Assembly: GCA_018820205.1 (NCBI GenBank)
Contig: JAHJOK010000056.1
Location: 25,008 to 89,007, forward strand
From: Alphaproteobacteria bacterium
GTDB taxonomy: Bacteria > Pseudomonadota > Alphaproteobacteria > Caulobacterales > Caulobacteraceae
Direction of reading: 5' to 3'
DNA length: 64,000 nt
The notes beneath the pieces were generated by a model. The model had not been told where the DNA came from, searched no databases, and saw only the letters and a program-made list of their open reading frames with translations. A program made the translations under genes and the position numbers. Numbering within the stretch: position 1 is the stretch's first letter; each line of letters begins with the position of its first letter. Shown in pieces: positions 1-64,000 of this stretch.

Positions 1-2
1 AG

Positions 3-413
3 TATGTCCGCGACCTGTCGTTCGAGAACCCCAAGGCGCCCGACAGCCTGCGCATCGAGGGCAAGCCCCAGATCGACCTGGGCGTGGAGCTGAACGCCCA
101 GGGCCGTCCGGACGGCCTGTTCGAGGTGGACGTCAAACTGTCGATCAAGGCCTCGACCGAAACCATGCCGGTGTTCCACGTGGAACTGCTTTACGGCGGC
201 CTGTTCCAGCTGTCCGGCATCTCCGAGGCCGAGATCGAGCCGATGCTGCTGATCGAATGCCCGCGCTATCTATTCCCCTACGCCCGCGAGATCGTGGCCC
301 GGGCGACGGCGGACGGCGGCTTCTATCCGCCCTTCATGATGGACCCGATCGACTTCGCCGGCATCTATACGGCGCGCCAGCAGCAGCAGGCCCAGACCGG
401 CGGCGCGGCCTGA
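3..413 (+). CDS. secB: Protein-export chaperone SecB (5' truncated by window start)
   Basis: Frame is open from base 3 ([34 protein letters not shown]...); SecB motifs [42 protein letters not shown]. Confidence 0.95.
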
Positions 414-417
414 TCCG

Positions 418-1137
418 TCAGGCGGCCGGCTCGACGATCACGCCGTAGCCGGCCCACAGGGACTGGTCCTTCAGGGTCGCCAGCAGGAAGGCGCGATGGG
501 CCTCGACCTCTTCGGGGCGCAGCCGGGGCGTCAGCGGCCGGGGCCGGGGCGCGTAGCCGCCGGCCGCTGCATGGGCCGCCGCTGCCTGGCTCTCGCGGCG
601 ACTGCTGAGGTCCAGCACCCGCTCCTTGCCGCCCTTCAGTTCCAGATAGACCTCGGCCAGCAGCCGGGCGTCGATCAGGGCCCCGTGAAGCGCGCGATCC
701 ACCAGACTTATCTTGTAGCGTTTGCACAGGGCGTCCAGCGAGTTGGGCATGCCCGGAAACCGCTTCTGGGCCAGTTGCAGCGTGTCGATCCAGCGCGTTT
801 CGGCCAGCAGCGCCTGACCGCAGCGACCGCACTCGTGATCGATGAAATTGCGGTCGAACTGGGCGTTGTGGGCGATCACCGGCGCGTCGCCGATGAAATC
901 CATCAGGTCGATCACGATTTCGGCGAATTTGGGCGCGTCGCGAACCTTGTCGTCGGTGATGCCGTGCACCCGGATCGCGTCCGGCGGGATCAGCCGCTCG
1001 GGATTGACCAGCCGGTGAAAGGTTCGCCCGGTCGGCAGCAGATCCTCGATCTCGATACAGCCGACCTCGATCAGCCGGTCGCCGGTCCGGGGGTCGAAGC
1101 CGGTGGTTTCGGTGTCGAGAACGATTTCGCGGGTCAT
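418..1137 (-). CDS. dnaQ: DNA polymerase III epsilon subunit (3'-5' exonuclease)
   Basis: REIVLDTETTGFDP exonuclease motif I, VIAHNAQFDRNFI, HGALIDARLLAEVYLEL. Confidence 0.95.
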   Translation of the reverse strand: MTREIVLDTETTGFDPRTGDRLIEVGCIEIEDLLPTGRTFHRLVNPERLIPPDAIRVHGITDDKVRDAPKFAEIVIDLMDFIGDAPVIAHNAQFDRNFIDHECGRCGQALLAETRWIDTLQLAQKRFPGMPNSLDALCKRYKISLVDRALHGALIDARLLAEVYLELKGGKERVLDLSSRRESQAAAAHAAAGGYAPRPRPLTPRLRPEEVEAHRAFLLATLKDQSLWAGYGVIVEPAA

Positions 1138-1143
1138 CGCCCC

Positions 1144-1785
1144 TTAATGGGGTGTTTCGATCGCGCCTGAAAGAGTCCGGTCCGGTCGTTTCCAGCCCGG
1201 CGACAGAACCATCCCCACGATTTCGGCGACGCGGGCGCGGGCGGCGTCCAGACCGGCGCCGGTATCGACGACGAAGTCGGCGCGACGACGCTTTTCCGCG
1301 TCCGGGGTCTGGCGCGCCAGGATCGCCTCGAACCGCTCGACCGTCATGCCGGGGCGGGACAGGACCCGGTCGCGCTGAACCCCGGCGGGCGCCGTGACGA
1401 CCACCACCGCATCGACGGCCCGGTCGCCGTCGGTTTCGAACAGCAGGGGAATGTCGAGCACCGCCAGACGCACGCCGGACGCCCGCGCCGCCTCCAGATC
1501 CGCCTGTCGGCCGGCCGCGACCAGCGGATGGACGATGGCCTCCAGCCGCCGGAAGGCCGTCTCGTCGCGCCCGAGGGCCTCGGCCAGACGGCCGCGATCC
1601 ACCGCCCCATCGACGACCGCGCCGGGAAAGGCCTCGCCGATCGGCCCGACCGCCGCGCCGCCGGGGGCGTAGAGGGCATGCACCGCGTCGTCGGCATTCC
1701 AGACCACGGCGCCCTGATCCGCGAACATGGCCGTCGTGGTCGACTTGCCCATGCCGATGGACCCGGTCAGGCCGAGCACGATCAC
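1144..1785 (-). CDS. coaE: Dephospho-CoA kinase
   Basis: [22 protein letters not shown]-loop, DIPLLFETD. Confidence 0.95.
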
Positions 1786-2627
1786 CGCATATCTCCTGGA
1801 GGGGGCTCTTCCAGATGCGTCAGCAGCAGCGGCCTCGGGTCGAGATCGGGCGGGGCGACGCCGAAGATCGCCTGGAACGACGGTCCCGCCTGCCCGATCA
1901 GCATGGCCAGGCCATCCACCGTCGTCAGGCCGGCGACGCGCGCAGCCTTCAGGAAGGGCGTGATCACCGGTTTGTAGGTCATGTCCATGACCGTCGCGCC
2001 CGGCTCCAGCGTCCCGAGGTCGATCTCCGGCCGGATGCTCAGGGCATTGACCACCAGGGTCGCCCCCTGGAAGGCCGCAGGACCCTCGGCGACCGTGACC
2101 GATCCGCCGAGGTCGGCGGCCAGGGCTTCGGCCCGGTCGCGGGTGCGATTGACGATCCTGACCTGGGCCCCGGCGCCCGCCAGCGCCGCCACGGCCGCCC
2201 GCGCGGCCCCTCCGGCCCCCAGCATGACCACAGGCGAGCCGGCCAGCGACAGATCGGGCGCCTGCTCCCGCAGGGCGCGCAACAGGCCCAGACCGTCGGT
2301 GCTGTCGGCGTGGACCGACCCGTCGCGGAAGGCGAGGATATTGGCCGACCCGCTGATCCGGGCGGTTTCAGACGCCGTATCGGCCAGGGCGAAGGCCTGT
2401 TCCTTGAAGGGGGCGGTGACGTTGATGCCGGCCAGCAGTCCGGCCCGGCCGACGGCGACCAGGGCCTCGAACCCGGCGGCGTCCCTGGGCGCGAACGGCG
2501 CATAGACGGCGTCCAGCCCGGCTGCGGCGATCCAGGCGTTGTGAACGACGGGGCTGAGCGAGTGAGCGATGGGATTGCCGGCGATGCCGCCGACCTTCGC
2601 CGCGCCGGTGACGCATGCGCGGCTCAT
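1782..2627 (-). CDS. aroE: Shikimate dehydrogenase
   Basis: [36 protein letters not shown]; start at internal MSRACVTG; 4-nt overlap with coaE. Confidence 0.93.
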
Positions 2628-3229
2628 GTGCGGATCGCGCCGGCGCGGCGCAGTTCGTCCAGGACGGGCCACAAGGGCATGCCGAGGACGGTGAAATAGT
2701 CGCCCTCGACCCGGTCGAACAGCTGTGCGCCCCGCCCCTCCAGCCGGTAGCAGCCGACCGATCCCAACAAATCTTCGCCCTCGGCCTGCAGATAGGCGTC
2801 GAGAAATTCGTCGCTGAAACGCCTCATGCTCATCCGAGCCGTATCAACGCCGGACCAGACCACGGCCCCGCCGCGCGCCAGGGCGGCCGCCGAGTTCAGG
2901 TGGTGCGTTCCGCCGCGCAGCGTCCGAAGCCGTTCGCGCGCCGCGTCGAGATCGGCGGCCTTGGAAATCATCCCGCCCGCGAAATCCAGCGTCTGGTCCG
3001 AGCCCAGCACCCAGGCCTCGGGATCTTGGCGCGAGATCGTCAGGGCCTTGGCCCGCGCCAGCTCGAGGGCCAGTTCCGCCGGGTCGATGCCGTCCAGCGA
3101 CGCCTTGATCGCATCCTCGTCGACGCCGGCGTCCTGGGCCGTGAAGGGAACCCCGGCGCCGGTCAGCATGGTTCGCCGCGCGGCGCTGCGGGACGCCAGG
3201 ATCAACCGTTCTTCGTTGACGCCGCTCAC
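2624..3229 (-). CDS. maf: Maf-like nucleotide pyrophosphatase
   Basis: LILASRSAARRTMLTGAGVPF, VLGSDQTLDF. Confidence 0.92.
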   Translation of the reverse strand: MSGVNEERLILASRSAARRTMLTGAGVPFTAQDAGVDEDAIKASLDGIDPAELALELARAKALTISRQDPEAWVLGSDQTLDFAGGMISKAADLDAARERLRTLRGGTHHLNSAAALARGGAVVWSGVDTARMSMRRFSDEFLDAYLQAEGEDLLGSVGCYRLEGRGAQLFDRVEGDYFTVLGMPLWPVLDELRRAGAIRT

Positions 3230-4095
3230 CAGGACGCCCCCAGGCCGCGTGTGCGTCGTTCGGTCAGAAGGTTGAGGATCGCCGCCGCCGTCTCCTCGAT
3301 CGAACGCCGGGTGACGTCGATCGTGGGCCAGCCGCGCCGTTCGAAAGCCCGGCGCGCCTTGATCGTCTCGTCCCGGACCGCGTCGGGCTCGACATAGGCG
3401 GAGGCATGATTGGCGTTCAGACCGTCCAGCCGGTTTCGACGAATCTGGACCAGCCGGTCGGGCGAGACGGTCAGGCCGATGATCAGGGGGTTCTTCAGGC
3501 CCACCAGCCGCTCGCCATCCTCCTGACCCGGCACCAGCGGCACATTGGCGGCGCGCACGCCCCGGTGGGCCAGATAGATGCAGGTCGGGGTCTTCGACGT
3601 CCGACTGACGCCGACCAGGACGACATCGGCCCCCTCCAGCTGTTCGGCCGTACCCTGACCGTCGTCATGGGCCATGGCGTAGTCCAGGGCGCCGATGCGG
3701 TTGAAATAGTCGTGGTCCAGGGCGTGCTGAGCCCCCACCCGCGTCGACAGGGCCGCGCCGAGGTAGCGCGACAGGGCGCCGACCAGCGGATCCAGCGCGC
3801 CGATATGGGGCATGTCCAGGGCCCGGCAGCCTTCCTCGAGCTGGGCCCGCAGGTCGCGATCGACGATGGTGTGCAACACCACGCCCGGCGCGGCGGAGAT
3901 CTCCGTCAGCACGCGTTCCATCTGCTTGTCGGAGCGGACCAGGGCGTAGATGTGCTCGATCGGAATGACCCCGTCGAACCGGGCCGTCACCGCCTTGGCC
4001 ATGGCGTTCAGCGTCTCGCCGGTGGAATCCGACACCAGATGAACATGGAAATAGGTCGCCAGTCGCGACGCGCCCGCTGGACGCGCGGGGCTCAC
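3226..4095 (-). CDS. ppsR: Pyruvate, phosphate dikinase regulatory protein (DUF299 kinase/phosphorylase)
   Basis: FHVHLVSDSTGETLN, VLVGVSRTSKTPTCIYLAHRGVRAANVPLVPG. Confidence 0.9.
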   Translation of the reverse strand: MSPARPAGASRLATYFHVHLVSDSTGETLNAMAKAVTARFDGVIPIEHIYALVRSDKQMERVLTEISAAPGVVLHTIVDRDLRAQLEEGCRALDMPHIGALDPLVGALSRYLGAALSTRVGAQHALDHDYFNRIGALDYAMAHDDGQGTAEQLEGADVVLVGVSRTSKTPTCIYLAHRGVRAANVPLVPGQEDGERLVGLKNPLIIGLTVSPDRLVQIRRNRLDGLNANHASAYVEPDAVRDETIKARRAFERRGWPTIDVTRRSIEETAAAILNLLTERRTRGLGASW

Positions 4096-4311
4096 GCCGG
4101 ACCCCGGCCAGGGAAAACACGGATCGAGAGCATGCGAATGGCGATGATTCCTGTGGATCGGATGCGGCGCCGAACGGCCGCGCTGGGGCGCCGATCCCTA
4201 TAGCGCGCGCCTCGTCCGGCGGCGAGCGGGGACGGTGGTGGACGTCGTCCGTCGTCCGTCTGCGGATCATCCACGGCCTCCACCGCGCCCACGTTTCCGC
4301 TGGGGAGATCC

Positions 4312-4326
4312 TTAATGAAAGGTAAA
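4312..4326. promoter_or_regulatory. Near-consensus CtrA binding site (TTAATGAAAGGTAAA)
   Basis: TTAA-N7-TAAA, one mismatch to TTAA-N7-TTAA. Confidence 0.55.
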
Positions 4327-4375
4327 CGGCGCCCAGCCCAATCCCGGATCGGCAGGCCGCCCGATCGCCCGGCTG

Positions 4376-4390
4376 TTAAGGTCTGATTAA
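4376..4390. promoter_or_regulatory. CtrA binding site (TTAAGGTCTGATTAA)
   Basis: Exact TTAA-N7-TTAA. Confidence 0.8.
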
Positions 4391-4601
4391 GGATTGTCCC
4401 CGGTTTCTACAGGCTGTCCGTGGGTCGTTGCTCTAGCTGGCCACGGCCCGGGACAAGACCCTTGCGCGTGGGGATCGGCCCCGGTCTGTCCCCGTCATCC
4501 CCGGCCCTACCGACTGCCTCCAATCCTTTTATTTTTCTGATCAGGATAAGAGGAGAAGCGCGGGCTTGAGGCGATGCGCCCATGGCCCTAGAGCCGGGGT
4601 C

Positions 4602-5639
4602 ATGAGCACCACGCCTTCGTTGATCCGCGTCCTTCAGGGCCAGACCCTGGATCGGCCGCCCGTCTGGTTCATGCGTCAGGCCGGGCGCTACCTGCCCGAA
4701 TACCGGGCCTTGCGGGCCCAGGCGCCGGACTTCATCGCCTTCTGTCTGAACCCCGAGATGGCGGCCGAGGCAACGATGCAGCCGATGCGCCGGTTCGGCT
4801 TCGACGCTGCGATCGTCTTCGCCGACATCCTGTTGATCCCCAGGGCCCTGGGCCAGGACGTCTGGTTCGAGACCGGCGAGGGGCCGAAGCTGGGCCTGAT
4901 GCCGACGCCGGGTCATATGGCAGAGCTGGCAGAGGGGGCTGGCGAGCATCTGTCGCAGGTCGGCGAGACCCTGAGCCGGGTGCGGGCGGAGTTGGATCCG
5001 GAACGGGCCCTGATCGGGTTCGCCGGCGCGCCGTGGACCGTTGCGACCTATATGCTGGACGGGAAACACGACACGATGGGCAAGGGCGAACGCGCCAATG
5101 CCCGCTCCTATGCCTATGCCGATCCGGACAGGGTCGGTGCGGTGCTGGATGTGCTGGTCGAGGCCACCGCCCGCTATCTGAAAATGCAGGCCGACGCCGG
5201 GGCCGACGCCCTGAAGATCTTCGAGAGCTGGGCCGAGGGCCTGCCCGACGATCTGTTCGAACGACTGGTCATGCGGCCGCACCGGAAACTGGTCGCGCGG
5301 GTCAGGGAACTGGGCGTCACCATCCCTTTGATCGGGTTTCCGCGCGGGTCGGCCTTGCACGCCGAACGCTATGCCCGAGAGGTCGATGTCCAGGCCGTGG
5401 CTCTGGACACCGCCTGTTCGCTGGAGCGCGGTCGCCAGGTCCAGGCCGTCAAGCCGATCCAGGGCGCGCTGGACCCGCTGTTGCTACGCGCCGGCGGTGC
5501 GGCGCTGGACCGCAGGGTGGATCAGCTTGTCGAGGCCTGGGGTTCGGGGCCATGGATCTTCAACCTGGGTCACGGCATCCTGCCGGACGTGCCGATCGCC
5601 CATGTCGAACAGGTGCTGAAACGCCTGGGCGCCCAGTAG
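4602..5639 (+). CDS. hemE: Uroporphyrinogen decarboxylase
   Basis: PPVWFMRQAGRYLPEYRALR, FADILLIPRALG, NLGHGILPDVP. Confidence 0.96.
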   Translation: MSTTPSLIRVLQGQTLDRPPVWFMRQAGRYLPEYRALRAQAPDFIAFCLNPEMAAEATMQPMRRFGFDAAIVFADILLIPRALGQDVWFETGEGPKLGLMPTPGHMAELAEGAGEHLSQVGETLSRVRAELDPERALIGFAGAPWTVATYMLDGKHDTMGKGERANARSYAYADPDRVGAVLDVLVEATARYLKMQADAGADALKIFESWAEGLPDDLFERLVMRPHRKLVARVRELGVTIPLIGFPRGSALHAERYAREVDVQAVALDTACSLERGRQVQAVKPIQGALDPLLLRAGGAALDRRVDQLVEAWGSGPWIFNLGHGILPDVPIAHVEQVLKRLGAQ

Positions 5640-5658
5640 GCCAGGGAGGAGAGGCGCC

Positions 5659-6708
5659 ATGTCAGGCAGACGGATCGCGGTGGTGCTGTTCAACCTGGGC
5701 GGGCCGGATGATGCGGCGTCGGTGCGTCCGTTCCTGTTCAACCTGTTCAACGATCCGGCGATCATCGGCCTGCCCGGTTTCGTCCGGACCCCGCTGGCCG
5801 GGTTGATCTCGTCGCGACGCGAAAAGAGCGCCCAGGCCAACTATGCGATGATGGATGCCGGCGGCGGGTCGCCTCTGAAGTCGGAAACCCGCAAACAGAT
5901 GGCGGCGCTGGACGACCGACTGGCGGACCTGTTGCCCGGGGACGAGGTCCGCAGTTTCCTGACCATGCGCTACTGGTATCCTTTGACCGACGAGACGGCG
6001 GTCGATGTCGCCGCCTTCGGACCGGACGAGATCGTGCTTCTGCCGCTGTATCCCCAGTTCTCGACCACGACGACGGCCTCGTCGCTGAAGGCGTGGAAGA
6101 CGGCCTATGCCGGGTCGGGCCGGTCACGGACGGTATGCTGCTATCCGGCCGCCGAAGGTTGGGTCGCGGCCCAGGCCGAAGGGGTGAGGGCGAGGCTTGC
6201 GGAGGCGCAGGCCATGGCTTGCGATCGTGAGATCCGGGTGTTGTTCTCGGCCCATGGGATCCCCGAGAAACTGGTGTCCAGGGGCGATCCCTATCAGGAG
6301 CAGATCGAGACGACGGTCGCCGCCGTGGCCGCCGCCGCCGGTCTGTCGGACTGGCGGCTGTGCTATCAGAGTCGGGTCGGGCCGATGAAATGGCTGGGGC
6401 CATCGACGCCCGAGGCGATCCATGAAGCCGGCCGGGACGGCGTCGGGGTCGTGGTGACGCCCATCGCCTTCGTCTCCGAACATATCGAGACCCTGGTCGA
6501 GCTGGATATCGAATACGGCGAACTGGCCCATGCGGCGGGGGTTCACCCCTATCTGCGCGTGCCGGCCGTCGGCGTGGCCGAACCCTTCATCGCCGCCCTG
6601 GCCGGCGCCGTGGCGACCAGTCTGGACCGGACCGGGACGGCGCCATTCGGGCAAGGATGCCGGGCGCGCTGGTCGGCCTGTCCCTGGCAAGCGGAGAAGG
6701 CGGCATGA
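5659..6708 (+). CDS. hemH: Ferrochelatase
   Basis: VVLFNLGGPDDAASVRPFLFNLF, LLPLYPQFSTTTTAS, LFSAHGIPEKLV, AFVSEHIETLVELDIEY. Confidence 0.96.
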   Translation: MSGRRIAVVLFNLGGPDDAASVRPFLFNLFNDPAIIGLPGFVRTPLAGLISSRREKSAQANYAMMDAGGGSPLKSETRKQMAALDDRLADLLPGDEVRSFLTMRYWYPLTDETAVDVAAFGPDEIVLLPLYPQFSTTTTASSLKAWKTAYAGSGRSRTVCCYPAAEGWVAAQAEGVRARLAEAQAMACDREIRVLFSAHGIPEKLVSRGDPYQEQIETTVAAVAAAAGLSDWRLCYQSRVGPMKWLGPSTPEAIHEAGRDGVGVVVTPIAFVSEHIETLVELDIEYGELAHAAGVHPYLRVPAVGVAEPFIAALAGAVATSLDRTGTAPFGQGCRARWSACPWQAEKAA

Positions 6709-7172
6709 ATCCCTATGATCTGGCCCGTGGGCTGCACATCCTCGCCGTAATCGCGTGGATGGCGGGTCTTTTGTTCCTGCCCCGCCTCTATGCCTATGAC
6801 GCCGAACAGGCGGTTAAACCCGAACCGCTGCGGAGCGAGATGCGGGCTCTGTTGCGGGCCTGGCAGGCGCGGTTGATGAAGATCATCCTGAACCCGGCGG
6901 CCGGGCTGGCGCTGATTTTCGGCTTGTGGCTGATCCACCTGGACATTCAGGCGCGTGGCGCCGGGTTTCTGGGCGAGCCGTGGATGGTGGTGAAACTGGT
7001 CGGCGTGGTTCTGCTGTTCGGCTGGCACGGGTTCCTGTCGACCGAGCGGAAGCGGATCGCGGCGGGGACATCGGTGCGGACCGGCCGGTTCTGGCGTATG
7101 ACCAACGAAATCCCATTCCTGCTGGCCATCGTCATGGTGGTCTCGGTCACGACTGAGTGGACCTTTGGCTGA
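6705..7172 (+). CDS. hemJ: Protoporphyrinogen oxidase HemJ
   Basis: MNPYDLARGLHILAVIAWMAGLLFLPRLYAYDAE; ATGA overlap with hemH. Confidence 0.92.
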   Translation: MNPYDLARGLHILAVIAWMAGLLFLPRLYAYDAEQAVKPEPLRSEMRALLRAWQARLMKIILNPAAGLALIFGLWLIHLDIQARGAGFLGEPWMVVKLVGVVLLFGWHGFLSTERKRIAAGTSVRTGRFWRMTNEIPFLLAIVMVVSVTTEWTFG

Positions 7173-7174
7173 CG

Positions 7175-7209
7175 GCCTCCTCCCTGTCGCGCAGCGATGG
7201 GGAGGAGGC
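7175..7209. repeat. Intergenic hairpin (copy 1 of a three-member family)
   Basis: GCCTCCTCCCTGTCGC-GCA-GCGATGGGGAGGAGGC, 14/16 paired, 2 nt after hemJ stop. Confidence 0.65.
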
Positions 7210-7465
7210 GGCCCTCCGATGCTTGACCCGAGGGGGTGTTTCGTGGTTCCGCTGGCGGCGAGGCGTCGTTCGCGGCGCTGCCCTTCTCTATGCATCGACC
7301 GATCGCTGGCTCATCTCTGTCGAGAACCGACGCCGCCTTCGGACCCGACGCCCTCCCTTTCGGCCCCATGGCCTTCGTCATTCTCCGGTTCGACCGGGGG
7401 ACCATTCGTTCCCGCCTGACGTTGCCAGACGTCGGGCCGTGACGGCGTGAATCCAGAGTTCCGAC

Positions 7466-8902
<1,437 letters not shown>

Positions 8903-8916
8903 ACCGGCTCGGTCTG

Positions 8917-8941
8917 CTCCCGGCGCCAGCGGCGCCGGGAG
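8917..8941. terminator. Strong hairpin between convergent rho and oxidoreductase genes
   Basis: Perfect 11-bp stem CTCCCGGCGCC-AGC-GGCGCCGGGAG; no U-tract. Confidence 0.6.
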
Positions 8942-8944
8942 ATC

Positions 8945-9916
8945 TCAGGGTATCAGAAGGGTGGAGCCGGTGGTCCGCCGGCCTGCCAGCGCCTCATGCG
9001 CCTGTCGCACCTGGTCGAGCGAGAACGTCTGTCCGATCTCGACCTTGACGGCGCCGGACCCGACCACATCGAACAGGGCGGCGGCGCTGGCGTCCAGCTC
9101 TTCGGTCGTGGCCACATAGTCGAACAGTTTCGGCCGGGTCATGAACAGCGAACCGGCGGCGTTGAGCCGAAGCGGTTCGATCGCGGGAACCGGGCCCGAG
9201 GCGTTGCCGAAGCTGACGAACAGCCCGCGTCGGTGCAGACTGGACAGGGACGCGTCCACCGTCTCCGCCCCCACCGAGTCATAGGCCACGGCTACGCCGT
9301 CGCCTCCGGTGATCTCCCTGACGCGCTCGGCGACGTCCTCGTGTCGGTACAGGATGATGTGGTCACAGCCGTGGGCGTGAGCCAGTCGGGCCTTGGCGTC
9401 GTCGCCGACAGTCCCGATCACAGTCGCTCCAAGCGCCTTGAGCCATTGGCACAGGATCAGGCCGACGCCGCCGGCGGCAGCATGAACGAGGACGGCATCG
9501 CCCTGTTTCACGTGAAACACCCGTCGCGCCAGGAATTCCGCCGTCATTCCCTTGAGCATGATGGCAGCGGCGGTCTTCAGCGAAATCTCATTCGGAACCC
9601 GAACGGCCCGACCGGCGTCCACGATGTGCGCCTCGGCATAGGCGCCGACCGGACCGGTTCCATAGGCCGCCCGATCACCGACCGCGAAGCGGGTGACTCC
9701 CGGCCCGACGGCCTCGACCATGCCTGCGCCCTCCAGCCCCAGACCGGTCGGATAGGTCAGGGGATAGAGACCCGTCCGCTGATAGACATCGATGAAGTTC
9801 AGCCCGCAGGCCTCGTGCCGGATCAGGATCTGGCCCTCGCCGGGCGTCGGCGTGGGAACCTCACTGACCGTCATGACCTCGGGTCCGCCGGCCCGGTCCA
9901 GCCTGACCGCCTTCAC
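8945..9916 (-). CDS. Quinone oxidoreductase (zinc-type alcohol dehydrogenase-like, NADPH:quinone reductase family)
   Basis: GQILIRHEACGLNFIDVYQRTGLYPLTYP, GLGLEGAGMVEAVG, VLVHAAAGGVGLILCQWLKALGATVIGTV; likely GTG start (VKAVRLDRAGGPEVM). Confidence 0.9.
   Translation of the reverse strand: MKAVRLDRAGGPEVMTVSEVPTPTPGEGQILIRHEACGLNFIDVYQRTGLYPLTYPTGLGLEGAGMVEAVGPGVTRFAVGDRAAYGTGPVGAYAEAHIVDAGRAVRVPNEISLKTAAAIMLKGMTAEFLARRVFHVKQGDAVLVHAAAGGVGLILCQWLKALGATVIGTVGDDAKARLAHAHGCDHIILYRHEDVAERVREITGGDGVAVAYDSVGAETVDASLSSLHRRGLFVSFGNASGPVPAIEPLRLNAAGSLFMTRPKLFDYVATTEELDASAAALFDVVGSGAVKVEIGQTFSLDQVRQAHEALAGRRTTGSTLLIP
9504..9519. other. parS: parS centromere site TGTTTCACGTGAAACA
   Basis: Perfect 16-bp palindrome matching the ParB-binding consensus; inside the oxidoreductase CDS. 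Confidence 0.93.
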
Positions 9917-10019
9917 GGCAGCATCCGGGCGTTGGTCTGCAGGGCGCGGATCATGGCGGGTTCCTTTCAGCGGGCGGTTCAGCCTAGAACATCGTCTTCG
10001 GACAGGTTGGAGCGCTGCC

Positions 10020-10256
10020 ATGAAAGTCAAGATCGAGGGCGAATGCACGCCCGAGGAGGCCCGCGCCTTTCTGGGCCTGCCCGACGTCACGGTTCTGAAC
10101 GAAAAGCTGGTCGAGGAGATGAAGGCGCGGATGGACGCCAACATGGCCGCGATGCAGCCAGAGGAGCTGATGAAGTCCTGGACCAGTTTCGGCATGCAGG
10201 CCCAGGACCAGTTCCGCCAGATGATGCAGGCCGTGGTTCCGACCTCCAAGGGCTGA
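10020..10256 (+). CDS. Small conserved protein (DUF6489-like)
   Basis: MKVKIEGECTPEEARAFLGLPDVTVLNEKLVEEMKARMDANMAAMQPEELMKSW; compact ORF just upstream of mnmE. Confidence 0.75.
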   Translation: MKVKIEGECTPEEARAFLGLPDVTVLNEKLVEEMKARMDANMAAMQPEELMKSWTSFGMQAQDQFRQMMQAVVPTSKG

Positions 10257-10266
10257 GCGACCGCGC

Positions 10267-11565
10267 GTGACCGACACCATCTTCGCCCTGGCCACCCCGC
10301 CCGGCCGCAGCGCGATCGCGATCCTGCGGCTGTCGGGTCCCGGCGCGCGCGCGGCCTTGGCCGATCTGGGCGTTTCGGCGATCCGCCCCCGGCAGGCGAG
10401 CCTTCGCACCCTGCGCCATGACGGCGAACGGATCGACCAGGCCCTGGTCCTGTGGTTTCCGGGCCCGGACAGCTACACCGGCGAGGACTGCGCCGAACTG
10501 CATCTGCACGGCGGACGGGCGGTCGTTGAGGCCGCCGGCGCCGCCCTGATCGCCTTGGGCCTGCGTCCGGCCGAGCCCGGCGAGTTCACGCGTCGCGCGT
10601 TCGAGAATGGCCGGATGGATCTGGCCCAGGCCGAGGCGGTGGCCGATCTGATCGATGCGGAGACGACCGCCCAGGCGTCCCAGGCCCTGGGCCAGCTGGA
10701 CGGCGCCCTCAGCCAGACCTACGCCGGCTTTCGACGCGACCTGCTCACCGCGCTCGCCCTGGTCGAGGCCGAGATCGACTTTCCGGACGAGGACGTTCCC
10801 GATCATCTGGCGGCCTCGGCCGGGCCGGTGCTGGATGGCCTGATCATCGACCTGAAGGCGGCGCTGGCTGACGGCGATCGCGGCCGCCGGGTGCGCGAAG
10901 GGTATCGCATCGTCCTGATCGGCGAGACCAACGCCGGCAAATCAGCCCTGTTCAACGCCCTGGTCGTCCGCGAGGCCGCGATCGTCACGGCCATCGCCGG
11001 GACCACCCGCGACGTCCTGGACGCCGAGATGATCATCGGCGGTTACGCGGTGACCCTGTCCGACACTGCCGGCCTGCGGGCCAGCGACGATCCGATCGAG
11101 GCCGAGGGTGTTCGCCGCGCCCGCGCCCGGGCGGAAGCCGCGGACCTGCGTCTGTGGGTTCGGGCTCCGGGCGATCCGGACGGCGACGCCGAGGCGTTCA
11201 TGCGGCCCGACGACCTGATCGTCTGGACCAAGGCGGATCTGGCGAGACAGCCACAGCCCGGGGGATTGCGGGTCAGTAGCCTGACCGGTGCGGGCATGGC
11301 TGATCTGCACGACGCCTTGGCCGAGCGGCTGGCCGCGGACCTTTCGGGCGCGGATTTCCCGGCCATCACGCGCGAGCGCCATCTGCGGCGTCTGTCGGAA
11401 GCGCTGTCGGCGGTGGAGGCGGGACGGGTCCGGTTGAGGGATGCTCCCGAACTGGCCGGAGACGATCTGCGCCGCGCCGCCGAGGCCCTTGCCCGCGTCA
11501 CCGGCGCGATCGGCGTCGAGGATGTGCTGGGCGAGGTTTTCTCGACCTTCTGCATTGGCAAATGA
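10267..11565 (+). CDS. mnmE: tRNA uridine-5-carboxymethylaminomethyl(34) synthesis GTPase MnmE
   Basis: DTIFALATPPGRSAIAILRLSGPGA, GETNAGKSALFNALV, AGTTRDVLDAEM, C-terminal FSTFCIGK. Confidence 0.96.
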   Translation: MTDTIFALATPPGRSAIAILRLSGPGARAALADLGVSAIRPRQASLRTLRHDGERIDQALVLWFPGPDSYTGEDCAELHLHGGRAVVEAAGAALIALGLRPAEPGEFTRRAFENGRMDLAQAEAVADLIDAETTAQASQALGQLDGALSQTYAGFRRDLLTALALVEAEIDFPDEDVPDHLAASAGPVLDGLIIDLKAALADGDRGRRVREGYRIVLIGETNAGKSALFNALVVREAAIVTAIAGTTRDVLDAEMIIGGYAVTLSDTAGLRASDDPIEAEGVRRARARAEAADLRLWVRAPGDPDGDAEAFMRPDDLIVWTKADLARQPQPGGLRVSSLTGAGMADLHDALAERLAADLSGADFPAITRERHLRRLSEALSAVEAGRVRLRDAPELAGDDLRRAAEALARVTGAIGVEDVLGEVFSTFCIGK

Positions 11566-11573
11566 GGACGGGC

Positions 11574-11589
11574 TGTTTCACGTGAAACA
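11574..11589. other. parS: parS centromere site TGTTTCACGTGAAACA
   Basis: Perfect 16-bp palindrome in the mnmE-mnmG intergenic gap. Confidence 0.95.
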
Positions 11590-11634
11590 CGCGGGCGAGT
11601 GGCGTTTGCGCCCCGTTTCGCCTATGTCCCGCCT

Positions 11635-13527
11635 ATGAGCTCCCCCTCCACCTTCGACGTCATCGTGATCGGCGGCGGCCACGCCGGCTGCGAGGCTGCG
11701 GCTGCCTCGGCGCGCGCGGGCGCGCGGACGCTTTTGCTGACCCAGAAGCTGGAGACGATCGGCGAGATGAGCTGCAACCCGGCCATCGGCGGGCTGGGCA
11801 AGGGCCATCTGGTCCGCGAGATCGACGCCCTGGACGGGATCATGGGCCGTCTGGCCGACGTGTCGGGCATCCAGTTCCGCCTGCTCAACCGGTCGCGGGG
11901 CGCCGCCGTGCGTGGACCGCGCAGCCAGATCGACCGTCGCCTGTACCGCGAGGCCATGCAGGACGAACTGGCGCAGACGCCGAACCTGACCCTGCGGGCC
12001 GGGACCGCCGAAGCTTTGATCCTGGACGGCGAGCGCGTGGTGGGCGTGTCGACCGGGGAGGGCGTCGATCTGCGCGCGGCCGCCGTCGTCCTGACGACCG
12101 GCACCTTTCTGAACGGGGTGATCCACCGGGGCGACGAGCGGCTTCCGGCCGGCCGACATGGTGAGGCGCCGTCAACCGGACTGGCTGCCGATCTTTACGG
12201 CGCGGGCCTGCGGATGGGTCGGCTGAAGACCGGAACGCCCGCACGCCTGGACGGCCGCACCATCGCCTGGGACCGCCTGGAGATGCAGGCGGCCGACGCC
12301 GAACCCGTGCCGTTCAGCTTCCTGACCGACCGGATCGACGTGCCCCAGATCGAATGCGGCATCACCCACACCAATGAACAGACCCACGCCATCATCGCCG
12401 CCAATCTGGGCGAGAGCGCCGTCTATGGCGGCAAACTGACCGGTCAGGGACCCCGCTACTGTCCCTCGATCGAGGACAAGGTGGTGCGGTTCGCCGACAA
12501 GTCCTCGCACCAAGTGTTTCTGGAGCCGGAGGGTCTGGACGATCCGACCGTCTATCCGAACGGGATCTCGACCTCGGTGTCGCCGGCGACCCAGTCGACC
12601 TTCTTGCGCACCATGCCGGGGCTGGAAGCGGTCGAGGTGTTCCGCTTCGGATACGCCATCGAATACGACTATGTCGATCCGCGCGAACTGACGCCCGCGC
12701 TGGAGGTCAAGCGCCGTCCGGGCCTGTATCTGGCCGGTCAGATCAACGGTACGACCGGGTACGAGGAGGCCGGCGCTCAAGGGTTGATTGCGGGGCTGAA
12801 CGCGGCGCGCGCCGCCGCTGGATCGCCGGAAATCGTGCTGGGGCGGGCCCAGGCCTATATCGGCGTGATGATCGACGACCTGGTCACACGCGGCGTGACC
12901 GAGCCCTACCGGATGTTCACCAGCCGGGCCGAGTACCGGTTGACGCTACGCGCCGACAATGCCGATCAACGGTTGACGCCCCTCGGGATCGAGATCGGCC
13001 TCGTGTCGTCGGACCGTCGCCGCGCCTTCGAGGCCAAGGCGGCCGCCCTCGCCGAGGCGACGACCTTGGCGCGCGAGACCCGATTCACACCGAAAGAGGC
13101 GCAAGGCTTGGGCATCGCCGTCAACGCCGACGGCCAGCGTCGCTCGATGCACGACCTGCTGGCCTATCCCGGCGTCGATCTGTCGTTGTTCGAAACGGCC
13201 TTCCCGGCGATCAGCGACTGGAGCCCCGCCGTGCGCGAGCAGGTCGAGATCGACGCGGGTTACGCGGGCTATCTGGACCGCCAGGGCGCCGAGGCCGAAG
13301 CCCTGCGCCAGGAAGAGGCGTTGAGCCTGCCGGCCCAGCTCGACTATTCTGCGATCGGCGGTCTGTCGCACGAGGTTCGCGAGAAGCTGGCCCGGGTTCA
13401 GCCGCGGACCTTGGGTCAGGCCGGCCGGATTGAGGGGATCACCCCCGGCGCCCTGACCGCCCTGTTGTCGCACGTGAAACGTTCCACCCGGGCGCTCGCC
13501 GGATCGGCCGACCGCGCCGCGGGATGA
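11635..13527 (+). CDS. mnmG: tRNA uridine-5-carboxymethylaminomethyl(34) synthesis enzyme MnmG (GidA)
   Basis: [75 protein letters not shown]. Confidence 0.97.
13466..13481. other. Degenerate parS-like sequence TGTCGCACGTGAAACG
   Basis: 13/16 match to TGTTTCACGTGAAACA; right half nearly intact (GTGAAACG). Confidence 0.35.
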
Positions 13528-14153
13528 TCGCCGACGAATTCCAGCGCCTGACCGCCGCCGCGTCGGAGCGGATGGCCGAGATGGAGCGGTTCCGTGCCCT
13601 CTTGACCGAGGCCAATGCGGTCATGAACCTCGTCGGCCCCGACAGTCTGCCGGACTTCTGGAACCGACACGCCTGGGATTCGGCCCAACTGCTTGACCGG
13701 GCGGGGCTAGCGCGAACCTGGGCCGATCTCGGCGCTGGCGCCGGCTTCCCCGGCCTGGTCCTGGCGATCCTGTCCAAGGGCAAGGCCGGCGCCCATGTCT
13801 GGCTGATCGATTCGCTCCAGAAACGCTGTCGTTTCCTGCAGGCCGTCGTCGATGAGCTCGCCCTGCCGGCCACGGTGGTGTGGGGCCGGGCCGAGGAACA
13901 GGCGCTGAAGGTCGATGTGGTCACCGCTCGCGCGGTTGCCCCGATGGAAAAACTTCTGGGTTATGCACAGCCGTACCTGTCTCGCGGTGCACAAGGTCTG
14001 TTTCTCAAGGGAGAGAAGGCCGAGACCGAGTTGCGCGAGGCCGCCAAGTCTTGGCATGTCGAAGCTGATCTTTCGGTCTCGCGCAGCGATCCGAGGGGTC
14101 GCATCGTCGCAATCCGGAGTCTCAGGTCCCGTGGGCAGCAGCAACGTGGTTAG
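13524..14153 (+). CDS. rsmG: 16S rRNA (guanine(527)-N(7))-methyltransferase RsmG (GidB)
   Basis: [45 protein letters not shown]; overlaps mnmG by 4 nt. Confidence 0.94.
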
Positions 14154-14154
14154 T

Positions 14155-14970
14155 ATGACCAAGTCCTCCCCGAAGAAGGCGCCCCGGGTGCTGGCCGTCT
14201 CGAATCAGAAGGGCGGGGTCGGCAAGACGACGACCGCGATCAACCTCGGAACGGCGCTGGCGGCCATCGGCGAGCGGGTGCTGATCGTCGACATGGACCC
14301 ACAGGGCAATGCCTCCACCGGACTGGGTGTTCCACGTGAAACACGCCGCATCACCATCTATGACGTGATCGTAGACGGGCGCTCGGTGCACGACGCGGCG
14401 GTGAAGACGGCCGTCCCAGGGCTGGAGATCATCCCCGCCGACGCCGACATGTCGGGCGTGGAGATCGAACTGAGCCAGGCCGATCGGCGCTCTTACCGGC
14501 TGCGGGACGCGCTGGCGGCCCAGGCCTCGGACGGCAATACCGGGTATGACTATGTCCTGATCGACTGCCCGCCGTCCCTCAACCTGCTGACGCTCAACGC
14601 CATGGCGGCGGCCGACGGGGTTCTGGTCCCGCTGCAGTGCGAGTTCTTCGCTCTGGAAGGGTTGACGCAGTTGATGAAGACCATCGAGATGGTCCGTCAA
14701 TCATTGAATCCGACGCTCGAGATTCAGGGGCTGGTGCTGACCATGCACGATCGGCGCAATGCGCTGTCGGGACAGGTCGCCGCCGATGTCCGCGCCCATT
14801 TCGGGGACAAGGTCTATGAGGCCGTGATCCCCCGGAACGTCCGCGTGTCCGAGGCGCCGTCCTTCGGCAAGCCGGTTCTGATCTATGATCTGAAATGCAC
14901 CGGCAGCCAGGCCTACCTGCGTCTCGCCAAGGAGGTGGTCGGCCGCGAACGCCGCCGCCTCGCCGCCTGA
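14155..14970 (+). CDS. parA: Chromosome partitioning ATPase ParA
   Basis: RVLAVSNQKGGVGKTTTAINLGTALA deviant Walker A, VDMDPQGNASTGLG, DYVLIDCPPSLNLLTLNAMAAAD. Confidence 0.97.
   Translation: MTKSSPKKAPRVLAVSNQKGGVGKTTTAINLGTALAAIGERVLIVDMDPQGNASTGLGVPRETRRITIYDVIVDGRSVHDAAVKTAVPGLEIIPADADMSGVEIELSQADRRSYRLRDALAAQASDGNTGYDYVLIDCPPSLNLLTLNAMAAADGVLVPLQCEFFALEGLTQLMKTIEMVRQSLNPTLEIQGLVLTMHDRRNALSGQVAADVRAHFGDKVYEAVIPRNVRVSEAPSFGKPVLIYDLKCTGSQAYLRLAKEVVGRERRRLAA
14328..14343. other. parS: parS centromere site TGTTCCACGTGAAACA inside parA
   Basis: 15/16 match to the palindrome; encodes GVPRET of ParA. Confidence 0.85.
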
Positions 14971-14991
14971 TAACGAAACGGAATTAGCAGT

Positions 14992-15885
14992 TTGTCTGAA
15001 CGTCAAAGAGGTCTCGGTCGCGGTCTGTCGGCCCTTCTGGGAGAACCGGTCAGCGAGGCCGCCGTTCCCGTCGCCCCGGGCGCCGACCTGCCCACGGGCG
15101 TCCTGTCCGTGCCGATCGAGAGCCTGAAACCGAACCCGGACCAGCCGCGCAAGCTGTTCTCCAAGACCGATCACGACGAACTGACCCAGTCGATCCGCGA
15201 CAAGGGCGTGCTGCAGCCGATCCTGGTGCGGCAGCAGCCGGGCGAGGATGGCGTCTGGCAGATCATCGCCGGCGAACGCCGCTGGAGAGCCTCTCAGGCC
15301 GCCCGCCTGACCCAGGTTCCGATCATCGTGCGCGAGATGGACGATCTGGAAGTGCTGGAGGTCGCCATCATCGAGAACGTCCAGCGCGCCGACCTCAATC
15401 CGCTGGAGGAGGCCAGCGCCTACGGCCTGCTGATGGAGCGGTTCGGCCGCACCCAGGACGCCGTGGCCGGGATCGTCGGCAAGTCGCGCAGCCATGTGGC
15501 CAACACCCTGAGGCTCATCCAGCTGACGCCCGTCGCGCGGGATCACGTGCTGGACGGTCGGCTGTCCGCCGGCCACGCCCGCGCCTTGCTGACCGCGAAA
15601 AACCCGGACGCCCTGGCCGATCAGGTGGTGGCTCAGGGGTTGAACGTGCGCCAGACCGAAGCCCTGGCGCGGAAATCCCAGCAGGAGAGCGGGCGGACGT
15701 CCGGCAAATCCGCTACGGCCCAACCGGCGCCGTCGCCCGACATCGCGGCGCTGGAACAGGATCTGACCGACGCCCTGGGTCTGAAGGCCGCTCTGGCCGA
15801 CCGGGGCGGAAAAGGCGAGCTGACCCTGTCCTACGCCAGCCTGGAGCAACTGGACGATCTGTGCCGGCGGCTGATGCGCATCTAG
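14992..15885 (+). CDS. parB: Chromosome partitioning protein ParB (CTPase/parS-binding)
   Basis: RGLGRGLSALLGE, NPDQPRKLFS, IIAGERRWRASQAARL, VAIIENVQRADLNPLEEASAYGLLMERFG; TTG start. Confidence 0.97.
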   Translation: MSERQRGLGRGLSALLGEPVSEAAVPVAPGADLPTGVLSVPIESLKPNPDQPRKLFSKTDHDELTQSIRDKGVLQPILVRQQPGEDGVWQIIAGERRWRASQAARLTQVPIIVREMDDLEVLEVAIIENVQRADLNPLEEASAYGLLMERFGRTQDAVAGIVGKSRSHVANTLRLIQLTPVARDHVLDGRLSAGHARALLTAKNPDALADQVVAQGLNVRQTEALARKSQQESGRTSGKSATAQPAPSPDIAALEQDLTDALGLKAALADRGGKGELTLSYASLEQLDDLCRRLMRI

Positions 15886-15910
15886 GACCGGCGTGTGCTA
15901 GGGTGAGGCC

Positions 15911-16090
15911 ATGACCGACACGCCCGAAACCCCCGCCGAAGCCCTGAAACGCGTGCTCGCGGCCAAACAGGCTTCCAGCAAGGCGGGCGGCCCCGCCTTC
16001 AAGCCCGGTCAGCACCCGGAAAAGGCGGTCAGCGCGCGGAACACGGCCATGGCCAAGCCGGCGTTCCGCAAGGCGTCCAAGCGGGGGTAG
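15911..16090 (+). CDS. Small basic hypothetical protein (59 aa)
   Basis: Read from sequence, below the ORF-track cutoff: MTDTPETPAEALKRVLAAKQASSKAGGPAFKPGQHPEKAVSARNTAMAKPAFRKASKRG; fits the gap after parB. Confidence 0.6.
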   Translation: MTDTPETPAEALKRVLAAKQASSKAGGPAFKPGQHPEKAVSARNTAMAKPAFRKASKRG

Positions 16091-16103
16091 GGAACCGTCA
16101 CCA

Positions 16104-16128
16104 CCCCATTCGCCAAGCGCGAACGGGG
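16104..16128. repeat. Intergenic hairpin (copy 2 of the family)
   Basis: CCCCATTCGC-CAAGC-GCGAACGGGG, 9/10 paired. Confidence 0.65.
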
Positions 16129-16140
16129 AGGAGATCTGAT

Positions 16141-17193
16141 CTACAGTCCCAGCCGTCGCGCGCGAGCGGCGATCTCCAGCAGCAGGCGTTCGGCGATCAG
16201 ATGCTCCGGCATGCCGGTCGTCTTGGTGGCGACGTCGGCGGTGTTGACGCTGTTCAGAACGACGTCGAGATCCTCCAGCCGCCAGGCGCGGGCCTGACGC
16301 AGCATTTCGGCCTCCTGCTTCCAGAACACTCCGGCGGCCTTGGCGGCCTCCTTGGCCCCCGCTCCCGAGCCCTGCAGGACGTTGATCCGACGCAGTTTGC
16401 CCAGATGGATCGAGGCGGATCGCACGGCCATGACCGCGCTTTCACCCTCGGCCAGGGCGCGCCGCAGTCCGCCTTGCGCCGGGGCGGGCCGTCCGCCGAA
16501 GGCCTGCAGGGCCGCATCGGCCAGTGACGCGTCGGCCTCGACGCCCAGATGCGCCTCCAGCTCCTCTACGTCGATGGTGCGGCCCGACCCCGGGCCGACA
16601 TACAGGGCCAGCCGCTCGATCTCCTGTCGCATCAGGCCGCGCTCGCGCGGCAGGCGAGCGACGAAGGCGGTCAGGGCGTCGGACGTCAGCCCGACCTTGT
16701 CGGCGGCCAGGGCTTCGCGCGTCATGCGAGCGATGTCGCCGGCCTCGTCCTCGTAACAGGCGATGCCGACCGAGCCCTTGCCCGATTCGGCGGCCTTCCT
16801 CAGGGCGGAATCGCGGCCCAGCGCTCCGGCCTCGATCACCAGCATGGCGTCGGGGTTATAGCCGCCCTCGGCATGGGTCTTCAGTGCGGCGGCCAGCATC
16901 TTGTCGACCGACGCCTTGTCGCTGCCCAGCCGGACCCGGACCAGCCGCTGGCCGCCGATCATGGAAAGCGCCGTCAACGCCTCTTCCAGACGGCCTTCGT
17001 CGCCGTCGATGTCCGAATCGGTCAGGGCGGTGACGTTGAACGGGTCGTTCAAGTCGGGCGTGATCGCCCGGCACAGGATCTCGGCCCGTTCCGCCACGCC
17101 GGACCGATCCTTGCCGTGGATGACGCAGGCCCGCACCCCCGCATCGGGCCGGGCCAGGAAGCGGTCCACATCGGGCCGCTTGGCCAGAATCAT
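16141..17193 (-). CDS. holA: DNA polymerase III delta subunit
   Basis: VRACVIHGKDRSGVAERAEIL, RLVRVRLGSD, PRERGLMRQEIERLALYVG; position beside leuS/lptE. Confidence 0.92.
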   Translation of the reverse strand: MILAKRPDVDRFLARPDAGVRACVIHGKDRSGVAERAEILCRAITPDLNDPFNVTALTDSDIDGDEGRLEEALTALSMIGGQRLVRVRLGSDKASVDKMLAAALKTHAEGGYNPDAMLVIEAGALGRDSALRKAAESGKGSVGIACYEDEAGDIARMTREALAADKVGLTSDALTAFVARLPRERGLMRQEIERLALYVGPGSGRTIDVEELEAHLGVEADASLADAALQAFGGRPAPAQGGLRRALAEGESAVMAVRSASIHLGKLRRINVLQGSGAGAKEAAKAAGVFWKQEAEMLRQARAWRLEDLDVVLNSVNTADVATKTTGMPEHLIAERLLLEIAARARRLGL

Positions 17194-17203
17194 GGCCGGT
17201 CGT

Positions 17204-17704
17204 TCATTGGGGGCTCAGCGCCCGCATCAGGTCCAGCCGGATCAGTCGGGCCAGTTCGGCGGCTGCGCGATCCTCGCCGTCCTGCTGGGCGGCGATGGCT
17301 GCATAGGGCTGGTCCGCGGCGGCATAGGTGGTGGTCACGGCCTCGGTCCCCGTCAAGGGCGGGCCGCCATTGACCGGGGTCAGCGTCCATGCCGCCCGCA
17401 AGGTCAGTTCATAGCGGGTCGCGGTGTCGTCGATCCGGCGGCCCAGAGGACGGCGGTTCTGTTCGACGGCGGTTTCCAGTCCATAGAGGGGGGCGGCGCT
17501 CCGGTTCCAGCCCAGGGCGTCCTCGAGCTCCTCGCGCAGGCTATAGCCCAGTCGATCATCCTGGGCCGCCACTGCGATCCGGCTCAGCGCCGGCGCACCG
17601 GCCGCGTCGCCGTACATGGGCGTGAAGCCGCACCCGGCCAGCAGCAGCGCGGAAAGGGCGGCGAGCACCGGGGCCGTCCGCGCCGCGGCGCGACCGCGGC
17701 CCAT
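17204..17704 (-). CDS. lptE: LPS-assembly lipoprotein LptE
   Basis: Lipobox LLLAGCGFTPMYG, YSLREELEDAL, gene between leuS and holA. Confidence 0.85.
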   Translation of the reverse strand: MGRGRAAARTAPVLAALSALLLAGCGFTPMYGDAAGAPALSRIAVAAQDDRLGYSLREELEDALGWNRSAAPLYGLETAVEQNRRPLGRRIDDTATRYELTLRAAWTLTPVNGGPPLTGTEAVTTTYAAADQPYAAIAAQQDGEDRAAAELARLIRLDLMRALSPQ

Positions 17705-20271
17705 TAGCCGGCCACCAGGTTGACGATGCGATCGGGCACGACGATCACCTTGCGGATCGATTGGGCGTTGGCTTCCAGATAGGCCTGAACGGCCGGGTTG
17801 GCGAGCGCTTCGGCCTCGACCGCCTTGGGATCGGCGCCGCGCGGCATTCTCACCTCTCCTCTGCGTTTGCCGTTGATCTGGATCGGCAGGACCAGTTCGT
17901 CGTCGGCGGCCAGGGCGGGGTCGAAGACAGGCCAGGGCGCATCCAGAACCAGGCCGGACTCTCCCAGCCGGGTCCAGCACTCTTCCGCCAGATGGGGCGT
18001 GAAGGGCGAGATCAGTCGGGCCAGGGCCGACAGGGCCTGGGTCCGCGCCTCGCCGCCCGCCTTGTCGTGGTCGCGGATGGTCGCCACGAAGGCATAGAGT
18101 TTGGCGATGGCGGAGTTGAAGCGGAAGCCTTCCACGCCTTCCGACACGGCCTTGATGGCCTTGTGCGTCTCCTTCAGCAGTGCCGCTTCGGCCGCCGTAT
18201 CGCCTGCCGCGTTCGCATCGAACCCGTCGAACAAGCTCCAGACGCGCTGGACGAAACGGCTGGCGCCCTCGACTCCGCCCGGGGTCCACTGCACATCGCG
18301 CTCGGGCGGGCTGTCGGACAGGACGAACAGGCGGCCCGCATCCACGCCATGCGAGTCCAGGATTTCCTGGGGCGCGACGACGTTCTTCTTCGACTTCGAC
18401 ATCTTCTCGATGTCGCCGATGGTCAGGGGTTCGCCGGTGGATCGCTGGCTGGCCGAGCGCTTGCCGGCGTCGTTGGTCAGATCGACGTCGGTCGGCTCGA
18501 CCCATTGGCCATTGGCCCGGCGATAGGTCTCGTGGACGACCATGCCCTGGGTGAACAGGCCGGCGAATGGCTCTTTGACCGACAGCATCCCGGCGTCGGA
18601 CAGGGCGCGGGTGACGAAGCGGGCGTAGAGCAGGTGCAGGACCGCGTGCTCGACCCCGCCGATATACTGATCGACGGCCAGCCAGCGGTTCGCGGCCTCG
18701 GTGTTGATCGGCTCGGCGGCCGTGGGGTCGGTGAAACGGGCGAAATACCAGCTGGAGTCGACGAAGGTGTCCAGCGTGTCGGTCTCGCGCACCGCTTTGG
18801 TCCCGCACGACGGACACGCGACGTGTTTCCAGGTCGGATGCCGATCCAGCGGATTGCCGGGCACGTCGAAGGTCACGTCGTCGGGCAGGACGACGGGCAG
18901 TTGATCGGCCGGAACCTCGACCACGCCGCAGGACGGGCAGTGGACGATGGGGATGGGACAACCCCAGTAGCGCTGGCGCGACACGCCCCAGTCGCGCAGG
19001 CGATAGATGGTCGCGCCCTTGCCCGTTCCGGCGGCCTCCACCTTGGCGATGGCGGCGGCCTTGGCGTCCTCGATCGAGAGACCATTCAGGAAGTCGGAAT
19101 GAAACAGGGCGCCGGGACCGGTATAGGCCTCGGTCTCGACCGCGAAATTGTCGTCCGCGCCGTCCGGCTTGACCACGGCGACCACCGGCAGATCGTATTT
19201 GCGGGCGAAATCGAGGTCGCGCTGGTCGTGAGCGGGGCAGCCGAAGATCGCGCCCGTGCCGTATTCCGACAGGATGAAATTGGCGATCCAGACGCTGACC
19301 TCATGGCCGTCAAAGGCGTGAACGACCTTCAACCCCGTGTCCCAGCCGATCTTTTCGGCCTGTTCGATGTCGGCGGTGGAGGTTCCGCCCGCCCGGCATT
19401 CGGCGACGAAGGCGGCGACCTTGGGGTCGGCCTCGGCCATCGCCCTGGCGATCGGATGGTCGGGCGCGATGCCCATGAAGGATGCGCCGAACAAGGTGTC
19501 GGGCCGCGTGGTGTAGATTTCCAGGCCGTCGGGCGAAGCGGCCGGGGCGTCGCCTGACCATTTCCACGTCATCTGCAGGCCCTTGGACCGACCGATCCAG
19601 TTCTCCTGCATCAGCCGGACCTTGTCGGGCCAGCGGTCCAGAGTGCTCAGACCCTCGATCAGGTCGTCGGCATAGTCAGTGATGCGCAGGAACCACTGGT
19701 TCAGCTTGCGCTTCTCGACCACCGCGCCCGAACGCCAGCCGCGCCCGTCGATGACCTGTTCATTGGCCAGGACCGTATTGTCGACCGGATCCCAGTTGAC
19801 GACGCCATCCTTGCGATAGACCAGGCCGCGCCGGTACAGCTCCAGGAACCAGGCCTGCTGCTTGCCGTAATATTCCGGGTCGCAGGTGGCGAATTCGCGC
19901 GACCAGTCCAGCGACAGGCCCAGCAGTTTCAGCTGAGCGCGCATCGAGGCGATATTGTCGTAGGTCCAGCCCTTTGGGTGGATGCCGCGTTCCATGGCGG
20001 CGTTCTCGGCCGGCATGCCGAAGGCGTCCCAGCCCATCGGGTGCAGCACGTCGAAGCCCTGGGCCCGCTTGTGACGCGCCACCACGTCGCCCATCACATA
20101 GTTGCGGGCGTGGCCCATATGGATGTTCCCCGACGGATAGGGGAACATTTCCAGGACATAGTATTTCGGCCGTCCCGTATCGCGGGTCACGAAGGCGTCG
20201 GCGTTGGCCCAGCGTTTCTGCTGGCGCGGTTCGGCGGTCTTGGGGTCGTAGCGGGTCTGAGAGGCGGACAC
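17704..20271 (-). CDS. leuS: Leucyl-tRNA synthetase
   Basis: [50 protein letters not shown]. Confidence 0.98.
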
Positions 20272-20333
20272 GGGATTCCTTCAGGCGGCTCCTTCAGGAA
20301 CAGACCCGCAGGAGGGATGTCTTGGTAGAGGCC

Positions 20334-20786
20334 TTAGCCTGCGTTGGACAGGTTCAGCTGGCGCGCCCGGGTCAGGATCGCGTTCTCCAGATCGGCCTCG
20401 GTCTGGGCCGCGACCGGGGTCGCGGTCCACTGACCGGCGGCGTCCTTGACTTCCTTGGTGACCGTGACGTTCAGCGCGTCGGCGCGCAGCCGGGTATCGA
20501 GGATGAAGACCGTGGTCTTGAACCGCTCGTTCGGGGTCTGCGGATTGACGTACCAGTCGTAGTTCACGACGCCGCCCCAGGGATCGGCGCTGGCCAGCGG
20601 CATGAAGCTGAAGGTGTCCAGGGTGGCCCGCCACAGATAGCCGTTGACGCCGATTCCCTGCTGGACGTCGACTCGGGGGGCGCTCCGGCTGCCGCCGAAC
20701 GGCAGGCCGCCACAGGCCGAGAGGAGCAGACCGCCGGTGACCAGGACCGTGGTCGCCAGGACCGTCTTGCCGCGAACAAAGCTCAT
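20334..20786 (-). CDS. DUF3576 domain lipoprotein
   Basis: Lipobox LLLSACGGLPFG, GIGVNGYLWRATLDTFSFMPLASADPWGGVVNYDWYVNP. Confidence 0.85.
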   Translation of the reverse strand: MSFVRGKTVLATTVLVTGGLLLSACGGLPFGGSRSAPRVDVQQGIGVNGYLWRATLDTFSFMPLASADPWGGVVNYDWYVNPQTPNERFKTTVFILDTRLRADALNVTVTKEVKDAAGQWTATPVAAQTEADLENAILTRARQLNLSNAG

Positions 20787-21159
20787 CGAAGCTCTTCTCC
20801 ATCCAGGCTGTCTGAACCCGGCGGGGCCGCTCTGGGGCCGGCGCGCGGGCGTTTCGCCCGCGACCACCCAGGGCCTGCGACGAAACGAGGCTCTATAACA
20901 CGTCCAAAAGGGGCAATGACAAGGCCGAGGCGACCGCATGCCCCGTGTTCGTACGGCGGCGGACCTTTCCCGGACAGCGAACGCGCCGGCGCCTTATTCC
21001 CGTGACGCTTGCGCCACAGGGCGCCGATAGAGTCGCTGGAACCTCGACGTCATGCGTTCGTTGCGTTGACCGGGCGAACCACCGGCGCTTAATCGGTAGG
21101 TTCACGGCGGAAACGCCGGGTTCAGGGAAAGGCGCGGCGATCAACGCCGGGCCGAAGGG

Positions 21160-21558
21160 TTGGAAATGCGTCTGCGTGCGATCATCGCCAGTTCGGTCGG
21201 TCTCGTCGCCCTTCTGGGCGTCGCCGGCGAAGCGTCGGCGCAAGCCCGATCGCGCGCCACAACCGTCACCCTGTCCGAAGCCACGACCGCACAGCGCGCT
21301 GCGCCGCCGGCTCCCCGGCGCGGACTGCGCTGGAGCCAGAGCGGTCGCTGGGGTCTCGATTTCAACCTGAACCAGCCCGTCGGCCGCGAGGCCGAGTGGG
21401 GCGACGTGGAGGCCGGCGCCTATTACCGCCTGTCGCCGCGTCTGCGCGTGGGCGCCGCCGCCGGTCTGGCCACGCCGGAGCAGGATCCCGCACGGGCCCC
21501 TGAATCCGACCGCCGCGCCCAGCCGCGCGTCCGTCTGGAATCGATCTTCCGCTTCTAG
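21160..21558 (+). CDS. ntrZ: NtrZ family periplasmic regulatory protein
   Basis: Signal peptide, then GRWGLDFNLNQPVGREAEWGDVEAGAYYRLSPRLRVGAAAG...RVRLESIFRF; position next to leuS/DUF3576 as recalled for Caulobacter. Confidence 0.75.
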   Translation: MEMRLRAIIASSVGLVALLGVAGEASAQARSRATTVTLSEATTAQRAAPPAPRRGLRWSQSGRWGLDFNLNQPVGREAEWGDVEAGAYYRLSPRLRVGAAAGLATPEQDPARAPESDRRAQPRVRLESIFRF

Positions 21559-22220
21559 GGTCCGAACGCGTCGACGATCCCGCCGATCGCCGCGAGACCA
21601 CAGGCGCCGCATTCGGCCAGGGACGCCGCATTGCTCGCCGTGATCCCGCCCAGGGCGATGACGCGATTGATCCCGCCCGCCGCTCGCGTCAGCGTTTCCA
21701 CCCCGATCGCCGCCTTTCCGGCGGATGGGCCGCCGGCCGGGAACACCGGCGACAGCACGACCGCATCCAGATCGAGCGCCGCCAAGGCCGCCTCCCCGGA
21801 ATGAACCGCCCCGGTCAGGATCCATCCCGGCCGTCGTCCCGACAGGCTATAGGCGGCCGACAGGGCGCGTTCGGCCAGATGCAGGCCGTCGGCCTCGACC
21901 CGGTCCGCAAGCTCTGCGTCCATGCCGATCAGCAGGCGCATCCCTCGAGAGCGCGTCGCCTGGCGGAGCCGGACCGCGACGTCCAGGGCGTCGGCGGCGC
22001 CGAAATGCCGGTAGACCACGGCCGAGCCGGGCGGCATGCGCGCGGCGACCTCCCAGGGCCGGGGCGTGCGCTGGGGGTCAGTGAAGAACAGCAGCGGCGG
22101 AACCCGCGAGGGCGGTCGGCCGCCGCCTTCGCCCCCCCTGACAGCGTCGGCGGCGCGGGCTAGATGCTGGGCCACGGCCCACAGTCGGCCGCCGTCTTCT
22201 GTCGTCCCGGGTTCGTCCAT
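21555..22220 (-). CDS. Thiamine phosphate synthase (ThiE/TenI-like)
   Basis: LLFFTDPQRTPRPW, VEADGLHLAE, VVLSPVFPAGGPSAGKAAIG, VIALGGITASNAASL. Confidence 0.82.
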   Translation of the reverse strand: MDEPGTTEDGGRLWAVAQHLARAADAVRGGEGGGRPPSRVPPLLFFTDPQRTPRPWEVAARMPPGSAVVYRHFGAADALDVAVRLRQATRSRGMRLLIGMDAELADRVEADGLHLAERALSAAYSLSGRRPGWILTGAVHSGEAALAALDLDAVVLSPVFPAGGPSAGKAAIGVETLTRAAGGINRVIALGGITASNAASLAECGACGLAAIGGIVDAFGP

Positions 22221-22944
22221 GACCGCCTCATCCCCCGCTTCAGCCTCGCCGTCCACCGGCGACGGCTTCGTCCGGAGACTGGCGACGATTCACGATCGGA
22301 TGGCCGAGGCCGCCCGCGCCGCCGGCCGCGACCCGGCGTCGGTCGCCTTGACGGCGGTCTCCAAGACCCAGCCGCCGGAGGCCATCGACGACGCCCTGGC
22401 CGCCGGGCTCAGGGTGTTCGGCGAAAACCGGGTGCAGGAGGCGCAAGGCCGGTGGGCCGGGCGCAGGCCCGCCCTGCCGGACCTGGAAATGCGTCTGATC
22501 GGCCCGCTGCAGTCCAACAAGGCCGAGGACGCGGTCGCCCTGTTCGATGTCATCGAGACTCTGGACCGGCAAAAACTGGTCGGCGCCCTGGCCTCGGCCG
22601 CCGCGAAGCTGGGCCGGTCGCCGCGCCTGCTGGTTCAGGTCAATACGGGCGAGGAGGACCAGAAGGCCGGGGTCGCGCCGCGGGACGCCGACGCCATGAT
22701 CGCCATGGCGCGGGCGCAAGGGCTGACCGTCGAGGGGCTGATGGCCATTCCCCCGGCCGATGAGGCGCCGATCCTGCATTTCGCCCTTCTGGCCCGGATC
22801 GCCGAACGCAACGGCCTGTCGACGCTGTCGATGGGGATGAGCGCGGATTACGAGGCTGCGATCCGGTTGGGTGCGACCCACGTGCGGATCGGATCGGCCC
22901 TGTTCGGGGAACGAAATCCGGGTTTCGCGCCCTCTAGGGACTGA
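22219..22944 (+). CDS. YggS family PLP-homeostasis protein
   Basis: VALTAVSKTQPPEAI, VFGENRVQEAQGRW, LIGPLQSNKAEDAV, LSMGMSADYEAAIRLGATHVRIGSALFG. Confidence 0.93.
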   Translation: MTASSPASASPSTGDGFVRRLATIHDRMAEAARAAGRDPASVALTAVSKTQPPEAIDDALAAGLRVFGENRVQEAQGRWAGRRPALPDLEMRLIGPLQSNKAEDAVALFDVIETLDRQKLVGALASAAAKLGRSPRLLVQVNTGEEDQKAGVAPRDADAMIAMARAQGLTVEGLMAIPPADEAPILHFALLARIAERNGLSTLSMGMSADYEAAIRLGATHVRIGSALFGERNPGFAPSRD

Positions 22945-23004
22945 ATCCCAATCAAATTCACCCACCGCCTTGGCGTTCGACCCAAGCCTCGCCATTCTAG
23001 ACAG

Positions 23005-23691
23005 ATGCCCACAGCCAAGACCCTGCTCATCATCGACGACGACGACGACCTTCGCGAGGCTCTGGCCGAGCAGTTGGCGCTGCACGAAGAGTTCAAGACG
23101 GTTCAGGCCGCCACGGCCACCGAGGGGGTCCGCCTGGGGCGCGAGATCCGCGCGGACCTGATTCTGCTGGATATCGACCTGCCCGACATGGACGGCCGCG
23201 AGGCGTGCCGGCTGTTGCGCAAGGACGGGGTTTCGACCCCGGTGATCATGCTGACGGCCCAGGATTCAGACGCCGACACTGTTCTGGGTCTCGACAGCGG
23301 GGCCAACGACTATGTCACCAAACCCTTCCGCTTCGCCGTGCTGCTGGCCCGCATCCGGGCCCATCTGCGCAGCCACGAACAGTCCGAGGACGCCGTCTTC
23401 CAGATCGGTCCCTATTCCTTCCGCCCGGCGGGCAAGGTGCTGCTGGACGCCAAGGGCAAGAAGGTGCGGCTGACCGAGAAGGAAACCAACATCCTGAAAT
23501 ATCTCTACCGGGCCGGCGCCAAGGCCGTGTCGCGCGAGGAACTGCTGACCGAGGTCTGGGGCTACAACGCCGGGGTCACGACCCACACGCTGGAAACCCA
23601 CATCTATCGCCTGCGCCAGAAGATCGAGCCGGAGCCCGGTCAGGCGCGCCTGCTGCTGACCGACGCGGGCGGGTATCGCCTGCAGCCCTGA
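23005..23691 (+). CDS. cenR: OmpR-family response regulator, CenR-like
   Basis: LLIIDDDDDLREAL receiver, GANDYVTKPFRF, winged helix LTEKETNILKYLYRAGAKAVSREELLTEVWGYNAGVTTHTLETHIYRLRQKIEP; CenR-type sequence near ori. Confidence 0.8.
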   Translation: MPTAKTLLIIDDDDDLREALAEQLALHEEFKTVQAATATEGVRLGREIRADLILLDIDLPDMDGREACRLLRKDGVSTPVIMLTAQDSDADTVLGLDSGANDYVTKPFRFAVLLARIRAHLRSHEQSEDAVFQIGPYSFRPAGKVLLDAKGKKVRLTEKETNILKYLYRAGAKAVSREELLTEVWGYNAGVTTHTLETHIYRLRQKIEPEPGQARLLLTDAGGYRLQP

Positions 23692-23700
23692 CCCGAGGGG

Positions 23701-24546
23701 TCAGCCGCCGACCCGCCATTCAGACAGGGCGGCGCCCTGGGCGTTTTCGAACGCCACCCGGTCCAGCCGGACGGCCGCGATGCAGACCGGACGCTGATCC
23801 GGGCCAGCCGCGCGACAGCGGATGGCTCGTCCGTCGGGGAAGTTTCCGATCCGGCCCTCCAGCCTGAGCCGATAGCCAGCCTGGGGCGCTGTCACCGTTT
23901 CGGCCTCGCCTTCCGGACGGACGGAGAAGACGTAGGCGCGACCGTTGCGTCGCTCCAGCCGCGATCCGTCGGCCTCGAACACCGCCGCCAGACCCACCGT
24001 CTGGGGCGAGGGCGCGGCCGGGCCGCTGGCCAGGGGATCGGCGGTCAGCGCAGGACAGCCGCCCTCCTCCATCCAGGGACGCGTAATCCAGAACCCTTCG
24101 ACGGCTTCCCAGCCCTCGCCGCCGGCTCCGGCGATCAGGGCCGATTCCGTCCAGTTTCCGGGCGTCATCGAAAGCTGGATCGCGCGACGTTCGGGGGCCC
24201 ACGACCAGCGCGCCAGGCCTTCGGCCTGCCCCTCGACCGTCGGCTCGGGGCCACGGCAGCCGAAGGCGACCGCGATCGAAAAGGGCTTTCCGACCATCGT
24301 GTCCGGGCCCTGCGGCGGGGCGCCAGAGGCATAGATCGATGCGGCGCGACGCAAGCCTTCCAGAACCGTCTTGCGATCCAGGGTGGTGACGACCGGCGCA
24401 GGCAGGGGAACGACCGGCGTTTCGGCGACCGGCGTGGCCTCAACCGGCGTTTCGGCCGGTTCCGACCGGTCGCATGCGGACAGGAGAAGCCCGGACGCCG
24501 CCAAGGCGACAAGCGGGCGGCGGAGGATTTCGACCGAACCGTTCAT
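23701..24546 (-). CDS. Hypothetical lipoprotein
   Basis: Lipobox ASGLLLSACDRSEPAETPVEATPVAETPVV; intact 281-aa ORF. Confidence 0.75.
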   Translation of the reverse strand: MNGSVEILRRPLVALAASGLLLSACDRSEPAETPVEATPVAETPVVPLPAPVVTTLDRKTVLEGLRRAASIYASGAPPQGPDTMVGKPFSIAVAFGCRGPEPTVEGQAEGLARWSWAPERRAIQLSMTPGNWTESALIAGAGGEGWEAVEGFWITRPWMEEGGCPALTADPLASGPAAPSPQTVGLAAVFEADGSRLERRNGRAYVFSVRPEGEAETVTAPQAGYRLRLEGRIGNFPDGRAIRCRAAGPDQRPVCIAAVRLDRVAFENAQGAALSEWRVGG

Positions 24547-24635
24547 GGAACGACTTGTAGCACGGGGATTTGTCGAATGTCGGGCGTCATGCGGAAAAGG
24601 TTGACGTTTTCGCTCAGGGGGAGTCAGCAGAAGCC

Positions 24636-25934
24636 ATGAGCTTCGAACAGATCGCAGCCCTGGTCATTCTCGCGGGCGTCGTCGGCGTGCTGGTGCATGG
24701 CCGTGTCCGGTCCGATGTGGCTGCCTTGGCGGCGGCGGCCCTGTTGCTGGTTCTGGGCGTGATCCGGCCGGTGGAGGTTCAGGGCGCCTTCGCCAGCCCC
24801 GCGGTCATCGCGTTGGCCGGCCTGTTTGTCATCGCCTACGCCATCGAACTGTCGGGCCTGCTGGGCCTGCTGATCCGCCAGGCGACCAAACTGTGCGCCC
24901 GGATGGGCGAGGCCGGTCTGTGGATCGTGATGGTGCTGTGCGGCGGCGCCTCGGCCTTTCTGAACAACACGCCCATCGTGGTTCTGGCCGCGCCGGTGAT
25001 CAAGGATGTGGCCGGGTCGCTGAACCAGTCGCCGAAACGCTTCCTGATCCCGCTCAGCTACATCACCATCATGGGCGGCGCCTGCACCCTGATCGGCACC
25101 TCGACCAACCTGCTGGTCAACGACATGGCGCGCAACTCGGGCCAGCCGGTGTTCAGCCTGTTCGAGATCACGCCGGTGGCCCTGGTGATCGCCGCGTTCG
25201 GCGGCCTGTATCTCTATTTCGTGGGTGGGCGCCTGCTGGGCAAGCACGTGGACGCCGCGCCGGCGGTCCAGCCTCACGAACAGACGGGCGACGGCCTGCT
25301 GGGCGACGCCGAGCTGTTCGCCGCCGCCGACCGACCCTTCGACGCGCGCAAGGCGATGACGGCGTTGGCGATCTTCCTTCTCGTGCTGGCGGCCGCGGGT
25401 CTGGGCATCGCGCCGATCGCCGCAGCCGCCTTCGCCGGGGCTGTGGCGCTGATCCTCTTGCGCGTCATCAGCGCGGAAGAAGCCTATGCCGGTCTGCGGC
25501 CTGAGGTGCTGCTGCTGATCGCCGGCATGGTGGTCGTGGGACTGTCGATCGAGGTCACCGGGCTGGCAGCCGCCGGGACCGATGTCCTGATCGGCGTGAT
25601 CCGGCCATGGGGCCCGCTGGCGGCGCTGATCATCCTGTACGGGGTGACCCTGTTCGCGACCGAGCTGTTGTCAAACGCGGCGGTGGCGGTGCTGATCACG
25701 CCGGTGGCCGTGGCCCTGGCCGAGAGCCTGGGGGTCGATCCGCGGCCGTTCCTGGTGGGGGTGATGATGGCCGCATCGGCCGCTTTCGCCACGCCGTTCG
25801 GCTATCAGACAAATGTCATCGTGTTCCAGCTGGGCGGCTACAGCTATATGGATTTCGTCCGTGTCGGGGTGCCGCTGAACATCGTGACCTGGATCGCGGC
25901 GATGATCGCGATCCCGATCTTCTTCCCCTTCTAG
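24636..25934 (+). CDS. SLC13/ArsB-NhaD superfamily permease
   Basis: Multi-TM; GASAFLNNTPIVVLAAPVI, IPLSYITIMGGACTLIGTSTNLLVND, ATPFGYQTNVIVF. Confidence 0.88.
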   Translation: MSFEQIAALVILAGVVGVLVHGRVRSDVAALAAAALLLVLGVIRPVEVQGAFASPAVIALAGLFVIAYAIELSGLLGLLIRQATKLCARMGEAGLWIVMVLCGGASAFLNNTPIVVLAAPVIKDVAGSLNQSPKRFLIPLSYITIMGGACTLIGTSTNLLVNDMARNSGQPVFSLFEITPVALVIAAFGGLYLYFVGGRLLGKHVDAAPAVQPHEQTGDGLLGDAELFAAADRPFDARKAMTALAIFLLVLAAAGLGIAPIAAAAFAGAVALILLRVISAEEAYAGLRPEVLLLIAGMVVVGLSIEVTGLAAAGTDVLIGVIRPWGPLAALIILYGVTLFATELLSNAAVAVLITPVAVALAESLGVDPRPFLVGVMMAASAAFATPFGYQTNVIVFQLGGYSYMDFVRVGVPLNIVTWIAAMIAIPIFFPF

Positions 25935-26725
25935 ACGTCCAGGTCCACCGTGATCGGGCAGTGGTCCGAGGGCTGCTCCCAGGCCCGCACCGGCTCGTGG
26001 ATCGTCGCCGATCCGGGCACGACCGACGGCGTCAGGCCGGGAGAGGTCCAGATGTGATCCAGGCGCAGGCCGCGGGCCGATTTGCGGAAGTCCTGGGCGC
26101 GGTAGCTCCACCAGCTGGCCAGTTTCTGCGGCTCGGGAAAAGCGTCGCGGACCACGTCGGCGAACCCGCCCGCCGCCTGCAGCCGGTTCAGGGTCTCGAC
26201 CTCTCCCGGCGTGTGGCTGACGATTTTTGACATGTACCGGTGATTCCAGACGTCAAACTCACTGGGGGCGATGTTGAAATCGCCGCACATCACCAGGCGC
26301 GCCGAACGGTCCTGTGATGCGATCGTCGCGGTCAGCTGTTCATAGAAATCCATCTTGTGATCGAATTTCGGATTCAGTTCGCGGTCGGGCACGTCGCCGC
26401 CCGCCGGGATGTAGAAATTCTGCACGTCGATCCCGGCGATCCGGGCCGAGACGCAGCGCGCATGACCCAGTTTGCAGGCCTGGAAGGTGTCCGAGGGCTC
26501 CAGCGGCAGCCGGCTGGCGATCGCCACGCCGTGCCAGCCCTTCTGGCCCGCGACCTTCAGATGCGGCAGGCCCATGTTTACGAAGGCGGCGCGGGGAAAC
26601 TGGTCCTCCAGGCATTTGATCTCCTGCAAGCACAGGACATCGACGCCCGCCTCGGCCACGAAGCGGGCGACCTGATCGATGCGCAGACGGACGGAGTTGA
26701 TGTTCCAGGTGGCGATACGAAGCAT
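25931..26725 (-). CDS. xthA: Exodeoxyribonuclease III
   Basis: MLRIATWNINSVRLRIDQVARF, VLCLQEIKC, GDFNIAPSEFDVWN, RLDHIWTSP, SDHCPITVDL. Confidence 0.94.
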   Translation of the reverse strand: MLRIATWNINSVRLRIDQVARFVAEAGVDVLCLQEIKCLEDQFPRAAFVNMGLPHLKVAGQKGWHGVAIASRLPLEPSDTFQACKLGHARCVSARIAGIDVQNFYIPAGGDVPDRELNPKFDHKMDFYEQLTATIASQDRSARLVMCGDFNIAPSEFDVWNHRYMSKIVSHTPGEVETLNRLQAAGGFADVVRDAFPEPQKLASWWSYRAQDFRKSARGLRLDHIWTSPGLTPSVVPGSATIHEPVRAWEQPSDHCPITVDLDV

Positions 26726-26740
26726 CGGCTCCGATCTCAC

Positions 26741-26769
26741 AAAAAACCCCCGGCGCACAGGCCGGGGGT
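26741..26769 (-). terminator. Rho-independent terminator (minus strand) in the lolA-xthA gap
   Basis: Minus-strand ACCCCCGGC-CTGTGC-GCCGGGGGT followed by TTTTT; 9-bp perfect stem. Confidence 0.75.
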
Positions 26770-26889
26770 AAGGTCTTGTCTCTCTGGTCGCCGTCGGGAG
26801 GGGGATTGCAATCGGCGGCGACATGACGACTCCCGTCGTCCTGTGCTTAAACTGCCACAGTCTGTGAAAAAGTCAAACGAGATCGACGA

Positions 26890-27525
26890 TCAGTTACGAC
26901 CGGGCCGCCGTGTCGGATCGCGCAGCTGGAACAGGCTGGAGGCCAGGCCCGATGCGGGCGTGAGGGTGGTCAACTGGGTCCGCGTCCGCGACCCTTGCGC
27001 ATCGGTGATGGTCCATTCCTGAAGTCGCAACGGACTGCCGGCGAAGGCGAGGATGACCGAACCGTCGTTGGGCCGGCCGCCGTCGCGCACGGTCAGGGCG
27101 AAGGCCCCCGACTGCATCCGGGTGACCCGATCGATCTGAACGCCCTGATCCAGCCGTACATTACGGGCCAGGAAGGTCGAAAGCGGCGTCGCGCCCAACG
27201 GCACCTGACGGAAGACGTCCAGGCGCGGATCATAGCGTTTGACGTTGTTGCCGTCCGACACGACCAGCAGGCCTTCGGGGTCGGTGTATTCAAACCGCAT
27301 CTTGCCGGGACGCTGCAGATAGAATCGCCCCTGACGACGCAGGCCGCCGGCCCCGGTCTCGACGAAGGTTCCCTGTGCAGAGGTCAGATTCTGCAAATAG
27401 GTCTGGGCCGTGGCCAGGGTGGCGCGATCCTCGGCCGACAGATTGCTCTGAGCGGCGGCGGGCAGGGCGGCGATCGCGGCGACGGCGCCCAGGCCGAAGC
27501 CTAGGTCTCTGCGGGACAGGGTCAT
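26890..27525 (-). CDS. lolA: Outer-membrane lipoprotein carrier protein LolA
   Basis: LQNLTSAQGTFVETGAGGLRRQGRFYLQRPGKMRFEYTDPEGLLVVSDGNNVKRYDPRLDVFRQVPL. Confidence 0.92.
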   Translation of the reverse strand: MTLSRRDLGFGLGAVAAIAALPAAAQSNLSAEDRATLATAQTYLQNLTSAQGTFVETGAGGLRRQGRFYLQRPGKMRFEYTDPEGLLVVSDGNNVKRYDPRLDVFRQVPLGATPLSTFLARNVRLDQGVQIDRVTRMQSGAFALTVRDGGRPNDGSVILAFAGSPLRLQEWTITDAQGSRTRTQLTTLTPASGLASSLFQLRDPTRRPGRN

Positions 27526-27678
27526 TCTGGTCTTTCTCCTTCGTCATCCTCCGGCCTGACCGGAGACGGGACGATTGTCAGTGCCGCCGTTGTGACGGTC
27601 GAGCGCGGCGAGGCGATGACGCGAGCTAGGCCTTATTTCGGCGTTGCGATGAAGCGTCGTTCATCGCCGCAAGTTCCG

Positions 27679-28047
27679 TCACCCGTTGCAAAAGCCGGGC
27701 GACCACCAGGCCACATAGATGGCTTGCTCAAGCAGTCGGCGGTTCACATTGGGGAAGTATTTTATGTTCTCGACATTTGCGTATTTCGGATGGTTGCAAG
27801 TCTGCTCAAATAGCCACCTCTCAAAGCGCACGATCTCGTCGGGAGAATGCCCCCAATCGAGGAGCACGAAGCCGTCTAGGTTCGCGTTGTTCTGTCTGCA
27901 CCATCGCTCGTAAACTTGACGGCGGCTCGCGGGATTTCCGCTGATGCCCACACAGAATTGCGTGACGCGCCGCGACGCCACAATATGCTGAACTGACAGC
28001 AGAGCTCGTTGATAGCGAACTGACCGTCTTGCGCCCAAATCTCTCAT
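27679..28047 (-). CDS. Hypothetical protein, possible GIY-YIG-superfamily-like fold
   Basis: Complete 122-aa ORF directly downstream of ftsK; QFCVGISGNPASRRQVYERW ... FERWLFEQTCNHPKYANVENIKYFPN; clearly lower GC than flanks. Confidence 0.6.
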   Translation of the reverse strand: MRDLGARRSVRYQRALLSVQHIVASRRVTQFCVGISGNPASRRQVYERWCRQNNANLDGFVLLDWGHSPDEIVRFERWLFEQTCNHPKYANVENIKYFPNVNRRLLEQAIYVAWWSPGFCNG

Positions 28048-28054
28048 TGCATTC

Positions 28055-30451
28055 TCATACCGGCGGAGGACCCGCCAGGATGTCGCGCTTGCCCGCGTGG
28101 TTGGCGGCCGAGACCACCCCTTCCTGCTCCATCCGTTCGATCAGGGAGGCGGCGCGGTTGTAGCCGATCTGAAGGCGGCGCTGGACGTAGGAGGTCGAGG
28201 CCTTGCGGTCGCGGGTGACCACGGCCACGGCCCGATCGTACAGGTCGTCGCCCGATGAGACGTTTCCGCCGCCGTCCACGGCATTGTCGCCGTCGCCGTC
28301 CGGGTCGTCGGTTATCAGGTCCAGATAGTCGGGCTCGGCTTGCGAGCGCAGGTGTTTGCAGACCTCCTCGACCTCCTGGTCCGTCACGAACGGGCCGTGC
28401 AGGCGGGTGATGCGGCCGCCGCCGGCCATGTAGAGCATGTCGCCCTGGCCCAGCAGCTGTTCACCGCCCTGCTCGCCCAGGATGGTGCGGCTGTCGATCT
28501 TGGACGTGACCTGGAAGGAAATCCGGGTTGGGAAGTTGGCCTTAATGGTGCCGGTGATGACGTCGACCGACGGGCGTTGCGTCGCCATGATCAGGTGGAT
28601 GCCGGCGGCGCGGGCCATCTGGGCCAGACGCTGGACGGCGCCCTCCACGTCCTTGCCGGCGACCAGCATCAGGTCGGCCATCTCGTCCATGACCACGACC
28701 AGATAGGGCATGGGTTCGGGGCGGATTTTCTCGGACTCATAGACCGGGCGGCCCTGATCGTCGAAGCCGGTCTGGACCGTGCGTTCGAAATGCTCGCCCT
28801 TCTTCTGGGCCTCGACCGCGCGCTCGTTGTAGCTGGCGACGTTGCGGACGCCGAGCTTGGACATTCGGCGATAGCGGTCCTCCATTTCGCGCACCGTCCA
28901 TTTCAGGGCGACGACAGCCTTCTTCGGATCGGTGACGACGGGCGCCAGCAGGTGCGGGATGCCGTCATAGACCGACAGCTCCAGCATCTTGGGGTCGATC
29001 ATGATGAAGCGGCACTCGGCCGGCGACAGGCGATACAGGATCGACAGGATCATGGCATTGACCCCGACCGACTTGCCCGATCCGGTGGTGCCCGCGATCA
29101 GCAGGTGGGGCATGCGCGCCAGGTCGGCCACATAGGGGTCGCCGCCGATGGTCTCGCCTAGCGCCAACGGCAGGATATGGGCGGCCTTGCCGTATTCGGA
29201 ACTGGCCAGCAGGTCGCGCAGATAGACCGTCTCGCGCTTCAGATTGGGCAGTTCGATGCCGATGGCGTTCCTGTTCGGCACCACGCTGATGCGGCAGGCG
29301 CGGGCTGACATGCTGCGGGCGATGTCGTCCGAAAGTGCCACGACGCGGCCGTGCTTCACCCCAGGGGCGGGGACCAGCTCATACAGGGTGACCACCGGGC
29401 CGGGGCGGATCTGATCGATCACGCCCTTGACCCCGAACTCGGCCAGCACGCCCTCCAGCATCTTGGCGTTCTGTTTCAGCGCGTCCTCGTCGACCATGCC
29501 CGCGCGAGCCTGCGGCTTGGCCAGCATGCCCAGGGGCGGCAGGTCGAAGTCGCCCTCGGGCCGGACGAAGTCGAACACCGCCTGATCGTCGGACACGGTC
29601 TTCTTCGACGGTTTGGCCGGTTTCGGGGCCGCGACGCGGGGCTCGGCGCCGGAGGCGCGGGGTGCGGGCGGCGCCGGAGCGGGCTCGTCCCAGGGCAGGG
29701 GCGTGTCGGCGGCGTCATCCTCGGGCAGTTCCAGTCGAGAGGGTCGGCGGGGGGGCTGCGGCGCGGCGACTTCGGGATCGGGACGGACGGGACGGCGACG
29801 CGCGGGCTTGGCCGCAACCGTCTCGGGCGTGCGGCGCAGTCCTGACGCCCAGGCGGCCCCCTCGCTGAAGTCGGACAGGCGCAGACCGACCGCATAGGCG
29901 CAGGCCCACAGACCGAACGCCAGGAACAGGAGGCCGCCGAAAACGTCGCCGGCCGGAAGGGTCAGCGCCCGGAAGCCCGCCTCGACCAGACCGATCACGC
30001 CGTCGCCCCACAGGCCGCCCAGTCCCGTCGCCAGGGGCCAGGCCGAGGGCGCCGCCAGTGCCGACAGGGCGGCGGACAGGCTGAGCACGCCGCCCGAGGC
30101 CGCCAGAGCCTTCAGCGGCGTCGGCTTCAGCAGTTGCTGGATCGCATCGCCGATGGCGGCGGCCAGTCCGAAGGCCACGGTCAGGGCGGCGGCGGGCCAG
30201 GCCGCCAGACCCAGCGATTGCATGAAGATGTCGGCGAACAGCGCGCCGTTGACGCCAAGCCAATTGGTCGGAGCGGCTGACGAGGCGGCGTTCAGGCTGG
30301 GATCTGCCGGGTTCCATGACACCAGGGCCACGACCAGCAACGTCGCCAGCAGGGCCTGCAACACGCCGCGAAACCGCACCACGAAGGGCGCGTCCCACAG
30401 CACGAGGGCGCTCATAAAGGCGCGCTGGCCGATGGCGAGGGCTGCGGACAT
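28055..30451 (-). CDS. ftsK: DNA translocase FtsK
   Basis: N-terminal TM region, [24 protein letters not shown]-type Walker [55 protein letters not shown]-terminal gamma winged helix. Confidence 0.97.
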
Positions 30452-30496
30452 GGACGGCTCCGGACGAACGTGTCGGCCAATGTCGCCGGATCAGGG

Positions 30497-30511
30497 TTAA
30501 GGGGCTGTTTA
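30497..30511. promoter_or_regulatory. Near-consensus CtrA box TTAAGGGGCTGTTTA
   Basis: TTAA-N7-TTTA, one mismatch; in the divergent ftsK/galU intergenic region. Confidence 0.4.
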
Positions 30512-30611
30512 CCCGGCGCGACAGACCGCCGAATCCGCGCGGTCGCGAACGGGACAGGAGACGAAAGCCCGCTGCATGCGTTAGGCTTCCCATCGCTGTC
30601 TGGGGAACTCC

Positions 30612-31490
30612 ATGAATTCGTCGCCCTCCCGCGTGCGCAAGGCCGTGCTGCCCGTCGCCGGTCTCGGCACCCGCGTCCTGCCCGCCGCCAAGACCACGCC
30701 CAAGAACATGCTGAATGTCTTCGACCGGCCGATCCTGTCGCACATCGTCGAAGAGGCGCGCGCCGCCGGGATCGAGCACGTCATCCTCGTGGTCGGACGG
30801 GGCCAGACCTCGATCGAGGACTATTTCGACCACGTCTATGAGGTAGAGGCGATCCTGAAGGCCAAGGGCAAGGACGACATCCTGGCCCAGGTGGTCGCCG
30901 ACCTGCCCCGGCCCGGCGAAATGAGCTTCGTGCGCCAGATGGCGCCCCTGGGCCTGGGTCACGCCGTGTTCTGCGCCCGCGATCTGATCGGCGACGAACC
31001 GTTCGCGGTGATGCTGCCCGACATGCTGATGATGGCCGACACGCCCGCCCTGAAACAGGCCATCGACGCCCACGAGAAGACCGGCGGAAACATCGTCGTG
31101 GTCGAACCGGCGCCGGAGGGCGAGACCCATAAATACGGAATCGTCGCGCTGGACGGCCAGGACGGGCGTCTGAACCGGATGACCGGCATGGTCGAAAAGC
31201 CGCCCCTGGGCACCGAGCCGTCGAACCTGTTCATCTCGGGCCGCTACATCCTGACGCCCGACATCTTTCCGCTGCTGGCCGACCAGCAGACCGGGGCGGG
31301 CGGGGAAATCCAGCTGACTGACGCCATGGCCCGGCTGATGAAAATCAAGGACTTTCACGCCCTGGAATACGAGGGCGCGACCTATGACTGCGGCGATCCG
31401 GTCGGGCTTCTGCGCGCGAATGTCGCCTATGGGCTGAAGCATGCGAGCCTGGGCGCCGCAGCGCGGGCGGCGATCGCGCCGCTGCTTTAG
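30612..31490 (+). CDS. galU: UTP-glucose-1-phosphate uridylyltransferase
   Basis: KAVLPVAGLGTRVLPAAKTTPKNMLNVFDRPILSHIVEEARAAGIEHVILVVGR. Confidence 0.95.
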   Translation: MNSSPSRVRKAVLPVAGLGTRVLPAAKTTPKNMLNVFDRPILSHIVEEARAAGIEHVILVVGRGQTSIEDYFDHVYEVEAILKAKGKDDILAQVVADLPRPGEMSFVRQMAPLGLGHAVFCARDLIGDEPFAVMLPDMLMMADTPALKQAIDAHEKTGGNIVVVEPAPEGETHKYGIVALDGQDGRLNRMTGMVEKPPLGTEPSNLFISGRYILTPDIFPLLADQQTGAGGEIQLTDAMARLMKIKDFHALEYEGATYDCGDPVGLLRANVAYGLKHASLGAAARAAIAPLL

Positions 31491-31574
31491 GGAACCCTGC
31501 GGCAACGGCGCCGCTTTGCCCCTGACGACGCGTTCGGCTAGGCAAGGCGTCCGGGGGCGGAGGAAAGGCACGCG

Positions 31575-32825
31575 ATGAAGGTTCTGGTTCTAGGCGGTGA
31601 CGGCTTCTGCGGCTGGCCCACGGCGTTGCACCTCTCGGCCCAGGGCTGGGATGTGACCATCGTCGACAACCTGTCGCGGCGGAACATCGACAATGAGCTG
31701 GAGGTCCAGTCCCTGACGCCGATCCGCTGCATGGGCGAGCGGATCGCGGCGTGGAAGGACGTGTCCGGCCGCGAGATCGGCTTCGTCAACCTGACGGTCG
31801 GCAAGGAGTTCGACCGGCTGGTCGCCCTGATCCAGGCCGAGAAACCCGACAGCATCGTCCATTTCGCCGAACAGCGGGCCGCTCCCTATTCGATGAAGTC
31901 GGCGCGGCACAAGCTCTACACCGTCGACAACAACATCAACGCCACCAACCACCTGCTGGCGGCCATGGTCGAGAGCGGGCTGGACGTCCACCTGGCCCAC
32001 CTGGGGACCATGGGTGTCTATGGCTACACCACCGCCGGGCTGCGCATTCCCGAGGGCTATCTGAAGGTCACGGTGGACACCGATTTCGGCCCAGCCGAGC
32101 AGGAGATCCTGTTCCCGCCGAACCCCGGCTCGATCTACCACATGACCAAGACCCAGGACGCGCTGCTGTTCCAGTTCTACGCCAAGAACGACGGCGTCCG
32201 GATCACCGACCTGCATCAAGGCATCGTCTGGGGGGCCCAGACCGAGGAGACCCGCCGCGACGAGCGGCTGATCAACCGCTTCGACTACGACGGCGATTAC
32301 GGCACGGTGCTGAACCGGTTCCTGATGCAGGCGGCGGTCGGATATCCCCTGACGGTCCACGGCACGGGCGGCCAGACCCGGGCCTTCATCCACATCCAGG
32401 ACACGGTGCGTTGCGTCGAACTGGCGCTGAAGAATCCGCCCAAGGCCGGCGAACGGGTCAAGATCCTGAACCAGATGACCGAGAGCCGCCGGGTCCGCGA
32501 TCTGGCGCAGATGGTCGCCGATATGACCGGAGCCGAAATTCACAACGTCCCCAATCCGCGTCAGGAGGCCGACGAGAACGAACTGATCGTCGCCAACGAC
32601 CAGTTCCGTGACCTGGGTCTGAAGCCGATCACCCTGGCCGAGGGGCTGATGGAGGATGTGACCGATATCGCCCGCCGCTACGCCGACCGGGCCGACCACG
32701 GCAAGATCGCCTGCGTCTCGGCATGGAACGACAAGCGTGCCGAGGCCCTGAAGGGCGAACGCAGGGTCCGGGTCGATCCGGGTTCGCCGACCCGGACCAT
32801 ACGGGCCAGGGCGGAGGTCGCCTGA
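31575..32825 (+). CDS. sqdB: UDP-sulfoquinovose synthase-like NAD-dependent epimerase (SqdB)
   Basis: MKVLVLGGDGFCGWPTALHLSAQGWDVTIVDNLSRR, HLGTMGVYG, GSIYHMTKTQDALLFQFYAKNDGVRITDLHQGIVWG, characteristic of SQD1/SqdB. Confidence 0.88.
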   Translation: MKVLVLGGDGFCGWPTALHLSAQGWDVTIVDNLSRRNIDNELEVQSLTPIRCMGERIAAWKDVSGREIGFVNLTVGKEFDRLVALIQAEKPDSIVHFAEQRAAPYSMKSARHKLYTVDNNINATNHLLAAMVESGLDVHLAHLGTMGVYGYTTAGLRIPEGYLKVTVDTDFGPAEQEILFPPNPGSIYHMTKTQDALLFQFYAKNDGVRITDLHQGIVWGAQTEETRRDERLINRFDYDGDYGTVLNRFLMQAAVGYPLTVHGTGGQTRAFIHIQDTVRCVELALKNPPKAGERVKILNQMTESRRVRDLAQMVADMTGAEIHNVPNPRQEADENELIVANDQFRDLGLKPITLAEGLMEDVTDIARRYADRADHGKIACVSAWNDKRAEALKGERRVRVDPGSPTRTIRARAEVA

Positions 32826-33700
32826 TCCCGACGCGCGCCCCACATTCGCTGCTCGTCTTCGGTGCCGGCTATCTGGGCCGGGCGGCGGCGAACCGGGCGA
32901 GGGGTCGGGGCTGGACGATCGAGGCGACGTCCCGCGACCCCGATCGGCGCGCGGTGTTGCAGGGCGAGGGGATCGCCGGCGTCGACCCATCCGATGCTGC
33001 TGCGATGACCCAGGCCGTCGCCTGCGCCTCCGCCATCCTGGTCACAGCACCGCCGGACGCGGCGGGTTGCCCCGGCGCCCGCGCGCTTCTGCCGGCCCTG
33101 ACGGCGGCCGGCGCCTATCCCGACTGGATCGGATACGTGTCCTCGACCGCCGTCTACGGCGACCGCGACGGCGGCTGGGCCTTCGAGGACGACGCCCTGA
33201 ACGCCTCCAGCCTGGAGGGCGCCCGCCGGGTCCGGGCCGAGGCCGACTGGCTGGACGCCGGACAAGGTATGGGGCTGACGGTGCAGATCTTTCGCCTGCC
33301 CGCGATCTATGGACCCGGTCGGTCGGTGGTCGATCGGCTGAAGGACGGCTCGGCCCGGATCGTCAGAAAGCCCGGCCAGGTGTTCAACAGGGTTCATCTC
33401 GAGGACGCGGTCTCGGGCCTGTTCGCCTCGATGGACCGGCCCCGGCCCGGCGCCGTCTACAACCTGACCGACGACGCGCCGTCGCCCGTCGATGTCGTCA
33501 TGGCCGGCGCCGCCGCGCGCATGGGCCTGCCGACGCCGCCCGAGGTGGACTGGACCGACCCCTCGGTGTCGGACGCCATGCGGCGGTTCTACCTCGACTC
33601 CAAACGCATTTCCAACGCCCGCGCCAAGGCGGAACTGGGCTGGCGACCTGAGTTCCCGTCCTGGCGCGAGGGGCTGGAGGCGATCTTGGCCTCCCGCTGA
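32822..33700 (+). CDS. SDR-family NAD(P)-dependent oxidoreductase/epimerase (start codon uncertain)
   Basis: SLLVFGAGYLGRAAANRARGRGW, YVSSTAVYGDRDG, FRLPAIYGPGRS, KPGQVFNRVHLEDAV. Confidence 0.83.
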   Translation: MIPTRAPHSLLVFGAGYLGRAAANRARGRGWTIEATSRDPDRRAVLQGEGIAGVDPSDAAAMTQAVACASAILVTAPPDAAGCPGARALLPALTAAGAYPDWIGYVSSTAVYGDRDGGWAFEDDALNASSLEGARRVRAEADWLDAGQGMGLTVQIFRLPAIYGPGRSVVDRLKDGSARIVRKPGQVFNRVHLEDAVSGLFASMDRPRPGAVYNLTDDAPSPVDVVMAGAAARMGLPTPPEVDWTDPSVSDAMRRFYLDSKRISNARAKAELGWRPEFPSWREGLEAILASR

Positions 33701-33703
33701 GGA

Positions 33704-34444
33704 TCACCCCACCCGGGGGGTCTTAAGACGACGCTTGTTGGCGTGGGTCTCGGGCGCCGTGCCCAAGGCCTCGGGGATCTCGCCCTTGAAATAGAACCGT
33801 TGCCAGGCCTCCTTCGCCGCGTCGGGATCACCGCTCGCCAGCCGGGTGTTGAAGTCGGTCCTCTGACGGTTCCAGGCCTCGAACTGCCCCTTCATCACCG
33901 GATTGGACTCCAGGGTGCGGATCACGGGCTGAACCTGTTCCAACTTCCTGTGTTCGACCAGGTTGATGAAACAGAACGGCTCGCCGCGCTCGAATTTGAT
34001 CCGCCCTGGCCGGGTGAAGATCCAGTTCATCGTGAACGGAAACGGCAGCCAGTCGGTCTCGATCAGTCCGACCAGAGGCTGGATTCCGTCCTTCACATGA
34101 TTGGGCGATCCCGAACAGATCATGCCCCAGCCCGGCGGGGTGCGGAACAGATACTGGGGGTGCATGGTCAGGACGCCGCGCGAGAAATGCGAGGTGACGA
34201 AATGGTCGAGCTCGGGCTGCGGGCGCTCGGGCGTGATGGTGATGTCGGACTGCTGCGGCCCGCCGTTCCATTCGGCCGTGAAGGTGAAGGGACACAGGAT
34301 TTCCCACCCCGTCGTGTTGGCCATGGTCAGGGGCAGGCAGCGATAGGGATGGCGACTGACGAAGGCGTCCATCCAGTTCCGCGACTGGCGACCGGGGACC
34401 ATGTCCGGCGGCCGGGCCGACATGGGATAGCATTCCAGTTCCAA
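33704..34444 (-). CDS. DUF6065-like hypothetical protein
   Basis: [25 protein letters not shown]...[29 protein letters not shown]; probable TTG start (LELECYP) rather than the 34498 ATG. Confidence 0.7.
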
Positions 34445-34496
34445 GGCGGCGCTCCGGCGGGTATCCAACAAACAACCATTCCTAGCCCGGCCGGAC

Positions 34497-35006
34497 ATGA
34501 CCGCTCAACCGCTTCACGAACGCGACAGTCTGCTGGCCTGGTTGGCGGATCGCGCCATCGACCAGAAGACCCACGACCATTCAGCCGTGTTTCGCGTCGA
34601 AGAGGGGCTGGAGCTGAAGGCCGGCCTGCCCGGCGCCCACACCAAGAATCTGTTCCTGAAGGACAAGAAGGGCCGACTGTGGCTGATCTCGGCCCGCCAG
34701 GACACGGTCATCGACCTGAAATCCGCGCCGAAGGCGATCGGCTCGGCCCACCTGTCATTCGGCAATGAGGCCCTGATGTTCGAGACCCTGGGCGTCCGCC
34801 CCGGCTCGGTCACGGCCCTGGGCCTGATCAACGACATCAACCGGCGGGTGACCTTCGTGATCGACACGCGGTTGTGGGAGGCCGACATCGTCAATTTCCA
34901 CCCCCTGACCAATACGGCGACGACCGCCCTGTCACAGACGGCGTTTCGTCGCTTCTTGAGCGAGATCGGACGCGAGCCGTTGGTGATCGAGTTCGGCGCG
35001 GCTTGA
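34497..35006 (+). CDS. Prolyl-tRNA deacylase / YbaK-ProX family
   Basis: [60 protein letters not shown]. Confidence 0.9.
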
Positions 35007-35071
35007 GTCTTTCGCACGCCGCGACCATCTGAGCCCTACCGCGTTACAGCCCTGAGCTTCAAAGAGACCCG

Positions 35072-35965
35072 ATGACCCTCGCCGACCCCAAAACCGCCGA
35101 TGACCTGATCAAGGACGGCTCCGACGCCGGCTTCATGGACGATGTGATCGCCCAGTCGAAGATCCAGCCGGTGATCGTCGATTTCTGGGCCACGTGGTGC
35201 GGTCCCTGCCGCACCCTGACGCCCGCGCTGGAGAAACAGGTCCGGGCGGCCGGCGGCGCGGTCAAGCTGGTTAAGATCGACGTCGATGCGAACCCGGCCT
35301 ACGCTGGCCAACTGCGGGTCCAGTCGATCCCGACGGTCTACGCCTTCCTCGATGGCCAGCCGGTCGACGGCTTCCAGGGCGCGGTGCCCGAAAGCCAGAT
35401 CAAGGCCTTCATCGAGAAGCTCTCGGGCGGCGCCGGGGTCAACACCGACGTCGAGCAACTGTTGACGCTGGGCGAGGAATCTCTGGCGCTCGAGGATTTC
35501 GGCGGCGCGGCCCAGGCCTTCGCCCACGTCCTGACCATGGAGCCGGACAACCAGAAGGCCATCGCCGGCATGGCGCGGGTCTATCTGGCGGGCGGCGACG
35601 CCGATCAGGCGCGCCAGACCATCGCCATGGCTCCCGCCGATTCGACCGAGCCCTCGGTCGTCAGCGTCCGCGCCCAGCTGGCCCTGGCCTCGACCGCCCC
35701 GACCGGCGAAACCGCCGCGCTGACAGCCCGTATCGCCGCCGACCCCGCCGATCACCAAGCCCGCTATGACCTGTCCCTGGCCCAGGCCGCGGAAGGGGAC
35801 CTGAAAGGCGCCGCGACCAGCCTGCTCGACATCGTCGCCGCCGACCGGGAGTGGAACGATCAGGCGGCGCGCAAACAGCTGCTGGTCGTGTTCGAGGCCG
35901 CTGGCCTGTCGTCCGATATCGCCCGGGACGGCCGCCGTCGCCTGTCCTCGATCCTGTTCGCGTAA
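35072..35965 (+). CDS. Thioredoxin-TPR protein (CnoX/YbbN-like)
   Basis: VIVDFWATWCGPCRTLTPALEKQVRAAGG, then TPR-like C-terminal half. Confidence 0.9.
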   Translation: MTLADPKTADDLIKDGSDAGFMDDVIAQSKIQPVIVDFWATWCGPCRTLTPALEKQVRAAGGAVKLVKIDVDANPAYAGQLRVQSIPTVYAFLDGQPVDGFQGAVPESQIKAFIEKLSGGAGVNTDVEQLLTLGEESLALEDFGGAAQAFAHVLTMEPDNQKAIAGMARVYLAGGDADQARQTIAMAPADSTEPSVVSVRAQLALASTAPTGETAALTARIAADPADHQARYDLSLAQAAEGDLKGAATSLLDIVAADREWNDQAARKQLLVVFEAAGLSSDIARDGRRRLSSILFA

Positions 35966-35977
35966 AGAGAGCCGACC

Positions 35978-36637
35978 ATGGCCCAGGGTTATGTGAAGGC
36001 CGTCGACCTGCCCCAGGTCATTCCGGTGTTCCCCCTGCCGGGCGCGATCCTGTTGCCGCGCGGCCAGTTGCCGCTGAACATCTTCGAGCCCCGCTATCTG
36101 AACATGATCGACGACGCGATGGCCGGCGACCGGGTTCTGGGGATGATCCAGCCGACCGGCGGGCCCCGTCCCCTGCCCAGCCTGTCGGCTGTGGGCTGCG
36201 CCGGGCGGATCACCAGCTTCGCCGAGACGTCCGACGGCCGCTATCTGATCACCCTGACCGGGGTCGCGCGGTTCAGGGTGGCGGCGGAGCTGCCCAGCCA
36301 GACCCCCTATCGCCAGGTCCGCGCCGCTTTCGCGACTTTCGAGGCCGATCTGACATCGCCGGTCGGCGGCGAGGCGTTCGACCGCGAAACCTTCCTGGCC
36401 GGGCTGAAACATTATCTGGAGCGCCGTCAGCTGGAGATCGACTGGGAAACCGCCGAGGCCGCGCCCCAGGAGGCCCTGATCAACAGCCTGTCGATGGCCC
36501 TGCCGTTCGAGCCGGCCGAGAAACAGGCCCTGCTGGAATGTCCGGCGCTGGACGACCGCGTTGACGTCCTGACCGCCCTGATGCGGATCGATGCAGCCGA
36601 GACGGGCGACGGCGACACGCCGACGTCGATGCAATAA
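35978..36637 (+). CDS. LON peptidase substrate-binding (N-terminal) domain protein
   Basis: [45 protein letters not shown]. Confidence 0.92.
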
Positions 36638-36647
36638 AGCTGGGTTT

Positions 36648-36842
36648 ATGAGCGACGCTTTTCACACCCCATCATCCGTTGATCCACGCCTTCTCGAGGT
36701 CCTCGTCTGCCCGATTACCCGCGGACGGCTCGACTATGATCGCGAGGCCAATGAGCTGATCTCGAAGGGCGCCAAGCTGGCTTATCCGATCCGCGACGGC
36801 GTGCCGATCATGCTGCCGGAAGAAGCGCGTCCGCTGGATTAG
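36648..36842 (+). CDS. Trm112 family protein
   Basis: [47 protein letters not shown]. Confidence 0.93.
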
Positions 36843-36844
36843 AC

Positions 36845-36902
36845 GGAGCGCGGACCTCCAGGTCCGCAACTCGGCCTCGGCGGACCTGGAGGTCCGCGCT
36901 CC
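36845..36902. repeat. Nested perfect inverted repeat (23-bp arms, 12-nt spacer) between convergent genes
   Basis: GGAGCGCGGACCTCCAGGTCCGC - AACTCGGCCTCG - GCGGACCTGGAGGTCCGCGCTCC; each arm contains its own GCGGACCT-N2-AGGTCCGC palindrome. Confidence 0.9.
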
Positions 36903-38156
36903 TCAGACCAACTCGCCCCTCAGCAGCTTCGGCAGATCCCCCGTCGCGCCGCCGGCCTCGCGCATGAAGGCGCGGCGCAGGGGTCCGATGCGGTTCACCG
37001 CCGCCATGCCGATATCCCGCGCCAGCCTCACCGGAGGCAGGTCGTTGGAGAACAGCCGCACGAAGCCGTCGAATCCGGCCGCCAACGCGACGTTGTCGAA
37101 CCGGCGCCAGCGGGCGTAGCGGTCCAGAACGATCTCGGAGCCGATATCCTCGCCTAGCCGCATCGCCTCGATCAGAACTTCGGCCAGGGCGGCGGCATCC
37201 TTCAGCCCCATGTTCAGCCCCTGGCCCGCCACGGGGTGCACCCCATGGGCCGCGTCGCCGATCAGGGCGGTGCGCGGGGCGGTCAGCGTCGTGGCCAGGT
37301 CCAGCGCCAGCGGATAGACGAACCTGGGCCCGTCCGGTGTCGCGCCTTCCAGAAACTCGCCGAACCGGCGGTTCAGGTGGGCCTGAAACGCCGCGTCGGA
37401 ACAGACTTTCAGCGCTTCGGCCGCGCGCGTGGTCTCAGTCCAGACCAGGCTGGCGCGCCGGTCGGTCAGCGGCAGGATGGCGAAGGGACCGCCCGGCAGG
37501 AAATATTCGTGGGCGACATTGCCGTGCTCGCGCCCCAGCCGGACGGTGGCCACGACGCCGGACTGGCCGTAGCCCCAGCCGACCGTCTCGATCCCGGCGG
37601 CCTTGCGCACCACCGAGCCGCGCCCCTCGGCGCCGACGACCACGGGCGCACTCATCACCGCGCCGTCGGCCAGGGTCACGCGGGCGGCGGCCGGAGTCTG
37701 TTCCACGGCCGCGACCGACCCCGGCGCCCGCAGGTCGATATCCGACGCCGTCACGGCTTGGGCCAGCGCCGCCCGGATGCGCCGGTTCTCGACCATATAG
37801 CCCAGCGGCTCGCCGCCGTTGGCGTCGCCGATCTCGTCGGCGTCGAACCGCAGGAAAGCGGCCGAGGCGGCCTTCGACGCGGCGCCGGGCCTGCGCCCGT
37901 CGGTCACCAGAATCCGGTCCATTCTGCAGGCGTGGGGCCGCAATCCCTCGCCCAGACCCAAGGCGTCCAGCATCCGGAAGGTCGAAAAGGCGATCGCCGT
38001 CGATCGTCCGTCGAAGGTCGGCGCCAGTTGGGCCGGGAAGGGCTGGGGATCGACCAGGGCGACGCGCAGCCCTGAATGATCGGCCGCCAAGGCGAAGGTC
38101 GCGCCGGCCATCCCGGCGCCGGCGACGATGACATCGTGGGTGTGGGGTGCGGTCAT
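36903..38156 (-). CDS. UbiH/UbiF/VisC/COQ6 family FAD-dependent hydroxylase
   Basis: DVIVAGAGMAGATFALAADHSGLRVALVDP, ALIGDAAHGVHPVAGQGLNMGLKDAAAL. Confidence 0.92.
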   Translation of the reverse strand: MTAPHTHDVIVAGAGMAGATFALAADHSGLRVALVDPQPFPAQLAPTFDGRSTAIAFSTFRMLDALGLGEGLRPHACRMDRILVTDGRRPGAASKAASAAFLRFDADEIGDANGGEPLGYMVENRRIRAALAQAVTASDIDLRAPGSVAAVEQTPAAARVTLADGAVMSAPVVVGAEGRGSVVRKAAGIETVGWGYGQSGVVATVRLGREHGNVAHEYFLPGGPFAILPLTDRRASLVWTETTRAAEALKVCSDAAFQAHLNRRFGEFLEGATPDGPRFVYPLALDLATTLTAPRTALIGDAAHGVHPVAGQGLNMGLKDAAALAEVLIEAMRLGEDIGSEIVLDRYARWRRFDNVALAAGFDGFVRLFSNDLPPVRLARDIGMAAVNRIGPLRRAFMREAGGATGDLPKLLRGELV

Positions 38157-38235
38157 CGCTCCTTGTCGCGCCGCCGGGCCTCGGGGTCCAGAGGCGGGGC
38201 AGTCGCATGCGCCGCCGAACGAACGGAGGGAAGGC

Positions 38236-40053
<1,818 letters not shown>

Positions 40054-40183
40054 TCTGGGTAGGCTCCTCGCGCAGGTTCGCGATTGCGGCCAGGGATGAC
40101 GGCCGGACTGTCAGGGTCTAGGGAAACCGTAAGACCCCGGCACCTAATAAGCGGTTTCGGAAGATTTCGGCGGAGGGCCGCGT

Positions 40184-41533
40184 ATGGGCGAGCGCAAATA
40201 TTTCGGCACCGACGGCATTCGCGGCCGCGCCAACGCCAGCCCGATGACGGCCGAGATCGCCCTGCGCGTCGGCCTGGCGGCGGGCAAGCTGTTCATGTCG
40301 GGCGACGACCGGCGTCATCTGGTGGTGATCGGCAAGGACACGCGCCTTTCGGGCTACATGCTGGAGCCCGCCCTGGTCGCCGGGTTCGCCTCGGTCGGGA
40401 TGGATGTCCGCACCTTCGGCCCCATCCCGACGCCCGGCGTGGCCATGATGACCCGGTCGATGCGCGCCGACCTCGGCGTCATGATCTCGGCCTCGCACAA
40501 CGACTATGCCGACAACGGCATCAAGCTGTTCGGTCCCGACGGCTACAAGCTGTCGGACGAGACCGAACTGAAGATCGAGGCGATGATGGACGCCGGGCTG
40601 GACGAGGGTCTGGCGACGTCCGCCAGACTGGGTCGGGTCAAGCGGATCGACGAGGCGCCCTGGCGCTACAGCGAAATCGCCAAGGCCGCCTTTCCGCGCC
40701 ATCTCAGTCTGCAGGGTCTGCGGGTCGCCGTCGACTGCGCCAACGGGGCCGCCTATCGCGTCGCGCCGACGACCCTGTTCGAACTGGGGGCCGAGGTCTG
40801 CGCCGTGGGCGTGTCGCCGAACGGGACCAACATCAACGCCGACTGCGGCTCGACCCACCCGAGCACGGTCGCGGCGGCGGTCAAGGAATACCGCGCCGAC
40901 ATCGGCATCGCCCTGGACGGAGACGCCGACCGGCTGATCATCTGCGACGAAAAGGGCCAGGCCGTGGACGGGGACCAGATCATGGCCCTGATCGGCAAGG
41001 ACTGGGCCCGCCGCGGCGTGCTGACCGGCGGCGGGGTGGTCGCCACCGTCATGTCCAACCTGGGGCTGGAACGGGCGCTGGTGGCCGAGGGTCTGACGCT
41101 GGAGCGCACCGGCGTCGGCGACCGCTATGTGATGGAGCGGATGCGGTCGGGCGGCTTCAATCTGGGCGGCGAACAGTCGGGCCATCTGATCCTGCACGAT
41201 TACGCCACCACCGGCGACGGCCTGATGGCGGCGCTCCAGGTTCTGGCTGTGATGGTCGAGACCGGCCGCCCGATGAGCGAACTGGCCCGACAGTTCGACC
41301 CCGTGCCGCAGCTTTTGCAGAACGTGCGGTTCACCAGCGGCAAGCCTCTGGACGACGCCAGGGTCCAGGCCGCCATCGCCGACGGCGAGGCCTCGCTGAA
41401 CGGTCAGGGTCGCCTGCTTGTCCGCCCCTCCGGCACCGAGAAACTGATCCGCGTGATGGCCGAGGGCGACGACGGGGCGCTGGTGAAGCGCGTCGTCGCC
41501 GACGTCGCGGCGGCGGTGAAGGCGGCCGGCTGA
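40184..41533 (+). CDS. glmM: Phosphoglucosamine mutase
   Basis: [65 protein letters not shown]. Confidence 0.97.
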
Positions 41534-41614
41534 ACCCGATCTGTTTCGGCCGGAAATCCCGCCAGAACGGCAGCGCTTGCGGCCCGTACGCGGGAGAGCT
41601 AACAGCCGGATTCG

Positions 41615-41788
41615 ATGGTGGATATCGAGCGCAAGAAGGCGATTCTGCGGGCCGAGGAAGAGTTCGGCCGGAAGGAAGTGTTGTCGCGCGCCCTGGCCGT
41701 CAGCGGCGTCACCCTGATCGGCCGGATCACCAGCCCGGCCCCTCCTGAAGAGCCCGCCGCCGACCCTGTCGATCAGCTCGATCGCTAG
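41615..41788 (+). CDS. Small hypothetical protein (57 aa)
   Basis: MVDIERKKAILRAEEEFGRKEVLSRALAVSGVTLIGRITSPAPPEEPAADPVDQLDR; stop overlaps the ArsR stop in a CTAG. Confidence 0.5.
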   Translation: MVDIERKKAILRAEEEFGRKEVLSRALAVSGVTLIGRITSPAPPEEPAADPVDQLDR

Positions 41789-42108
41789 CCCTCCACCCGC
41801 TCTTTCAAATCCGCCAGCATCGCCACCGCACCTCGGGCATAGGGGGCCAGCCAGCGGTCGTGGACGGCCTTGATCGGCATGGCGTTCAGGTGGTTCCAGC
41901 GTTCGCGACCCTCGCGGCGGACGATGACCAGGTCGGCGGTCTCCAGCGCCTTCAGATGCTGCATCACGGTGCAGCGATCCAGCGACGGCTCGGCCTCGCA
42001 CAGATGGCCCGTGGTGCGCGGCCCGTCCTTCATTGCATCCAGCAGGCGGCGTCGCACGGGGTTGGCCAGGGCCTTGAAGACGGCGTCCAGATTATCGGCA
42101 TTTGACAT
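41785..42108 (-). CDS. ArsR-family winged-helix transcriptional regulator
   Basis: LDAVFKALANPVRRRLLDAMKDGPRTTGHLCEAEPSLDRCTVMQHLKALETADLVIVRREGRERWNHLN. Confidence 0.9.
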   Translation of the reverse strand: MSNADNLDAVFKALANPVRRRLLDAMKDGPRTTGHLCEAEPSLDRCTVMQHLKALETADLVIVRREGRERWNHLNAMPIKAVHDRWLAPYARGAVAMLADLKERVEG

Positions 42109-42121
42109 GTTATAATAACAT
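42107..42121. promoter_or_regulatory. Candidate ArsR operator palindrome ATGTTA-TAA-TAACAT
   Basis: Perfect 6-bp arms overlapping the ArsR start codon in the divergent gap. Confidence 0.6.
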
Positions 42122-42126
42122 AACAT

Positions 42127-42609
42127 ATGAGTCCGATTCAGCAACCATGGAGAACGACGATGGAGCTGAAATTCGAAGTGAGCACGCGGGTCGGACGGCC
42201 GGTGCACGAGGTGTTTGAGGCCGTCGCCGATCCCGACAGTTTGTCGAAATATTTCACTACCGGCGGCGCGGTCGGACGGCTGGAGACCGGCGCGACGGTG
42301 CAGTGGGACTTCGCCGACTTTCCCGGCGCCTTTCCGGTCGAGGTGGTCGAGGTCGTGCAGGACCAGAAGATCGTGCTGCGCTGGGACGGCAAGGGCGCGG
42401 TGGACGGCCGCACGACGGTGACCATGACCTTCAAGCCGCTCGACGACGATCGCCGGACTCTGGTGACGATCGCCGAGGAACGCTGGGAAGACACGCCCGA
42501 GGGCCTGAAGGCGTCCTATGGCAACTGCATGGGTTGGTCGCAGATGCTGTCAGCGCTGAAGGCCAGCGTCGAATACGACATCAACCTGAGGAACGGAGCC
42601 TATCGCTAG
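42127..42609 (+). CDS. SRPBCC/AHSA1 (START-like) domain protein
   Basis: FEVSTRVGRPVHEVFEAVADPDSLSKYFTTGGAVGRLETGATVQWDFADFPGAFPVEV; start may be ATG 42160. Confidence 0.88.
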   Translation: MSPIQQPWRTTMELKFEVSTRVGRPVHEVFEAVADPDSLSKYFTTGGAVGRLETGATVQWDFADFPGAFPVEVVEVVQDQKIVLRWDGKGAVDGRTTVTMTFKPLDDDRRTLVTIAEERWEDTPEGLKASYGNCMGWSQMLSALKASVEYDINLRNGAYR

Positions 42610-43913
42610 GTCGTAAGCGCGGCGACCACATCCTCGATCCGCCTGCGGATATCGGGCACGGCGATCGTCTCCCAGAAGGCCGCGCGGGCCGGGGGGCCGA
42701 GCACGAACAGGGCGAGGTCGGGCCGGCCCCGGGCGTCCAGCACCCGGCCGGTCGGGTCGAGGTCCAGGCCCAGCCGCAGAGGGTCCAGGCGCGCCCGCCC
42801 ATCGGCCAGCAAGGGGCCGGTGATCGGGTCGGTCTCGGGCGCATGGCCGGGTCCGGTGCAGTCGATGACCCAGCGGGCGACCAGCGGGGCCATCGGCGGA
42901 CCGCGCCGGGGACGCCACGACACAGACACGCCCCCTGGCGACGCCTCGATGCCCCGCACCCGTCCCGCGACGATGACCAGCCGACTGTCGGTGTAGAGTC
43001 GATAGATCACGGCCGCGACTTCCGGCGCGATCCGGTGGCGGTGGACGTCCCACCACGGCCTGAGGTGACGCACGATCCGGCTGCGGGTCGGCGTGTCGGA
43101 GGCTTGCCACAGGTCGGTGGTCAGGGGCCGCAACCCCTCCATCATCTCGCGCCATCCGGCCCGGTCCGAGGATCGCCGCGCCTCGGCCAGACGCGCCGAG
43201 ACGGGGCCGGTGGTCAGGGCCGGCGCCGGCGCCGTCGGAGTCTCGGGCCGGTCGGAATGGGCGCGGGGCAACAGGCCGCGCCTGGACAGGGCCGTCGCCC
43301 GGCCGCGCCAGCCGCCCGCCTCCAGCACCAGAACCATGTCGACCATGGTCAGGCCGGTGCCGATGATGAGGATGTCGTCGTCTGCGCCGATCCGGTCCAG
43401 CCCCCCGGGGGCCCAGGGGTCGGGAACGACGCCGGGCGGAGCGTCGGCCGAGGCGGTGCGCGGGGCCGGGTTGCCGGTGGCCAGCACCACGGCGTCGGCT
43501 GCGACCCGCCGTCCGTCGGACAGGGCGACCCCGTCCGGCAGGATGGCCGAAACCTCGCCCGTAATCCGCTCGACCCGACCAGGATGCGCCGCCTCGACCG
43601 CGGCGAGCCGATCCCGGACATAGCGGCCGAACACCCGGCGCGGTGCGAAACCGTCGGGATCGGCGTGTTCGGGGACGTGGGTTTGAAGCCAGCGTACGAA
43701 ATGGTCCGGCTGGTCGGCCAGGGCGCTCATCTTCGCCGAGCGCACGTTCAGCAGATGGCCCTCGAACGGCGTAGAATAGGCGACGCCCAGGCCGAAATCG
43801 CCGCCGCGGTCGATCAGGGTCGAGGCCGCGCCTCGCTCGGCCAGACGCGCCGCCAGCATGGCGCCGGAGAACCCCCCGCCGACGATGGCGACCCTGTCGA
43901 TCCGTCCTGCCAC
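42606..43913 (-). CDS. FAD/NAD(P)-binding protein (FAD-NAD(P)-binding domain family)
   Basis: RVAIVGGGFSGAMLAARLAERG, GHLLNVRSAKMSALADQPDHFVRWL, ADAVVLATGNPAPR, ILIIGTGLTMVDMVLVL. Confidence 0.88.
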   Translation of the reverse strand: MAGRIDRVAIVGGGFSGAMLAARLAERGAASTLIDRGGDFGLGVAYSTPFEGHLLNVRSAKMSALADQPDHFVRWLQTHVPEHADPDGFAPRRVFGRYVRDRLAAVEAAHPGRVERITGEVSAILPDGVALSDGRRVAADAVVLATGNPAPRTASADAPPGVVPDPWAPGGLDRIGADDDILIIGTGLTMVDMVLVLEAGGWRGRATALSRRGLLPRAHSDRPETPTAPAPALTTGPVSARLAEARRSSDRAGWREMMEGLRPLTTDLWQASDTPTRSRIVRHLRPWWDVHRHRIAPEVAAVIYRLYTDSRLVIVAGRVRGIEASPGGVSVSWRPRRGPPMAPLVARWVIDCTGPGHAPETDPITGPLLADGRARLDPLRLGLDLDPTGRVLDARGRPDLALFVLGPPARAAFWETIAVPDIRRRIEDVVAALTT

Positions 43914-43978
43914 ATCACCCCCTGCCCGTTGCGGTGGTTCTGGACCGCGCCGGACGAGGGGTCAAACGCTCCGAGGCG

Positions 43979-44010
43979 CCTCCACATTCGCCAAGCGGCG
44001 AGTGGGGAGG
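43979..44010. repeat. Intergenic hairpin (copy 3 of the family)
   Basis: CCTCCACATTCGCC-AAGC-GGCGAGTGGGGAGG, 12/14 paired. Confidence 0.65.
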
Positions 44011-44022
44011 AGACGACCGGAT

Positions 44023-45522
44023 TCAGATTTCCTGATTGTAGGTGCCGACCTCGGGGTGGGCGGCGAGGCGGGGCTTCACCTCCTCGCGGAACAGGGCGCG
44101 CATGTCATCGGCTGAACGCATGCTCTCGACCACCACGACCATCTCGGGCTTGTTGGACGAGGCGCGGACCAGGACCCAGGAGCCGTCCTCCAGATGGACA
44201 CGCGCGCCGTTGACGGTGATGACCTCGACGATCTTGCGGCCCAGGATCGAGCCGCCCTCGGCCGCCAGTTTTTCGTATTCGGCCACGATCTTGGCCAGGA
44301 CGTCGTATTTCAGCTCGTCGTCGCAGTGGGGCGACATCGTCAGGCTGGTCCAGGCGTCCGGCAGCGAAGTCTTCAGCTGCGACAGCGTCTTGTCCGGGTT
44401 GCGATCCAGCATCTGCAGGACTGCCGCGGCGGCGACCAAGCCGTCGTCGTAGCCACGGCCGATCGGCTTGGCGAGGAAGAAATGGCCCGATTTCTCGAAC
44501 CCGGCCAGGGCGCCCAGTTCGGCGGTCTTGCGCTTGATGTAGCTGTGCCCCGTCTTCCAGTAGACAGTGGTCGCGCCGTTCGCTTTAAGCACCTCGTCGG
44601 TCTTGTAGAGGCCGGTCGATTTCACATCGACGACGAAGGTGGCGTTGGCGTGCAGAGCCGACAGATCGCGGGCCAGCAGCAGGCCGATCTTGTCGGCGAA
44701 TATCTCCTCGCCGGTCTCGTCTACCACGCCGCAGCGGTCGCCGTCGCCGTCGAAGCCAAGCGCCAGGTCGGCGCCCGTTTCCTTCACCCGCGCCGCCATC
44801 TGCATCAGCATGGCGTGGTCCTCGGGGTTCGGATTGTATTTGGGGAAGGTGTAGTCAAGATCGGTGTCCATCTCGATCACCTCGCAGCCCATGCGCCGCA
44901 GGGCCTCGGGGGCGAAGGCGCCGGCCGTGCCGTTGCCGCAGGCGCAGACCACCTTGAGCGGGCGGGTCAGTTTGATGTCGCCGACCACTTCCTGAAGATA
45001 TCGCTCGCGGAAGTCCTCGACCCGCTCCAGACGGCCGCCGGCCCGGGCGACGCCGGTTCCGCTCAGCACGATCTCCTTCAGCCGGCCGATCTCCTCGGGG
45101 CCGAAGGTGACGGGCGGGTTGGTGCCCATCTTGACGCCGGTCCAGCCGTTCTCGTTGTGCGAGGCGGTGACCATGGCCACGCAGGGCGCCTCCAGCGCGA
45201 ACTGGCCGAAATAGGCCATCGGCGACAGGGCCAGGCCCACGTCCAGAACCTCCATCCCGCCCTCGAGCAGGCCGATGATCAGGGCGTGCTTCACGGTCGA
45301 GGAATAGGAGCGGAAGTCGTGGCCGACGACGATGCGGGGCTGGATGTCGTTTTCGTGGACGAAGGTGGCCAGGGCCAGACCCAGGGCCTGGATGCCCAGC
45401 AGGTTGATCTCCTTCTCCAGGATCCAGCGGGCGTCGTATTCGCGAAAGCCGGTCGGCTTGACCAGGGGAATGGTCTCGAATTCGAAGGTGTTCGGAACCA
45501 GGTCCTGGCGGGGCTTCAGCAT
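44023..45522 (-). CDS. Phosphomannomutase/phosphoglucomutase
   Basis: FREYDARWILEKEIN, CVAMVTASHNENGWTGVKMG, LGFDGDGDRCGVVDETG, RASSNKPEMVVVVE. Confidence 0.92.
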   Translation of the reverse strand: MLKPRQDLVPNTFEFETIPLVKPTGFREYDARWILEKEINLLGIQALGLALATFVHENDIQPRIVVGHDFRSYSSTVKHALIIGLLEGGMEVLDVGLALSPMAYFGQFALEAPCVAMVTASHNENGWTGVKMGTNPPVTFGPEEIGRLKEIVLSGTGVARAGGRLERVEDFRERYLQEVVGDIKLTRPLKVVCACGNGTAGAFAPEALRRMGCEVIEMDTDLDYTFPKYNPNPEDHAMLMQMAARVKETGADLALGFDGDGDRCGVVDETGEEIFADKIGLLLARDLSALHANATFVVDVKSTGLYKTDEVLKANGATTVYWKTGHSYIKRKTAELGALAGFEKSGHFFLAKPIGRGYDDGLVAAAAVLQMLDRNPDKTLSQLKTSLPDAWTSLTMSPHCDDELKYDVLAKIVAEYEKLAAEGGSILGRKIVEVITVNGARVHLEDGSWVLVRASSNKPEMVVVVESMRSADDMRALFREEVKPRLAAHPEVGTYNQEI

Positions 45523-45703
45523 GCGATGTCCTTGAAGAAAGGGAGGTTCCAGCGTCTCGCCCTATAGCCGCCAACGGGTGGCCGGACAACACGACGAAAG
45601 CCCGGTTATCGCTGTTTTGCGAAATCCGTGCGACGCCCGCCGCTTGACCCTCGTCGGGCGCCGCCCTACCCCGGAAGGCCGTCTTCGAAAGAGTCCCCGA
45701 CCC

Positions 45704-46417
45704 ATGCCCCGCCTGATCCTGCTTCGTCACGGCCAGAGCCAGTGGAACCTCGAGAACCGCTTCACCGGCTGGGTCGATGTCGATCTGACCGATCAGGGCG
45801 AGACCGAGGCGCGCCGGGGCGGCGAACTGATCGCCGAGGCCGGGTTCAATCCGGCGGTGATGTTCACCTCGGTCCTGATGCGGGCCAAGCGTACCGGCGC
45901 CCTGGCGACCCGGTCGGCGGGCCTGACCGATGTGCCGGTGATCCAGGACTGGCGGCTGAACGAGCGCCACTATGGGGGGCTGACGGGGCTGAACAAGGCG
46001 GAGACGGCGGTCAAGCACGGCGAGGACCAGGTGACGGTCTGGCGGCGCAGCTATGACGTCCCGCCGCCGCCGATGGAGGCCGGTAACGAATGGGATTTCG
46101 CCAACGATCCCCTCTATACGGGCCAGGACATTCCCAACACCGAAAGCCTGAAGACAACGCTGGAACGCGTCCTGCCCTATTGGGACGCTGCCATCGCGCC
46201 ACGCCTGAAGGCGGGCGAGGACGTGTTGATCGTGGCCCACGGCAACAGTCTGCGGGCGATCGTCAAACATCTGTTCGACGTGCCGGACGACAAGATCGTC
46301 GGGGTCGAGATACCGACCGGCAATCCGCTGGACATCACGCTGGATGCTGACCTGGCGCCCGTGTCGGCCCGCTATCTGGACGAAGGTCGCGCCCAGCCCC
46401 TGCCGGCGATTTCATGA
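45704..46417 (+). CDS. gpmA: 2,3-bisphosphoglycerate-dependent phosphoglycerate mutase
   Basis: LILLRHGQSQWNLENRFTGWVDVDLT, RLNERHYGGLTGLNKAE, LIVAHGNSLRAIVKHL. Confidence 0.96.
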   Translation: MPRLILLRHGQSQWNLENRFTGWVDVDLTDQGETEARRGGELIAEAGFNPAVMFTSVLMRAKRTGALATRSAGLTDVPVIQDWRLNERHYGGLTGLNKAETAVKHGEDQVTVWRRSYDVPPPPMEAGNEWDFANDPLYTGQDIPNTESLKTTLERVLPYWDAAIAPRLKAGEDVLIVAHGNSLRAIVKHLFDVPDDKIVGVEIPTGNPLDITLDADLAPVSARYLDEGRAQPLPAIS

Positions 46418-47034
46418 GCGACGACGCGGCCTTCATGCGCCGGGCCATCGACCTGGCCATGGCCCGGATGGGTGAGACATGGCCCAATCCGGCCGTGGGC
46501 TGCGTCATCGTCAAGGACGGCAAGGTGCTGGCCGAGGCCGCGACCGCGCCCGGCGGCCGCCCTCACGCCGAGGAACAGGCCGTTCCCGCCGCCGGACCGG
46601 ATGTCGCCGGAGCCACCGCCTATGTGACGCTGGAGCCGTGCGGCGCGCGGTCGTCGGGCCGGGCGTCCTGCGCCCATTTCCTGGCCGAGGCGGGGATTGC
46701 GCGCGTCGTCGTGGCGGCGCTGGACCCGTCTCCCTTCGCCTCGGGTCGCGGCACCGAGCGGCTGCGGCAGGCCGGGCTGACGGTGGAGACCGGCCTGATG
46801 GGCGACGAGGCTGCGGTGCTTTCCGAAGGGTTCCTGCATCGGCTGGAGACGGGACGGCCGATGGTGCGGGTCAGTTCGGACGGGGCCGGTTTCGACGCTC
46901 GTTTCGCCGCCTCGGCGCGCGCCGACCTGGTGACCGAGCTGAAGCGGCTGGGCGAGGCCGGATACACCCGGCTGTGGACCTCTCCCGGAGACCTGGCCGA
47001 CGCCCTCGCCGACCAGGGGCTGCTGACGGTCTGA
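46414..47034 (+). CDS. RibD-type pyrimidine deaminase domain with truncated C-terminal region
   Basis: FMRRAIDLAMARMGETWPNPAVGCVIVKDGKVL, PHAEEQAV, TLEPCGARSSGRASCAHFLAEAGI; only about 50 aa follow the deaminase domain. Confidence 0.85.
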   Translation: MSDDAAFMRRAIDLAMARMGETWPNPAVGCVIVKDGKVLAEAATAPGGRPHAEEQAVPAAGPDVAGATAYVTLEPCGARSSGRASCAHFLAEAGIARVVVAALDPSPFASGRGTERLRQAGLTVETGLMGDEAAVLSEGFLHRLETGRPMVRVSSDGAGFDARFAASARADLVTELKRLGEAGYTRLWTSPGDLADALADQGLLTV

Positions 47035-47164
47035 GGCGGCGCGCCGGTCGGCTGTTCCCGCCGATTCCGGATCGGTGAGAACGCTACCAGACATACTGAA
47101 TCGATTGCGAAAAATGCCTGTTTTCGAAACGCTCCCTTAAGCGCGTCGGCCGCATGGTTCGACC

Positions 47165-48436
47165 ATGTCAGCAGCCCGCGAAGGCGTCGTAAGACGCCGC
47201 ATCAGTCAACAGGAGCTCGACGCGATCTGCGCGCGTCATGATCGGCTGTGGCAGGCCCGCCCCGGCGGCGCGCGAGCCGTGTTCGCCTGGATGGACCTTT
47301 CGGGGCTCAGCCTGGCCGGCCGAAACCTGGCCGACGCGGACTTTTCGGCCGCCTGCATGATCGGCTGCAACCTGAGCGGAGCCTGTATGGACAACGGCTC
47401 GTTCTTTGGGGCCGACATGCAGGACGCGATCCTGATCGACGCCTCATTGCGGCGCGCCGACCTGCGCGGCGCCTGTTTGCGCGGCGCGGACCTGTCGGGG
47501 GCCGACCTGTTCGAGGCGGACCTGCGCGAAGGCGCGATCGCCTCGGCCGACCGGGCGGTCGGCTTTCGCGTGGTCGAGCCGAAAGGGCGCGACACCACCC
47601 AGGCCCAGGGCGCGAGCCTGGTCGGCGCCAATCTGCAACGATCCCGCCTGTCCGGCATAGCGGCCCAGTCGGCCGATTTCTCGGACGCGATCATGAAGGA
47701 CTGCAAACTGGTCCGGGCCAATTTGAAACAGGCCAATTTTCGCGGCGCGGACCTCGCCGGCGCCGACATGTCCGGCGCCGATCTGACGGGCGCGGACCTG
47801 CGCGACGCGATCCTGGTGGGCGTGACCTCGTCAATGTGGCGCGCGGACGGGGCCAATCTGGACGGCGCCTTGACCGACAGTCGGTCGTCCGGCGCGCCGG
47901 TGGCCCAGTTGCCGGCCGCCGAAATGCTGCACGAGCACGCCGTCTGGTGCGAGAGCGGGGGCGCCGAGGGTCAGCCCTCGGTGTTCGACAATGTCGATCT
48001 GCGGGGTCTGGGATCGATCACCGGCTTGAACCTGACCGCCCTGTCGGCGCGCGGCGCGGTGTTCTACGGCCTGAACATGGAAGGGGTGCAGCTTCAGGGC
48101 GCCCACCTGGAGGGTGCGGATCTGCGCTCGACCAATCTGAAGCGCGCCGACCTGCGCGGCGCCCGGCTGACCGGGGCGCGACTGAACGGAGCGGATATGC
48201 GCGAGGCGCAACTGGGCCCGCTGATGCTGGGACCGGAACGCCTGCTGCCGGCCGATCTGACCGGAGCCGTCCTGCGGGGCGCGGACCTGACCGGCGCGGA
48301 CCTGCGTCGGGCGAATTTCACCAATGCGGACCTGACCCGCGCCGGCCTCCATGGAGCCCAGGCGCGCAATGCCGACTTCACGGACGCGAACCTGTCAGGG
48401 GTTCGCGGCCTGGAACAGGAGGGGGCTCCGGCATGA
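47165..48436 (+). CDS. Pentapeptide repeat protein A
   Basis: Many A(D/N)LXX pentapeptides (RADLRGACLRGADLSGADLFEADLREGA...) in two blocks separated by LHEHAVWCESGGAEGQPSVFDNVDLR. Confidence 0.93.
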   Translation: MSAAREGVVRRRISQQELDAICARHDRLWQARPGGARAVFAWMDLSGLSLAGRNLADADFSAACMIGCNLSGACMDNGSFFGADMQDAILIDASLRRADLRGACLRGADLSGADLFEADLREGAIASADRAVGFRVVEPKGRDTTQAQGASLVGANLQRSRLSGIAAQSADFSDAIMKDCKLVRANLKQANFRGADLAGADMSGADLTGADLRDAILVGVTSSMWRADGANLDGALTDSRSSGAPVAQLPAAEMLHEHAVWCESGGAEGQPSVFDNVDLRGLGSITGLNLTALSARGAVFYGLNMEGVQLQGAHLEGADLRSTNLKRADLRGARLTGARLNGADMREAQLGPLMLGPERLLPADLTGAVLRGADLTGADLRRANFTNADLTRAGLHGAQARNADFTDANLSGVRGLEQEGAPA

Positions 48437-49686
48437 CGGTGGTTCGAAGACGGTTGGGACAGGGCGATTTCGACATGTTCGCCGCCGCGCACGAGCGGTT
48501 CGCCACCGGCAAGGCCGGAGGAAGGAAGCTGTCGCTGAAATTCATCGATCTGAGCGGCGTTTCGATGGCGCACCGCATCCTCGACGATGCCGACTTTTCA
48601 GGTTCGATCCTGGAGGGCTGCAACATGGCCAACGCGCGGCTGGAGCGGGCGGTGCTGTTCGGCTGCGACCTGCGACGCGCGGATCTGACCCGGGCGTGCC
48701 TGCGTCGCGCCGACATTCGCGGAACCTGTCTGCAGGGCGCGGACCTGTCGGACGCCGACCTGACGCAGGCGGACTTCCGCGAAGGCGTCATCGCCGTGCC
48801 GCACGAGACCCGGGGCCTGGCCTCGGCCCGGCACGAGACGCGTCAGGGTCTGGCCGACGGCGCGCGGTTCGCCGGGGCGACCCTGGACGGCTCGCGCTTC
48901 GACGGGGTCAGCGCCTGCAAGGCGGACTTCACCGACTGTTCGATGCGGGGCGCGCGGCTGAACGGCGCCAATCTGAAGGATGCGGACCTGTCCGGCGCTC
49001 TGCTGGAAGGCGCGGACGTGGGCGGGGCCAATCTGGCGGGCGCGCGCCTGTGCGGCGCCATCCTGACCGGCGTGGCGATGGACCGGGCCAGGCTGGACCG
49101 GACTGACACCACCGGCTCGTTGCGGGAGCCGGATGCGGCGACCATCGCCCGGGCCGAAGACCTGTATCAGATGGCGCTGGACGCCAACGCCTGGGCCGAG
49201 AGCGGCGGGGTGCTGGGCGGTCCGGCCATCCTGGACGGCGAGGATCTGCGTCCTCTGAAGGACCGCCTGAAGGGGTTGAGACTGTCCGCCCTGAGCGCCA
49301 AGGGCGCCTGCCTCGCCGGGGTCGACCTTCGAGGCACGGCGCTCCAGGGCGCCAATTTCGACAATGCCGATCTGCGCGGCGCCCTGCTGGCCAAGTCGGA
49401 TCTGCGTGGGGCGCGATTCGCCGGCGCATTGATGACCAAGGTCGACCTGTCCGGCGCCGACGTCAGCCCGTTGCCCCTGGGACCGACGCGATCGGTTCCG
49501 GCGAACCTGACGGGCGCGCGGTTGCGTTATGCGTCGCTGGCCAAGGTGGACATGACCCGGGCGGTGCTGACGGGAGCCGATCTGTCGGGCGCGGACCTGA
49601 CCGGCGCCCAGTTGAGCGGCGCGGATCTTGGCGAGGCGAATCTGGACCGGGTGGCGGGACTGTGTCCGCCGGCCGTCGCGGCCTGA
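48433..49686 (+). CDS. Pentapeptide repeat protein B (tandem paralog)
   Basis: Same architecture (KFIDLSGVSMAHRILDDADFSGS ... YQMALDANAWAESGGVLGGPAILDGEDLR ...); ATGA overlap with A; the 47248 ORF start is an out-of-frame extension. Confidence 0.93.
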   Translation: MTVVRRRLGQGDFDMFAAAHERFATGKAGGRKLSLKFIDLSGVSMAHRILDDADFSGSILEGCNMANARLERAVLFGCDLRRADLTRACLRRADIRGTCLQGADLSDADLTQADFREGVIAVPHETRGLASARHETRQGLADGARFAGATLDGSRFDGVSACKADFTDCSMRGARLNGANLKDADLSGALLEGADVGGANLAGARLCGAILTGVAMDRARLDRTDTTGSLREPDAATIARAEDLYQMALDANAWAESGGVLGGPAILDGEDLRPLKDRLKGLRLSALSAKGACLAGVDLRGTALQGANFDNADLRGALLAKSDLRGARFAGALMTKVDLSGADVSPLPLGPTRSVPANLTGARLRYASLAKVDMTRAVLTGADLSGADLTGAQLSGADLGEANLDRVAGLCPPAVAA

Positions 49687-49691
49687 ACATG

Positions 49692-49718
49692 AAAAAGGGG
49701 CGGCGCGGGCGCCGCCCC
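49692..49718 (-). terminator. Rho-independent terminator of hsp20 (minus strand)
   Basis: GGGGCGGCGC-GG-GCGCCGCCCC perfect inverted repeat; minus-strand transcript ends in TTTTT. Confidence 0.75.
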
Positions 49719-49744
49719 AGGCCTCATGGAATTTGTTTACGGCC

Positions 49745-50209
49745 TCAGGCGGCTTCGCCCTCGATCAGGGCGGCCGAACCTGGGGTCGCGATCTCGATGC
49801 GACGAGGCTTCAGCGCCTCGGGCAGTTCGCGCTTCAGGCTGATGGCCAAAAGGCCGTTGTCGAGACCGGCCTCGGTCACCACGACATAGTCGGCCAGCTG
49901 GAAGCGGCGCTCGAAATCGCGCTCGGCCAGGCCACGATGCAGATAGGTGCGGTTCGCGCTCGCGTCGTCGTTGGCGGTCTTGCGGCCGGTGACGGTCAGC
50001 AGGTTCTCCTTGACCTCCAGGGTCAGCTCATCGGGCCTGAAGCCGGCGACGGCGATCTCGATCCGGTAGGCGTTCTCGCCGGTGGTCTCGATGTTGTAGG
50101 GCGGCCAGCCGTTCTCCTGACTGGTGCGCGCGGCGCTTTCCAGCAGGCCGGCCAGGCGGTCGAAGCCCACGGCGGAGCGGTAGAGGGGGGTGAAGTCGAT
50201 GGTACGCAT
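49745..50209 (-). CDS. Hsp20/alpha-crystallin small heat shock protein
   Basis: MRTIDFTPLYRSAVGFDRLAGLLESA, YNIETTGENAYRIEIAVAGFRPDELTLEVKENLLTVTGRK, YLHRGLAERDFERRFQLADYV. Confidence 0.95.
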   Translation of the reverse strand: MRTIDFTPLYRSAVGFDRLAGLLESAARTSQENGWPPYNIETTGENAYRIEIAVAGFRPDELTLEVKENLLTVTGRKTANDDASANRTYLHRGLAERDFERRFQLADYVVVTEAGLDNGLLAISLKRELPEALKPRRIEIATPGSAALIEGEAA

Positions 50210-50330
50210 GTCGATCTCCTGATCATCAGCAAGATTGAACCGGCCCGCGTCTTGCCCGGGTCGGCGGTGGGGATCAGTCCGGTCGGTCCCGTGTGGGCCC
50301 CGTCCGGGCTGTGAGAGCCCGCAGTCGGCG
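50210..50330 (-). ncRNA. ROSE-like RNA thermometer in the hsp20 5' UTR
   Basis: Minus-strand UUGCUGAUGAUCAGGAG folds so that UUGCU (50228-50232) pairs with AGGAG (50216-50220) including a G.G opposition, the ROSE SD-hairpin signature; further hairpin-prone sequence upstream (GAGAGC...GCTCTC). Confidence 0.72.
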
Positions 50331-50460
50331 CTCTCGGAGGAGAAGGTGGGATGCGCGGGTGCGACGTCAAGGGGACGACGATATCAGGAACGTCACTTGC
50401 CCGCGTCGGCCCGGTCCTTAAGGATGCCGCCGACCCGAAAGCATTTCCCCCGGAGCCGAC

Positions 50461-51291
50461 ATGCGCGCCACGACCCTTGTTATCGCCACGACCCTGGCGG
50501 TGCTGACCGCTTCGGCGGCCGTCGCCCAGAGCCTGCCGGCCCTGAACGAAACCTCGGCCCAGCGCACCGCGCGCCGGGCGGCCATGGCGCCGCCGGTGCT
50601 GCAGGAGGACGAGGCGCTGCAGGCAGCGATCGGATCTGACGCCCGGCCGGCCGGCGATGTGGCGCGCGACGCCTATCGCCATCCGCTGGAAACCCTGACC
50701 TTCTGGGGTCTGACGCCGGGATCGACCGTGGTCGAGATCGAACCGGGCCGGGCCGGCTGGTGGAGCGCCATTCTGGAGCCCTATGCCGCCGCGACAGGCG
50801 GAACCTATGTCGCCGTCAATCGCCCGCTCGAAGGAATGGGCGTGGAGGACGGGACGGCCGACATGATCGTGGTGGCTCGCGCCTTCCACAACTGGCACCG
50901 GTCGAACCCGTCGCGGACCGGCCCCTATCTGGCGGCATTCTTCAAGGCGCTGAAACCGGGCGGCATCCTGGCGGTGGAGCAGCATCGGGCGACCGAGGGT
51001 CTGAACCCCGATGCGACCGCGCCGTTCGGCTATGTCTCCGAAAGCCACATCATCCGTCAGGCCCAGGCCGCGGGCTTCGTGCTGGAGGCGCGCAGCGAAC
51101 TGAACGCCAACGCCAAGGACGATCATGATCATCCCTACGGCGTCTGGACCCTGCCGCCGACCCGCGTCAGCGCGCCGCGCGAAGGCGTTGCGACCGATCG
51201 CGCCACGCCCCTGACCGAGGCCGAGCGCGCCGCGTTCGACGCCGTCGGAGAAAGTGACCGCATGACGCTGCGATTCCGCAAGCCTGCCTGA
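50461..51291 (+). CDS. Exported class-I methyltransferase-fold protein (COG4798-like), copy 1
   Basis: Sec signal MRATTLVIATTLAVLTASAAVAQS; RDAYRHPLETLTFWGLTPGSTVVEIEPGRAGWWSAIL, KALKPGGILAVEQHR, GESDRMTLRFRKP. Confidence 0.85.
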   Translation: MRATTLVIATTLAVLTASAAVAQSLPALNETSAQRTARRAAMAPPVLQEDEALQAAIGSDARPAGDVARDAYRHPLETLTFWGLTPGSTVVEIEPGRAGWWSAILEPYAAATGGTYVAVNRPLEGMGVEDGTADMIVVARAFHNWHRSNPSRTGPYLAAFFKALKPGGILAVEQHRATEGLNPDATAPFGYVSESHIIRQAQAAGFVLEARSELNANAKDDHDHPYGVWTLPPTRVSAPREGVATDRATPLTEAERAAFDAVGESDRMTLRFRKPA

Positions 51292-51385
51292 AACGCAAGG
51301 CTTTGACGCGTCTGGCGAACCTCTCTATCCCAACTCCGTCCGGGATGGCCTCGCCGCCCGGAGCGCGGCTTGCTGGGGAGAGTTG

Positions 51386-52297
51386 ATGCGGAATCTGACG
51401 GCGAACGGGCGAAGCACGCCGTCGCGTCGGGCGATGCTCGCCGCGACCGGACTGCTGCTGGTCGCGGGCGTCGCCGGCTGCGGCCGCAAGGAGGCCGCCC
51501 CTGCGGAACCCGAAGGCCCCGCCGGGCCGCCCGAAGGCTCGCTCGAATGGGCGATCCAGGGCCCCTGGCGCGCCGCCGACCGCCCCCGCGACGCCTGGCG
51601 CCACCCGCTGGAGACGCTGCGGTTCTTCGGCCTCCGGCCCGCCATGACGGTGGTCGAGTTCTGGCCCGGCAGCGGTTGGTACACCGAAATCCTCGCCCCC
51701 TATCTGAACCGGGGCGACGGCGAATATTACGCGGCCGGGTTCGCGACCGGACCCGCCGAGGATCCTGCGCAAGCGGCGCTCAACGCCAATTTCGAAGGAC
51801 GTTTCAGCGCGGACAGACGTCTGTACGGCGAGGTGAAGTTCAGCGCGTTCGGGGCGACGACGGGACCGGTCGCGCCGGCCGGGTCGGCCGACATGGTGCT
51901 GTTCATGCGCAATATCCACGCCTGGATGGCGGCGGGAATCGCGGAAAAGGCCTTCGCCGACGCCTATGCGGCGCTGAAGCCCGGCGGAATCCTGGGCGTG
52001 GAGCAGCATCGTCTGGGGCCGGACCAGGACCAGGACCCTGCGGCGGCGAACGGCTATGTTCAGGAGGCGTTCGTCAAACAGCTGGCGGCCGAGGCGGGGT
52101 TCATCTTCGTCGCCGCCTCCGAGATCAACGCCAACCCGGAAGACACCAAGGACCATCCGTTCGGTGTCGAAACCCTGGCGCCGCGTCGACTGACGGCCCC
52201 ACAGGGCGCGCCGCCCGACCCCGCCTTCGACCGCAGCAAATACGACGCGATCGGCGAGAGCGATCGCATGACCTTGACCTTCAGGAAGCCCGAGTGA
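51386..52297 (+). CDS. Exported methyltransferase-fold lipoprotein (COG4798-like), copy 2, Tat-like signal
   Basis: STPSRRAMLAATGLLLVAGVAGC signal with RR and lipobox; RDAWRHPLETLRFFGLRPAMTVVEFWPGSGWYTEIL, AALKPGGILGVEQHR, GESDRMTLTFRKP; TTG at 51383 is an alternative start. Confidence 0.86.
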   Translation: MRNLTANGRSTPSRRAMLAATGLLLVAGVAGCGRKEAAPAEPEGPAGPPEGSLEWAIQGPWRAADRPRDAWRHPLETLRFFGLRPAMTVVEFWPGSGWYTEILAPYLNRGDGEYYAAGFATGPAEDPAQAALNANFEGRFSADRRLYGEVKFSAFGATTGPVAPAGSADMVLFMRNIHAWMAAGIAEKAFADAYAALKPGGILGVEQHRLGPDQDQDPAAANGYVQEAFVKQLAAEAGFIFVAASEINANPEDTKDHPFGVETLAPRRLTAPQGAPPDPAFDRSKYDAIGESDRMTLTFRKPE

Positions 52298-53316
52298 CCC
52301 GCGCCGCCGCCTTCGCCGCCAATGCGCCCCTGATGGGCGTCCCCGGAGCCGCCTCGCCGCCGGGAGGCCAAGGCGAATGGTTCCGCGGCGCCGGCGGTCT
52401 GCGCCTGAGGGCCGCCTACTGGACGCCGTCCGCCTTGGTGGCCGCCAAGCCGCGCGGTACGGTGGTGCTCAGCCCCGGTCGGACCGAACCGATCGAGAAA
52501 TATTTCGAGGTCATCGGCAATTTCCTGGCGCGCGGCTGGTGCGTGCTGGCGCACGACTGGCGCGGCCAAGGCCTGTCGGCCCGCCTGCTGCCCGACCGAC
52601 TGAAGGGACATGCGCGAGCGGTCGAGGAGTTTCTGGACGACTATGCCCGACTGCTGGACGCATTCGAGGCGAAGGCGCCCAGGCCCTGGGTCATGGTCGG
52701 CCATTCGATGGGGGGGGCGCTGAACCTGCTGAGTCTGGAAGCCGGTGAAAGCCGGGTCGCCGGGGCCCTCCTGTCCAGCCCCATGCTGCGCATAAAGACC
52801 GGCAAACGCTCGATGTGGTCGGTAAAACTGGCGGTGCGCTGGAACGTGCGGCACGGCAAGGCCGGTGATTTCGTGCTGGATGACGCCGACGATCCGTTCG
52901 ACCACACGTTCGAAAAGGACGCCCTGACGTCCGACGAGACGCGCTACGAATTTTGGCGCCAGCAGCTGTACGCCTGTCCGCACCTCGCGGTCGGCGGGCC
53001 GACCTGGGGCTGGCTGGCCTTCGGCATCGACGCCGGCGAACGGGCGCTGAAGCCCAAGGCGCTGAAGTCAGTCCAGATTCCCTGCACTATCGTGCAGTCG
53101 GGCGACGACGACCGGGTCTGGAAACAGACCAACCGCTGGGCCGCCAAGCGGCTGGGCCGGGGCCGCTATGTCGAGGTGACCGGCGCCAGGCACGAGGTCA
53201 TCATGGAAACCGACGACCTGCGCGCGATCTTCCTGAACGAGTTCGATGCGATGGCGGACTATGTCTCGCCGACGAGCGACCTTGCGCCCGCGGCGCAGTC
53301 GGACGAGGTCGCCTGA
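52294..53316 (+). CDS. Alpha/beta hydrolase (lysophospholipase-like)
   Basis: VLSPGRTEPIEKYFEVIGNFLARGWCVLAHDWRGQGLS, VMVGHSMGGALNLLSLE; GTG start overlaps the previous stop. Confidence 0.9.
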   Translation: MTRAAAFAANAPLMGVPGAASPPGGQGEWFRGAGGLRLRAAYWTPSALVAAKPRGTVVLSPGRTEPIEKYFEVIGNFLARGWCVLAHDWRGQGLSARLLPDRLKGHARAVEEFLDDYARLLDAFEAKAPRPWVMVGHSMGGALNLLSLEAGESRVAGALLSSPMLRIKTGKRSMWSVKLAVRWNVRHGKAGDFVLDDADDPFDHTFEKDALTSDETRYEFWRQQLYACPHLAVGGPTWGWLAFGIDAGERALKPKALKSVQIPCTIVQSGDDDRVWKQTNRWAAKRLGRGRYVEVTGARHEVIMETDDLRAIFLNEFDAMADYVSPTSDLAPAAQSDEVA

Positions 53317-53340
53317 GCGACCCCGTCCGGACGAACCGTC

Positions 53341-53892
53341 CTACATCGGGCGGGTGACGCGACCGCCCAGGTTGGAGATGACTTCGCGGGCGTCAAAGGC
53401 GTTGACGTCGCCGGCGGGCTTGGCGCCGCGACCCAGGACGATCTCGGAGGTCGCCTCGAAACGATCAATCTCGCGGACATCGAAATCGGAGCGGCCCCAG
53501 AACGGATCGTTCCAGCGGCTCCATCCGCCCCGCCCGTAATAGCGCCACGACGGACCCCAGAACGGGCCATAGCGATCATAGAAGGGGTCGCGGAAGGTCT
53601 GGTAGCGAACATCGCGATCGGTCGCCCGATCGACGGTCGAGAACCAGTCGTAGCCGCTTTCGACAGTGACCTCGGCCGCGCGCAGCAACAGGCCCATCTC
53701 GACCTGTTCGCGTGACGTGACCGAGTTGCCGGCGAAGCTGACCCGGAAGCGGTTGCTCTCCAGACGTTGCTCGGCATAGCCGCCCCGCTGTCCGTTGTAG
53801 CCGGCGGGGGCGTATGTGGTGGAGGTGGCGCAGGCGCCGAGCGTCAGTGCGGCGGCGGCCACGACCAGGAGGGAGGTGGTCGAGGTTTTCAT
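53341..53892 (-). CDS. CC0125/CC1285-like family lipoprotein
   Basis: MKTSTTSLLVVAAAALTLGACATSTTYAPAG lipobox; RFRVSFAGNSVTSREQVEMGLLLRAAEVTVESGYDWF. Confidence 0.8.
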   Translation of the reverse strand: MKTSTTSLLVVAAAALTLGACATSTTYAPAGYNGQRGGYAEQRLESNRFRVSFAGNSVTSREQVEMGLLLRAAEVTVESGYDWFSTVDRATDRDVRYQTFRDPFYDRYGPFWGPSWRYYGRGGWSRWNDPFWGRSDFDVREIDRFEATSEIVLGRGAKPAGDVNAFDAREVISNLGGRVTRPM

Positions 53893-53977
53893 AAAAGACT
53901 CCAGAAGGGAGAACGGAAAATCCGCCATTTCACCTGAACGAGACATGAACGGCGACGTTCCCTCGAGGCACAAGCCC

Positions 53978-54619
53978 CTATAATCGCGAAACAATCAGTC
54001 CGGCGGCGGTCAGAAGCAGTCCCCCGACGAAGAGTCCGAACGTGCGCCGGAACCGGGGCTCGCTCATGCGTCGCGCCAGGGCCGCGCCGCCCAGACCGTA
54101 TGCGCTCATGGTCAGGACGTCCATGCCGATCACAGCCACCGCAAACAGCGCCAGCTGGGGCGCCGCAGGCCGCGCGGGGTCCAGGAACGGCGGCAGGACC
54201 GCGGTGAAGAACAGAACCGCCTTGGGATTGGCGATCTGGACCATGAAGCCGTCGATAAAGGCCGGGCGTCGCACATGGACGGCCGCCGCGTCCGCAGGTT
54301 CGGCCGCGACGCTCGGCCGCATGGCTTTCCAGATGGCGGACGCCCCCAGCCAGGCGACATAAAGGGCGCCGGCGACGGCGACCCAGCGAAACACCTGCGG
54401 AAAGGCCGCGACGAGCGCGCCGAGACCCAGCGCGGCGGCGCCGAACCAGACCAGGGTGGCGACGTTCATCCCTGCGACCGCCAGCAACACCGACCGTCGC
54501 CCCCGCTCCATGCCCGTGGCCACGGAGAACAGGTTGGCGGGGCCCGGGGTCACGGCCATCACGGCCATGACGCCCAGAAACACCAGATACAGATGCGGAT
54601 CGACGGGCAGGGAGGACAT
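53978..54619 (-). CDS. LysE family translocator
   Basis: VMAVTPGPANLFSVATGMERGRRSVLLAVAGMNVATLVWF, IANPKAVLFFTAVLPPFLDP. Confidence 0.92.
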   Translation of the reverse strand: MSSLPVDPHLYLVFLGVMAVMAVTPGPANLFSVATGMERGRRSVLLAVAGMNVATLVWFGAAALGLGALVAAFPQVFRWVAVAGALYVAWLGASAIWKAMRPSVAAEPADAAAVHVRRPAFIDGFMVQIANPKAVLFFTAVLPPFLDPARPAAPQLALFAVAVIGMDVLTMSAYGLGGAALARRMSEPRFRRTFGLFVGGLLLTAAGLIVSRL

Positions 54620-54631
54620 GCGTTCGACGGG

Positions 54632-55462
54632 TCAGGCGGCCAGGCAGACGACCTGGGCCACGCGCAGGTCGCGGCGAAGGTCGTCGGAGACCCGACCGTA
54701 GTTCTCGATGGTGATCGGTTCGCCCAGCAACTGCTCGTCCGGCCTCTGCTCGCCGCGGATCGCTGGTCCCAGGGTGTCCGGCGCAGTGGTGTAGATGCGA
54801 CCCCGGCGCGGCGCCTCGGCGATGGTAAGGGCCACGACGCGGCCGCGGCGATCCAGCGCGGGCGCGCCCGACAGGCCCGCCAACGTACCTTCCATTCCCC
54901 GGGTCCGGCCGACTTCGGCCCAGGCCAGCACCGGTTCATCGCGGGCGCCTCTGCCGCGCACCTTCAGCGTCTCCCGACCCAGCAACAAGGACGTGACCTC
55001 GCCGGGCGCGCCCTGCGGAAATCCGGGGTGGAAGGCGCGCTGACCGACATGCAGCGGCGTGATGGTGGTGACGGGCAGGGCGGGCGGTCCGCCGGCGGTG
55101 ATCAGCAGGGCGATGTCGGCCCGGGGCGACAGGCGGACGTCGGCGGCGACAGCGCGCCCGCCGCCGACCACCAGGGCAGGGCGGCGACAGCCCTCGACGA
55201 CGTGACGGGCCGTCAGCCAGCGCCCTTGTCCGGCGATGGAAAACGCGGTGCCTGCGGTCGGCCTGAAAGACAGGTCCGGCGCCGTCACGGTGACCGAGGG
55301 ATCGAACGGGGTGATCGGACCAAGAAGCGCGCCCTCCGATGCGTCTGGCGGCGGCGGCGCGGGCGGAGCATCGGCGTTCTCGCGGCGACCGAGCGAGAAC
55401 AGCACCAGGGCGAACACCACGCCGGAATAGACCAGCCAGTCCGGGGGACGGGGAAGGCGCAT
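54632..55462 (-). CDS. Membrane-anchored trypsin-like serine protease
   Basis: N-terminal TM, GQGRWLTARHVVEGC (His), RADIALL (Asp), GLSGAPALDRRGRVVAL (Ser). Confidence 0.82.
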   Translation of the reverse strand: MRLPRPPDWLVYSGVVFALVLFSLGRRENADAPPAPPPPDASEGALLGPITPFDPSVTVTAPDLSFRPTAGTAFSIAGQGRWLTARHVVEGCRRPALVVGGGRAVAADVRLSPRADIALLITAGGPPALPVTTITPLHVGQRAFHPGFPQGAPGEVTSLLLGRETLKVRGRGARDEPVLAWAEVGRTRGMEGTLAGLSGAPALDRRGRVVALTIAEAPRRGRIYTTAPDTLGPAIRGEQRPDEQLLGEPITIENYGRVSDDLRRDLRVAQVVCLAA

Positions 55463-55471
55463 GGCCGGCGC

Positions 55472-55915
55472 TCAGCCGGTCAGGGCGGCGGCGAGGATCA
55501 GGGCGGTGGCCAGCTTCGCCGCCACCAGCAGCACGGCGGCCGAAATCTCGCCTTCCTGGATGCGCTGGGGCAGGCCGGTCAGCACCAGATCGACGATCCG
55601 GAAGGCCAGGAGCTGGAGCACCAGTGTGGCCACGCCCCACAGGACGATATCGCGCACCGAGGTCGACACCGACATCGACACCGCCAGCGGCACGGCCAGT
55701 CCCAGCAGAACCCCGCCGAAGGCGACCGCCGCAGCCGAATTGCCTTCGCGGATCAGGGTGATTTCCTTCCACGGCGTCAACATTCCGTAGATCACCGCGC
55801 CGGCGCCCAGAAGGCCGAGGGTGACCAGCAAATGCACGACCAGCACGGGAAATCCGCTGGCGAAGGCCTGGACCTCCGGGCTCGAAAGCGTGTCGGACAG
55901 GGACGAGGGGGCCAT
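55472..55915 (-). CDS. DUF350 family membrane protein
   Basis: GFPVLVVHLLVTLGLLGAGAVIYGMLTPWKEITLIREGNSAAAVAFGGVLLGLAVPLAVSM. Confidence 0.88.
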   Translation of the reverse strand: MAPSSLSDTLSSPEVQAFASGFPVLVVHLLVTLGLLGAGAVIYGMLTPWKEITLIREGNSAAAVAFGGVLLGLAVPLAVSMSVSTSVRDIVLWGVATLVLQLLAFRIVDLVLTGLPQRIQEGEISAAVLLVAAKLATALILAAALTG

Positions 55916-56075
55916 GGGGGCGTCGGCTCTCTGGCGCGAGGAAGGGCCGCCAGCATCCGGCGGAACGAAAGCAAAACGTCTTGCCCGATTGTCGCCCCAA
56001 TCCGCAAGACCGCGACAGCCACAGTATGTGACCAATGATTGCAGACCGGTTACGCCAGCGGTTAAACCTCCGTCC

Positions 56076-56489
56076 ATGACCCAGCCCGTCCTGCCGACCG
56101 TTCTGGTGGTCGCCGTCGCCCTGATCGACGTCGACGGCCGGGTGCTGATCGCCCAGCGCCCCCAAGGCAAGACCCTGGCCGGACTGTGGGAGTTTCCGGG
56201 CGGCAAGGTCGAGCCGGGCGAACGGCCCGAGGCCGCCCTGGTCCGCGAACTGAACGAGGAACTGGGCATCGATGTTCAGGAGGCCTGCCTCGCGCCGTTC
56301 GTTTTCGCCAGCCATGCTTACGATTCGTTTCACCTGTTGATGCCATTGTATCTGTGTCGGCGCTGGTCCGGCGTCGTCATCAGGCGCGAACATGCGGCCC
56401 TGGCCTGGGTGAAGCCGAATGCGCTTTCGGACTATCCCATGCCGCCCGCCGATGCGCCGCTGGTCGCCTGGTTGCGCGATCTTCTGTAG
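56076..56489 (+). CDS. mutT: 8-oxo-dGTP diphosphatase (MutT-like Nudix)
   Basis: ALIDVDGRVLIAQRPQGKTLAGLWEFPGGKVEPGERPEAALVRELNEELGI (Nudix box). Confidence 0.9.
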   Translation: MTQPVLPTVLVVAVALIDVDGRVLIAQRPQGKTLAGLWEFPGGKVEPGERPEAALVRELNEELGIDVQEACLAPFVFASHAYDSFHLLMPLYLCRRWSGVVIRREHAALAWVKPNALSDYPMPPADAPLVAWLRDLL

Positions 56490-56507
56490 CTCGACCGGGA
56501 AGGCCCG

Positions 56508-56699
56508 ATGACCCTGCTGATCCGCCGCTTCCTGACCGACGAAAGCGGGGCCACCGCGATCGAATACGGGCTGATCATCGCCCTGATCTTCCTGGTCATC
56601 CTGGCTTCGGTCCAGCTGTTCGCCACCAACGCCACCGCCCTGTTCGATCAGGTCGCGACGGCGGTGGGCTCGGCCATGGGACCGTCGGAAGAGGGCTAA
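56508..56699 (+). CDS. Flp family type IVb pilin
   Basis: RRFLTDESGATAIEYGLIIALIFLVILASVQLFATN. Confidence 0.93.
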   Translation: MTLLIRRFLTDESGATAIEYGLIIALIFLVILASVQLFATNATALFDQVATAVGSAMGPSEEG

Positions 56700-56794
56700 G
56701 GCGTCGCTCGCCGCTGGCCGGCCTGTAACGCGCAGGCGACCGCGACCGAACGAGGCATGGCGGCCCGCGCCCGCGCTCGTTAAAGCTGAGACCC

Positions 56795-58972
56795 ATGTCG
56801 CGTTTCGCCGCCCTGTTTGCCGGGATACTGTTGATCTTCGCGCCCGCGGGCGCGGAGGCCCAGACGATCAGTCGCGCCCCGAGCGCGGCCGAGGCCGGCC
56901 CCCAAAGCACCGTGCGGATCGAGGCGGAACTGGTCCCGATGAGCGAATGGGCCGCGCCCGGCTCCACCGCGATCGTCGCCATACGTCAGAAGATCGAGCC
57001 GGGCTGGCACACCTATTGGCGCAATCCCGGCGATTCCGGCGGCCCCACGACCCTGGACTGGACCCTGCCGACGGGGGTCGTCGCCGGCGATATCGTCTGG
57101 CCGGTCCCGGAGCGCCAGCGGCTGCAGGACCTGATGAACTACGGCTATTCCGGCGAGGTCTTCCTGCCGGTGCCGATCGAGATTCCGGCGGACGCGCGGC
57201 CGGGCACGGTCCTGCCGCTGACGGTGCGCGCCCTGTTTCTGGTCTGCAGCGACGAGATGTGCGTGCCGGACGAACTGACCTTGCGGCTGGATCTGCCGGT
57301 GCGACAGGGCGCGGCGGCGCTGGACCCGCGTTACGGTTCGGCGATCCAGAGCGTCGTGGAAACCGCGCCGCGGCCCGCCGGGATCGACGCGAAAATCACG
57401 CCGAACGGCCGGACGCTGAGCCTGACCGCTACGGGCGGTCCGCTGGCGGGGCTGGAGCCTGACCGGGCCTGGTTCTTCCCGTTCGACGGCGGGCTGATCG
57501 ATCATTCCGCCCCCCAGCCCGGCGAGCGGGGCCTAGACGGGATCACGCTGAACCTGGCCGGCGGCGGCCGGATCGCGGCCGAGGGCCTGACCGGGCCGAT
57601 CGGCGGCGTCCTGGTGACCGACGACGGCGCCTGGGAGATCGAGGCTGCGCCCGGCGCAGCGTTGACCGGGGCGACGGGCGGCGGCGCCCTCGACCTGTCG
57701 GAAGGTCGGTCGGGGGGCGAGGCGGCCTCGTGGTCAGGCTTCGCGCAGGCGGCGGTGTTCGCGCTTCTGGGCGGTTTGATCCTGAACCTGATGCCCTGCG
57801 TCTTTCCCATTCTGGCGATGAAGGCCGCGTCCCTGGCCCGGTCCGCCCATGCGCCGGCCGAGGCGCGCCGCGACGGCCTCGCCTTTCTGGCGGGGGTGCT
57901 GGTCAGCTTCCTGGCTCTGGCCGGCGCCCTGCTGGCGCTGAGGGCTGGGGGACAGGCGGTCGGCTGGGGCTTTCAGCTTCAGTCGCCGGCGGTGATCGCG
58001 GCCCTGTCGCTGCTGATGCTGGCGGTCGGGCTGAACCTGTCGGGCGTGTTCCAGATCGGCGCCGGGGTTCAGGGTCTGGCCGGATCGGGCCCGCTGTCCC
58101 GCCTGCCCGGCGGCGTCGGCGCCTTCGTCACCGGCGTCCTGGCCGTGGTCGTCGCCGCGCCCTGCACCGCGCCGTTTATGGCCGTGGCCCTGGGCGCCGC
58201 GCTGTTGATGCCGGCCCCGATGGCGCTGGGGGTCTTCCTGATGCTGGGACTGGGTCTGGCCTTGCCCTATCTGGCCGTCAGCCTGTCGCCCGGCCTGCTG
58301 CGGCGCCTGCCGCGTCCCGGTCCGTGGATGGACCGGCTGAAGGGATTGCTGGCCTTTCCGATGTACGGCGCCGCGCTGTGGCTGGTCTGGGTCTTCTCGC
58401 GTCAGGTCGGGGCGGACGGGCTGGCGCTGCTGCTGGCGGCCGCCCTGGCCCTGGCTCTGGCGCTCTGGCTGTTCGGAACAGGCCAGACGGATCGCGCCGC
58501 CGGGGGACGGGGCCTTGTGACCGCCAGCGGCGCGGCCTTGGCCCTGGTCCTCGGCGGCGCCCTGGCCGTTTTCGCGGTCCGGACCCCGCCGACGGCCGCC
58601 GCCGTCGGGGAAGCCGCTTCCGCCCTGGCGTCCCAACCGTGGTCGCCGCAGGCCGTAGCGGCGGCGCAGGCCGAGGGGCGGCCGGTCCTGGTCAATTTCA
58701 CCGCGGACTGGTGCGTCACCTGCAAGATCAACGAGCGGACCTCGCTGGGATCGCCCAAGGTCGCACGGGCGATGGAGGCGGCGAACGCGATCTATCTGGT
58801 CGGCGACTGGACGCGGCGTGATGACGCGATCACTCGCGAATTGGAGCGCCGCCGCCGATCGGGCGTTCCGCTGTATCTGCTCTATTCGCCCGGCTCGGCC
58901 GAGCCCCGCATTCTGCCTCAACTGTTGACCGAAGGGGTCGTGATCGACGCCCTGGAGACTTCTCGACCCTGA
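56795..58972 (+). CDS. DsbD/ScsB-like protein-disulfide reductase
   Basis: Signal peptide, EPGWHTYWRNPGDSGGPT, NLMPCVFPILAMKA, VVAAPCTAPFMAVALG, C-terminal NFTADWCVTCKINE thioredoxin motif. Confidence 0.92.
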   Translation: MSRFAALFAGILLIFAPAGAEAQTISRAPSAAEAGPQSTVRIEAELVPMSEWAAPGSTAIVAIRQKIEPGWHTYWRNPGDSGGPTTLDWTLPTGVVAGDIVWPVPERQRLQDLMNYGYSGEVFLPVPIEIPADARPGTVLPLTVRALFLVCSDEMCVPDELTLRLDLPVRQGAAALDPRYGSAIQSVVETAPRPAGIDAKITPNGRTLSLTATGGPLAGLEPDRAWFFPFDGGLIDHSAPQPGERGLDGITLNLAGGGRIAAEGLTGPIGGVLVTDDGAWEIEAAPGAALTGATGGGALDLSEGRSGGEAASWSGFAQAAVFALLGGLILNLMPCVFPILAMKAASLARSAHAPAEARRDGLAFLAGVLVSFLALAGALLALRAGGQAVGWGFQLQSPAVIAALSLLMLAVGLNLSGVFQIGAGVQGLAGSGPLSRLPGGVGAFVTGVLAVVVAAPCTAPFMAVALGAALLMPAPMALGVFLMLGLGLALPYLAVSLSPGLLRRLPRPGPWMDRLKGLLAFPMYGAALWLVWVFSRQVGADGLALLLAAALALALALWLFGTGQTDRAAGGRGLVTASGAALALVLGGALAVFAVRTPPTAAAVGEAASALASQPWSPQAVAAAQAEGRPVLVNFTADWCVTCKINERTSLGSPKVARAMEAANAIYLVGDWTRRDDAITRELERRRRSGVPLYLLYSPGSAEPRILPQLLTEGVVIDALETSRP

Positions 58973-58997
58973 ACCCCATCCAGAAGGAGACGCCGCC

Positions 58998-59660
58998 GTG
59001 ACCCGCCTGCCCATCCTGACCGCCGTGATCCTGACGCTCGCCGCCTGCCAGCAGGCCGAGGCCCCCGCCCCCGCCCCCGCCGCGACCGAGACGGCGGGGG
59101 TCGACCCTGCGACGCCGGGCCAGCCCCAGGCGGCGCCGGCCTTCACCCTGGTCGACAGCGAGGGGGTTCAGCGCTCCCTGGCCGACTTCCGGGGCAGGAC
59201 GGTGGTGATCGAATGGACCAATGAGGGCTGCCCCTATGTGCAGAAACACTACACCGGGGCGATGCAGGCCCTGCAACGCGAGGCCGTGGCCGACGACGTC
59301 GTCTGGCTGACCATCATCTCCTCGGCGCCCGGCAAACAGGGGTTCGTCGAGGGCGAAGCGGCCCGGGCCTGGAAGACGCGGAACAATGCGGGCTCGACCC
59401 ATCTGCTGCTCGATCCCGACGGAACGGTCGGCAAGACCTATGGCGCTTCGACCACGCCGGACATGCGGGTGATCGACGCCCAGGGCCGGGTCCTGTTCAC
59501 CGGCGGCATCGACGACCGCCCGACCAACAAGGTCGAGGATCTGGAGGGCGCGAACAATTTCGTGCGCGCCGCCCTGGACGACGTCGAGGCGGGCCGTCCG
59601 GTGCGCACCGCCTATGCCCAACCCTACGGCTGCTCGATCAAATACCCCGAAGAGGCCTGA
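58998..59660 (+). CDS. Redoxin/thioredoxin-fold lipoprotein
   Basis: Lipobox ILTLAACQQAEA; FTLVDSEGVQRSLADFRGRTVVIEWTNEGCPYVQKHY. Confidence 0.9.
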   Translation: MTRLPILTAVILTLAACQQAEAPAPAPAATETAGVDPATPGQPQAAPAFTLVDSEGVQRSLADFRGRTVVIEWTNEGCPYVQKHYTGAMQALQREAVADDVVWLTIISSAPGKQGFVEGEAARAWKTRNNAGSTHLLLDPDGTVGKTYGASTTPDMRVIDAQGRVLFTGGIDDRPTNKVEDLEGANNFVRAALDDVEAGRPVRTAYAQPYGCSIKYPEEA

Positions 59661-60107
59661 TCAGCTCTCGGCCCGGGGCGGGGTCGTGATGACCTCGACA
59701 TTGTCGTTCAGCAGGTAGGACAGTTCGCCGATCGCCGTGGCCCGGGCCTCGGGCGAAGCCGCGGTCTCGACCGCCGCGACCTTGACCGGGATATCCTCTG
59801 AGATGCCGCGCAGGATGCATTTCAGATCGCCGTCGGTCCCGCGTTCCTTGAGGATCAGGTGCGCCTGCATGTCCAGGGCGGCCAGTTCGGCGGCCTGAAC
59901 CTTGAAACCGGCGAAATCCGAAGGCTCGCCGGCCCAACCGTCGACGATGGCTTTCAGCGCGCTGGAACGGGCCACGATGTCGGCGAACAACGGCTCAGAC
60001 GCGACCGAGATCGGGGCGCCGGGAACCGCCGCCGGCTGGGCGGCGGCCAAAGCCACGCTGGGGTCGGACAGAAGCAGGGCGGCGGCGAGGGCGAGGCCAC
60101 AGGACAT
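59661..60107 (-). CDS. Hypothetical secreted protein
   Basis: Signal peptide MSCGLALAAALLLSDPSVALAAAQ; intact 148-aa ORF. Confidence 0.7.
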   Translation of the reverse strand: MSCGLALAAALLLSDPSVALAAAQPAAVPGAPISVASEPLFADIVARSSALKAIVDGWAGEPSDFAGFKVQAAELAALDMQAHLILKERGTDGDLKCILRGISEDIPVKVAAVETAASPEARATAIGELSYLLNDNVEVITTPPRAES

Positions 60108-60191
60108 GGGATTAACCTTTTCGCGAATCCACGATTGAACCGGTCTACGCCCCACCCGTAAACGAGACCTTGATTCCGGGAGACAAAGCCT

Positions 60192-61808
60192 ATGACCGAC
60201 GCCCGCCAGACCGCCTGGGACGCCTTCGACGCCGCCGCCGACCGGGGCCGGGACCGGGACGCGCGGATCGCGGATCAGTTCGTGGCCGACACCGACCGAC
60301 TGGCGCGGATGAGCGTTGAGGCGGCGGGCCTGTATCTGGACCTGTCCAAACAGAGCTGGACGAGGGAAGGCTTCGACGCGTGTCTGGATCTGGCGCGCGC
60401 CGCCGGGGTCGAGGCCGCCCGCGACCGGCTGTTCGGCGGCGAGGCGATCAACTCCACCGAGGGCCGAGCCGTGCTGCACCCCGCCCTGCGCGCGGCGAAA
60501 GGGGCCGCGTTCAAGGCCTTGGGCGAGCCGGTGTCGCAAGAGGTCGAGGCCGTTCTGGCCGATATGGCGGCCTATGCGCGCGCCGTCCGCTCGGGCGCCG
60601 AGACAGGCGCGACGGGAAGACCGTTCGACGCCATCGTGCACATCGGCATCGGCGGCTCGGACCTGGGGCCGCGCGTGGTCTGGGACGCCCTGCGACCGCT
60701 CGCCCCGACGGTCGATCTGCGGTTCGTCGCCAATATCGACCCGCGCGACATGGCCGAGGCCCTGACCGGACTCGATCCCGAGACGACGCTGGTCGTCGTG
60801 GTGTCCAAGACCTTCACGACCCAGGAAACCCTGGCCAACGCCGATGCGGCCAAGGCATGGCTGGCGGCGGGACTGCCCGAAGCGGGGCGCGAAAAGCATT
60901 TCATCGGCGTCACCGCCGCGCCGGACAAGGCCGAGGCGTTCGGATGCGCCCGCACCTTCGCTTTCAGGGACTGGGTCGGCGGACGCTATTCCCTGTGGTC
61001 GGCGGTCAGCCTCAGCTGCGTCATCGCCCTGGGGCCGGATGTCTTCGACGCCATGCTGGCCGGCGCCGCCGCCATGGACGACCATTTCGTTTCCGCCCCG
61101 CTGGACCGAAACGCCCCGGTGCTGCTGGCTTTGGCCCAAGTGTGGAACGTGGATGGACTGGATCGCCCGGCGCGCACCGTCGCCCCCTACGCCCACGCCC
61201 TGCGCCGCCTTCCGTCCTTCCTGCAGCAGCTGGAGATGGAGTCGAACGGCAAGCGGGTCCATCGCGACGGCTCGGCCGTGACGCGCCAGACCTGTCCGGT
61301 GGTGTTCGGCGAGCCCGGCACCAACGGTCAGCACGCCTTCTTCCAGCAGATCCATCAAGGGCCGCAGGTCGTGCCCGCCGAGTTCGTGATCGTGGCGAAG
61401 ACCCACGCCGATGCGCCGGAGAGCCCGTTGTGGTCCAACGCCCTGGCCCAGGGCCAGGCCCTGATGCTGGGCAAGACAGCGGAGGCGGCGCGGGCCGAAC
61501 TGATCGCCTCAGGCGCGGATGAGGCCGAGGCCGACCGGCTGGCCCCGCACAAGACCTTCCCTGGCAACCGCCCCTCGACCGCCATCGTCATGGACCGGCT
61601 AACGCCCGGGACGCTGGGCGCCCTGCTGGCCCTCTATGAGCACAAGACCTTCGTCGAGGGCGTGATCTGGGACATCAACAGTTTCGACCAGTGGGGCGTG
61701 GAGCTGGGCAAGGTGCTGGCCCGGGCGATCTTGAAGGACGTGGCTGCGGGCGGGCCTTCCGCCGGGCTGGATCCGTCGACCGCGGCCCTGATGGACCGGC
61801 TGATGTAG
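60192..61808 (+). CDS. pgi: Glucose-6-phosphate isomerase
   Basis: VHIGIGGSDLGPRVVWDALRP, VVSKTFTTQETLAN, MESNGKRV, GEPGTNGQHAFFQQIHQG. Confidence 0.97.
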   Translation: MTDARQTAWDAFDAAADRGRDRDARIADQFVADTDRLARMSVEAAGLYLDLSKQSWTREGFDACLDLARAAGVEAARDRLFGGEAINSTEGRAVLHPALRAAKGAAFKALGEPVSQEVEAVLADMAAYARAVRSGAETGATGRPFDAIVHIGIGGSDLGPRVVWDALRPLAPTVDLRFVANIDPRDMAEALTGLDPETTLVVVVSKTFTTQETLANADAAKAWLAAGLPEAGREKHFIGVTAAPDKAEAFGCARTFAFRDWVGGRYSLWSAVSLSCVIALGPDVFDAMLAGAAAMDDHFVSAPLDRNAPVLLALAQVWNVDGLDRPARTVAPYAHALRRLPSFLQQLEMESNGKRVHRDGSAVTRQTCPVVFGEPGTNGQHAFFQQIHQGPQVVPAEFVIVAKTHADAPESPLWSNALAQGQALMLGKTAEAARAELIASGADEAEADRLAPHKTFPGNRPSTAIVMDRLTPGTLGALLALYEHKTFVEGVIWDINSFDQWGVELGKVLARAILKDVAAGGPSAGLDPSTAALMDRLM

Positions 61809-61810
61809 AA

Positions 61811-61830
61811 ACGGGGCCTTAAAGCCCCGT
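61811..61830. terminator. Hairpin between convergent pgi and glycine-zipper gene
   Basis: ACGGGGC-CTTAAA-GCCCCGT. Confidence 0.6.
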
Positions 61831-61838
61831 CTCGTCGA

Positions 61839-62396
61839 TCAATAGTTGCGCCAGCGGCGGTCGCCGCGGTCGTCGCGACGATCACGACGGTCGCCCCTGC
61901 GATCGCCCCGGCGATCGGAGCGCCAGTCCCGCTGGTCCCGCCGGTCGCCCCGGATGACGCCGCGTTCGTACCGGTCATAGCCGTCGCGGCTGTTGATGCC
62001 GTGTTCGCGCTCCCAGTGGCCGCGATTGCGCCAGCAGCGGCCGTCGCGCCAGTAGTCGCAGTCGGTCTGATAACCGCCGTAGCGATAACCATAGCCGCCC
62101 CCGTAACCGACGCTGTAGCCGCCATAACCTCGGCGATCGTCATCGCTGGCGGTCGCCGCGCCGAGCGCCGCCCCGGCCAGGGCTCCGCCGGCCACGTAGC
62201 GATCGTCTCCGTCGCCGATGACGGCGCCGGCGATGCCGCCGACCAGCGCGCCGACGACCAGGCCGGCCACGGCGTCTCCGCCGTCGTCGTGGCGATCGTA
62301 TCGATGGCCGTAATCGCTCTGCGCCGCGGCCGGCAGGGCGGTTGCGCCCAGGGTCAGGACGGCGGCGCCGGCGGCCATCGTGCGAAGAATCCTCAT
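61839..62396 (-). CDS. Glycine-zipper 2TM-like protein with Arg/Asp-rich tail
   Basis: Signal peptide, DAVAGLVVGALVGGIAGAVIGDGDDRYVAGGALAGAALGAA, tail RGDRRDQRDWRSDRRGDRRGDRRDRRDDRGDRRWRNY. Confidence 0.8.
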   Translation of the reverse strand: MRILRTMAAGAAVLTLGATALPAAAQSDYGHRYDRHDDGGDAVAGLVVGALVGGIAGAVIGDGDDRYVAGGALAGAALGAATASDDDRRGYGGYSVGYGGGYGYRYGGYQTDCDYWRDGRCWRNRGHWEREHGINSRDGYDRYERGVIRGDRRDQRDWRSDRRGDRRGDRRDRRDDRGDRRWRNY

Positions 62397-62574
62397 CGTT
62401 CACCCCTCCAAGGCTGTCGGCCGCCCCCGCCCCCAGATCGACGGAACGGCGACGCCCGAAGTCATTGCTACGCTTCCGTTCCTGAACGGCTGAGTCGAAT
62501 TGTCGTTCATCCGCCGTTCATCGGGGCACGGCGGCCTTGACGGTGCGGAGGTCCGCGCCTACCTCCCGCTCGCG

Positions 62575-62601
62575 TTAGCACTCGCGAGGCACGGCTGCCA
62601 A
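62575..62601. promoter_or_regulatory. CIRCE element (HrcA operator) upstream of groES, right arm degenerate
   Basis: TTAGCACTC-N9-GGCTGCCAA; left arm exact, right arm 6/9 vs GAGTGCTAA. Confidence 0.7.
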
Positions 62602-62659
62602 AATGGCCACCCCGAGGGCTGCGAAGAAACCTTAGACGTCCTTATCGGAGAACATTCAG

Positions 62660-62944
62660 ATGGCGTTTCGTCCTCTCGGCGATCGCGTGCTGGTCAAGCG
62701 CGTGGAAGAAGAATCCAAGACCAAGGGCGGGATCATCATTCCCGACACCGCCAAGGAAAAGCCCCAGGAAGGCGAAGTCGTCGCCGTGGGTCCCGGCGCG
62801 CGTGACGACAGCGGCAAGGTCAACGCCCTGGAACTGAAGGCCGGCGACCGCATCCTGTTCGGCAAATGGTCGGGCACCGAGGTCAAGCTGGAAGGCGAAG
62901 ATCTGATTATCATGAAGGAATCCGACGTTCTGGGCGTGCTCTAG
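62660..62944 (+). CDS. groES: Co-chaperonin GroES
   Basis: [48 protein letters not shown]. Confidence 0.98.
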
Positions 62945-62988
62945 CACCCGACGTGTCGTCCCCTTCGATTCCCATCAAGTTGAAATAG

Positions 62989-64000
<1,012 letters not shown>

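Follow-up and report, generated by a model that had tools for sequence, protein, structure and literature searches.

The non-coding gap of 506 bp between the divergently transcribed genes ppsR and hemE (4096..4601) almost certainly represents the single chromosomal origin of replication of this Brevundimonas, in a position homologous to that of Cori in Caulobacter crescentus. It is an ordinary, well-supported origin of an already known type (Cori-type, ppsR/hemE), for which position, gene context, motif content, and conservation were directly observed. The main interest lies in a Brevundimonas lineage whose origin apparently lost its CtrA boxes, rather than in the origin of the window itself. 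The window, i.e., the whole stretch of 64,000 nt analysed, corresponds to positions 25008-89007 of contig C55 (89,007 nt, 68.5% GC) of a Brevundimonas MAG of 3.27 Mb in 89 contigs that is close to B. subvibrioides. Its nearest relatives by ppsR+hemE are one B. subvibrioides MAG and one Brevundimonas pond MAG.

The left boundary gene ppsR (3226..4095, minus strand), encoding a PPDK/PEP synthase regulator (COG1806/DUF299), matches NCBIfam NF003742 with 318 bits compared to a cut-off of 225, and the right boundary gene hemE (4602..5639, plus strand), encoding uroporphyrinogen decarboxylase, matches TIGR01464 with 359 bits compared to a cut-off of 303. Both genes are transcribed outward from the gap. 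Experimental mapping in C. crescentus put the origin between hemE (CC3763) and the COG1806 gene (CC0001) (PMC1914354). The flanking genes match those of Cori, and the first-pass annotation placed the gap correctly at the site of the C. crescentus origin. The neighbouring genes dnaQ, coaE, aroE, maf-like, ppsR, hemE, hemH, hemJ-like, and rho were matched in NCBIfam, but aroE, maf, and hemJ scored below the curated cut-offs. A search for ppsR relatives in viral contigs returned none.

The divergent arrangement of ppsR and hemE is kept in all 80 Brevundimonas-like relatives, whose loci were fetched by hemE, with gap lengths of 437-611 bp. In other genera of the Caulobacteraceae it is kept in 25 of 30 sampled genomes, and the remaining five have no ppsR beside hemE. 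Four of the five parS sites of the genome are located within 10 kb of the gap, at about -4, +5, +7, and +10 kb. These are GTTCCACGTGGAAC to the left of the gap (173..186, C55:25180-25193), two exact sites (9504..9519, matching TGTTTCACGTGAAACA with 0 expected, and 11574..11589), and a site with one mismatch (14328..14343). In relatives, parS sites adjoin the same ppsR-hemE gap, which in case of the complete genome G259 are found at -4.2, +5.1, and +7.1 kb from the homologous gap.

As the genome of the window consists of 89 contigs, strand skew was tested by proxy in two complete Brevundimonas genomes, G259 and G012, with about 27% of each chromosome sampled at even spacing. An origin with an antipodal terminus was assumed, and a position was accepted if its score was within 10% of the optimum. 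In G259, the gap reaches 97-98% of the best possible score for GC skew, keto skew, and the polarity of GGGNAGGG, which we take to be a strand-polarity marker and here a putative FtsK-orienting sequence, compared to 58-69% for dnaA. G012 agrees in all three measures with a broader interval. Because skew in these relatives is noisy and sampled, the origin is placed only to within 0.1-0.5 Mb. The skew inflection elsewhere that the first-pass annotation had named as counter-evidence did not appear in these proxies, in which the gap was accepted in all three measures and favoured over dnaA. The latter gene is not adjacent to the gap in the two complete relatives (0.29 Mb away in G259, C1 about 0.1-1.5 kb; 0.35 Mb away in G012, C1 about 556-558 kb), unlike in C. 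crescentus, where dnaA lies near the origin. Within the contig of the window itself, the keto-skew minimum occurs at window position 4120. GC skew was discarded as a locator when taken from the 89-kb contig by itself, being flat around the gap and lowest about 13 kb to its left.

Two CtrA boxes are located on the plus strand of the gap, box 1 with one mismatch (TTAATGAAAGGTAAA, 4312..4326) and box 2 as a perfect match (TTAAGGTCTGATTAA, 4376..4390; TTAAC form on the minus strand, 4375-4390). They are conserved with at most one mismatch in 57 and 58 of 81 aligned Brevundimonas, respectively. For TTAA-N7-TTAA with at most one mismatch, the two boxes observed compare to 0.016 expected, a number reached in 0 of 2000 dinucleotide shuffles (P < 0.0005). 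The 89-kb contig has only three such boxes, of which two are inside the gap, and the 3.27-Mb genome contains only six perfect boxes and four TTAAN7TTAAC places, one of which is box 2. The perfect and the one-mismatch box reported initially are therefore real, conserved, and beyond chance. Likewise, the remark that there are fewer CtrA sites than the five of Caulobacter is true and applies to Brevundimonas genus-wide, which may point to a simplified CtrA control of this origin. With at most one mismatch, a mean of about 1.55 boxes per gap was obtained for 110 Brevundimonas gaps (0.04 after shuffling), compared to 3.6 in genus g32, which is probably Caulobacter, and 4.3 in genus g24. Given the difference between 1.55 and 3.6, we regard few CtrA boxes as a trait of the genus Brevundimonas. 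Some of the 110 rows represent one species reached via two collections, and the set is not fully clean: row L083, a contig of "Proteobacteria bacterium SZAS-4", has ppsR+hemE sequences identical to those of L197, which belongs to a different genus (g19) outside Brevundimonas.

Both DnaA-box-like sequences proposed from the first reading were recovered on re-reading. The G-box-like CGATCCACA (4152..4160, minus strand) has one mismatch to TGATCCACA, and its TCCACAGGA core is aligned in relatives. TCATCCACG (4267-4275, plus strand) belongs to a pair of overlapping weak DnaA-like boxes (4261..4275), the other being the one-mismatch G-box TGATCCGCA (4261-4269, minus strand). Sites within one mismatch of TGATCCACA number two, compared to 0.06 expected (P 0.0005, shuffles). 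A canonical TTATCCACA box with at most one mismatch was not found in the gap. A W-box-like weak DnaA site, TTGTCCCC (4394..4401, plus strand), is situated 3 bp past CtrA box 2, and an TTATCCCC-type site with at most one mismatch occurs there in 55 of 81 aligned Brevundimonas. Paired W-box-like sites (CTGTCCCC and ATCCCC, 4486..4502, plus strand) lie in a strongly conserved block beside the AT-rich stretch. The W-box-like motifs of the first-pass annotation are thus present, and several are positionally conserved across relatives, but their enrichment by count alone is weak (GTCCCC 3 compared to 0.76, P 0.03; TCCCC 6 compared to 3.3, P 0.08). The likely unwinding element (4522..4541) is 80% AT over 20 bp, and the 20-bp window at 4522 exceeds 99.97% of the windows of the contig in AT content. 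The AT-rich TTTTATTTTT noted earlier is real and begins at 4527.

The GANTC site noted at 4146-4150 is present, but due to a count not above chance (1 compared to 2.6 expected) it was dropped from the origin evidence. Shaheen et al., who reportedly compared freshwater and marine Caulobacter origins in 2009 and may have included strains now called Brevundimonas, are said to have found CcrM (GANTC) sites conserved only among close freshwater Caulobacter; for this reason, GANTC was treated as non-defining for a Cori-type origin. For IHF, a single candidate site with one mismatch lies at 4521-4532. A CTATAGC element (4198..4204) lies in a TATAGC-type block that is conserved in the alignment and in many Brevundimonas origin gaps, and is possibly a promoter element.

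Considering C. crescentus as a model, binding of DnaA and CtrA, unwinding, and repression may proceed at the gap as follows. DnaA would load at a small number of G-box-like sites of moderate strength (4152-4160, 4261-4275) together with weak W-box-like sites (4394-4401, 4486-4502), and would open the AT-rich stretch at about 4522-4541, adjoining hemE. CtrA~P bound to the boxes at 4312-4326 and 4376-4390, beside DnaA-type sites, would hinder DnaA assembly in the non-replicating cell, and the new origin would be segregated by ParB bound to parS at a distance of 4-10 kb.

The gap could instead be merely a long divergent promoter region of ppsR and hemE with CtrA-regulated promoters, the true origin being located at dnaA or elsewhere. 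Divergent genes do require promoters, CtrA boxes regulate promoters as well, and the CTATAGC block may represent a promoter element. We nevertheless consider this explanation highly improbable, since each of the three skew measures ranks dnaA below the gap in both complete relatives, parS sites are clustered at the gap, the DnaA-type boxes are conserved, and an AT-rich stretch is present. Less easily dismissed, although still unlikely in our judgement, is an origin in which the two CtrA boxes serve transcription, either of hemE or of a CcnA-like RNA, and not the repression of replication. The CtrA-dependent RNA CcnA begins within Cori of C. crescentus (PMC8959179), and removal of CtrA sites from Cori perturbs the cell cycle only mildly in laboratory culture (PMC4468827). 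Against such a role, both boxes adjoin conserved DnaA-type sites, as competition predicts, and the Rfam scan gave no credible match to an RNA inside the gap, with no family above threshold, although Rfam may lack a CcnA model. An origin with CtrA repression remains our preferred reading.

Complete absence of CtrA boxes with at most one mismatch was observed for all 18 rows of the B. diminuta clade (L033, L035-L040, L045, L050, L072, L075, L078, L079, L081, and L191-L194), which comprises B. diminuta, B. naejangsanensis, B. guildfordensis, B. bullata, B. terrae, B. pishanensis, and MAGs and was defined on a quick FastTree tree of ppsR+hemE with local support of 100. Outside this clade, L071 is the sole row without a CtrA box. 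With two mismatches allowed, the clade mean is 0.33 boxes compared to 3.2 elsewhere. On the tree, the absence would be explained by a single loss. All four clade genomes tested retain ctrA, their CtrA being 88-89% identical to the query, an approximate C. crescentus CtrA sequence that served as a probe only. Furthermore, perfect CtrA boxes exist outside the gap in clade genomes, including TTAAGGTCGTATTAAC, which is common to relatives beyond the clade. The clade genome G181 has its gap at about 2.563 Mb, matching the keto-skew optimum (2.55-2.56 Mb), and four parS sites are found within 8 kb of the gap, so the origin has probably stayed in place. The GGGNAGGG optimum of G181 is situated 0.16-0.28 Mb off the gap, and strand counts beside the gap are mixed. 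L033 is titled a Bordetella sp. MAG; as its ppsR+hemE place it within the B. diminuta clade, we presume that contig or title is misassigned.

The origin gaps of the 18 clade loci contain 6-11 copies of the palindrome GGCGCC (mean 8.1), compared to about 0.5 in shuffles and 1.2 per 500 bp elsewhere in these loci, statistics that are post hoc since counting began only after the motif had been noticed visually in the clade. The densest 300-bp GGCGCC stretch lies in the gap in 14 of 14 clade loci and across 400 kb of G181, and in G012, which lies outside the clade, the gap contains the densest cluster in 1.01 Mb sampled. Three copies occur in the window at 4166..4171, 4187..4192 (21 bp from the first), and 4328..4333 (adjoining CtrA box 1). 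They align with copies of the clade, being identical in 26, 35, and 26 of 67 relatives outside it, respectively, and in 14 of 14 within it for each. In the gap of the window itself, GGCGCC was not accepted as a clear signal (only three copies, P 0.036, with the densest stretch of the contig elsewhere). Pairs spaced by 21 bp were also rejected as an origin-specific signature; due to their frequency (19-37 pairs genome-wide in 6 of 9 genomes searched), it is the density of the cluster rather than this spacing that stands out. In several of these genomes, GGCGCC is common within coding sequences. Between Brevundimonas species, its genome-wide density varies about fivefold, from 0.23 to 1.28 per 500 bp in samples of G012, G259, G181, and G000, which may reflect differences in methylation or restriction.

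In C. crescentus, the solitary methyltransferase CCNA_03741 is reported to have GGCGCC as its m5C motif, and an ortholog, Bresu_0174, exists in B. subvibrioides (PMC7987155). What solitary cytosine methyltransferases do in the Alphaproteobacteria is, according to PMC12907096, essentially unknown. All genomes searched encode one or more C5 methyltransferases. A candidate gene with an open frame of 381-389 aa is present in five of five clade genomes searched, including one with L037 (B. diminuta ATCC 11568). The genome of the window encodes a C5-cytosine methyltransferase (387-aa open frame) on the dnaA contig, about 6 kb from dnaA (G000:C7:47857-48906 and C7:41485-41967), with a possible counterpart in G259 (L247:11030-12184), for which family, structure, and plasmid searches gave no basis for assigning the GGCGCC motif.

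The pattern in the B. diminuta clade suggests that another control may have replaced CtrA at its origin. As a tentative proposal, possible though on balance doubtful, this origin lost its CtrA boxes once, gained 6-11 GGCGCC, and is controlled via cytosine methylation or a GGCGCC-binding protein instead of CtrA, with the window's origin (three GGCGCC, two CtrA boxes) as an intermediate. A GGCGCC-binding protein without methylation would account for the array equally well. Because the disappearance of CtrA boxes and the increase in GGCGCC coincide on one branch only, the link between the two amounts to a single event, and in L071 CtrA boxes were lost without a gain of GGCGCC.

These observations fix the origin for a Brevundimonas lineage that is used in comparison with Caulobacter. 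Direct control of the origin by CtrA is a textbook feature of Caulobacter; the sites for it are reduced in number in Brevundimonas and seem to be missing from one whole branch, in which ctrA is nevertheless retained. This branch offers a natural experiment on whether a cell can replicate asymmetrically with no CtrA at its origin, and also asks whether a solitary cytosine methyltransferase has a job there. In the literature searched, mostly outside subscription journals, no published description of a Brevundimonas origin or of a GGCGCC array was found.

Compared to known origins, the gap resembles Cori of C. crescentus in its flanking genes, divergent layout, and similar size, in CtrA boxes beside weak DnaA boxes, and in an AT-rich stretch. 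It differs from Cori in having two CtrA boxes instead of five, in lacking a canonical DnaA box, and in carrying GGCGCC elements. Marine Caulobacter origins also use CtrA with few sites (Shaheen et al. 2009; PMC4468827), but their use of CtrA is said to have evolved separately. The origins of Rickettsia and Wolbachia share hemE as a boundary gene and vary in CtrA-box number, zero included, but belong to distant relatives with AT-rich genomes, and in Wolbachia COG1253 takes the place of ppsR on the side opposite hemE (PMC1914354). With its dense, putative methylation-target sites, the GGCGCC array of the B. diminuta clade would resemble a methylation-controlled origin of the SeqA/Dam type.
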